Origin: a virus
Length of the DNA stretch: 32,323 nucleotides
IMG/VR virus record: IMGVR_UViG_3300038427_000074
Span: 1 to 32,323 of that record
Reading direction: 5' to 3' (one strand)
Position numbers and translations under genes: made by a program. The notes under the pieces are model-generated. The model did not search any database. It saw only the letters and a program-made list of their open reading frames with translations, and was not told where the DNA came from. This document shows, one piece after another, positions 1-32,323 of this stretch (position 1 is its first letter; the number at the start of each line of letters is the position of its first letter).

Positions 1-304
1 CATGATTTCCTTCGCCAATTGCAATGATTTTCTTTTTAATCGGCATAAGAAGCTTAACAAAAGCATCTGCTTGTTCTTTGGGAGTTTGATATTCACATTT
101 GTTAAATTTAAAACGTTTTGTGTCATGTGGAGCAATGCATTCGCAATTGTCTCCTATGTTGGTAAACCAACAATTTGGGGTTGATGCTACATAATCTACC
201 ATCTGTTCAATTTTGTGTGGGTTCACATAAGGCGAACCTAAGTGGTTGTCTGCATTAACTACTAATTTGTAATCTCTTGGCATTTTCCATCCGATAATTT
301 CCAT
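1..304 (-). CDS. Calcineurin-like metallophosphoesterase, N-terminal fragment
   Basis: The gene runs off the left edge of the window; 101 residues are visible from an ATG at 304. A clear ribosome-binding site (AAGGAGTAAAGA) precedes it. Three metal-binding motifs of the calcineurin-like phosphoesterase superfamily appear in the right order: D-x-H (ADNHLG, near residues 18-23), G-D (IGDNCE, mid-fragment) and G-N-H (GEGNH, at the window edge). The superfamily hydrolyses phosphomonoesters or phosphodiesters with two metal ions. The C-terminal histidines are outside the window, so substrate class (protein phosphatase, nuclease or nucleotidase) cannot be told. It is the most downstream visible gene of the minus-strand block. 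Confidence 0.75.
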   Translation of the reverse strand, partial: MEIIGWKMPRDYKLVVNADNHLGSPYVNPHKIEQMVDYVASTPNCWFTNIGDNCECIAPHDTKRFKFNKCEYQTPKEQADAFVKLLMPIKKKIIAIGEGNH

Positions 305-326
305 TCTTTACTCCTTCTTCTTTTAG

Positions 327-704
327 TTAATAAAATGTACTACGTTCATAATTTTTATCTGCACACCAAATACAAACTGCTGGTTTACCTTTTCCCATAT
401 CATGTACTGGTCCTCCACACGATCTACATTTACCTTCTCTTATTCTTTTTCTTTTAATCTCTAAAGTGATTTCGTTAATTTTTATTCTGTGAAATTCACA
501 ATGAGGATATCCTGGTATTGATGGTTCTGTACATCGTTGACATTTGTTATTATCTTTACATTTTTGTCTATAATTTTTCATTTGTTGATATGTTATTTCT
601 AAATGACTTTCACATATATTTCTTTTTTTTGATAAATTATAGCAGTCTTTACGAATGCACAATCCATACATTATATGTAGTTCTTTTCTTTCTTTTCTTG
701 TCAT
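327..704 (-). CDS. Cys-rich zinc-finger protein, unknown function
   Basis: A 125-residue basic protein with several paired cysteines: C-x4-C and C-x2-H near the N-terminus, CQRC...CEFH in the middle, and CRSCG...CIWC near the C-terminus. This looks like three successive zinc-binding knuckles. The start overlaps the stop of the upstream gene (ATGA), so it is probably translated by coupling; the Shine-Dalgarno-like AAAGG lies too close to this ATG, and an internal ATG at MYGLC is an alternative start. I do not recognise a family. Small multi-knuckle proteins of this type are common in phages and may bind nucleic acid, but that is inference. Confidence 0.7.
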   Translation of the reverse strand: MTRKERKELHIMYGLCIRKDCYNLSKKRNICESHLEITYQQMKNYRQKCKDNNKCQRCTEPSIPGYPHCEFHRIKINEITLEIKRKRIREGKCRSCGGPVHDMGKGKPAVCIWCADKNYERSTFY

Positions 705-964
705 ACCTTTGTTTCGTCAATTTGATTCACGTATACAATTGCATCATGTTGTTCGATTGTTTCTTCCAATCCTTGATATATATTGATAGCATGTAACAAT
801 TCCCAAGCTAAACGATTAGCTTCCTCTACACTTAGATCGAATCCACCAATCAATCCTGAAGTTGTAAGATCATCAATATTTATACCTATCTTTCCACACT
901 CCCAAAAAGAAAATGCAGTCAGCTTTGCTTCTACAAGAATTCCGTCCTTGTTTTTAGTTTTCAC
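701..964 (-). CDS. Hypothetical protein
   Basis: An acidic protein of about 87 residues with no family I recognise. I chose GTG at 964 because GGAGG lies eight bases upstream of it. An in-frame ATG at 979 would add five residues but has no visible ribosome-binding site, and an ATG between them is only two bases from GGAGG. The start overlaps the end of the Nudix gene by 11 bases and the stop overlaps the next ATG, so it belongs to a coupled minus-strand operon. Confidence 0.7.
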   Translation of the reverse strand: MKTKNKDGILVEAKLTAFSFWECGKIGINIDDLTTSGLIGGFDLSVEEANRLAWELLHAINIYQGLEETIEQHDAIVYVNQIDETKV

Positions 965-1421
965 TAACATGTCCTCCATACGGTAGTAAGTTGAATGATT
1001 CTATATTTCTATCTGATTGGTATCCTTTCAGTCTCCAAATCGCCATAGGGATTAACCATTGAAGATTAGGAATAAGATAATTACATCCGTCTATTTGATA
1101 TGTTTTCCAAATAGTAACTTGTTCGTCTGTTAATGATTTGACCGAATTGATATCTTCAGCTATGCTACAAAAGCAATATACTCTACATATAGTCGTTTCT
1201 ATATACCCAAACAAATCCCAATGAGTACATTCCTTTCCTGTTTCTTCTTTGAATTCTCTTACCATTGCTTCGTAATAATCCTTATCAGAGGCTTCTATTT
1301 TGCCCCCTACGCCGCTATATAATCCTGCTTGCCATGCAGGTCTATTCTTTTTGATCAGAACCACCTGAGTCAATTCTCGATTGAATAAGAATCCTACCAC
1401 ATATAAAGTTTTATCGCTCAT
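954..1421 (-). CDS. Nudix hydrolase
   Basis: A 155-residue protein with a Nudix box in its first half: GGKIEAS...REFKEETGKE. The REUxEExG core, which supplies the metal-binding glutamates, is intact. The segment between the leading glycine and REF is one residue longer than the canonical G-x5-E-x7-REUxEExGU, and the first glutamate position reads D. Nudix enzymes cleave nucleoside diphosphates linked to another group, for example oxidised dNTPs, dATP, NADH or ADP-ribose; the substrate here is unknown. The ribosome-binding site is GGAG seven bases before the ATG. A housekeeping role in the phage nucleotide pool would fit the RNR and ThyX genes elsewhere in the window. Confidence 0.88.
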   Translation of the reverse strand: MSDKTLYVVGFLFNRELTQVVLIKKNRPAWQAGLYSGVGGKIEASDKDYYEAMVREFKEETGKECTHWDLFGYIETTICRVYCFCSIAEDINSVKSLTDEQVTIWKTYQIDGCNYLIPNLQWLIPMAIWRLKGYQSDRNIESFNLLPYGGHVSEN

Positions 1422-1432
1422 TCATTATCTCC

Positions 1433-1600
1433 TTAATATAAATCTACTTCTCTAGGTTCAGTTTCCCATGTCATATCAGGAAAAAGTTTTTTATCAAGTC
1501 TAAATGATCTGCTTGAACTATACCAATATGTCAAAGCTCTTTCTGGTTTCTCTATCCAGAGAGTCAATGTTTCGTATAACAAATCTCTAGTAACCCACAT
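1433..1600 (-). CDS. Small hypothetical protein (55 aa)
   Basis: A short gene beginning MWVTRDLLYETL, rich in Trp and Tyr, with a good ribosome-binding site (AAGAGGATGAATT before ATG) and a stop 11 bases before the Nudix start. It fills the space between the Nudix gene and a terminator. No family recognised. Close packing and the ribosome-binding site are the reasons to call it. Confidence 0.72.
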   Translation of the reverse strand: MWVTRDLLYETLTLWIEKPERALTYWYSSSRSFRLDKKLFPDMTWETEPREVDLY

Positions 1601-1618
1601 AATTCATCCTCTTAAAAT

Positions 1619-1650
1619 ACAAAAAGGTATAAATCTTTCGATCTATACCT
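1619..1650 (-). terminator. Intrinsic terminator
   Basis: On the minus strand an 11-bp stem (AGGTATAGATC with GATTTATACCT, one G-T pair) is closed by a GAAA tetraloop and followed at once by TTTTTG. It lies between the acidic-protein gene and the 55-residue gene, so it should end or attenuate the upstream transcript. Stem, GNRA loop and U-tract are all read directly. Confidence 0.85.
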
Positions 1651-1689
1651 AAGTGTATCAGATAAATTTTGTCGTGTCTATTAATTTCT

Positions 1690-2193
1690 TTATTTTATAT
1701 TACATGCTGCAATATCTTCGAGTTCTTCTTCTTTTTCAGGAGCAGGTTCCTCTTCGATTTTCTCTTCATCCTCTTCAACTTCCTTTTCCAAATCCAAATC
1801 TTCTAGGTTTACCTTCGGAACTTTGAAAGCTTCAAGACCATCTTCGAATACGATATCAACAAGAGTAGGATCGTCTTCATCTTCATTGAACACAACAGCT
1901 TGAGCACCAGCTTCAACTTTAGCCTGAAATTCTTCGAATTCATCGTCAGTCATATCCAAATCTTTAGCTGTAAACGTATCAGCATCGATAACCTTTACTA
2001 GACTGCCAATGTTAATCTCCGCAGGTTCGTCTTCAGGAATTTCATCTACCGGCATTTCTTCTTCTGGCATTTCCAGATCGGGATCGACTTCTTCTTCACC
2101 TTCATCCCCTTTATGTTCGCACAGCTTTCTCATAATTGCTTTCAAACATTCGTTTGTGTCCTCTACTATAAGTACTTTTTGTTTTTCGCCCAT
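1690..2193 (-). CDS. Very acidic protein of unknown function
   Basis: A 167-residue protein dominated by Asp and Glu, with runs such as DEGEEEVDPDLEMPEEEMP and a Glu-rich, Pro-containing tail. The N-terminus (KVLIVEDTNECL) superficially resembles the first strand of a response regulator, but no receiver domain follows. A middle segment (residues about 60-130) could fold and is flanked by low-complexity acidic stretches. It has a strong ribosome-binding site (AAGGAGAAATATC) and ends just before an intrinsic terminator. Highly acidic phage proteins sometimes mimic DNA or bind basic host proteins; that is only a possibility here. Confidence 0.8.
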   Translation of the reverse strand: MGEKQKVLIVEDTNECLKAIMRKLCEHKGDEGEEEVDPDLEMPEEEMPVDEIPEDEPAEINIGSLVKVIDADTFTAKDLDMTDDEFEEFQAKVEAGAQAVVFNEDEDDPTLVDIVFEDGLEAFKVPKVNLEDLDLEKEVEEDEEKIEEEPAPEKEEELEDIAACNIK

Positions 2194-2214
2194 GATATTT
2201 CTCCTTGATTGTTA

Positions 2215-2349
2215 TTAGTATTCAGTAAGTTCATCTTTATAAGAGAACTTTTGTATACGTTTTTCTGCTCGGCTCTTCATAATGATCGAAGGTTTTGCAG
2301 TAGGTTTACGGATTCTGTCATATATGTCTTTTCCTGTTATCTTTTTCAT
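2215..2349 (-). CDS. Small basic protein (44 aa), probably leaderless mRNA
   Basis: The frame is open from further upstream, but the best start is ATG at 2349 (MKKITGKDIYDRI), giving 44 mostly basic residues. A promoter -10 box (TATAGT) ends exactly six bases before this ATG, so transcription should start at or beside the A of the start codon and no Shine-Dalgarno sequence is present. The longer reading from 2406 would overlap the preceding gene and put the promoter inside the coding region. Function unknown. Confidence 0.62.
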   Translation of the reverse strand: MKKITGKDIYDRIRKPTAKPSIIMKSRAEKRIQKFSYKDELTEY

Positions 2350-2355
2350 GCTAAT

Positions 2356-2384
2356 ACTATACCATATTATTCTACTAAAGTCAA
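2356..2384 (-). promoter_or_regulatory. Early-type promoter (extended -10)
   Basis: Minus strand: TTGACT at 2384-2379, a 17-base spacer ending in ATGG, then TATAGT at 2361-2356. This is the shared early-promoter pattern of the window. It drives the 44-residue gene and the acidic-protein gene. Confidence 0.8.
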
Positions 2385-2387
2385 TCT

Positions 2388-2573
2388 TTAAATTAAAAAC
2401 CCACATTGTTCTGCATCTTCATCTGTTTCAGGAGCACATGGTCGAACGAGCTTGTTCTCTTTTGCAAATTTTAAACAATCTGCATAAGATTTACAATTCA
2501 TGCAACATAAGTTAGTCTTCATTCTGCAATATACTGGTCTTTTCTCGGCATTACAAAATAAATATTTTTCCAT
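2388..2573 (-). CDS. Cys-rich small protein (61 aa)
   Basis: A 61-residue protein with eight cysteines, including C-x7-C and CCMNC in the first half and single cysteines in the tail, suggesting a compact zinc-binding or disulfide-free knuckle fold. The start codon overlaps the upstream stop (TAATG). The final codons lie just upstream of the 2379 promoter. No family recognised. Confidence 0.72.
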   Translation of the reverse strand: MEKYLFCNAEKRPVYCRMKTNLCCMNCKSYADCLKFAKENKLVRPCAPETDEDAEQCGFLI

Positions 2574-2806
2574 TATAAATCTTTCTCCATTCGTTTTTCG
2601 GCTTTAATTTTATTTTTTGAAGAAACTGCTGGTCTTCCTACTGATATTTCTTTCATCCTTTTGTTAAAATTCTTAATCTTATCACTGTAATACGAATTGC
2701 ATGACGGACAGTAATTGATTCCCTTCATGTCCACTAACAACGAAACATCAAAGACATCAAAGACATTTCCACAACCATGACAACGAAATATAGTCAACCT
2801 ACTCAC
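2573..2806 (-). CDS. Zinc-ribbon protein (77 aa)
   Basis: A small protein with a four-cysteine ribbon: FRCHGCG near residue 9 and YCPSCN near residue 33, followed by a basic helical tail. The reading begins at GTG; a TTG nine bases later sits at better spacing from AGTAGGTGAG and is an equally likely start. It overlaps the next gene by the TAATG arrangement. This architecture is typical of small phage DNA- or RNA-polymerase-binding proteins, but no specific function can be given. Confidence 0.72.
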   Translation of the reverse strand: MSRLTIFRCHGCGNVFDVFDVSLLVDMKGINYCPSCNSYYSDKIKNFNKRMKEISVGRPAVSSKNKIKAEKRMEKDL

Positions 2807-2834
2807 CTACTTTTATTGAATTTGTATTAGAAGA

Positions 2835-3344
2835 TTAATCTTTTTCTAATTCATTATCCAAAAAAAGTAGGGCGGCTGGAGATTCATTAGCAATGCTAAA
2901 CTTGTTTCTCCAATCGATAGATTGTTTTATTTCTTCTCTTTGTTTCAAGATCAATCCTTGAATCCAATCAAACGTAAGATAATCTGCCATGTCAAATGAT
3001 ACTTTCTTGATAAGATACAGACTTTGCAACGTATTTTGTTCTGCTTGAACTGCTTGACAAAACATTTCAAGTAAGGACATTTCTTTGTTAAATTCTATTT
3101 CAGGAAGAGATTGCATTACAGGATTCATATCTCTATCACACATGAAATCAAAAATCATCTTGAAGTGCTCTGTTTCGCCATCTGCTTCTGAATGGAAATA
3201 CTTTGCTGCTCCTGTAAACGATTGAAGATCAGCAATTCCCGCAAAAGTTCGGTACACTCTTGAGTTGTTTTGTTCAAGAGTCAACTGATTTTGAAGTGTT
3301 GAGTATACAGTTACTATTTGTGGTTCTTGAACTTCATATTCCAT
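2835..3344 (-). CDS. Ferritin-like iron-storage protein
   Basis: A 169-residue protein matching the length and helix pattern of bacterial non-heme ferritins. The diiron ligands are visible: Glu in LTLEQNNSR on helix A; E-x-x-H in ADGETEHFKM on helix B; Glu in QAVQAEQNT on helix C; and the Q/E positions in WIQGLILKQREE on helix D. Ferritins oxidise Fe(II) and store it as mineral inside a 24-subunit shell. It has a good ribosome-binding site (CAGGAGAACTT) and both an early-type and a TATAAATA promoter upstream. It stands alone between two promoters and a homing gene. A ferritin fold is well supported; a role as storage, oxidative-stress protection or a structural part is not decidable. Confidence 0.85.
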   Translation of the reverse strand: MEYEVQEPQIVTVYSTLQNQLTLEQNNSRVYRTFAGIADLQSFTGAAKYFHSEADGETEHFKMIFDFMCDRDMNPVMQSLPEIEFNKEMSLLEMFCQAVQAEQNTLQSLYLIKKVSFDMADYLTFDWIQGLILKQREEIKQSIDWRNKFSIANESPAALLFLDNELEKD

Positions 3345-3366
3345 AAGTTCTCCTGCTGTTTATATT

Positions 3367-3403
3367 TATTTATAATACTATCATATTTTTAAGTCGAAGT
3401 CAA
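3367..3403 (-). promoter_or_regulatory. Tandem early and late promoter for the ferritin-like gene
   Basis: Minus strand: TTGACT (3403-3398), a 17-base spacer ending ATGA, TAGTAT (3380-3375), with the late motif TATAAATA (3374-3367) directly adjoining. A further minus-strand TATAAATA lies at 3497-3490. The gene could be read both early and late. Confidence 0.72.
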
Positions 3404-3406
3404 ATA

Positions 3407-3509
3407 TATAAATAGAATTGAAGAGTAATCTGACTGTTCGAACCAGATCAGAAACAGTAGGAGCAAATTACTGCTGTCCTCCTCATTTCTATTTATAAGG
3501 AGCAATATC
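3407..3509 (+). promoter_or_regulatory. Late promoter and structured leader of a homing endonuclease
   Basis: A plus-strand TATAAATA (3407-3414) precedes a leader of about 90 bases. Nested stems are visible: AGTAAT/ATTACT enclosing ACTGTT/AACAGT. The sequence AGGAGCAA occurs twice (3459-3466 and, as the real ribosome-binding site, 3498-3505) with CTCCT (3479-3483) between them that could pair with either copy. Confidence 0.55.
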
Positions 3510-4097
3510 ATGTATCATATCGTTTACCAAACAACAAATCTTATCAATGGAAAATTTTATATTGGTAAACATTCTACTAAAAATTTAGATGATGGATATC
3601 TCGGAACTGGATTGTTGATAAAAGAAGCTATAAAAAAATATGGTAAAGAAAACTTTCAACGAATTGTATTATATTATTGTGCTTCTTCACAAGAAGCATA
3701 TAATATAGAATCTTTAATAGTAAATAAAAACTTTATAAAACATGAGGATACTTATAATATTATTCTCGGAGGAAGTGGTTCTTTTACAGAAAAAAATTGT
3801 TCCGAAGAAACCAGAAAAAAAATGTCAGAAAGTCATAAAGGACATATTCCAACTGAAATAACAAGAAAAAAATTATCAGAAAAAGGAAAAAACAGAACTC
3901 ATTCAGAGGAAACAAAAAGAAAAATATCACAAAGTCATATGAAAATGTATCCTACATACGAAACAAGAAAAAAATTATCAGAAAGTTCTAAACATAGATT
4001 ACCTATCTCAGATGAAACTAGAAATAAATTATCAATCAGTATGAAAGGAAACAAAAACAGAAAGAGAAAGATTGATAACCTTTCTCTTTCTGTTTAA
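3510..4097 (+). CDS. GIY-YIG homing endonuclease
   Basis: A 195-residue free-standing homing endonuclease on the opposite strand to its neighbours. The N-terminal catalytic domain has VYQTTNLINGKFYIGKHS (the GIY-YIG strands) and the YLGTG, IKKYG, Glu-containing EAYNIESLIV and YNIILGG blocks. The C-terminal half is a run of repeated SEETRKKMSESHKGH-like units, the NUMOD3 DNA-binding motif found in such enzymes. It cuts DNA at a specific site so that the gene is copied into it. It ends inside a perfect terminator hairpin and is preceded by a late promoter and structured leader. Confidence 0.92.
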   Translation: MYHIVYQTTNLINGKFYIGKHSTKNLDDGYLGTGLLIKEAIKKYGKENFQRIVLYYCASSQEAYNIESLIVNKNFIKHEDTYNIILGGSGSFTEKNCSEETRKKMSESHKGHIPTEITRKKLSEKGKNRTHSEETKRKISQSHMKMYPTYETRKKLSESSKHRLPISDETRNKLSISMKGNKNRKRKIDNLSLSV

Positions 4098-4100
4098 TTT
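4055..4100. terminator. Bidirectional intrinsic terminator
   Basis: A perfect 16-bp stem (4055-4070 with 4080-4095) with a nine-base loop overlaps the last codons of the GIY-YIG gene. On the plus strand it is followed by AATTTTT; on the minus strand by TTGTTTCC after a T-rich stem end. It separates the convergent homing gene and VWA gene. Confidence 0.88.
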
Positions 4101-6335
4101 TTAAAAATATTCGGTAGTATATGATGTACGAGCTATCATTTTTATTCCATTTTTTTCGTAAAAATAATCACCCTTATCATCAACGGTTAACTTATCGAAC
4201 CAATCGCCCGAAAGAAGCTTTGCAAGTTTCAAGATAGCAAAGTTGCTTCTGATTAAGATCAATTCTTTCTTGATTTCATCTCTCTCAGCAAACAAGAAAT
4301 TTCTGGTTTTGACAGATTCTTTGTTCAGATCAACTGCTTTAGCGTCAGCTTCATTCTGAACCATAAGGTATTGCTTGTGAAGAGTTTGCATACTGGCGGT
4401 CAATTTCTTGCCGTTATTGATACGTTCCAGCATCTCACTGATCTTAGGCCACGAAGAAAAACCAGCAAGGTAGAATTCCATTGTTCTGCTCTGATAACTG
4501 TCAGAATCTTCTGCTTTAGCCTTTGTGATTTCTACACCACCATAATTAAGATTCTTGTCCAGACCATGTTTCTCAAGCACTCTGATCTGTGCAACAGTGT
4601 ATTCTTTCAATGCTCCAGTTTTCTTGAGAGTATCGGTAAGAATACCATCAATCAAGTACCCAACTATCTTCTGACGAGCTTCCAGTTCAGTAGTAAGCCG
4701 AACATCTTCAAAGATATTGGCTATATCAGTTGCTTTGTTGATGTACATTCTGTTGATGATCGGGAACACAGACAGATCAATAACGACTCTGGCATACATT
4801 TTTTCGTTTATTACTGTACCTTCAATCCATTTCATATATTTTTCATCAACTTCACCTTCAGTAGGAATAAGAACTTCAATCTTCTTGATGTTCAGGTTGC
4901 CATCTTTGATAATGGTATAGTTTCGGAAGATTCCACTTTCAATTTCAGTAGGCAATCCTACTTCTTTTGCGTCCATCGGATTGATTGCAACCTTTCCAGG
5001 AACATAAACTCGAATTGAAAGGTTCATGTGCTTCTTATTGAAAACAAAATCAGAGAAAGGTACACGAATTTCGTCTTCGGTCTTTGTGAAGAGATTGAAT
5101 TCGTCTGTGGCTTTTCTGGTAATACGAGAGTAAGCTTCCAGGTTTTTACTGAACGGAATGTAATAAGCATCGATAGTCTGGAGATATGCTAGAACATCCA
5201 TTACACACTTTGCATCATCAGCAGGAAGATATCCAACAGTTGCTACTCCATCCAGCATTCGATGTTTATTGTTTATGGTTGCTTTGCGAAGCTTCTCAAT
5301 ATGAACAGCACTTTCATCGAAAGTAAAACTTGAAAGATGTGAATCAATCAAAGCTTTTTCGCCAAGATTTTTTGAAATGATATCCAGAGATTCCAATCGT
5401 CTGTTGTTGTAATAGAGATTGTATGCATATGCATAGTAGAAATTCACTACTGATGCTTGAGCTATTGCTTTATTGATATCGTCACTATTGTAAAGAATAC
5501 CTTGATAAGTGAAATTGATATCATCTTCATCTTCGCCAACAATGAAAACTTGGTTTTTTCGTTTATCAATTCGAGAAAGTTCAAAGATTCCTTCTGTCAT
5601 TTTTGTGAAGGTACGATTAAGATAAACAATATCTTTACTATGATAACTGTCTATTTTGATATCTTCGATTACAGCCTCAGAAATCTTTTCGAAGTTATGA
5701 TTGAATATGGTGAGATATTCATCGATGTTGGAACTATGAAACATGGTTCCGAATTCGGAAGTAGCGGAGAATGCTTTGAGAAGTTCCTGGTTGTAGTAGT
5801 TGCCATAACCAACTGTGTTAAAAGCAATGATTTTGCCTTTCATCTTTTCCAGTTCGATCATGCATTTACGTTCCTCTTCAGGAACACCCCAAGGAACTAC
5901 AGGCTGACCGTCTGTGAACAGAGTCACGGATACCGGAGCAAGATCACCAATCTCATCGAGAATGGTATTTACTTCCTTGAGAGGATCGGAGAAGCAAGTA
6001 CAGCCGATTACAGACCGAAGAGAATTCAAGATAGCTGTCATTTCCAGCATCTTATTTGCACCCTTCAATACTGTTCGATGTTGACCCGCTGACGAAAACC
6101 AAATGATGGTCAGAAGATCATCTTCACCGATAACTTCAATTGTCTTCTGGACATTATCGATAAGCTGGTTGATGCTATATGCCATAGAACCAGACCGATC
6201 AAGAATGTGAATATGATGAAGTTTATTGACTACCTTACTCTCAACAACTTGCTGTTCGGTTTCCTCTTTATGAGAAATAGAAACAACAACTTTCTTTTTT
6301 CCACCTACATCCAGGATGCTTTTGTAAATTGCCAT
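4101..6335 (-). CDS. Von Willebrand factor A (VWA) domain protein
   Basis: A large 744-residue protein. A complete metal-ion-dependent adhesion site is present: DRSGSM (residues 46-51), a conserved Thr in the CTCFSD segment (near 113-118) and LFTDGQP (near 140-147), separated by the alternating strands and helices of a VWA fold. The remaining 500 residues are not recognised; they contain no visible membrane segment or signal peptide, so the protein should be cytoplasmic. VWA domains mediate Mg-dependent protein binding, often with AAA+ ATPases or in structural assemblies. The ribosome-binding site is AAGAGAGGATAAAACGA. It follows a 51-residue gene driven by an early promoter, which suggests early expression and hence a host-takeover or regulatory role rather than a virion part; this is inference. 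Confidence 0.85.
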   Translation of the reverse strand: MAIYKSILDVGGKKKVVVSISHKEETEQQVVESKVVNKLHHIHILDRSGSMAYSINQLIDNVQKTIEVIGEDDLLTIIWFSSAGQHRTVLKGANKMLEMTAILNSLRSVIGCTCFSDPLKEVNTILDEIGDLAPVSVTLFTDGQPVVPWGVPEEERKCMIELEKMKGKIIAFNTVGYGNYYNQELLKAFSATSEFGTMFHSSNIDEYLTIFNHNFEKISEAVIEDIKIDSYHSKDIVYLNRTFTKMTEGIFELSRIDKRKNQVFIVGEDEDDINFTYQGILYNSDDINKAIAQASVVNFYYAYAYNLYYNNRRLESLDIISKNLGEKALIDSHLSSFTFDESAVHIEKLRKATINNKHRMLDGVATVGYLPADDAKCVMDVLAYLQTIDAYYIPFSKNLEAYSRITRKATDEFNLFTKTEDEIRVPFSDFVFNKKHMNLSIRVYVPGKVAINPMDAKEVGLPTEIESGIFRNYTIIKDGNLNIKKIEVLIPTEGEVDEKYMKWIEGTVINEKMYARVVIDLSVFPIINRMYINKATDIANIFEDVRLTTELEARQKIVGYLIDGILTDTLKKTGALKEYTVAQIRVLEKHGLDKNLNYGGVEITKAKAEDSDSYQSRTMEFYLAGFSSWPKISEMLERINNGKKLTASMQTLHKQYLMVQNEADAKAVDLNKESVKTRNFLFAERDEIKKELILIRSNFAILKLAKLLSGDWFDKLTVDDKGDYFYEKNGIKMIARTSYTTEYF

Positions 6336-6351
6336 TCGTTTTATCCTCTCT

Positions 6352-6507
6352 TTAGTTAGTTTTTAAAAACTCAAATATACTTTTGGGTTTTATGGTTCTG
6401 TTGTTATTCGCACGTTCACAGGCCATTTCAAGTCTTATTCGTGTAAGTTCATAAGGATCATTTTTAAGTTCTGTGAGATGCTTTACCATCTCTTCAAATT
6501 CTTTCAT
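6352..6507 (-). CDS. Small protein (51 aa), probably leaderless mRNA
   Basis: A 51-residue, mostly helical, charged protein (starts MKEFEEMVKHLTEL). A promoter -10 box ends six bases before its ATG and there is no Shine-Dalgarno sequence, so the mRNA should begin at the start codon, just as at 2349. The stop lies 17 bases before the VWA start, so the two genes form an operon. Function unknown. Confidence 0.68.
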   Translation of the reverse strand: MKEFEEMVKHLTELKNDPYELTRIRLEMACERANNNRTIKPKSIFEFLKTN

Positions 6508-6513
6508 AGCTGC

Positions 6514-6542
6514 ATGATACCATATCTAAATTTGAAAGTCAA
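6514..6542 (-). promoter_or_regulatory. Early-type promoter (extended -10)
   Basis: Minus strand: TTGACT (6542-6537), 17-base spacer ending ATGG, TATCAT (6519-6514). Its -35 box overlaps the stop codon of the HNH gene upstream, so the homing gene was placed right against the promoter without harming it. Confidence 0.82.
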
Positions 6543-7147
6543 GAACTATTTACAACTATCTGTTTGCATATGCTTATAAAATACTCTTGGTTAAAAGAAT
6601 TTTTCATACGATTTACATCTTTATGTACCCACTGAACATTACCTTCAACATATCCTTTCGATGAATCTATCCGATCTAATGATGCTGTTTTATCACATTG
6701 AGACTTTTTAACATATATTATCTCTATATCCATTTTACTTAATGCACATTTACCTTGCTGTTTTATATATAAATTCCATAAATATTCGGCAGTTAGGTTA
6801 TAATCTATATTTCTTTTTTCTGCACCATATCGAATTTGATACAAATATAATCCTGAAATATCACCCGTTCCATTCCATCCTGGATTATCTTTTGCTTTAC
6901 GAGATATTCCACATGAACAAGCTCTTACTCTTCCTAAATTACCCATAATGACTGTAGATTCTCCTCCACAGTCACATTTACATACCCAACATGAATTTCC
7001 ATGTTTATCTCTAACAGGATATTGTAATACTAATTTTCCTAAACGTTCTCCTGTTCTATCTTTAAACAAATTATTACCAGGAACAAAATCTGTTTTAGTT
7101 TTATCCCATTTGTATAACTTCATATCAACTTTTGTTTTATTTTTCAT
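6539..7147 (-). CDS. HNH homing endonuclease
   Basis: A 202-residue HNH-family endonuclease. The N-terminal half has a zinc-knuckle (CWVCKCDCG...CSCG) preceded by the GERLGKLV-type motif common in phage HNH proteins. The C-terminal half has the nuclease: CALSKMDI, then TASLDRIDSSKGYVEGNVQW and a final helix. The catalytic His of the first H position is replaced by Asp-containing LDRID, as often seen in this subgroup. It lies between RNR and the 51-residue gene in the same direction. Its ribosome-binding site is buried in a 16-bp hairpin that carries a late promoter in its loop. Confidence 0.88.
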   Translation of the reverse strand: MKNKTKVDMKLYKWDKTKTDFVPGNNLFKDRTGERLGKLVLQYPVRDKHGNSCWVCKCDCGGESTVIMGNLGRVRACSCGISRKAKDNPGWNGTGDISGLYLYQIRYGAEKRNIDYNLTAEYLWNLYIKQQGKCALSKMDIEIIYVKKSQCDKTASLDRIDSSKGYVEGNVQWVHKDVNRMKNSFNQEYFISICKQIVVNSS

Positions 7148-7200
7148 AAATTCTCCTCATATGATGTTGTTTCTTTTATTTATACATATGAGGAGAATTT
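7148..7200 (-). promoter_or_regulatory. Hairpin hiding the ribosome-binding site, with late promoter in its loop
   Basis: A perfect 16-bp inverted repeat (7185-7200 with 7148-7163) begins three bases past the RNR stop codon. The downstream arm contains GAGGAG, the ribosome-binding site of the HNH gene, and abuts its ATG. The 21-base loop contains TATAAATA on the minus strand (7184-7177). Read-through mRNA from RNR would fold and hide the site; a late transcript starting in the loop would lack the 5' arm. T4 uses the same logic for homing genes such as I-TevI. Confidence 0.88.
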
Positions 7201-7202
7201 GT

Positions 7203-9119
7203 TTAGATTTCACAAGAAATTCCTGTGCAACTTAATGTCTGAGCACCTTCAGTATTATCTTCCAATTCAAATTGATTCAACTCTGCGTCAAAATCTATAT
7301 TTATTTTGGTCCAAGGCTTACAATAATCATAATATTCCTCTTTAGAAATCGATTCATAGGGACTAAGAGGATAATGTGAGCCGTCATAGGGCAGAAATGC
7401 TAATCCACAAACCGCATCCCAATTCTTATAAACCCATGCTCCGACTTCAACCCACTCATCGTCTTTACATGAAATCGTAACAGAAGGATTGCCGTCACAC
7501 CAATTGTCGTTGAACATCTTCCAGTATTCAAGTTGTTCGAGTGCAGAGAAATCATCTCTGTTCAAAGAACCTCTAGGAGATTTGATAGGAAAATCGAATA
7601 CTAATGTGTTGTAATCTTCCCAAGTGCTTCCTACTTCTGGATTGCATGGAACATTCTTACTCATTAACAAATGAGCGATAGGGTCTTTTGCTGTAACTCT
7701 TACTCTACGAATATAATAATCCGAATGCCGAGCATGAATTCCACTTGAACAGTTGCATAATTGTGAAACAGTACCAGAAGGTTTTACTAATGTTACTTGT
7801 TTCGGAGCAACAATTCCAAGTTCTTTTGCAAACTCTTCAGAACATTTATGAGCAAACTTCTTCAGTTCTCTTAACATCTTGCAAGTTTTATCATTTACTT
7901 TTTTGAATAGAGGAGAATCACATACTCCGGTCAAAGAAACGCCGATCAATCTTTCTTTTTCTGCATTCTCTTTCCAAAGAGGACTAACATTTGGAAAATG
8001 AGTCAATGTGGATTGGATGCATCCTAAAAGAACTGCTGCTCTGATCTTCTCTTCTAAGTCTTCTTTAGTATCTTCAGGACGTACAACAACTTCGGTGAGG
8101 TTACAGCATTGTCTGTCCATCAAAAGAGCTTCACCACAAGGATTTGATCGTACATCACCATCCATACGATTGAACCGATCTGCTTTTTCTCTAGCAGAAA
8201 CTGTATTGTAGATTCCACGTTCTCCACTTCCTGAACGAATAAGATTCAACCATTCTTCCATGAACAATGCAGATTCTGGTTTCTCTGTATATGCAATACT
8301 GTTATTTGCCATTCTACGTTGAGGATTTTCCAACCAGAACTGTCCATCCTTGGCATGTTTCATACGATTATCAGATAGATTAGAAAAACTGATACATGCT
8401 GAACGTCTGACACCACCAACAACAACACATTCACCGACCATCGTTGCGATATCATGAACTTCTATAGAATTAAGCTTTCTGCCTCTAGCATTCTTGCAAA
8501 TTCTGATAATAAAACTCATAAGTTGTTTCAATGGTTCAGGACCAGAAGCTCTTCCACCAAAGGTTTTGAGTCTTGCACCTTTAGGACGAACTAAAGAATA
8601 ATCAAAAGTAGGAATCAATCCATTGTATATTGAATTTACACAAAAATCTACAGCTTCTTTCCATCCTAATTTTGAATCGGCTACAATCCAGGCTGTTGTT
8701 CCTACTTCTTCAAAAATTTCAGGAATTTCAGGAAGTTTGCTTACATATTGGCGTTCAACAGAGAATCCTACTCCACAACCATGCATCATCAGGTAAAGAA
8801 TTTCTCCAAATTTATCTATAGAATTCAATGCTATATAGCAACAATTGAATCCAGCAAAGTTGTTTTCTTCTAGAGCAGGACCGGCAGACCAGAGTGCTCT
8901 CATACTTCCCATAACTTGTTTATTTTTCTTTAGTTCGATTGCTTCTTTATATGCACCTAGCAAAGAAGCAGGTACTTTAGATTCAAAAAAATCACTATAT
9001 CTTTGTACTGCTTCATCCCAGGATTCTCTTCTTTTTTCTTCATCCAACCATCTTGTATATGTACGTTTTGCAATAAAATTTGAGTATGTTTCTTCAATCT
9101 TATCAGTTGTTTGTACCAT
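7203..9119 (-). CDS. nrdJ: Adenosylcobalamin-dependent ribonucleotide reductase (class II, monomeric)
   Basis: A 638-residue class II ribonucleotide reductase resembling the monomeric triphosphate reductase of lactobacilli, somewhat shorter than that roughly 740-residue enzyme. Visible signatures are GFNCCYIA (first redox cysteine), the active-site loop SNPCGEALL (radical cysteine and Glu), NLTEV, PSGTVSQL, and a C-terminal C-x4-C pair (CTGISC) that shuttles electrons from thioredoxin. It makes deoxyribonucleotides using B12, with no oxygen requirement and no small subunit. Ribosome-binding site AAAGGGAG. It follows ThyX and a zinc-ribbon gene in one operon, so the group supplies dNTPs and dTMP for replication. 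A homing gene is inserted directly after its stop. Confidence 0.92.
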   Translation of the reverse strand: MVQTTDKIEETYSNFIAKRTYTRWLDEEKRRESWDEAVQRYSDFFESKVPASLLGAYKEAIELKKNKQVMGSMRALWSAGPALEENNFAGFNCCYIALNSIDKFGEILYLMMHGCGVGFSVERQYVSKLPEIPEIFEEVGTTAWIVADSKLGWKEAVDFCVNSIYNGLIPTFDYSLVRPKGARLKTFGGRASGPEPLKQLMSFIIRICKNARGRKLNSIEVHDIATMVGECVVVGGVRRSACISFSNLSDNRMKHAKDGQFWLENPQRRMANNSIAYTEKPESALFMEEWLNLIRSGSGERGIYNTVSAREKADRFNRMDGDVRSNPCGEALLMDRQCCNLTEVVVRPEDTKEDLEEKIRAAVLLGCIQSTLTHFPNVSPLWKENAEKERLIGVSLTGVCDSPLFKKVNDKTCKMLRELKKFAHKCSEEFAKELGIVAPKQVTLVKPSGTVSQLCNCSSGIHARHSDYYIRRVRVTAKDPIAHLLMSKNVPCNPEVGSTWEDYNTLVFDFPIKSPRGSLNRDDFSALEQLEYWKMFNDNWCDGNPSVTISCKDDEWVEVGAWVYKNWDAVCGLAFLPYDGSHYPLSPYESISKEEYYDYCKPWTKINIDFDAELNQFELEDNTEGAQTLSCTGISCEI

Positions 9120-9407
9120 TTAGTTGCTCCCTTTATTTAATCGCATAGTTTCTTGCATATTTTTAGGCCATGATTCTACTGTTCGTGTAGCTGCTTCTAG
9201 TTGTCGCAATAACCATCCATTAGCAAATGGTTCGAATTTCATTTCTTCACTATGTCCACATTTTGAACATTTCCAGCAATCTATTATTTTCAATGTATCT
9301 GAATTGAGAATTTTACATCCACATCCCAAACAACATGATTCTAATTTTGATTCTATTGCTTTTCCTGAATTCATTGTGATTTTACATTTAGGACAGATCA
9401 AAATCAT
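9120..9407 (-). CDS. Zinc-ribbon protein (95 aa)
   Basis: A 95-residue protein with CPKC near the start, CCLGCGC, and CWKCSKCGH in the middle, forming one or two zinc ribbons, then a helical tail. The ATG at 9407 touches AGGAG directly, so an in-frame TTG six bases further (9401) may be the true start. It overlaps the end of thyX by 20 bases and is followed immediately by RNR. Sitting between two nucleotide-metabolism genes suggests, but does not show, a related role. Confidence 0.72.
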   Translation of the reverse strand: MILICPKCKITMNSGKAIESKLESCCLGCGCKILNSDTLKIIDCWKCSKCGHSEEMKFEPFANGWLLRQLEAATRTVESWPKNMQETMRLNKGSN

Positions 9408-10089
9408 CTCCTATGTAAATACAATCTTCAAATATGAATTTGTAAACTTCTGGTATAACGTCAAACATCTTGTATGCTAATTTTCTAATTTCCCACATAG
9501 CTCGTTTATTAGTCCGTAAATGAAACCAATTTCTTAAGCTTCGAGCATTGATCGTGAAGATGCATTCAGATTGTAGACTATCAGGCAGACAGAATTTTGC
9601 TTTATCGTTTGAAATACCAGCAACAATACATAGACGAAGATTTTCTAATGCCATGATAGAAGCTTTATCTACTTGTTCTATTCCTGTCATAATAAGATAT
9701 TTCTCAGCTTCATGATAATTAAACTGATCTCTACCGATACCTAAAGAAATATAAAAACAGGGTGCTGTCTTTAATTGATGCAGACAATATCTTGTTGATC
9801 TTTCTGATACAGAAGCTATACGGTGACGAGATTTTTCCTGGAGAAGTGCTCTACTATATCCTGCCAACTCAAAAGAAAAATTGAGATGTTCTATTGTAGA
9901 TGTATGACCAGAAGCGATAATTTGCTTTATGAGTTTCTTATCTTTCTCTCCAAGAAAAAATTCATTCTCATGACAGATAGAATTTTCACTAGTCCAATAG
10001 CTATCACTTTTTTCTTCAGAGTCATAACACTTTCTGATAGCATGTATAGCTATGTCTAATGGTGTAACATGTAACAATTCAACTTTCAT
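9388..10089 (-). CDS. thyX: FAD-dependent thymidylate synthase ThyX
   Basis: A 233-residue protein with the ThyX signature RHRIASVSERSTRY (RHR-x7-S pattern) near residue 87, which binds FAD and dUMP. Supporting features are ASGHTSTIEHLNFSFEL before it and RSLRNWFHLRTNKRAMWEIR near the C-terminus, both typical of the family. ThyX methylates dUMP to dTMP using methylene-tetrahydrofolate, FAD and NADPH, without producing dihydrofolate. Strong ribosome-binding site (AGGAGGAACGA). It is in an operon with the B12-dependent RNR. Confidence 0.95.
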   Translation of the reverse strand: MKVELLHVTPLDIAIHAIRKCYDSEEKSDSYWTSENSICHENEFFLGEKDKKLIKQIIASGHTSTIEHLNFSFELAGYSRALLQEKSRHRIASVSERSTRYCLHQLKTAPCFYISLGIGRDQFNYHEAEKYLIMTGIEQVDKASIMALENLRLCIVAGISNDKAKFCLPDSLQSECIFTINARSLRNWFHLRTNKRAMWEIRKLAYKMFDVIPEVYKFIFEDCIYIGDDFDLS

Positions 10090-10098
10090 TCGTTCCTC

Positions 10099-10710
10099 CT
10101 ATAATACAGTACCAATAGGCATGTATACATGTTCAGTATGCAATACATATTCTTTCAGAAATCTTTCTACTTCCCAATCAATAACAGTTACTGATTTTGT
10201 GATCAGGTCATTACCGATTGCTCCGGTTATAGCTAGAACTGTTTTTACAACATCTCCAGGCTTATACGAATTGCCATACAGACTTACACTTTTGAACTGC
10301 CAATAGTTTTCTTCAGTAACAATCATGTCAAGTGCTGACGTTACAAGAAGCTTCTTATTCAGTTCTTTTTGTGTTTTTTCAAATTCTATCCGTTGAATTT
10401 CATATTTTTCTTTATATTCTTTTCTTTTTATATCATCTTGTCCTAATTCAGAATCCTTAAGAACATAACTTTTATCACTGTGTTCGATATAGTCTTCAAG
10501 AAATCTATCTGTATCGGATGAAAGAACAATACCAATTACTAATCTTAAACATTTTATATGTTCTGTTTGTTCTTTTTCTAAATCCTTTTCCATAATAACA
10601 ACTACGTTAACTTTATCCCCAATGTTAAGTTTTGTATCAGGATAAAGTAAACTGCTAGACAACTTTTCAATATTTTCGTTAGTTATTTCAATAGTTTTTA
10701 GGATATTCAT
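10099..10710 (-). CDS. Hypothetical protein with an internal duplication
   Basis: A 203-residue protein. Two halves look related: residues about 28-88 (LNIGDKVNVVV...DRFLEDYIEHSDKSYVL) and 145-200 (YKPGDVVKTVL...ERFLKEYVLHTEHVYMP), joined by a charged helix. Each half has a GD-V start, beta strands and a (E/D)RFL-(E/K)-(D/E)Y helix. No family recognised. Good ribosome-binding site (AAAGGAGTTATA); TAATG overlap is absent but it adjoins the FmdB-like gene by one base. Confidence 0.78.
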   Translation of the reverse strand: MNILKTIEITNENIEKLSSSLLYPDTKLNIGDKVNVVVIMEKDLEKEQTEHIKCLRLVIGIVLSSDTDRFLEDYIEHSDKSYVLKDSELGQDDIKRKEYKEKYEIQRIEFEKTQKELNKKLLVTSALDMIVTEENYWQFKSVSLYGNSYKPGDVVKTVLAITGAIGNDLITKSVTVIDWEVERFLKEYVLHTEHVYMPIGTVL

Positions 10711-10997
10711 TATAACTCCTTTATGTTTCTGTCTTTAGCATCCATTTCATAAGATTCGTTCTCGATTCTTTTTTCTATATCGAGATTTCTGGCTATTTCT
10801 GAATCAGGAAGATCATATCCTGTGGATGCCCAGGAACCGTTTAGTTTGACATGACCATTAAATCTAACTGTTTGTTTCATTGGTCTGCCACAGTTTTCAC
10901 ACAGAACACAATCTTTGGTATTTTCGTGTTGTTCAAATGTCATTCGTTTTTCTATAACTTTTATACATTTTCTACAAGCAAATTCGTATAATGGCAT
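10710..10997 (-). CDS. FmdB-like zinc-ribbon protein
   Basis: A 95-residue protein starting MPLYEFACRKC, the typical opening of the FmdB family, followed by CVLCENCG, which completes a four-cysteine zinc ribbon, and VRFNGH. I chose ATG at 10997 because the family begins exactly here and AGAGAGGAAAACTA precedes it; the open frame extends upstream only by chance. FmdB-like proteins are putative regulators of unknown mechanism. The start overlaps the stop of the 46-residue gene (TAATG). Confidence 0.82.
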   Translation of the reverse strand: MPLYEFACRKCIKVIEKRMTFEQHENTKDCVLCENCGRPMKQTVRFNGHVKLNGSWASTGYDLPDSEIARNLDIEKRIENESYEMDAKDRNIKEL

Positions 10998-11137
10998 TAG
11001 TTTTCCTCTCTTATTTCTTCTATTTCGTCTGTAATGTTTGTAATCTCTTTGATTCCTATACAATCGTAAATAGCTTCTACTATTTCTTCTGCATCAACTC
11101 TTGTTTCATCGAATTCTACTTCAAAAATCTGTTTCAT
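10997..11137 (-). CDS. Small acidic protein (46 aa)
   Basis: A 46-residue Glu/Ile-rich protein (starts MKQIFEVEFDETRV) with a very strong ribosome-binding site (AAGGAGGAGAA before ATG). It overlaps the upstream stop (ATGA) and the downstream start (TAATG). Function unknown. Confidence 0.8.
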   Translation of the reverse strand: MKQIFEVEFDETRVDAEEIVEAIYDCIGIKEITNITDEIEEIREEN

Positions 11138-11280
11138 TTCTCCTCCTTGTTTATACGTTCTATGTTAAGAATATTTTCAAACAAAAATTTGTTATCGAAT
11201 GTATGATAAGGAAAATATGTTCCATTAGTTTCAAAACATACACATGTTCCTATTGAAGTTGTTATATTATATAGAATCAT
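11134..11280 (-). CDS. Small hypothetical protein (48 aa)
   Basis: A 48-residue protein beginning MILYNITTSIGTCVCFETNG. It overlaps the upstream gene by 14 bases, has GGAG nine bases before its ATG, and its stop overlaps the next start (ATGA). The last codons supply the AAGGAGGAG ribosome-binding site of the next gene. Function unknown. Confidence 0.72.
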   Translation of the reverse strand: MILYNITTSIGTCVCFETNGTYFPYHTFDNKFLFENILNIERINKEEK

Positions 11281-11518
11281 TGATCAATTTCTCCTTATTA
11301 TCTGTCCATAAATTTAAAAAATAGTTAGCTGCATAATTTGCTACTTCGTGTATTTCTTTTTTGTTCAATACTTTCTTGTTATGTTTTTCTTGATACCATC
11401 GATAATTGTCTACAAATGCCATAGCAATAGCAGACTGATAACCAAATCTAAATCCTTCATCTTTTTCAAATGATTTTTTAAAAGTTTGGATCGCATTCTT
11501 TATTTCTGTCATAATCAT
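11267..11518 (-). CDS. Hypothetical protein (83 aa)
   Basis: An 83-residue, largely helical protein (MIMTEIKNAIQTFKKSFEKD...), with an aromatic middle segment. AGGAGG lies four to five bases before the first ATG (11518) and about ten before a second ATG; either could be used. The start overlaps the upstream stop. No family recognised. Confidence 0.75.
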   Translation of the reverse strand: MIMTEIKNAIQTFKKSFEKDEGFRFGYQSAIAMAFVDNYRWYQEKHNKKVLNKKEIHEVANYAANYFLNLWTDNKEKLINDSI

Positions 11519-11991
11519 TTTTCCTCCTGTTCTGGTAATAGTTCGAACAATTCAGCAGTATTTCTTAGAATAGAAGCAAGGTCAGGAGAAATATTGAATC
11601 GTTCTGTGTTAATAGAAATGCTTGTAAGTATATTTCCGTCTTTGTATCTTGCACAAGAAGCAGACCAATCACATAACATTTCTACAAGATCGATCAGATT
11701 CATTCCTGCTATTCCATTTGGAAAATGTTGTGCGTGGTGACGATTTTTACTGTAATGATGCATCAATGCTGGTTCGAGTTTTTCTAAAATCTCATTGTAT
11801 TTGTCCGAACCATATTTTATATTTTCTGTATCTTCTACTGTATCAGCAAAAACATCTACTTCAGGAGAAAACATTTTTGATTTATCGTGTGTTCTAGCTC
11901 TACGTTTTAAGTCTTTACAAATGATATCTATTCTGTCTGAAACTAATTTTACATGTGTTAATGTATCTTTTATAGTCTTATCGTAGTTCAT
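11515..11991 (-). CDS. DUF5662-like protein
   Basis: A 158-residue protein whose conserved blocks match phage proteins of the DUF5662 type: THDKSKMFSPE, HHYSKNRHHAQHF, and LIDLVEMLCDWSASCARYKDG followed by NTERFNIS and LRNTAELF. The His/Asp pattern (HD...HH...NRHH) suggests a metal site of the HD-hydrolase kind, though no enzymatic function is established to my knowledge. I start at ATG 11991 after GGTGAG; an upstream in-frame GTG is less likely. Confidence 0.8.
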   Translation of the reverse strand: MNYDKTIKDTLTHVKLVSDRIDIICKDLKRRARTHDKSKMFSPEVDVFADTVEDTENIKYGSDKYNEILEKLEPALMHHYSKNRHHAQHFPNGIAGMNLIDLVEMLCDWSASCARYKDGNILTSISINTERFNISPDLASILRNTAELFELLPEQEEK

Positions 11992-12436
11992 CGTTGATCT
12001 CACCTTTAAGTTCTTTTTTGAAAGTATCTATCAGTTCTATTTGAACTTCGTATACCAATGTTTTCTTTATATGTTCAGGAATTTCGGGAGGACGGGGCAT
12101 ATACATCCAGTGTGTCGGCAAATCTCCACACGGACCCCATTCTGAACCTTTAGGACCACTATATAGTTGAAGAAAATCGATATCTCCTTTCTTATATCCC
12201 CATGCTTTGATTTCTGCTGGACTTACATTTGCATAAAGATATTGTCCGACATCATATCCACGACCTGGATTGATTTCTTCATACGTAGAATCAAATTCTG
12301 CAACTATTACAGAAATACCATGTCTTCCTTCTGGTATTTGTGGCATTGCATCATCAACACTAACCCATTGTCCCGGCATTGTTGTAAAATAATCAATTTC
12401 TGATAATGTTGGCTTTTGTTCTTTGGCTTTTCTCAT
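11978..12436 (-). CDS. DUF551-like domain protein
   Basis: A 152-residue protein. It contains GQWVSVDDAMPQIPEG at the start of the domain and LPTHWMYMPRPPEIP at its end, the two hallmarks of DUF551 (W-x-S-V-D-MP ... V-THW-M-P-PP), a small domain common in phage accessory genes with no known function. The start overlaps the primase stop (ATGA), and its end overlaps the next gene by 14 bases. Confidence 0.8.
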   Translation of the reverse strand: MRKAKEQKPTLSEIDYFTTMPGQWVSVDDAMPQIPEGRHGISVIVAEFDSTYEEINPGRGYDVGQYLYANVSPAEIKAWGYKKGDIDFLQLYSGPKGSEWGPCGDLPTHWMYMPRPPEIPEHIKKTLVYEVQIELIDTFKKELKGEINDELR

Positions 12437-13440
12437 AATAAACCGTTCCTCATTTTGAATTTTAGTTTTGTTGTTGCTCCGAGTCCTTCATACACATTAT
12501 TCTTAATCATATCATGTAATTTTTCAGAAGTATATTCTTTTTTACACACAAGATCGTTGAAATCTTTTTCTTCTATATCATCTGGAAATATAAAGACTTT
12601 TTCATCCTGTCTTGCAAGCTTAATACCTTCTACTAATCCTTTTTTGTACTTTGATTTGTAGTCATTATCCAATATCCACACTCTATTCTTAACTATATCC
12701 AATACCTTTTCGGATAATGAAGTTCCTAGACCTGCAATAGAGTTTTCTGTATAGAGAGAATCGATTATAGATTCAAAAATGTAAACAGTCTTAGATGGAT
12801 CGATGTTAAAGATATTGTATACCTTAAACGATTCGTTATTACAGAAATTATAAAACATTTTACGGTCCAACGATCTTCCCTGGAATCCATATACTCTTTC
12901 ATTATCATACCATAACGGAAATATCAACATGTTTGAGAATGGTTGATGTTTGTGTGTAGAGAAATATAGTTTTTTGAATACCTTAACAGGAATTTTTCTT
13001 TTTTGAGCGTAACGAACGCAATCAGGAATGGTCGATGCAGGAACAAAATATTCTGGATTAAGCTTAAAAACATATTTCAACCCATACTTATATTTTTCGT
13101 TAGAAACTACTTCTATTTTTGGTTCAGGTTTAAGAACTTTCTTCTGGAGTACTTTACCAGCTTTCAGTTTATTTATATATTCCTGCTTTTCTTCTTTTTT
13201 GTACTCTTCAAATAGAGCAGGATTGACCAATTCGATAAAGTGTCTAAGGTTTGTTGGTTCTGGCATACACTTGAAACATAACACAGAAATGAAAGGTTTA
13301 CCTTTGGTTAGAATATAAAGCTTTTTCTTTCGTTCATCATTACCACACAATGGACAAATGGCTGTATATCCTACTCCTATTTTAGTCAACTTTTTTAACC
13401 CAATTCTAGCTATATACGGCAATTCATTCATTAATTCCAT
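12433..13440 (-). CDS. 61: DNA primase (T4 gp61-type)
   Basis: A 335-residue primase, close to the length of T4 gp61. The N-terminal zinc-binding domain has CPLCG...CFKC (residues about 29-58). The core has a TOPRIM-like fold with VYIFESIIDSLY (catalytic Glu), AGLGTSL and VWILDNDYKSKYKKG (Asp pair). It makes RNA primers for lagging-strand synthesis together with a replicative helicase that is not in this window. The ribosome-binding site (AAAGGAT) sits in the loop of a small AACTAT/ATAGTT hairpin before the ATG. Confidence 0.9.
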   Translation of the reverse strand: MELMNELPYIARIGLKKLTKIGVGYTAICPLCGNDERKKKLYILTKGKPFISVLCFKCMPEPTNLRHFIELVNPALFEEYKKEEKQEYINKLKAGKVLQKKVLKPEPKIEVVSNEKYKYGLKYVFKLNPEYFVPASTIPDCVRYAQKRKIPVKVFKKLYFSTHKHQPFSNMLIFPLWYDNERVYGFQGRSLDRKMFYNFCNNESFKVYNIFNIDPSKTVYIFESIIDSLYTENSIAGLGTSLSEKVLDIVKNRVWILDNDYKSKYKKGLVEGIKLARQDEKVFIFPDDIEEKDFNDLVCKKEYTSEKLHDMIKNNVYEGLGATTKLKFKMRNGLL

Positions 13441-13486
13441 TGCTAACTATCCTTTCAATAGTTGAGTTTTAGTTTTGTTTTGACAA

Positions 13487-13771
13487 TTAAGACAATTTGG
13501 TGTACTGTTTCCGTTTAGTAGTACGAGCTTTTCTAGACTTTCCTGTTCTTCTTTTGTCAGGCTCGTTCCGCAATTCAGACATCTGTGGAATAACATCAGG
13601 TATCTCCTTTCGTTCAACTATTATAGCATCAGTTATATCATCAAATTCAAACAATAATCGTTGTGATCTTAATTGAGCTTTGACTTTATTTTTAGCTTCT
13701 TCAAGGGTTTCCGCTGGAACTCTTAATCGTTGTGGTTTGTATATTGTTACACATACTTCGAACATTTCCAT
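13487..13771 (-). CDS. Hypothetical protein with basic tail
   Basis: A 94-residue protein. The first 60 residues look like a small alpha/beta domain (MFEVCVTIYKPQRLRV..), and the last 30 are strongly basic and probably disordered (Lys, Arg, Thr-rich). It overlaps the end of the gp55-type gene (TAATG), whose Glu-rich codons provide GAGGAA as ribosome-binding site. A basic tail next to the late sigma gene could mean nucleic-acid or sigma binding, but that is speculation. Confidence 0.72.
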   Translation of the reverse strand: MEMFEVCVTIYKPQRLRVPAETLEEAKNKVKAQLRSQRLLFEFDDITDAIIVERKEIPDVIPQMSELRNEPDKRRTGKSRKARTTKRKQYTKLS

Positions 13772-14217
13772 TAGTTATGTTCCTCTTCCTCTATTACTCT
13801 GAAGTCATATTCTGGATGATTACAAAATTCTTTCTTGATATAGTTGAATTTTGTTTCGGCTAAAGTCTTTTCTTTGTTGATAATGAACTTGAAAGCTCTT
13901 TCAATTGTCTTTGAAAAGTAGTTGAATGGATCACATTTAGCAAATGCTGGATTATAGTTGTGAGCATATCTAACACAGAGATAGAGTGCTTCTGTTTTCA
14001 TTTGATCGAGATAGGTATATCCTGAAAAATTTCTTCGAGTAGCAGCATGATTTACTAGCTTAAGTATACATTCACCGATAAATTCTGTCATTTTATAATC
14101 AGGATCAACTTCTTTCTTCTTTTTCCAATCAACAAGTGCTTCATGAAACTTTACTTTATCGATGTATGTTTTCTTATACTTCTTTTTGGTGTTAAAGTTG
14201 TCTATATATCCTGTCAT
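13771..14217 (-). CDS. 55: Late-transcription sigma factor (T4 gp55-type)
   Basis: A 148-residue protein with the gp55 pattern: IDKVKFHEALVDWKK, a TEFIGECILKLVNHAATRRNFSG block, YLDQMKTEALYLCVRY and the FNYFSKTIERAFKFIINKEK segment that corresponds to sigma region 2 and contacts RNA polymerase and the -10 box. gp55-type sigmas direct RNA polymerase to TATAAATA late promoters, working with the sliding clamp gp45 and co-activator gp33; those partners are not in this window. TATAAATA motifs before several genes here fit its presence. The ribosome-binding site is GTAGGCAACAA, moderate. Confidence 0.85.
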   Translation of the reverse strand: MTGYIDNFNTKKKYKKTYIDKVKFHEALVDWKKKKEVDPDYKMTEFIGECILKLVNHAATRRNFSGYTYLDQMKTEALYLCVRYAHNYNPAFAKCDPFNYFSKTIERAFKFIINKEKTLAETKFNYIKKEFCNHPEYDFRVIEEEEHN

Positions 14218-14224
14218 TTGTTGC

Positions 14225-14443
14225 CTACTTTCTGTTAGTTAAATGTTTTAGTTCTCTATATCTATACTGAGGTGTATCGGCAAATAATGACCAACAATCT
14301 TTTTCATTATACATTCTTCCTTTTGAGCATTCTTCTTTTGCTTCTTCTTCAGTATCAACATATCCAAAAGGTTCATATCCATCTGCATTCCTATTTTCCA
14401 TAGGATCGATCCAAAGTCTTTCAATTAGATATTTATGAGACAT
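14225..14443 (-). CDS. Hypothetical protein (72 aa)
   Basis: A 72-residue protein beginning MSHKYLIERLWIDP, with a possible two-strand/one-helix fold (EEEAKEECSKG helix). AAAGGAAAAGAAAT precedes the ATG, inside the end of the membrane-protein gene it overlaps. No family recognised. Confidence 0.72.
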   Translation of the reverse strand: MSHKYLIERLWIDPMENRNADGYEPFGYVDTEEEAKEECSKGRMYNEKDCWSLFADTPQYRYRELKHLTNRK

Positions 14444-14594
14444 ATTTCTTTTCCTTTAGTTTTTCAATATAAGTTTTTATAACTCTATTGTGCTTGTAAA
14501 ATACAACTCTATAATAGATATTTTTTATAGCTGTTCCTATTGTATATACAAGATTTCCCATGACTAAAAGTAAACAAAAAATAAAATCATTCAT
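14433..14594 (-). CDS. Small membrane protein (53 aa)
   Basis: A 53-residue protein with one hydrophobic segment at the N-terminus (FIFCLLLVMGNLVYTIGTAI) followed by a basic helix. The predicted topology is a single membrane span with a cytoplasmic basic tail. Its ATG overlaps the uvsW stop (TAATG), with AGGAAA upstream. Function unknown. Confidence 0.7.
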   Translation of the reverse strand: MNDFIFCLLLVMGNLVYTIGTAIKNIYYRVVFYKHNRVIKTYIEKLKEKKYVS

Positions 14595-17311
14595 TATAGA
14601 TTTCCTGTCTTTATTTGATATTGTGATAGCTTATAATCAAACTCTTGAGCAACATATATCTTAGCTCTCTCTGCGAATTGTCTTACACTATGATTAGTAT
14701 ATCGTATTCTGTTCGGTTTGTCTATTTTTATTATCAGATCATCTATCAAATCGAAAATATTTAAGTATTCCTTATCCTTATGTAATCTTAATCCTCTTCC
14801 AATTGCTTGTAATATCTTACCTTTTTTCTTGTAATTGCTTGCCATGATAATGTTATGAAGATTCTTTACGTTGATTCCTCTAGCAAATACTCCATAACTT
14901 GCAATTAGAATGATATCATTTCGTAATTCAATCAAATTTCTAATATCTTCTCGTTCACTTATATCAATATCTCCATCCAGGTAGATGATCTTCTTATCTG
15001 GAAAATATTTAGTAACAATTTCTCGAATAATATATCCATGTTTTGCTTTTTTTGTAAATAAAACTAGACTGTTACCGTTGATATTAGAAATCAATTTACA
15101 AATAAACATGTTTCTTTCAACAGATTCATGAACCAAATCCATTTCTTTGTTATATCCTACAGTAGTTTCTTCTATTTCTGCACATTTTTTAGTTTCTTTT
15201 AGATATGGTTCAACGTTTTCTTTATAATTTTTCATCTTAATTTCTTCTGGATATACTAAACGAACTAGATTCAATTTCATTTGAGAAAGTTGACCAACAT
15301 CTTGAAGAGATTTATAGGTTGAATATGTTTTTATTGGACCTAAAGCACCAACAATAGTAAACCATTCGCATGTTCCTTCGTCAGGATAACTTCCAGAGCA
15401 TCCTATCCTGGTTGATGCATTGATACATGCTTTGGTAATCATTGAAATACATTTTGCGGCAGTTGTATCTGCTTCATCACATATCAAAACATCAAATCTT
15501 GCAAATTGTTCAAGATCAGTATATGTTGATTGCCATGTTGAAAAAATAATTTTTCTATCTGAATGTCTTTCTGTTCCTCCATATACTCTATCTACTTTAA
15601 TATCTACTTCTTCCCATCCATAATTTCGGAAGTCAGATATCAATTGTTCTACAAGTTGAATTTGATTTACTATAACAACAATTTGTTTATCATATTGTTC
15701 AAACCATCTAATAATCATATATAATATAGCTGATTTTCCACTATTATGAGTTATCATTCCTCCGTTAGTAATATAAAGATTGTCTTCTACTTGAATTCCA
15801 TAATAATTTCCACTATATCCATCATATTCAACATCAAATTTACTTCTATATGGATCAATTCTGGTTAGTGATTCTTTAAAACTTCTTTTTCTGAGAATAC
15901 GAACAGGAATTTTTCTTATATTACCCATCAATAATACTTGATAATAATTTCTATCATATTTCTTGTTATATTTTGTTCTGGTTGAACATACTATGCCTAA
16001 AGATATAGATAATCGTTTAACATCATCTCTTAACTGTTTTGATTTGAACGTTAATTCATATGCCGTTCCGTTTGCTAAATGACCATCACTATCTATCAAT
16101 CCTGCCAGTACATCTAATCTATAATCTATTGAAGTTGTGAATATAGGTTCAGGGATGAATCTATCAGCACATTTTACATTTTTTTTAGAATTGCTTGAAA
16201 AAATTATACCCATTTTTTCAAATTCTTTGAATATCACGTTTCTATTTTTTCCTACTCCCTGTCCTTTGGTTCCTATACATCCTTTTATATCAAAATGTAA
16301 ATTATCTTTTGTTATTACTTCACATTCTAACATATTTGCTTGTATATATATTTCTTTTTGAGATTCTATATCTTCATTTGTAACTTGACACGAATAAGTA
16401 CTACCATCTCCTAAATACAAACCTATAAAATAAGGAGTCAGTTTTATATAACTTAAATCAGTTTCATGTTCAAAGTTCAATTCTTTATCATTATAGAAGA
16501 TGTTTGCTATATGTTTAAAAGTTTTCTTGGATTCTATATATGTTTTCACTTCCATATTTTGAATATAATGTTTATCACCTTTTGTTATAGAATATGGTTT
16601 ACTATAATCAGATCGTTTTAATGGTAAAATATGATTTTCGTTTACAGTTATACTATCTCTATTGTTTTTAGGAATGATTTTACAAAGTTTATCCTGTCCA
16701 GTAAACGTATTTAAAACTTTTTTGAACCTTCCGTCTTCTCCAAATACATATTCTCCTATTGTAATATCTTCTACTTTCTTCCATATTCCGGTATTCATCA
16801 AAATCATATCACCAGCTTTATGACAACCAGTTACTGAACCAATATTTAAGACCTTATACTTGATTGCTTCATATGCTGCCTGTAACTGGAAATCTCTCGT
16901 AACTAATGGATTACCATCATCATCTTTCAAATGAAGTCTCTGAACGAATTCTAGGAAGTCCTGGTATACAATCTCTTCTTTGTTTCTGTACGTAGAAGAG
17001 ATCGAATATCCTCCAGCTTTAGCAAACTGTGAAATTTTGAAATACAATCCGACAGGAAGATAGTTTTTATAGATATCAAAGAAGTAGATTTTTCCATTCC
17101 ATTTTCTATTTCCTTGTGTGTCTCGTTGTTTATACTTCGGAGAAAATTGATAATTAGGAGCTAGGGCAGAGAAATACTTATAAAGTTCTCTTGATATTTC
17201 ATGAGAACAGTCTACAAATAAAGTACTTTCGTTAACCTTTGATAAAACTATATCAGTCTTCAGATGATGTTTCTCCTCTACAACTTTTACAAAGAGTTTT
17301 TTCTCCATCAT
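14594..17311 (-). CDS. uvsW: UvsW-type recombination helicase, interrupted by an intein
   Basis: The precursor has about 905 residues; removing a 361-residue intein leaves about 544, near the 503 of T4 UvsW. The extein shows the UvsW N-terminal DNA-binding domain (SPKYKQRD..WNGKIYFFD), Walker A (TG-[intein]-SGKS), the DEAD-like box ICDEAD, GCSGSYPDEG, the ASYGVFARGINVKNLHN motif V and the IGRGLRLH motif VI. UvsW unwinds R-loops and branched DNA and helps switch T4 to recombination-primed replication. The start is uncertain: ATG 17311 has weak upstream support, whereas CTG 17263, nine bases after AGAGGAG, aligns with T4's first residue. It follows uvsY and two zinc microproteins. Confidence 0.92.
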   Translation of the reverse strand: MMEKKLFVKVVEEKHHLKTDIVLSKVNESTLFVDCSHEISRELYKYFSALAPNYQFSPKYKQRDTQGNRKWNGKIYFFDIYKNYLPVGLYFKISQFAKAGGYSISSTYRNKEEIVYQDFLEFVQRLHLKDDDGNPLVTRDFQLQAAYEAIKYKVLNIGSVTGCHKAGDMILMNTGIWKKVEDITIGEYVFGEDGRFKKVLNTFTGQDKLCKIIPKNNRDSITVNENHILPLKRSDYSKPYSITKGDKHYIQNMEVKTYIESKKTFKHIANIFYNDKELNFEHETDLSYIKLTPYFIGLYLGDGSTYSCQVTNEDIESQKEIYIQANMLECEVITKDNLHFDIKGCIGTKGQGVGKNRNVIFKEFEKMGIIFSSNSKKNVKCADRFIPEPIFTTSIDYRLDVLAGLIDSDGHLANGTAYELTFKSKQLRDDVKRLSISLGIVCSTRTKYNKKYDRNYYQVLLMGNIRKIPVRILRKRSFKESLTRIDPYRSKFDVEYDGYSGNYYGIQVEDNLYITNGGMITHNSGKSAILYMIIRWFEQYDKQIVVIVNQIQLVEQLISDFRNYGWEEVDIKVDRVYGGTERHSDRKIIFSTWQSTYTDLEQFARFDVLICDEADTTAAKCISMITKACINASTRIGCSGSYPDEGTCEWFTIVGALGPIKTYSTYKSLQDVGQLSQMKLNLVRLVYPEEIKMKNYKENVEPYLKETKKCAEIEETTVGYNKEMDLVHESVERNMFICKLISNINGNSLVLFTKKAKHGYIIREIVTKYFPDKKIIYLDGDIDISEREDIRNLIELRNDIILIASYGVFARGINVKNLHNIIMASNYKKKGKILQAIGRGLRLHKDKEYLNIFDLIDDLIIKIDKPNRIRYTNHSVRQFAERAKIYVAQEFDYKLSQYQIKTGNL
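15743..16825 (-). other. Intein with LAGLIDADG endonuclease domain
   Basis: A 361-residue in-frame insert starts with Cys (CHKAGDMILMNTG, block A) and ends ITHN directly before Ser of the extein (block G and +1 nucleophile). Block B is TVNENHILPL with its catalytic His; block F is YYGIQVEDNLYITNGGM. Between them lie two LAGLIDADG motifs: YFIGLYLGDGS and VLAGLIDSDGH. All residues needed for self-splicing and for DNA cleavage appear present. The insertion is between GSVTG and SGKS, that is, inside the Walker A loop, so the helicase is inactive until splicing. Confidence 0.95.
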
Positions 17312-17360
17312 ATTGTAAATCTTCACTATCCCCACACCAATCACAACCAAACATTATCAT
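17253..17360 (-). CDS. Zinc-ribbon microprotein (35 aa)
   Basis: A 35-residue protein (starts MIMFGCDWCGDSED) with CDWC and CKSC pairs spaced as a minimal zinc ribbon. It has a strong ribosome-binding site (GGGGAG six bases before ATG), and its ATG overlaps the stop of the preceding 47-residue gene. It overlaps the 5' end of uvsW; if uvsW starts at CTG 17263 the overlap is only about 11 bases. Function unknown. Confidence 0.72.
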   Translation of the reverse strand: MIMFGCDWCGDSEDLQYDGEKTLCKSCRGETSSED

Positions 17361-17500
17361 GTATTACTCCCCGATCCTTCGTATTGAATATGAGGACATT
17401 TATAGAATCGTTTATCTTTCTTGATTATCTGAACACATATAAGCATGTACTTATTTATACTAGTTAATTCTACCTTATGATAAGGACAAATAGGTTTCAT
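17357..17500 (-). CDS. Zinc-binding microprotein (47 aa)
   Basis: A 47-residue protein with CPYH, a central Cys and CPH, suggesting one zinc site (starts MKPICPYHKVEL). It begins three bases after the uvsY stop and its own stop overlaps the next ATG (ATGA). The ribosome-binding site is weak, so coupling to uvsY is likely. Function unknown. Confidence 0.62.
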   Translation of the reverse strand: MKPICPYHKVELTSINKYMLICVQIIKKDKRFYKCPHIQYEGSGSNT

Positions 17501-17502
17501 TT

Positions 17503-17949
17503 CTATTTACCATTAAGGAATTTTTGATATTCCAACCAGTTTTGAACCTGAAAAGCTTTTCCTTCGAGTGCTTTCTTAACTGAATCACAAAAATTCTTTA
17601 TATCCCATGTTCTTTTTGAAGATAGAAAAAGATTTGAATATGAAGGATCAGATTCTATAAAACAATCCAGGTATTCTTTACATGTTATTGAAGAACTATA
17701 TTCCTTTTTATAGAAATTATGTAACTCTGTCCATTTCTTCTTTCTTTTGATATCTATCATATCTGCTTTTTTCTTAAATTCATTACTTTTCTTTATCCAA
17801 TACAGAATATGATTTGTATTTTGATAATTAGATTCCATATGTTCTTTATCAAAATTACAATGTATATCTGCTTTTAGTATAAGTTCTTTTTCTATATCAT
17901 CTATTTTTACTAAAGTAGTTGATGTATATTCTTCTTCTATATCTTCCAT
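17503..17949 (-). CDS. uvsY: UvsY-type recombination mediator
   Basis: A 148-residue, charged, helical protein close to the length of T4 UvsY (137). The order of features matches: IDDIEKELILKADI at the start (compare LEDLQEELKKDVFI), a lysine-rich helix (ADMIDIKRKKKWTELHNFY), and a C-terminal FCDSVKKALEGKAFQVQNWLEYQKFLNGK segment resembling the end of T4 UvsY. UvsY helps load the UvsX recombinase onto single-stranded DNA covered by gp32. Its place just upstream of uvsW is as in T4. It is the first gene of the minus-strand operon, behind an early promoter, with AGAGGA as ribosome-binding site. Confidence 0.82.
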   Translation of the reverse strand: MEDIEEEYTSTTLVKIDDIEKELILKADIHCNFDKEHMESNYQNTNHILYWIKKSNEFKKKADMIDIKRKKKWTELHNFYKKEYSSSITCKEYLDCFIESDPSYSNLFLSSKRTWDIKNFCDSVKKALEGKAFQVQNWLEYQKFLNGK

Positions 17950-17987
17950 ATTATTATTCCTCTATTCTTTTTTATTTGCTTTCTTTA

Positions 17988-18023
17988 TATTTATATGCTA
18001 TCATACTTCTATATATAAGTCTA
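17988..18023 (-). promoter_or_regulatory. Promoter of the uvsY-uvsW operon (early, with overlapping late motif)
   Basis: Minus strand: TAGACT (18023-18018), 17-base spacer ending ATGA, TAGCAT (18000-17995). TATAAATA (17995-17988) adjoins the -10, the same tandem arrangement seen at the ferritin-like gene. Confidence 0.75.
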
Positions 18024-18241
18024 TTATTATTTTTACTATATATAAGTACTTAATATTATTATAGTATTATAGTAACTATAGTATAATATAACTATAGAAA
18101 TATAGTAATAGTTAACTATAGTAATATATAGATTATTATATAGTAGAAAGGCATTCAGGGTAGACCTTGTGCAGCGGCACAATTGCAAGTGTAGCATTTT
18201 TTTGGAACCATGTCAAATCTTTTTTATAAAAAATTTTTTAG
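18024..18241. other. AT-rich divergent intergenic region with repeats and hairpins
   Basis: Together with its flanking promoters this is the only gap over 300 bases (17,950-18,289). From 18,030 to 18,145 it is almost pure A/T with ACTATAG repeated three times among many TATAG/TAGTA near-repeats. Then come a GC-rich hairpin TTGTGC-AGCG-GCACAA (18167-18182), a T7 run, and a long imperfect inverted repeat (GGAACCATG near 18200 with CATGGTTTC near 18254) enclosing TTTTTTATAAAAAA. I see no gene in it. It separates the leftward and rightward gene blocks and could hold a replication origin or operator sites. Confidence 0.5.
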
Positions 18242-18271
18242 TTGACAACTGGCATGGTTTCATGGTAGTAT
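18242..18271 (+). promoter_or_regulatory. Early-type promoter of the phosphatase/RNA-ligase operon
   Basis: TTGACA (18242-18247), 18-base spacer ending ATGG, TAGTAT (18266-18271). The -35 lies inside the long inverted repeat of the adjoining intergenic region. Confidence 0.75.
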
Positions 18272-18289
18272 CAAGAAATAGGAGAACAA

Positions 18290-18754
18290 ATGATTGGAAA
18301 GATTCTGACAGTACCAAAAGCAGATGTAATAGCAAACAAGGAATACTATGAAAAAGAAGATAACTTATTGATTTCGATTATGTCTAGCTATAGACCACCG
18401 ATATTTGAAAAGGATACAGATCGAACTATTACCTTGTTTTTTGACGATGTGTATCCGTGTCATTGGGTATATTCAAAACAAAAAGATAAATATCCATACA
18501 AATTTTGTTCTTCAGAAGATGCTAAAAAGATTGTTAAATTCATCCAAAGACATAGTAGATCGAACAAAAAAGAAACTTTACAGATTCAATGTACTCTTGG
18601 AATTTACAGATCAGGAGCAGTTGCTCGATATGCTTTGAAATATTCCAGGATGAATATTGAGGATTTTCATAGACTAAATAAGAAGATCAGCCCAAACGAA
18701 TGGGTTTTGGATAAGCTGGTCGAAGCTGAGTTTGAATTGAAAGGTAAACAATGA
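18290..18754 (+). CDS. Tyrosine/dual-specificity phosphatase-like protein
   Basis: A 154-residue protein with a CX5R phosphate-binding loop: CTLGIYRSGA, Cys at 101 and Arg at 107, followed by a helix, as in cysteine-based phosphatases. An upstream FFDDVYP segment could hold the general-acid Asp. Members of this superfamily remove phosphate from Tyr, Ser/Thr, RNA 5' ends or lipids, so the substrate is open. Ribosome-binding site AGGAGAACAA. It is the first gene of the plus-strand operon and overlaps the next phosphatase gene by ATGA. Confidence 0.75.
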   Translation: MIGKILTVPKADVIANKEYYEKEDNLLISIMSSYRPPIFEKDTDRTITLFFDDVYPCHWVYSKQKDKYPYKFCSSEDAKKIVKFIQRHSRSNKKETLQIQCTLGIYRSGAVARYALKYSRMNIEDFHRLNKKISPNEWVLDKLVEAEFELKGKQ

Positions 18755-19464
18755 GATACGCTTTATCAGACTTGCATGGATGTAGAAATACATTCCATCG
18801 AGCCTTAAAAGAAATTGAATTCACGAAACAAGATACTCTTATAATCGTAGGAGATATCTATGATCGTGGACCTGACTGTAAAGGAATCATAGATGATGTT
18901 CTAGTTCTTCAACGTCAAGGATATAATATCGTCATGACAATAGGAAATCATGAAATATTTGCACTTGAAGCTACTAAAGGCGAAGGTATCTATAAGATGT
19001 GGATAGGTCAAGGAGGAGCTAAAACTCTTTTGTCATATGGAATAACCGATCCATACAAAGATTGGACAGCATTTCAAAAAGCAATTCCTGATAGACATTG
19101 GGAGTTTCTGGATAATTTACCTAACATTTATGAACTGGAGGATTATGTTTTTGTTCATGCTGGATTGGATTTTAAGCTCGACAATCCATTAACAGAAACA
19201 CCAGAAGATTTTATGTTATGGGAAAGAAACGGATGGGTAAATTTTGACCAAAAGAAAATAGGAAATAGAATGTTGGTAGTCGGGCATACACCTACCAGCA
19301 AACAAAACATAATAGCTTCTCTGGATACCGGATTGATCAATATTGATCGTGGTTGTATATTCAAAGGTGCTGATTATAATCATCTTGCTGTTTTGAATTT
19401 AGATACAAAATGGTTCAGGTTCATAAAAAATATAGACGAAATCAACACAACACTCTACATGTAA
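18751..19464 (+). CDS. Lambda-type metallophosphatase
   Basis: A 237-residue metallophosphatase of the lambda/PP2A type with every signature motif: SDLHG (residues 6-10), VGDIYDRGPD, GNHE, and VVGHTPT near the C-terminus. Close in length to lambda phosphatase (221). Such enzymes act on phosphoserine, phosphothreonine or phosphotyrosine, and relatives within bacterial Pnkp RNA-repair enzymes remove 2',3'-cyclic phosphate from RNA ends. Translationally coupled to the CX5R phosphatase before it and followed by RNA ligases, so an RNA-repair role is possible. Confidence 0.9.
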   Translation: MRYALSDLHGCRNTFHRALKEIEFTKQDTLIIVGDIYDRGPDCKGIIDDVLVLQRQGYNIVMTIGNHEIFALEATKGEGIYKMWIGQGGAKTLLSYGITDPYKDWTAFQKAIPDRHWEFLDNLPNIYELEDYVFVHAGLDFKLDNPLTETPEDFMLWERNGWVNFDQKKIGNRMLVVGHTPTSKQNIIASLDTGLINIDRGCIFKGADYNHLAVLNLDTKWFRFIKNIDEINTTLYM

Positions 19465-19474
19465 AGGGGAATAC

Positions 19475-19714
19475 ATGAACGGAATGCCAAAATGTACTAA
19501 AAAGAAAATAGGTTCTGAATATGATGCAAGGATCATAAAAGAACGAATGGAACTCAAAGAAAAAGAACTGTTCAAATACTATTTTCATGATGAATGCAAT
19601 TGCTGGCATATTGCTCATCTAGTTTCGAAACATAAAGTATCACAGATGTTGAACGATAATTATATCAAACCTTGGACAAAAACTATCAAATATAGCAAGG
19701 AGAACCAAAAATGA
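19475..19714 (+). CDS. Hypothetical protein (79 aa)
   Basis: A 79-residue, lysine-rich protein with a His/Cys patch (HDECNCWHIAH) that might bind metal. AAAGGGGAA precedes the ATG and its stop overlaps the RNA ligase start (AAAATGA). No family recognised; the operon position suggests it works with the ligase or phosphatase. Confidence 0.72.
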   Translation: MNGMPKCTKKKIGSEYDARIIKERMELKEKELFKYYFHDECNCWHIAHLVSKHKVSQMLNDNYIKPWTKTIKYSKENQK

Positions 19715-20844
19715 ACGAAATTTTAAACGAAGTTGAATGTTGTGAAGTAACCGACAGACTTGAACTTGCTGTTGTGAAACGAGTAAAAAGTCTTGAACTT
19801 ATTCCAAACAAAGATCGGATTGAACTGGTGCATCTTGATGATTGTGGATTCACTTTCATTTGTGAGAAAGGACATCAAGTAGGCGATCTTGTTGTCTATG
19901 TAAAATATGATAGTGTACTTCCTAAGATCGAACTGTTCGATTTTATGGCAGACTTCAAATATAGAGTGAAAGCAAAATCATTCACCGAGAAAGATGATGA
20001 TGGAGTAGTTGTAAAGAAAATCTATTCTCAAGGAATTATACTTCCTCTTCATTTAGTAGAAATGTTTGTTGTATCAAAATGTGCATCAGAAGGTTTTATG
20101 GACATTCAAGAAACAGCATCTAAATTTATTGAAGGATCAGACCTTACAGAAGCACTTGGAGTAACAAAATACATTCCTCCAGTTATGACAGGAGCAGGTT
20201 CTGGTTTTGGTGAAATGAGATGTAAAGGAACTTTTCCTACTCATATTTTATCTAAGACAGACGAAACTACTCTTGCTTCTAAGACCAGAGCATTAGAAGA
20301 ACTTAGAGGCAAAGCGGTATATATTACCTTGAAGATTGAAGGAAGTTCAGGAACATCTTATGTTGATGATGCTACAAGAGAAATGATTGTATGTTCCAGA
20401 AACAATATGATTTCAGAAACTGAAACTTGTAAATTCTGGATTGCTGCAAGAAAATATAATTTGAGTGAAATTCTTTTTAAAGAACCGTGGTTAGCTCTTC
20501 AGTGGGAACTTTATGGAAGCGGAATTCAAAAGAACAAACTTAAGATTGATGGTGTTGATCTTGCGATTTTTAATATGATTAACAAACATAATCGTAAAAG
20601 ATTGTCATATTATAATATGCTCGATTTGAGAGATATGTATAATCTTCCTCTTGTTCCGTTTATAGATCGTATTGAAAATTTTGATATGTCATTCAATGAA
20701 CTCCAGGAACTTGCTGATGTTCAGAAATATGCTTCTGGAGAGGATGCAGAAGGAATTGTAATTCGTCCTGTAGAACCTTTCTATTCTAATGTTCTGAAAG
20801 AAGATTGGAGCGTTAAGGTAATAAACAGAAACTACCATTTATGA
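19711..20844 (+). CDS. RNA ligase, DRB0094 (Rnl5) type
   Basis: A 377-residue protein combining an N-terminal OB-like domain (residues about 20-150, VKRVKSLELIPNKDRIELV...) with a nucleotidyltransferase domain. The nucleotidyl-Lys motif is TLKIEGSS (Lys208); motif IV is EGIVIRP and motif V WSVKVIN at the very C-terminus. This order, with the OB domain first, matches the Deinococcus DRB0094-type RNA ligases, which seal 3'-OH/5'-PO4 nicks in RNA. The last 32 bases overlap a convergent homing gene, so the final residues after motif V may have been altered by that insertion. Confidence 0.88.
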   Translation: MNEILNEVECCEVTDRLELAVVKRVKSLELIPNKDRIELVHLDDCGFTFICEKGHQVGDLVVYVKYDSVLPKIELFDFMADFKYRVKAKSFTEKDDDGVVVKKIYSQGIILPLHLVEMFVVSKCASEGFMDIQETASKFIEGSDLTEALGVTKYIPPVMTGAGSGFGEMRCKGTFPTHILSKTDETTLASKTRALEELRGKAVYITLKIEGSSGTSYVDDATREMIVCSRNNMISETETCKFWIAARKYNLSEILFKEPWLALQWELYGSGIQKNKLKIDGVDLAIFNMINKHNRKRLSYYNMLDLRDMYNLPLVPFIDRIENFDMSFNELQELADVQKYASGEDAEGIVIRPVEPFYSNVLKEDWSVKVINRNYHL

Positions 20845-21532
20845 TAGTTCGACAGTTGTTATTGTGATATCTCGTACAAGTACTTATAGACATAGTTTTA
20901 CCACAATAAATACATGTCGATGTACGGGAAAGTGCCAGAGATATTTTCTGTTTAGATTCGATAGAATGTGTACTTCCTATACGTTTAGATGTTCTGTTTT
21001 GTATATGTTCTAAAGTTTGTTTTTTACCAGCATTATTTTTACCACCTTTACAATATCGACCTTTTACCAATTGAGGTTGTTTACCTTCGGTATATTGTTT
21101 AGCCATAGTTTTAGAATGTTTTTGTTTTCGTTCATCGGTCCATGATAATTTTTGTTTCTTTGATATTTTTTCTTTAAATTCTATATTTTGCCATCGTGCT
21201 TTGGTTTTGTTGGATAGTATTTTTCTAGTTGTATTATCTAACAATCCAAAACCTTTACGTTTATAGTAACATACTTTATTAATACATAAAGGACTGTTCA
21301 AATATATTTCTATCAATTGTTGTTCGAATATGAAAGCATCTTCTTTTACCAAAGTTTCTAGTAAAATTTCTTTAGAAACTTGTATTCGATTGTTAATTTT
21401 AAGTTTAACTGTTTTAGAACTGGAAAAATATTTTACTAGAAGGTCTTTATCAGGAGCACATATGCTTCCACGATATCCATAGTAAAAAGTACCATCGCTA
21501 AATGTTAATTTATAAACGTACCAATGTTTCAT
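20813..21532 (-). CDS. GIY-YIG homing endonuclease with zinc-finger tail
   Basis: A 239-residue protein on the opposite strand to its neighbours. The N-terminus reads WYVYKLTFSDGTFYYGYRG, the GIY-YIG core, with a conserved Glu in FEQQLIEIYL. The middle is basic (NUMOD-like), and the C-terminus has a CIYCG...H...C zinc finger. It lies between two RNA ligase genes and overlaps the end of the first. A late promoter TATAAATA stands 20 bases before its AAAAGGAT ribosome-binding site, but I see no masking hairpin here. Confidence 0.87.
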   Translation of the reverse strand: MKHWYVYKLTFSDGTFYYGYRGSICAPDKDLLVKYFSSSKTVKLKINNRIQVSKEILLETLVKEDAFIFEQQLIEIYLNSPLCINKVCYYKRKGFGLLDNTTRKILSNKTKARWQNIEFKEKISKKQKLSWTDERKQKHSKTMAKQYTEGKQPQLVKGRYCKGGKNNAGKKQTLEHIQNRTSKRIGSTHSIESKQKISLALSRTSTCIYCGKTMSISTCTRYHNNNCRTIINGSFCLLP

Positions 21533-21551
21533 GATATTATCCTTTTATTTT

Positions 21552-21559
21552 TATTTATA
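21552..21559 (-). promoter_or_regulatory. Late promoter of the GIY-YIG gene
   Basis: TATAAATA on the minus strand, 20 bases upstream of the start codon at 21532, in an AT-rich leader. Consistent with late expression of the homing gene. Confidence 0.6.
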
Positions 21560-21594
21560 AAATTTTTATTAATCGCAACTACAAACTTTAGTAG

Positions 21595-21623
21595 TTGACT
21601 TTAATTTATATTTATGTTATGAT
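21595..21623 (+). promoter_or_regulatory. Early-type promoter of the second RNA ligase
   Basis: TTGACT (21595-21600), 17-base spacer ending ATGT, TATGAT (21618-21623). The -35 overlaps the right arm of a small AACTAC/GTAGTT hairpin (21578-21597). Confidence 0.82.
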
Positions 21624-21648
21624 GTTTATCAAAGGAGAATTTTAAACA

Positions 21649-21756
21649 ATGTTAAAAATACAAATTATAGGTTGGAGTATTATAGGTGGAATAATTATAA
21701 CGGGGATTGGGTGTCGTGCTCTAGCAATGTTGATACACAATGGTTATATATGTTAA
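21649..21756 (+). CDS. Possible small membrane peptide (35 aa)
   Basis: A 35-residue hydrophobic peptide (starts MLKIQIIGWSII, then GGIIITGIG) that would span the membrane once. It is the first ATG after the promoter, with AAAGGAG 11 bases upstream, a long spacing. Its end overlaps the RNA ligase start by seven bases, so it could couple ligase translation. Its alternative is an untranslated leader. Confidence 0.45.
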   Translation: MLKIQIIGWSIIGGIIITGIGCRALAMLIHNGYIC

Positions 21757-22850
21757 CAATCCAAAAAATATTACATTCAGGAGTTAAGTTAGACGAACTC
21801 GAAGATAAGCATGGTATTTGTGTAAAATATCATCCTGAACTTCCTATAGTTCTTCTTGACTATGATATGATCAATTCTGTAAAGACTGATCCTGCTGTAA
21901 TGGAATGTCGTGGTCTTTGCCTCCATAAAGAAACTTTCGAAATCGTTCAGAAATCATTTACTCGATTTTTCAATTTTGGAGAATACGAAGAACTGACTTC
22001 CCAATTCAACTGGAACGATTTCTCTGCATGGGATAAGATTGATGGTAGCATGATCAAGATTCGTTGGTATAATGACGATTTCTTGATCACTACTCGATTC
22101 TCATTTGCTGATGCTGAATGTGGATTGTCTAGCAAAAGTTGGAGAGAACTTGTTCTTGAATGCTTAAATGATGTTCAGAAAGAAATCATCAAAAATAATT
22201 CTCATATTACATGGGTATTTGAATTCTGTTCGCCCTGGAATCAAGTAGTAAAATATCACGAAACAAATAAATTGGTTTTGTTGCTCATGACCGATAAAGG
22301 TAAAGAATATTCTCAATCGTTTGTAGATAATTCTGCTTATGTATGGGGATTTGTCCGTCCTAAAGAACATCATTTCAAGTCAGATGAAGAATGTTTTGCA
22401 TACCTGGATAAACTGAACGAAGAACGTTCTACTGACGAAGGGTTTGTCTTGATCGATTCAAATGGTTTGAGGTTGAAGATTAAGAATAAGTATTATGTTC
22501 TGCTTCATTCGTTGAATGGTAATGGGGAAATGACTTCTTTGAAGAAACTGTTGCCGGTTATATTGAACGGCGAAATAGACGAAATCATTTCTTATTTTCC
22601 TCATTTGACAGACATTGTTTCTGATGTCAAAATGAGATTGGATTCCCTTATGGCAGAACTTTTGATCGTATGGGATTGTGCAAAAGACATCGAATCACAA
22701 AAGGATTTTGCTAATAAGATCATTCCTTTAACTAAAATGTCTTCTATCCTTTTCAAAGTTAGAAAAGCTGGCGGAGATATTAAGGATGTTGCAGCAGAAT
22801 TCAAAAAATCAGAAGGACTGTTGATAAAAATAATTGACATTGATCTCTAA
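21750..22850 (+). CDS. rnlA: RNA ligase, T4 Rnl1 type
   Basis: A 366-residue ligase (T4 Rnl1: 374). Motifs: ECRG near residue 52, at the same distance from the start as in T4; nucleotidyl-Lys motif DKIDGSM (Lys96; T4 Lys99); EFCSPWNQVV (motif IIIa region); DEGFVLID (motif IV); LKIKNKYYV (motif V); then a helical C-terminal domain. Rnl1 repairs tRNA cut by host anticodon nucleases. I start at ATG 21750 for the T4-like N-terminus, although no ribosome-binding site precedes it; the frame stays open further upstream (a TTG at 21672) and coupling to the small upstream reading frame is possible. Confidence 0.9.
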   Translation: MLTIQKILHSGVKLDELEDKHGICVKYHPELPIVLLDYDMINSVKTDPAVMECRGLCLHKETFEIVQKSFTRFFNFGEYEELTSQFNWNDFSAWDKIDGSMIKIRWYNDDFLITTRFSFADAECGLSSKSWRELVLECLNDVQKEIIKNNSHITWVFEFCSPWNQVVKYHETNKLVLLLMTDKGKEYSQSFVDNSAYVWGFVRPKEHHFKSDEECFAYLDKLNEERSTDEGFVLIDSNGLRLKIKNKYYVLLHSLNGNGEMTSLKKLLPVILNGEIDEIISYFPHLTDIVSDVKMRLDSLMAELLIVWDCAKDIESQKDFANKIIPLTKMSSILFKVRKAGGDIKDVAAEFKKSEGLLIKIIDIDL

Positions 22851-22868
22851 AGGTGGTAAGATATAAAT

Positions 22869-23144
22869 ATGAAATTCATAGTTTTTAGAACAAAAGATCG
22901 AAATGCTGGAATAGCTCCTTGTATCGGAGCAGTTCTAAAAGAGATTTATAGATCTTCCTGGGAAGAGGAAGACGAAGGGTTTGCTGTATGGGAAGTAGAA
23001 TTATCAACTATGGAAATTTTTCAACATTTTGTACAAATGTATAAAAAAATAGTTGTTCATAATGATATCAGTTGTTTTTATGAATTACCAGAAGACTATT
23101 CTGATCAACAAGTAATAGAAATCTATGATGGATATAGAGAATAG
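22869..23144 (+). CDS. Hypothetical protein (91 aa)
   Basis: A 91-residue acidic protein (starts MKFIVFRTKDRNAG), probably alpha/beta, with a Trp-rich middle (SSWEEEDEGFAVWEVE). AAGGTGG lies ten bases before the ATG. It follows the Rnl1-type ligase by 18 bases in the same operon. No family recognised. Confidence 0.72.
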   Translation: MKFIVFRTKDRNAGIAPCIGAVLKEIYRSSWEEEDEGFAVWEVELSTMEIFQHFVQMYKKIVVHNDISCFYELPEDYSDQQVIEIYDGYRE

Positions 23145-23152
23145 AGGAAGCT

Positions 23153-23344
23153 ATGGCACTTAATACAAACAAAATGACAGCAGATGATCTAGCAGAAATC
23201 AGTAAGATGAAAACTGATACTCTACTAGAACTTTATGGAATCACTTTCGATATGATTCAGAAAATGCTTCTGGAAGAAATATTCAGATTAAGAGGAATAG
23301 AGATTCCAATAGAGATACTTGAACCACCGAAACAATGTGCGTAA
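23153..23344 (+). CDS. Hypothetical protein (63 aa)
   Basis: A 63-residue helical protein (MALNTNKMTADDLAEIS...), with AGAGGAAGCT before the ATG. Three helices can be imagined from its pattern of hydrophobic residues. No family recognised. Confidence 0.7.
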   Translation: MALNTNKMTADDLAEISKMKTDTLLELYGITFDMIQKMLLEEIFRLRGIEIPIEILEPPKQCA

Positions 23345-23353
23345 ACTAAAGTT

Positions 23354-23416
23354 GTGTTGTACATCGGCTTCATTGTTATACTAGTAGTTTCACTAATCGT
23401 AATATTCACGTTCTAG
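23354..23416 (+). CDS. Possible hydrophobic peptide (20 aa) after a stop codon
   Basis: In the same frame and three codons after the stop of the 63-residue gene, a GTG opens a 20-residue stretch that is almost entirely hydrophobic (LYIGFIVILVVSLIVIFTF) and ends in TAG just before the next ribosome-binding site. It has no ribosome-binding site of its own. It could be a coupled membrane peptide, a read-through extension that anchors the upstream protein, or chance. Confidence 0.3.
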   Translation: MLYIGFIVILVVSLIVIFTF

Positions 23417-23425
23417 GAGGACTAA

Positions 23426-24037
23426 ATGGATAAAATAAGAGAATGGACAGAAATTGGTAAGATGATGGAAGCATTGAAAAAGAATGCTCCGAAGAAATCG
23501 TTTTTGATGGATGAAGTTGATATGACTATATACGAAGAAGTAAAAGATTTATACTTCAGAAATATTCTCAATATCAACGATTATGTAAAAGTAGATTTGT
23601 CTCTTAAAGAAGATGTTTATGTAAATCTTATGTCACAAGCTGACGAACGAGAAATTCCTTTTGATGAAATTATAAACAAAGCTTTAGATCAAGTAATAGA
23701 AAAAGCTTCAGGCCATGCCGGATATCCACAATATGAATATCGTTATCTTGAGATTGGTGAATATATGGAAGAAGGGGATGAATTCTCTGAAAATGATAGT
23801 GAATGGATGCCAGTAAATATATTCCCCCAAAAAGAACGAAATATATTTACGAACGGTAATAGTATAGTAAGACGAAAGATTAAAGAACCACAATATCGTC
23901 TTTTGAATTATCGTGAAAAGGTAGAAGAAGGGGATGAATGGTTAAATACATGTTCTCATGAATGGATAAAAACCATTTGGCCTTTTCCTCCTGTGTATCA
24001 GATTGACAGATCAGCAACTTATCGTAGAAAAATTTAA
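23426..24037 (+). CDS. Hypothetical protein with two C-terminal repeats
   Basis: A 203-residue protein. The first 95 residues are helical and may hold a ribbon-helix-helix-like segment (VKVDLSLKEDVYVNLMSQ). The C-terminal half is two repeats of about 50 residues: YRYLEIGEYMEEGDEF...EWMPV...YRRKI-like and YRLLNYREKVEEGDEW...EWIKT...ATYRRKI. The Y-R-L...EEGDE...EW...(V/Y)RRKI pattern is a small domain I have seen as repeats in phage proteins, without known function. Strong ribosome-binding site (AGGAGGACTAA). Confidence 0.78.
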   Translation: MDKIREWTEIGKMMEALKKNAPKKSFLMDEVDMTIYEEVKDLYFRNILNINDYVKVDLSLKEDVYVNLMSQADEREIPFDEIINKALDQVIEKASGHAGYPQYEYRYLEIGEYMEEGDEFSENDSEWMPVNIFPQKERNIFTNGNSIVRRKIKEPQYRLLNYREKVEEGDEWLNTCSHEWIKTIWPFPPVYQIDRSATYRRKI

Positions 24038-24055
24038 CTAACGAAAGGAAAACAA

Positions 24056-24139
24056 ATGGGAAAGTTTAAAGCAACAATGGCAGTAGCACCGTTTGTCGCT
24101 GTTACTGCTATCGTTGTAGCTCTTAATCTCTTCGGTTAA
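24056..24139 (+). CDS. Small membrane protein (27 aa)
   Basis: A 27-residue protein: a short basic N-terminus (MGKFKAT) then one membrane span (MAVAPFVAVTAIVVALNL). AAAGGAAAACAA precedes the ATG and an intrinsic terminator follows 22 bases later. Single-span phage microproteins of this type are often host-directed, but the function is unknown. Confidence 0.7.
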   Translation: MGKFKATMAVAPFVAVTAIVVALNLFG

Positions 24140-24156
24140 AAGATTGTAAAAAGTAT

Positions 24157-24207
24157 TAGACAAATTCCTAAACTTATGCTATTCTAAGTGTAAGTTTAGG
24201 AATTTTT
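24157..24207 (+). promoter_or_regulatory. Promoter embedded in an intrinsic terminator
   Basis: A perfect 15-bp stem (24162-24176 with 24191-24205) followed by T-rich sequence makes a strong terminator for upstream transcripts. Superimposed on it is a promoter: TAGACA (24157-24162), 17-base spacer ending ATGC, TATTCT (24180-24185), its -10 lying in the 14-base loop. Transcription would start at the 3' arm, so the new transcript cannot form the stem. Confidence 0.82.
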
Positions 24208-24220
24208 ATTTGGAGGATAA

Positions 24221-24580
24221 ATGAATTATACAACTGTATGTAAACATGGAGTAGACGGATTTGAATTTCACTGTTCAGAATGTTGTGCAGACGAAATTCG
24301 TAATCTTGAAATGGAACTCGATTCTTTAAAGAATCCTGCATACTGTGAAAAGTGTGGTTCGTGTGGAGAAGAAGGATGCTGTTCTCCAGGCAAATGTAAA
24401 ACTGTACAAGGACTTTACTGTGATAGTAACGTCAAATCCTGGGAAGATATGAACAACGAAGTTGATAAATATTATCAGCTAAAAGATAAACTAAAAGAAT
24501 ATCTTTCTCTTGCTTCCTGTGACGGTAGACCTATCAGAAAGCAATTAAGAAAAGAGTTACAGGAGTTGATTGATGAATGA
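24221..24580 (+). CDS. Cys-rich protein (119 aa)
   Basis: A 119-residue protein with about 13 cysteines in its first 70 residues: CKHG, HCSECC, CEKCGSCGEEGCC, and C-x3-C further on, indicating two or more zinc sites. A coiled-coil-like helical C-terminus follows. Ribosome-binding site TGGAGGATAA. First gene behind the embedded promoter. No family recognised. Confidence 0.78.
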   Translation: MNYTTVCKHGVDGFEFHCSECCADEIRNLEMELDSLKNPAYCEKCGSCGEEGCCSPGKCKTVQGLYCDSNVKSWEDMNNEVDKYYQLKDKLKEYLSLASCDGRPIRKQLRKELQELIDE

Positions 24581-24800
24581 AATTGGCAGCAAAGAATGGT
24601 TTAACAGTCTTCCTATAAACGAATTAGAAGAAGGAAATGATATAATAAAGAACAAAGTAAAGTGTTATGTAGAAGAAGACGATGAAGGAGATTATGTAAT
24701 CATATTTGAAGATACTTGTTTCTCTGGTGGATTTTCCGAATCATATCAGGAAGCATGTAAAATAGCTGAAAGATGGAATAAGAAAGCAATGAGAGGTTAA
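24573..24800 (+). CDS. Hypothetical protein (75 aa)
   Basis: A 75-residue acidic protein (MNEIGSKEWFNSLP...), with AGGAG seven bases before the ATG, inside the end of the preceding gene. The sequence DDEGDYVIIFEDTCFSGGFSESYQEACKIAERW suggests a small alpha/beta domain. Its stop lies 17 bases before the end of a convergent homing gene. Confidence 0.73.
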   Translation: MNEIGSKEWFNSLPINELEEGNDIIKNKVKCYVEEDDEGDYVIIFEDTCFSGGFSESYQEACKIAERWNKKAMRG

Positions 24801-24816
24801 GATGCCGAGTGATATA

Positions 24817-25587
24817 TTATAGCAAATGTTTAATTATATGATGTTTTCTTTTTAAGAAAAATAGAGCATCTTTATATAGATATTGAAGAAAAGCAACTTT
24901 ATCTCCTAAAATAATAAAATTAGAACGACTTCCTTCTTTGTATGTTTTATTATGTATACTAAAAGGAAACTCTATTCTATTTGCTATAAAATTCCAATTT
25001 TGGTTGATATTGGACGTGATTTTTATTTCTGGAGATCGATTTTTTCTTATATAAAAACAACCATCACCATCGATTATACCACGTAAGAAATGATTGAATA
25101 GATAAGCAGAAACAGCAGACGAATCAATTCTAAACTTTAGATTGATAAAATTATCATAAACTTCTTTAGAATTTAGATTCCAATGTGCGGTTTTAGAAAT
25201 TTTTTTGGTCTGTTTATTAAAAGTAGTATAGATTTTATACGATCCTCCAAAATAAGATACTATAAAATCTAAAATTTCTTTATCTTTTGGATGCATACTA
25301 ATGACTAAACTTTTAATACTTGCAATATTTTTTCGTGGAGCATTCATCAAACAACCATCTGCCCACAAAAAACCAAAGATATATGCTTTTTCTTGTGTAT
25401 CGATAGTTTCGAAATAATCTATTATAGGATGTTTTCTAGGAGAAAAATTTTGAAGTTTGTTTCGTTCAGTTAAAGTGCATTGTTTACATTTTGGTTTGTA
25501 ATTATAAATTTTTTTAAGAGTTGTACTATACTTGAATTGTCGTTCTTTATTGCAAGTTTCACATAAACAAGTTTTCCATATCATCAT
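24817..25587 (-). CDS. LAGLIDADG-type homing endonuclease
   Basis: A 256-residue protein on the strand opposite its neighbours. An N-terminal zinc finger (CLCETC...CKQC) precedes two LAGLIDADG motifs: YIFGFLWADGCL (near residue 72) and FLRGIIDGDGCFYI (near residue 168), each with its catalytic Asp. Two motifs in one chain make a monomeric enzyme. It sits immediately before the gp47-like gene, sharing with it a divergent control region that contains two late promoters. AAAGGAGAAATTATA is the ribosome-binding site. Confidence 0.88.
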   Translation of the reverse strand: MMIWKTCLCETCNKERQFKYSTTLKKIYNYKPKCKQCTLTERNKLQNFSPRKHPIIDYFETIDTQEKAYIFGFLWADGCLMNAPRKNIASIKSLVISMHPKDKEILDFIVSYFGGSYKIYTTFNKQTKKISKTAHWNLNSKEVYDNFINLKFRIDSSAVSAYLFNHFLRGIIDGDGCFYIRKNRSPEIKITSNINQNWNFIANRIEFPFSIHNKTYKEGSRSNFIILGDKVAFLQYLYKDALFFLKRKHHIIKHLL

Positions 25588-25593
25588 TATAAT

Positions 25594-25648
25594 TTCTCCT
25601 TTGTTTTATTTATACTTTTTGGAGATTTTATAAATAACTTTAGGAGAA
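25594..25648. promoter_or_regulatory. Symmetrical divergent late-promoter switch
   Basis: TTCTCCT (25594-25600) and AGGAGAA (25642-25648) form a 7-bp inverted repeat. Each arm covers the ribosome-binding site of one of the two divergent genes. The loop holds TATAAATA on the minus strand (25614-25607) for the homing gene and TATAAATA on the plus strand (25629-25636) for the gp47-like gene. A shorter TCTCC/GGAGA pairing (25595-25599 with 25621-25625) is also possible. Confidence 0.68.
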
Positions 25649-25651
25649 TAT

Positions 25652-26395
25652 ATGATTGCTTTTTTTACAGATGCTCACTTTGGTACTCAAAATTCTAATA
25701 AAGAAATATTTGAAACTATGATGAAATTTTACGAAACTCAGTTTTTTCCTTTTTTGATTTCTAAAAATATTAAAGAAGTTATCCATTTAGGAGACTTGAT
25801 GAATGATAGAGCAAAAATAGATTTATATCTTCAACAAGAACTAAAACAAAGATTTTTTAATTGGTTTGAAAAAAACGAAACCAAACTTCATCTTCTAGTC
25901 GGTAATCATGATCTTTATTTTAAGAATACTCTTTCTCATCATTACTTTAAAGAAAACGTAAACGAATTCAAGTATATCAGATACTATGATGAGATTTCAG
26001 TGCTCGAAATCGATCCGTATATATTTGTTATGGTTCCCTGGATTACCGGCAGCATGACCGATGTTAAGCTTCCTACAGGAGATATTTGTTGTCTGCATGG
26101 AGAAATCAAAGGGTTCAATAAAGTAAAAGGATGCGAATGTACAGACGGAATCGAGCTATCTTTCTTCAAATCTTTTCAAAAGATTCTCTCTGGACATTTT
26201 CATAACTACCAGGAAAAAGAAAACTGTATGTATATCGGCAATCCATATCAGAAAGATTTCAATGATTTTGGTGAACAGAAAGGTTTCTGGACACTAGATG
26301 ATTCGTATAGTTTTACATTTCATGAAAATACTATTTGCCCGAAGTTTGTAAAGATAGTATATTCTGATAATAAGATAGAAGTATCAGGAGATTAA
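25652..26395 (+). CDS. 47: SbcD/gp47-type nuclease subunit
   Basis: A 247-residue metallophosphoesterase with FFTDAHFGT (D-x-H), HLGDLMNDR (GD), VGNHDLYFKN (GNHD), CLHGEIKGF and LSGHFHNY (GHxH), followed by YIGNPYQ...GFWTLD, which parallels T4 gp47 closely. In T4, gp46/gp47 resect DNA ends for recombination and degrade host DNA. This copy is about 90 residues shorter than T4 gp47, lacking the C-terminal region that contacts gp46. No gp46 gene is visible; the next genes are small. Ribosome-binding site AGGAGAATAT. Confidence 0.87.
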   Translation: MIAFFTDAHFGTQNSNKEIFETMMKFYETQFFPFLISKNIKEVIHLGDLMNDRAKIDLYLQQELKQRFFNWFEKNETKLHLLVGNHDLYFKNTLSHHYFKENVNEFKYIRYYDEISVLEIDPYIFVMVPWITGSMTDVKLPTGDICCLHGEIKGFNKVKGCECTDGIELSFFKSFQKILSGHFHNYQEKENCMYIGNPYQKDFNDFGEQKGFWTLDDSYSFTFHENTICPKFVKIVYSDNKIEVSGD

Positions 26396-26396
26396 A

Positions 26397-26555
26397 ATGA
26401 AACTTAAATTTGTATGGGTAGATGAACTAGCGAGAGATTCTTATTCTCTTACAATGAGTGATGGAAATGGTAAAGATTATACTGTGGAAAAATTAGATTA
26501 TGAATCACTCATAAAGATATACAATGCAATAAAAGAAGCATTGACAAAACCATGA
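26397..26555 (+). CDS. Small hypothetical protein (52 aa)
   Basis: A 52-residue protein (MKLKFVWVDELARDSYSL...) with AGGAGATTAAA before the ATG, one base after the gp47-like stop, and a stop overlapping the next start (ATGA). Function unknown. Confidence 0.73.
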   Translation: MKLKFVWVDELARDSYSLTMSDGNGKDYTVEKLDYESLIKIYNAIKEALTKP

Positions 26556-26785
26556 TAATCACAATCAGAAATCCAGACACATTAGAAATAGTTCAAACCT
26601 TAGACGATCATGATTATGCTTGTCCTGCTTCTAGAGGAGGACAACCGATCAACGAAGCGTGTGGTGGTTGTGTCGGCTGTTTGGAAATACAAGCTTGTCA
26701 TTATGGATATCTTATAGAATATGACGGAGAACCTGCTGAAAAGTTTTTCGATGCAAAACTAATTGATGATTATTTTAAGGAGTAA
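26552..26785 (+). CDS. Cys-rich protein (77 aa)
   Basis: A 77-residue acidic protein with five cysteines in the middle, CPAS...CGGCVGC...C, which could form a zinc or iron-sulfur site. It overlaps the previous gene and is followed after four bases by another metal-site protein. No family recognised. Confidence 0.73.
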   Translation: MIITIRNPDTLEIVQTLDDHDYACPASRGGQPINEACGGCVGCLEIQACHYGYLIEYDGEPAEKFFDAKLIDDYFKE

Positions 26786-26788
26786 ACT

Positions 26789-27025
26789 ATGGTAAAATAT
26801 TACTGTGATTGTTGTTTGAAAGAAGCAAAGCATCTGAATTCATTTGAATATCTTTGTCATCTTGAGGATATATTTACAGGCAAAATGACTGGTTATGTTG
26901 ATGGTGATATGACTCCGATTAGCGGAAGGGTAGTAGAAAAAAATTTTTGCCACAAATGTTATAACAAAATTGTGTCAAAAGCAGTGCAAGAATTTTATCT
27001 TAATAGGATGATAAACAATGAGTAA
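26789..27025 (+). CDS. Zinc-binding protein (78 aa)
   Basis: A 78-residue protein opening YYCDCCLKE and closing FCHKCYNK, four or five cysteines arranged as a treble-clef-like zinc site. AAGGAG precedes the ATG. The last eight bases overlap the start of the HNH-AP2 homing gene. No family recognised. Confidence 0.75.
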   Translation: MVKYYCDCCLKEAKHLNSFEYLCHLEDIFTGKMTGYVDGDMTPISGRVVEKNFCHKCYNKIVSKAVQEFYLNRMINNE

Positions 27026-27533
27026 AATAATATCATTAGGTTCTAAAAAATATCCTGGATATAAATGTATAGTCGATGATGAAGATTACAATCTTCTTGT
27101 ACAATATAGATGGAGTCCTTTTGTCAATCCTAAAAAAAATACTATTTATGCACAAACTAATATGAATAATAAACATGTATATATTCATAGATTTATAATG
27201 AATTTTAATGGTTTTGATATCAATAATAGAATGATAGATCATAAAGATCATGATGGAATGAATAACCAAAAATATAATCTTAGAGTTTGTTCAAATGCTG
27301 ATAATTTACATAATTCTGTTAAACCAAAACATGGAATAATATCTAAATATAAAGGGGTTACATTCAACAAACATGCTAAAAAATTTCAATCTCAAATTCA
27401 TTTAGATTATTCTACTATCTATATCGGACTTTACATTTCAGAGGAAGAAGCTGCTCTTGCTTATAACAAAAAAGCAATAGAACTTTTTGGAGAATATGCT
27501 CTCTTAAATATAGTTGAGGAGAATTTAAATTGA
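27018..27533 (+). CDS. HNH homing endonuclease with AP2 DNA-binding domain
   Basis: A 171-residue protein. HNH nuclease: YIHRFIM, then MIDHKDHDGMNNQKYNLRVC with the His-Asn-Asn pattern. AP2-like domain: SKYKGVTFNKHAKKFQSQI...YIGLYISEEEAALAYNKKAIELFGEYA. This HNH-AP2 pair is a standard mobile-endonuclease architecture. Unlike the other homing genes here it has the same direction as its neighbours and overlaps both of them (8 bases before, 4 after), with no late promoter, so it is woven into the operon. Its last codons (GAGGAGAAT) give the ribosome-binding site for the next gene. Confidence 0.9.
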   Translation: MSKIISLGSKKYPGYKCIVDDEDYNLLVQYRWSPFVNPKKNTIYAQTNMNNKHVYIHRFIMNFNGFDINNRMIDHKDHDGMNNQKYNLRVCSNADNLHNSVKPKHGIISKYKGVTFNKHAKKFQSQIHLDYSTIYIGLYISEEEAALAYNKKAIELFGEYALLNIVEENLN

Positions 27534-27868
27534 AAACAATAACTCCTGAACAAGCTATTGAAATAGCTAAGAATAATTACGTTAAGATTATTTTGAAAGA
27601 TGTTTCTAATCAAAAAAAGTTTGACAAATTCTTACAAAGCATGTTACTATCTTCCAGGGATGGTTACAAAATTGAATGCATAGATCAGAATGAAATTCTG
27701 GATACCATCGACACAAAGAAATTAGAAGAGAACATAACAGAAAACTCTTCTGTGTTGGAAGTATCAAATTCTTATGTTGATGGATTAACCTTTGGAGATG
27801 GAATCGACCAAGAAAAGATTAGAGAATGTTTAAAAGAATTATACTTGGAAGCATTACAAGAATCGTAA
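27530..27868 (+). CDS. Hypothetical protein (112 aa), TTG start
   Basis: A 112-residue acidic protein (KTITPEQAIEIAKNNYVK...). The start is TTG, overlapping the HNH-AP2 stop, with GAGGAG eight bases upstream; there is no ATG nearby. A promoter-like TTGACA...TGT-TACTAT (27621-27650) lies within the gene. A late promoter follows right after the stop. No family recognised. Confidence 0.75.
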   Translation: MKTITPEQAIEIAKNNYVKIILKDVSNQKKFDKFLQSMLLSSRDGYKIECIDQNEILDTIDTKKLEENITENSSVLEVSNSYVDGLTFGDGIDQEKIRECLKELYLEALQES

Positions 27869-27869
27869 G

Positions 27870-28016
27870 TATAAATAGAATATACCAAATAGAAAGAAGG
27901 TGATGCCTATAATCTATAGCCATTCGTAAACAACTAGATTGTATAGAGAAATTTAAAATACACACTCAAAGAGTTTGAATTTCTTGTAAAGGTTTGGTTG
28001 ATAAGGGAGACTACAG
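27870..28016 (+). promoter_or_regulatory. Late promoter and long leader of the lytic transglycosylase
   Basis: TATAAATA (27870-27877) begins one base after the previous stop. The leader of about 135 bases contains small stems such as AATCTA/TAGATT and GAAATT/AATTTC. I see no convincing gene in it. A late promoter fits a cell-wall enzyme. Confidence 0.65.
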
Positions 28017-28568
28017 ATGAAATTAATTTTTCTTCTAACAGCATTAGCAATAACATTATCAATACCGGCAATAGCAAATGTGCCGACATATAACTTTAAC
28101 GATTATTATCAATATGGAAAAGAAGCAACTAAGCTTGCTCAACGAGTAAAAAGATTTTCAGTAAAATACAAATATCCATTAGAATACAAAACAGATATGG
28201 ATTTGGTTGAAACCTGTGGAATGTTATGTAAATATTCTAAATATTCACACTTTGACAAGTATGAGCTTACAACTACTGTTCTAAAAGAAAGTAGATTCAA
28301 TCCAAAAGCTTTTAACAAAAAGGACGGTGGAATAGGACTCGGACAGCTTACTAAAATAAAAACATGGCACAAAGATACATTGTTCTGGATGACAAAACCA
28401 TTCGACAAAGATCAAAATATCAAAGGAATGATATTCGTATTGGAGGATAATCTTAGAACATATAAACAAAAAGCAAAGGCAATTCAGACATATAACGGAT
28501 TTCATTACAGAAGTATTGTATACAGAAACGATTTCTATAGAATCAAAGAACGATTGAAATCAGTATAG
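28017..28568 (+). CDS. Secreted lytic transglycosylase (SLT-like)
   Basis: A 183-residue protein with a signal peptide (MKLIFLLTALAITLSIPAIA, probable cleavage after ANA-like AIAN) and a lysozyme-like SLT domain: LKESRFNPKAF holds the catalytic Glu, GGIGLGQLT is the GLxQ motif, and AIQTYNGF the AYN-like motif. Such enzymes cleave peptidoglycan. Here it may be an endolysin exported by the Sec system, or a spanin-like helper; no holin is named, but small membrane proteins follow directly. Ribosome-binding site is AAGGGAGACTACAG. Confidence 0.87.
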   Translation: MKLIFLLTALAITLSIPAIANVPTYNFNDYYQYGKEATKLAQRVKRFSVKYKYPLEYKTDMDLVETCGMLCKYSKYSHFDKYELTTTVLKESRFNPKAFNKKDGGIGLGQLTKIKTWHKDTLFWMTKPFDKDQNIKGMIFVLEDNLRTYKQKAKAIQTYNGFHYRSIVYRNDFYRIKERLKSV

Positions 28569-28607
28569 TATGTATATAAAATTTAGACTTACTATGTATA
28601 AAAGTTC

Positions 28608-28636
28608 TTGACATTCAAATAGAAGTATGATAGACT
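28608..28636 (+). promoter_or_regulatory. Early-type promoter
   Basis: TTGACA (28608-28613), 17-base spacer ending ATGA, TAGACT (28631-28636). Drives the 63-residue membrane protein. Confidence 0.83.
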
Positions 28637-28671
28637 TGCCCAAGATGTAAAATAAAACTAAGGAGAACGAA

Positions 28672-28863
28672 ATGAGAGTGGGTGGTCTTTTGTATCTGTT
28701 GATATGTGCAGGAACTGGTATGATCGGTTATGAGAAATATCATAGTGTGGTTTGGGCGATTGTAGACTTTTTCTTCACTCCTCTTACTTGGCTTATATGG
28801 GTATGTTCTCATGGTGTTACCTTGACTTTGATCAAACACACCTTTGTATGGTTCTTCGTTTGA
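28672..28863 (+). CDS. Small membrane protein (63 aa)
   Basis: A 63-residue protein with two hydrophobic segments (GGLLYLLICAGTGMIGY and VVWAIVDFFFTPLTWLIWV) and a third weaker one at the C-terminus. AAGGAGAACGAA precedes the ATG. It has its own early promoter although it follows the lysis enzyme, so it is more likely an early host-acting membrane protein than a holin; both remain possible. Confidence 0.75.
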   Translation: MRVGGLLYLLICAGTGMIGYEKYHSVVWAIVDFFFTPLTWLIWVCSHGVTLTLIKHTFVWFFV

Positions 28864-28872
28864 AAATAGTTG

Positions 28873-28901
28873 TTGACATTTGAATCAAAGTATGGTAGAG
28901 T
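28873..28901 (+). promoter_or_regulatory. Early-type promoter
   Basis: TTGACA (28873-28878), 17-base spacer ending ATGG, TAGAGT (28896-28901). Drives the 118-residue gene. Confidence 0.83.
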
Positions 28902-28940
28902 TGATTCATAGGATAACAATAAAACTAAAAGGGAGAATTT

Positions 28941-29297
28941 ATGGCAGCGTTTGATGCAGCGACTCGGAATGCTTTAACGAAGGAACTTGAAGAAGCAGCA
29001 AAGACAATTGCAGCAAAATATGGCATGGAAGCAGTTTATACAAATGGATCATATGGAGAAGTTGTTTTTTCTACAAAGATTGAATTTCGTGCTCCAGGAT
29101 GGACAAATGCAGGGTTTGCTCCAGTACTCGGACTTCCTGCTGACATCATCGGCAAAACTTTTCGGTACAAGACAAAAATTTTCACTGTGAAAAGTCTGAA
29201 TCCGAGCAAACCGAAGAACGCAGTAACGGTTGAAGATCAGAACGGGAAAGGATTTGTTTGTAGTCCTGACCAGTTGAAACGATTCATGAATCTATAA
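28941..29297 (+). CDS. Hypothetical protein (118 aa)
   Basis: A 118-residue protein (MAAFDAATRNALTKELEEAAKT...), with a helical start and a beta-rich rest containing GKTFRYKTKIFTVKSLNPSKPKNAVTV, which resembles small phage SH3-like or KOW-like folds. AAAGGGAGAATTT precedes the ATG. It has richer G+C and different codon use from its neighbours (GCG, CGG, CCG). Function unknown. Confidence 0.76.
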   Translation: MAAFDAATRNALTKELEEAAKTIAAKYGMEAVYTNGSYGEVVFSTKIEFRAPGWTNAGFAPVLGLPADIIGKTFRYKTKIFTVKSLNPSKPKNAVTVEDQNGKGFVCSPDQLKRFMNL

Positions 29298-29314
29298 TAC
29301 GCAGAACGGTACTT

Positions 29315-29421
29315 GTTGATCGCCGTGGGTAGTCCCTAAAGATCAACGATTACTTTGGTAGTGGGGGAGGTTAAAACCACCGACAACCTGGAACGAATGA
29401 ACTAACGAACGTTCGTTCCAG
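29315..29421 (+). ncRNA. Possible structured RNA or structured mRNA spacer
   Basis: Between two genes lies a GC-richer stretch with nested stems: GTTGATC/GATCAAC (29315-29321 with 29341-29347) enclosing GGG-TAGT-CCC; then AGGTT/AACCT or GTGG/CCAC alternatives; then a perfect CTGGAACGAA/TTCGTTCCAG stem (29388-29397 with 29412-29421). No coding frame is evident. The last stem is followed by CTTTCATT, a poor U-tract, so it is a weak terminator at best. Confidence 0.45.
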
Positions 29422-29444
29422 CTTTCATTAACTAAAAGGATATC

Positions 29445-29912
29445 ATGTATCATAAAGCAAAAGAATTTGATAAAGACCTCTTTGATGCAAACGATCCAAG
29501 AGGCAGAGCAAAAGCAATCCAGATAATTACTACTTATTATCCATCTCTAAAAGTAAAAGAAAATCTGGACCCATATGGAATTGATCTAATTTGTTATGGA
29601 AAAAAAGATACTGAAAGTATTCCTTTTTATTATGTTGAAGTTGAAGTTAGAGAAGCTTGGAACACTTCAAAATTTCCTTGGAATACTGCTCATATACCAG
29701 CAAGAAAAGAAAAGTATTTTCAAAAATACGATAACGTATTATATTTTCAGTTCAATAATAAGTTAGAATCTTTATTGATTTTTGACGGAACAGTTATTAG
29801 AAAAATGCCTATCTATACAAATAAAGTAAAAAACGAAGAATTGTTTCGATATTATGAAATACCATATCCTGATGGAGTATTGAAACGGATGTGGCAATTA
29901 GATAAGCTATAA
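29445..29912 (+). CDS. Possible PD-(D/E)XK nuclease-fold protein
   Basis: A 155-residue protein. The segment DPYGIDLICYGK...PFYYVEVEVREAW has the G-(I/V)-D strand followed by a second strand with acidic residues (EVEVRE), as in PD-(D/E)XK nucleases, though the final Lys is not clear. A charged, aromatic C-terminus follows. Ribosome-binding site AAAAGGATATC. A nuclease role is a guess based on this pattern. Confidence 0.6.
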   Translation: MYHKAKEFDKDLFDANDPRGRAKAIQIITTYYPSLKVKENLDPYGIDLICYGKKDTESIPFYYVEVEVREAWNTSKFPWNTAHIPARKEKYFQKYDNVLYFQFNNKLESLLIFDGTVIRKMPIYTNKVKNEELFRYYEIPYPDGVLKRMWQLDKL

Positions 29913-29916
29913 TTGA

Positions 29917-29988
29917 TGCGGAATCTCCAGTGAGGAGCCGAGTCTCATAAGCTTGGATAGATCGGGGCAGCACCGTTTTCCGCTACCA
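29917..29988 (+). tRNA. Degenerate tRNA-like element, anticodon CAT
   Basis: Arm lengths fit a tRNA: acceptor GCGGAA/TTCCGC (29918-29923 with 29978-29983) with a T-T mismatch at the 1:72 position, D stem CTCC/GGAG, anticodon stem CGAGT/GCTTG with loop CTCATAA (anticodon CAT, 29946-29948), five-base variable loop, 17-base T arm, then A-CCA. Departures: the D loop is only five bases without GG, and the T loop is GGCAGCA in place of TTCRANY, with a mismatched stem. It may be a tRNA-Met or tRNA-Ile relic, or a tRNA mimic. Confidence 0.42.
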
Positions 29989-30014
29989 GAAATAAAAATG
30001 AAGGAGTTTAACTA

Positions 30015-30150
30015 ATGAAAAAGAACTGAAGCTGAAGAGAGAAATGCGAAGTATGCTGCATTGACTCCGATCCAGCAACTTGCGTCTCTTCAAGGATTTG
30101 TTGCTGCAAAGCAGAGAGCTAAGATTCAGAAACGAATTAAAGAAGCATAA
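30015..30150 (+). pseudogene. Frameshifted microgene (44 aa if corrected)
   Basis: A strong ribosome-binding site (AAGGAG, eight bases) precedes ATG 30015, but the frame ends at TGA after four codons (ATG AAA AAG AAC TGA). In the +1 frame, a clear coding stretch continues to TAA 30150: EAEERNAKYAALTPIQQLAS and on to KRIKEA. Removing one A from the A5 run (30018-30022) would give a continuous 44-residue helical protein. It could be a natural frameshift, slippage on the A run, a recent mutation or an assembly error. Confidence 0.6.
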
Positions 30151-30358
30151 GAGTTGCGCTCGACCCTGGTTTCCATAACTGTATGTGTGTCGTATATTTG
30201 CCTCCGCTATACTCGACCTGACAGGTAAATCCATCTCCTTGGAAAAATGAAGAATTTCCCGGTTCTTCTACGGAAACATTTTTTTGACAATTTAAAAGGT
30301 TTTTGTTTCCACAATTTTAGAGTGTTTGATTTCGACTAAAGAACACTAAAAGTTAAAT
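30151..30358. other. Non-coding stretch with several hairpins
   Basis: No gene seen. It contains GTATA/TATAC (near 30192-30212), GAAGAA/TTCTTC (near 30250-30268), GGAAACA/TGTTTCC (30270-30315 region) and AGTGTT/AACACT (30322-30350 region). A TTGACA at about 30286 lacks a matching TGN-TANNNT, so I do not call a promoter. The run of stems continues into the pseudoknot that follows. Confidence 0.4.
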
Positions 30359-30424
30359 GTGGGTATCGTTGACGAACGAATACAATCCATACAATAATTG
30401 AAATACCCATAAGGATTGTTCATA
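30359..30424 (+). promoter_or_regulatory. Predicted H-type pseudoknot covering a ribosome-binding site
   Basis: Stem 1: TGGGTAT (30360-30366) with ATACCCA (30403-30409). Stem 2: CAATCC in the loop of stem 1 (30383-30388) with GGATTG (30413-30418), which overlaps the AAGGAT ribosome-binding site of the next gene. The two stems cross, so they would form a pseudoknot that blocks translation. Possible functions are self-repression by the encoded protein or sensing of a small molecule. Confidence 0.55.
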
Positions 30425-30562
30425 GCAGCAGCAGAATATATAGTTATCGAAATTGCAAAATCTGTTGCTGTAGAAATGGTAAAAGACCTAATCATCCAGG
30501 AGTATAAAAAACGATTTGGCAAAACCGTTGCTCCTAATCAGATAACGGTTGTGAAAAAATAG
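30422..30562 (+). CDS. Small protein (46 aa) with ATA or TTG start
   Basis: A coding stretch reads IAAAEYIVIEIAKSVAVEMV...ITVVKK and ends TAG 30562; it is helical then basic. There is no ATG. AAGGA lies six bases before ATA 30422, exactly where ATG would be expected (ATA GCA GCA), and an in-frame TTG (30416) is closer to AAGGA. Either ATA/TTG is used or the gene lost its start. The pseudoknot at the start suggests active regulation. Confidence 0.55.
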   Translation: MAAAEYIVIEIAKSVAVEMVKDLIIQEYKKRFGKTVAPNQITVVKK

Positions 30563-30576
30563 TAGAAATTTTGAAG

Positions 30577-30590
30577 TATAAATATAAATA
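30577..30590 (+). promoter_or_regulatory. Tandem overlapping late promoters
   Basis: TATAAATA occurs at 30577-30584 and again at 30583-30590, sharing two bases. It stands 25 bases before the 36-residue gene and upstream of the tRNA cluster. Confidence 0.7.
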
Positions 30591-30614
30591 AAAGAAACGC
30601 ATATGGAGTACCAA

Positions 30615-30725
30615 ATGTTGAACCTAAGAAATTTAAATTATAATAACCCGATAGCACCTGCTAATATTATATTAGCCATTGGTGGACTCTATCCAGTAAG
30701 AGGAGAAGACCCGACAGAAGCGTAA
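30615..30725 (+). CDS. Small hypothetical protein (36 aa)
   Basis: A 36-residue peptide (starts MLNLRNLNYNNPIAP, then NIILAIGGLYPV) with GGAG seven bases before the ATG, a double late promoter upstream and a strong terminator downstream, so it makes a self-contained late unit. One weak hydrophobic segment. Function unknown. Confidence 0.65.
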   Translation: MLNLRNLNYNNPIAPANIILAIGGLYPVRGEDPTEA

Positions 30726-30748
30726 TGATACAAGTATATAGTGTACTC

Positions 30749-30788
30749 AAACCCTCTGTCGATCTCAAAAATTGGCAGAGGGTTTTTT
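30749..30788 (+). terminator. Intrinsic terminator
   Basis: A perfect 10-bp stem AAACCCTCTG/CAGAGGGTTT (30749-30758 with 30776-30785) whose 3' arm runs into TTTTTT. It lies just before the first tRNA. Confidence 0.9.
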
Positions 30789-30794
30789 AGTTTT

Positions 30795-30873
30795 GGGGTA
30801 TGGAAATGCTTGGGGTGTTTGCCTGACTTGCAATCAGGATACCAGATCGGTTCAAATCCGATATGCTCCACCA
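30795..30873 (+). tRNA. tRNA-Cys (GCA)
   Basis: Full cloverleaf: acceptor GGGGTAT/ATGCTCC, D stem AAAT/GTTT, anticodon stem CCTGA/TCAGG with loop CTTGCAA (anticodon GCA), T arm ATCGG-TTCAAAT-CCGAT, discriminator A and encoded CCA. 79 bases. Confidence 0.92.
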
Positions 30874-30884
30874 AAAAAGAATAT

Positions 30885-30969
30885 GGATGTACTGCGAAGT
30901 GGGAGAGTCGCACACGGCTGTAACCCGTTGCCTTCGGGCGAGTAGGTTCGAATCCTTCTACATCCACCA
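30885..30969 (+). tRNA. tRNA-Tyr (GTA)
   Basis: Class II tRNA: acceptor GGATGTA/TACATCC, anticodon loop CTGTAAC (GTA), long variable arm TTGCCTTCGGGCGA typical of bacterial tRNA-Tyr, T loop TTCGAAT, discriminator A and encoded CCA. 85 bases. Confidence 0.93.
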
Positions 30970-30977
30970 AAAATTAT

Positions 30978-31045
30978 GCCGGGAAGATAGAGGAGACTTT
31001 TATAAATGAGATTGCTCCGATCCTTTATAACTGCTATCTAGCGGC
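30978..31045 (+). ncRNA. Structured RNA inside the tRNA cluster
   Basis: Not a cloverleaf. Outer stems GCCG/CGGC (30978-30981 with 31042-31045) and AGATAG/CTATCT (30985-30990 with 31034-31039). Inside, TTATAAA/TTTATAA (31000-31006 with 31024-31030) and GGAG/CTCC (30992-30995 with 31015-31018) cross each other, so both could form only as a pseudoknot. T4 encodes two stable RNAs of unknown function in its tRNA cluster; this may be analogous. Confidence 0.5.
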
Positions 31046-31055
31046 CTAAAATTTT

Positions 31056-31130
31056 GCCCTTGTAGCTCAGTGGATTAAGAGCAGGACGTTTCTACCGTCA
31101 AAGTCGGGAGTTCGAATCTCTCCAAGGGTG
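31056..31130 (+). tRNA. tRNA-Arg (TCT)
   Basis: Acceptor GCCCTTG/CAAGGGT, D arm GCTC...GAGC, anticodon loop TTTCTAC (TCT) on a stem with one mismatch, T arm GGGAG-TTCGAAT-CTCTC, discriminator G. CCA is not encoded (CTA follows), so the host must add it. Confidence 0.9.
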
Positions 31131-31146
31131 CTAGACAATTGAATAT

Positions 31147-31228
31147 GGGAGTGTGGTGGAATAGGTAGACACGTAGGATTTAGAATCCTATGGGGAAACT
31201 CATGCAGGTTCGATGCCTGTCGCTCCTA
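31147..31228 (+). tRNA. tRNA-Leu (TAG)
   Basis: Class II: acceptor GGGAGTG/CGCTCCT, anticodon loop TTTAGAA (TAG), long variable arm TGGGGAAACTCA, T arm GCAGG-TTCGATG-CCTGT, discriminator A. CCA is not encoded; the homing-gene leader begins directly after it. Confidence 0.92.
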
Positions 31229-31293
31229 CGTTTCGTTTTTACCTAGTATCGAACTTTTATAAATAAAATAAAAGCTAGATACTAGGAGAAACG
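31229..31293 (+). promoter_or_regulatory. Hairpin hiding the ribosome-binding site, with late promoter in its loop
   Basis: Perfect 9-bp stem CCTAGTATC/GATACTAGG (31242-31250 with 31278-31286), plus an outer CGTTTC/GAAACG (31229-31234 with 31288-31293). The 3' arm contains AGG of the AGGAG ribosome-binding site. TATAAATA (31258-31265) lies in the loop. Same design as at 7148-7200. Confidence 0.87.
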
Positions 31294-31294
31294 A

Positions 31295-31972
31295 ATGAAA
31301 AAAGTTTATACTGTTTATAAAACAACAAATAAAGTAAACGGGAAGTATTATATAGGAGTTCATAAAACTTCTGATCTGTATGATGATTATCTTGGTTCTG
31401 GAAAATATCTTAAACGAGCAATTGAAAAATATGGTATAGAAAATTTTGAGAAAGAAATTATTGATATTTTCGATTCACCTGAAGAAGCATATACATTAGA
31501 AAAAATTTTGGTTACATTTGAATTGATAGAAACAGGACAAATATATAATTTAACAGAAGGTGGAAGAGGCAAAGGATTTGAATATGCTAACAAAGAAGGA
31601 ATGAATTATGGTGGAGAAGAGAAAAGAAAATTAGGTTCTATTAACGGCAAAAAGAAATTTCTTGATTTATATTATAACAATATTAACTTTAGAACTAAAC
31701 ATAAGCAACATCTAAAACAAATTGGTATGAAAGGTAATATAAATGTAAACATCAAATATCCCAATGGCACATTTAAAGATAAATTACATACAGAAACAAC
31801 AAAACGAAAAATAGGAATGTCTAATTCAATTCATCAACAAGGAAAAGGAAATTCTCAATACGGAACTTGTTGGATATACAACGAAAGTACAAAAGAGAAT
31901 AAAAAAATTAAGAAAGAAGATTTAGATTTTTGGATAGAATCGTTGTGGATAAAAGGTAGAAAAATTAAATAA
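31295..31972 (+). CDS. GIY-YIG homing endonuclease in the tRNA cluster
   Basis: A 225-residue protein with TVYKTTNKVNGKYYIGVHKT (GIY-YIG), YLGSGKYLKRAIEKYG, the catalytic-Glu segment EEAYTLEKILV and YNLTEGG. Closely similar in its nuclease domain to the GIY-YIG gene at 3510. The C-terminus is basic with short NUMOD3-like pieces (HTETTKRKIGMSNSIH). It sits between tRNA-Leu(TAG) and tRNA-Leu(TAA), as T4-like phages carry homing genes in tRNA clusters. Expression is expected to be late because of the hairpin described upstream. Confidence 0.92.
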   Translation: MKKVYTVYKTTNKVNGKYYIGVHKTSDLYDDYLGSGKYLKRAIEKYGIENFEKEIIDIFDSPEEAYTLEKILVTFELIETGQIYNLTEGGRGKGFEYANKEGMNYGGEEKRKLGSINGKKKFLDLYYNNINFRTKHKQHLKQIGMKGNINVNIKYPNGTFKDKLHTETTKRKIGMSNSIHQQGKGNSQYGTCWIYNESTKENKKIKKEDLDFWIESLWIKGRKIK

Positions 31973-31975
31973 TTT

Positions 31976-32059
31976 GGGGGTCTGGTGGAACGGCAGACAC
32001 GCTCGATTTAAGATCGAGTGAGGAAACTCATATAGGTTCAAGTCCTATGATCCCTACCA
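31976..32059 (+). tRNA. tRNA-Leu (TAA)
   Basis: Class II: acceptor GGGGGTC/GATCCCT, anticodon stem CTCGA/TCGAG with loop TTTAAGA (TAA), variable arm TGAGGAAACTCA, T arm ATAGG-TTCAAGT-CCTAT, discriminator A, encoded CCA. Confidence 0.93.
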
Positions 32060-32068
32060 AAACGACAT

Positions 32069-32151
32069 GGGGATATGGTGGAATTGGTATACGCAGTAGC
32101 CTCAAAAGCTACCGGGAAACCATACAGGTTCGATGCCTGTTATCCCTACCA
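32069..32151 (+). tRNA. tRNA-Leu (CAA)
   Basis: Class II: acceptor GGGGATA/TATCCCT, anticodon stem GTAGC/GCTAC with loop CTCAAAA (CAA), variable arm CGGGAAACC, T arm ACAGG-TTCGATG-CCTGT, discriminator A, encoded CCA. Confidence 0.93.
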
Positions 32152-32152
32152 T

Positions 32153-32227
32153 TGAAGGGTAACTCAGAGGCAGAGTACCGGCCTGATAAGCCGGAAGTCG
32201 AGATTTCGAAATTCTCTCCTTCAACCA
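32153..32227 (+). tRNA. tRNA-Ile (GAT)
   Basis: Acceptor TGAAGGG/TCCTTCA, anticodon stem CCGGC/GCCGG with loop CTGATAA (GAT), T-arm loop TTCGAAA, discriminator A, encoded CCA. It begins two bases after the previous tRNA. Confidence 0.92.
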
Positions 32228-32247
32228 AACTTTTTAAATTTATTTTC

Positions 32248-32276
32248 TTGACTTTATTTTAAATTTATGTTATTAT
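32248..32276 (+). promoter_or_regulatory. Early-type promoter
   Basis: TTGACT (32248-32253), 17-base spacer ending ATGT, TATTAT (32271-32276). Drives the gene that begins at the right edge. Confidence 0.83.
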
Positions 32277-32315
32277 ACATTCATAAGTTGTTAAATAAAA
32301 CCAAGGAGATACTTA

Positions 32316-32323
32316 ATGGCATT
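32316..32323 (+). CDS. Start of a gene cut by the window edge
   Basis: ATG GCA TT follows AAGGAGATACTTA, a strong ribosome-binding site, downstream of an early-type promoter. Only two codons are visible, so nothing can be said about the product. Confidence 0.6.

Follow-up and report, generated by a model that had tools for sequence, protein, structure and literature searches.

The stretch at 7148-7200 of the viral DNA analysed here (IMG/VR record IMGVR_UViG_3300038427_000074, the whole 32,323 nucleotides of which are referred to as the window) is, as judged from sequence, probably a leader that regulates a homing gene inserted behind nrdJ, and would act as an early-off/late-on switch of the type known from T4. 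RNA reading through from the early or middle transcription unit of nrdJ would fold into a 16-bp hairpin that buries the ribosome-binding site (SD) of an HNH endonuclease gene, and the gene would be off. Late in infection, RNA polymerase with a gp55 sigma factor would use the motif TATAAATA in the hairpin loop and start at about 7171, a 5' end that we assume by analogy with T4 late promoters. In this late RNA the SD would be free because the 5' arm is missing, and the endonuclease would be made.

All parts of this arrangement lie on the minus strand. The upstream gene, nrdJ (7203-9119), encodes a class II (B12) ribonucleotide reductase with the Pfam domains RNR barrel, RNR_Alpha and RNR-II_ins_dom. 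Its stop codon (TAA, 7205-7203) is followed by AC and then, from the third base onward, by the 5' arm of the hairpin (7185-7200, 16 nt, AAATTCTCCTCATATG), which contains CTCCT as an anti-SD. The 21-nt loop (7164-7184, TATAAATAAAAGAAACAACAT) and the 3' arm (7148-7163, CATATGAGGAGAATTT) come next, and the ATG (7147) of the HNH homing-type endonuclease gene (6539-7147) immediately after that arm. The gene is recognised by its matches to PHROG 3322 (endonuclease, 6.9e-24) and PHROG 3118 (HNH, 3.4e-15); a Pfam search with its protein gave no match, and its relatives in IMG/VR are only 30-40% identical.

The initial annotation had described a perfect 16-bp hairpin three bases past the nrdJ stop which hides the ribosome-binding site of the HNH gene, and both observations hold. 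The two 16-nt arms are 100% complementary at a spacing of 21 nt, and a perfect repeat of at least 16 bp with a loop of up to 60 nt occurred in none of 150 Markov-shuffled windows. The minimum free energy of 7130-7260, folded on the plus strand, has a z score of -4.6. The 3' arm contains the SD, GAGGAG (7158-7153), whose computed unpaired probability in minus-strand folds is 0.00 in the read-through RNA; the AUG of the HNH gene, however, is mostly unpaired in that RNA, which counts against the switch. That late RNA starting in the loop would lose the 5' arm had also been proposed; in RNA starting at about 7171 the SD, partly re-paired, is unpaired with a probability of 0.64, and the presence of gp55 and the enrichment of the promoter motif, described below, lend this proposal further support.

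Comparison with other phages at the nrdJ site draws on a small set. Protein searches with nrdJ found two close relatives, L012 and L013, and two distant ones only, so that covariation at this site rests on two sequences. In L012 (contig G001) neither an endonuclease nor a hairpin is found behind nrdJ. In L013 (contig G002), the one relative with a leader at the site, AAAATCTCCTCATAAG, a loop of ATAAATAATACACAAGTT, CTTATGAGGAGATTTT and an ATG occupy the same place as the window hairpin, and the gene that follows encodes a GIY-YIG enzyme, as against HNH in the window. The two leaders align over their full length with 45 of 59 columns identical, and at two base pairs the L013 stem differs from that of the window with both sides changed, so that pairing is compensated. 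From these two cases, either the leader may have been kept while the endonuclease was swapped, or leaders may have arisen twice. A scan for the pattern TCTCCTCAT..ATGAGGAGA, chosen after the window and L013 had been seen, yielded 23 stretches, two of which, L142 and L145 (the latter being L013), have stems of at least 15 bp. Both carry [TG]ATAAATA in the loop, as does the window, and in both a GIY-YIG gene follows, an assignment made by eye in the case of L142.

The motif noticed earlier in the 21-base loop is TATAAATA at 7184-7177 (minus strand), a putative gp55-type late promoter found by motif search and enrichment. A gene for a gp55-type late sigma factor is present in the window (13771-14217, minus strand; PHROG 234, 7.7e-26) and also in the relative G001. 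The window contains 16 copies of TATAAATA, compared with 5.5 expected by chance because of its AT-rich composition, and eight of the 16 lie upstream of ORFs (1.1 expected). In G001 the corresponding figure is 40 of 69 (5.3 expected), and the genes preceded by the motif include those for the head scaffold, protease, major head and tail tube proteins. These enrichments emerged when 8-mers upstream of ORFs were counted without a preset motif; TATAAATA was one of the most enriched in the window and ranked close to the top in G001. In G002 it is not enriched (1 of 13 upstream, 1.3 expected); instead GATAAATA lies upstream in 7 of 10 cases (1.0 expected), with p = 5e-5 when the nrdJ site is left out, which suggests that GATAAATA is the late-promoter variant of that phage. 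No gp55 was detected in this 44-kb fragment, so that the case for GATAAATA as a late promoter is its enrichment itself. It is GATAAATA that the L013 hairpin loop carries, and the match between each loop motif and the enriched motif of its own genome is the best evidence for use as a promoter.

The same motif recurs at other homing genes of the window. Five of the six free-standing homing genes have it upstream, compared with 4 of 59 other ORFs (p = 9e-5). A second hairpin of the same design (31237-31291, plus strand), with AGGAG in its 3' arm and TATAAATA (31258-31265) spanning arm and loop, precedes a SegB-like GIY-YIG gene in a tRNA cluster (31295-31972, plus strand; 41% identical to T4 SegB); its SD goes from 0.01 unpaired in read-through RNA to 0.62 in late RNA. 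A third, weaker hairpin (25588-25632, minus strand; arms 25632-25621 and 25599-25588), with TATAAATA at 25614-25607 in the loop, stands before a LAGLIDADG homing endonuclease gene (24817-25587, minus strand; Pfam LAGLIDADG), and here the change is from 0.19 to 0.96. At a GIY-YIG gene (20813-21532, minus strand) TATAAATA lies 20 nt before the start (21552-21559), and the SD changes from 0.06 to 0.76. The initial annotation had drawn attention to this design on an HNH gene beside a class II RNR; the association is confirmed, but the design is not confined to the HNH gene. Among the matches listed, CTCCT..TATAAATA..AGGAG..ATG hairpins are also found in other phages before genes without a homing look, so that the design is not specific to homing. 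L020, L086, L029 and others have CTCCT..TATAAATA..AGGAG hairpins of this kind before non-homing genes, and the products of such genes include repeated unnamed proteins of 242 and 271 aa (both again among the matches listed). The window also has a perfect 15-bp hairpin with a 14-nt loop and no TATAAATA (24162-24205), upstream of a small ORF at 24221. As a separate matter, the gene for a UvsW-like DNA helicase (14594-17350) seems to have an intein inserted where its GxGKS motif lies (CHKAGDMILMNTG...MITHN).

A hairpin combined with a late promoter has been described for I-TevI, I-TevII, I-TevIII, segB and Aeh1 mobE (PMC2988022, PMC3014915), and the likeness to I-TevI that had been put forward for the window is borne out by this literature. 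In I-TevI (of the T4 td intron), I-TevII and I-TevIII, as in the reading favoured here, a stable RNA structure hides the SD in early and middle read-through RNA, and a late promoter inside the structure gives rise to RNA without the 5' arm (PMC2988022, PMC3014915). These three are intron-encoded, whereas the HNH gene of the window stands on its own, downstream of a class II RNR gene. Aeh1 mobE is likewise an HNH gene at an RNR locus with a hairpin sequestering its ribosome-binding site and a late promoter (PMC2988022), although mobE resides in a class I nrdA locus and the window gene at nrdJ. T4 segB resembles the window gene at 31295: it encodes a GIY-YIG protein, lies in a tRNA cluster and has a predicted late promoter and hairpin. 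In segB the motif is CATAAATA, placed in the stem's 5' strand, and the start codon too is within the stem, whereas the TATAAATA of the window gene overlaps its loop; as a control, the same calculation on T4 segB took the SD from 0.004 to 0.20 unpaired. The leaders of T4 gene e and soc also provide early-off, late-on control of late genes (PMC2988022, PMC3014915), but these are not mobile genes, unlike the homing genes of the window.

It had been proposed that read-through RNA would go untranslated. The SD is indeed computed to be paired in this RNA, but a ribosome terminating on nrdJ could open the hairpin, which is so close to the stop codon that this RNA may be translated to some extent. The main and serious rival to the hairpin switch, translational coupling to nrdJ, follows from this: ribosomes terminating at the nrdJ stop would open the hairpin, endonuclease would be made in proportion to nrdJ translation, and the loop motif would be secondary or idle. 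The CTCCT of the 5' arm lies 8-12 nt past the nrdJ stop in the window and 9-13 nt past it in L013. A ribosome halted on the stop codon would sit over the 5' arm and might thereby release the SD; with at least 12 nt past the stop masked, the SD is unpaired with a probability of 0.64, equal to that in late RNA. However, such coupling leaves the late-promoter motif of the loop unexplained, including the fact that it reads GATAAATA in the very genome whose enriched form is GATAAATA; and at the SegB-like gene, which shares the design, the upstream neighbour is a tRNA, so that there is no upstream translation to couple to. We therefore consider coupling unlikely as the main function of the hairpin. 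Much less probable is that the palindrome serves as a DNA operator for the endonuclease, the RNA hairpin being a by-product. I-TevI does bind an operator that overlaps its own late promoter, an autorepression that offers a precedent (PMC2988022), but similar arms precede an unrelated GIY-YIG protein in L013, and complementarity of the arms to the SD is unneeded in an operator. Least credible, in spite of the position of the hairpin three bases past the stop, is a transcription terminator or a protector of the nrdJ mRNA 3' end, since the stem is AT-rich and the open HNH gene, whose SD is part of the 3' arm, starts right behind it; an intrinsic terminator was rejected because the stem is not GC-rich and the minus strand after it reads ATGAAAAATAAAAC, with no U tract.

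With the hairpin switch retained as the probable reading at nrdJ, a different leader in the window is the more novel lead. A 91-nt RNA at 3407-3497 (plus strand) forms a three-way junction before a GIY-YIG/NUMOD3 homing endonuclease gene (3510-4097, plus strand; Pfam and PHROG). Its first bases are TATAAATA, which is the 5' strand of the closing stem, and its last, directly ahead of the SD, are TATTTATA. G001 has five further copies, and all six, counting that of the window, share the fold. Scanning viral contigs with a pattern turned up 57 stretches; with an RNA model built from 13 sequences, about 30 distinct copies scored well, and copies are also found among L175-L231. Across the proposed pairs, 96.4% of cells are paired, and covariation is 0.577, compared with at most 0.099 in slid controls. 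The end of the GIY-YIG gene also has a 19-nt inverted repeat (95%, 4055-4095) that adjoins the converging gene at 4101-6335 and is possibly a bidirectional terminator.

In the phage contig G003 (IMGVR_UViG_3300002895_000002, 213,116 bp), which encodes gp55, a single strand carries all of the 16 distinct copies of this leader, and behind each of them the start of a GIY-YIG or HNH-type protein is recognised by eye, three of these in short reading frames; the load of homing genes in this contig is very heavy. Elsewhere the proteins downstream are GIY-YIG, HNH, treble-clef/DUF723-type and, in one case, TnpB. For several more, that in L176 among them, no family was matched, and their reading as nucleases is by eye only. 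The leader before the TnpB gene (OrfB_IS605, 7.9e-27) is at L218:4187-4279 on the minus strand. Rfam covariance models gave no relevant match to 3407-3497, and the RNA model found none in T4, Aeh1, Va1, Melnitz, five other named phages or Aeromonas phage 25. The seg43 gene of that last phage may be compared in having a stable structure just upstream of its ribosome-binding site and not over it (PMC2988022). Bacterial and archaeal genomes produced 58 pattern hits, of which one matched the model marginally and none convincingly, and no paper describing the leader was found in the open-access full-text literature. There is good support for the three-way-junction RNA being both real and undescribed.

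A further feature of this leader is a copy of its SD. AGGAGCAA occurs twice, at 3459-3466 in P3 and at 3498-3505 as the true SD. Over 32 sequences the longest stretch common to the P3 loop and the sequence just after the closing stem averages 6.8 nt, compared with 4.3 nt with the pairs permuted, and 0 of 5000 permutations reached the observed value; the 16 sequences of G003, six of which are shared with the larger set, give 7.3 against 5.1 (0 of 5000). A search within the leader for a cis partner found no segment complementary to the SD region beyond chance. A partner in trans, for instance an antisense late RNA, would explain why the two sites are identical and not complementary; our guess is that such an RNA starts from the opposite-strand TATAAATA at the other end of the leader and pairs with the SD. 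We give an even chance to a broader reading in which the homing genes of this phage group have interchangeable late-promoter leaders, moving between unrelated nuclease families, one of them being an undescribed three-way junction with a closing stem formed by the promoter, an SD repeat in P3 and perhaps a role as an antisense target.

New at nrdJ are the class II RNR neighbour and a leader common to two families of endonuclease, together with a putative promoter whose sequence varies with the genome: in both nrdJ-site hairpins it matches the late motif of the respective phage. A probable case of T4-type early-off/late-on control is thereby seen in an uncultivated phage group. Because HNH and GIY-YIG genes at one nrdJ site follow alignable hairpins, the comparison suggests that the leader, and not the endonuclease, is the conserved unit. 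The three-way junction adds an apparently undescribed class of RNA, associated with homing genes from several families, and thereby makes it testable how a phage genome keeps its selfish nucleases quiet.
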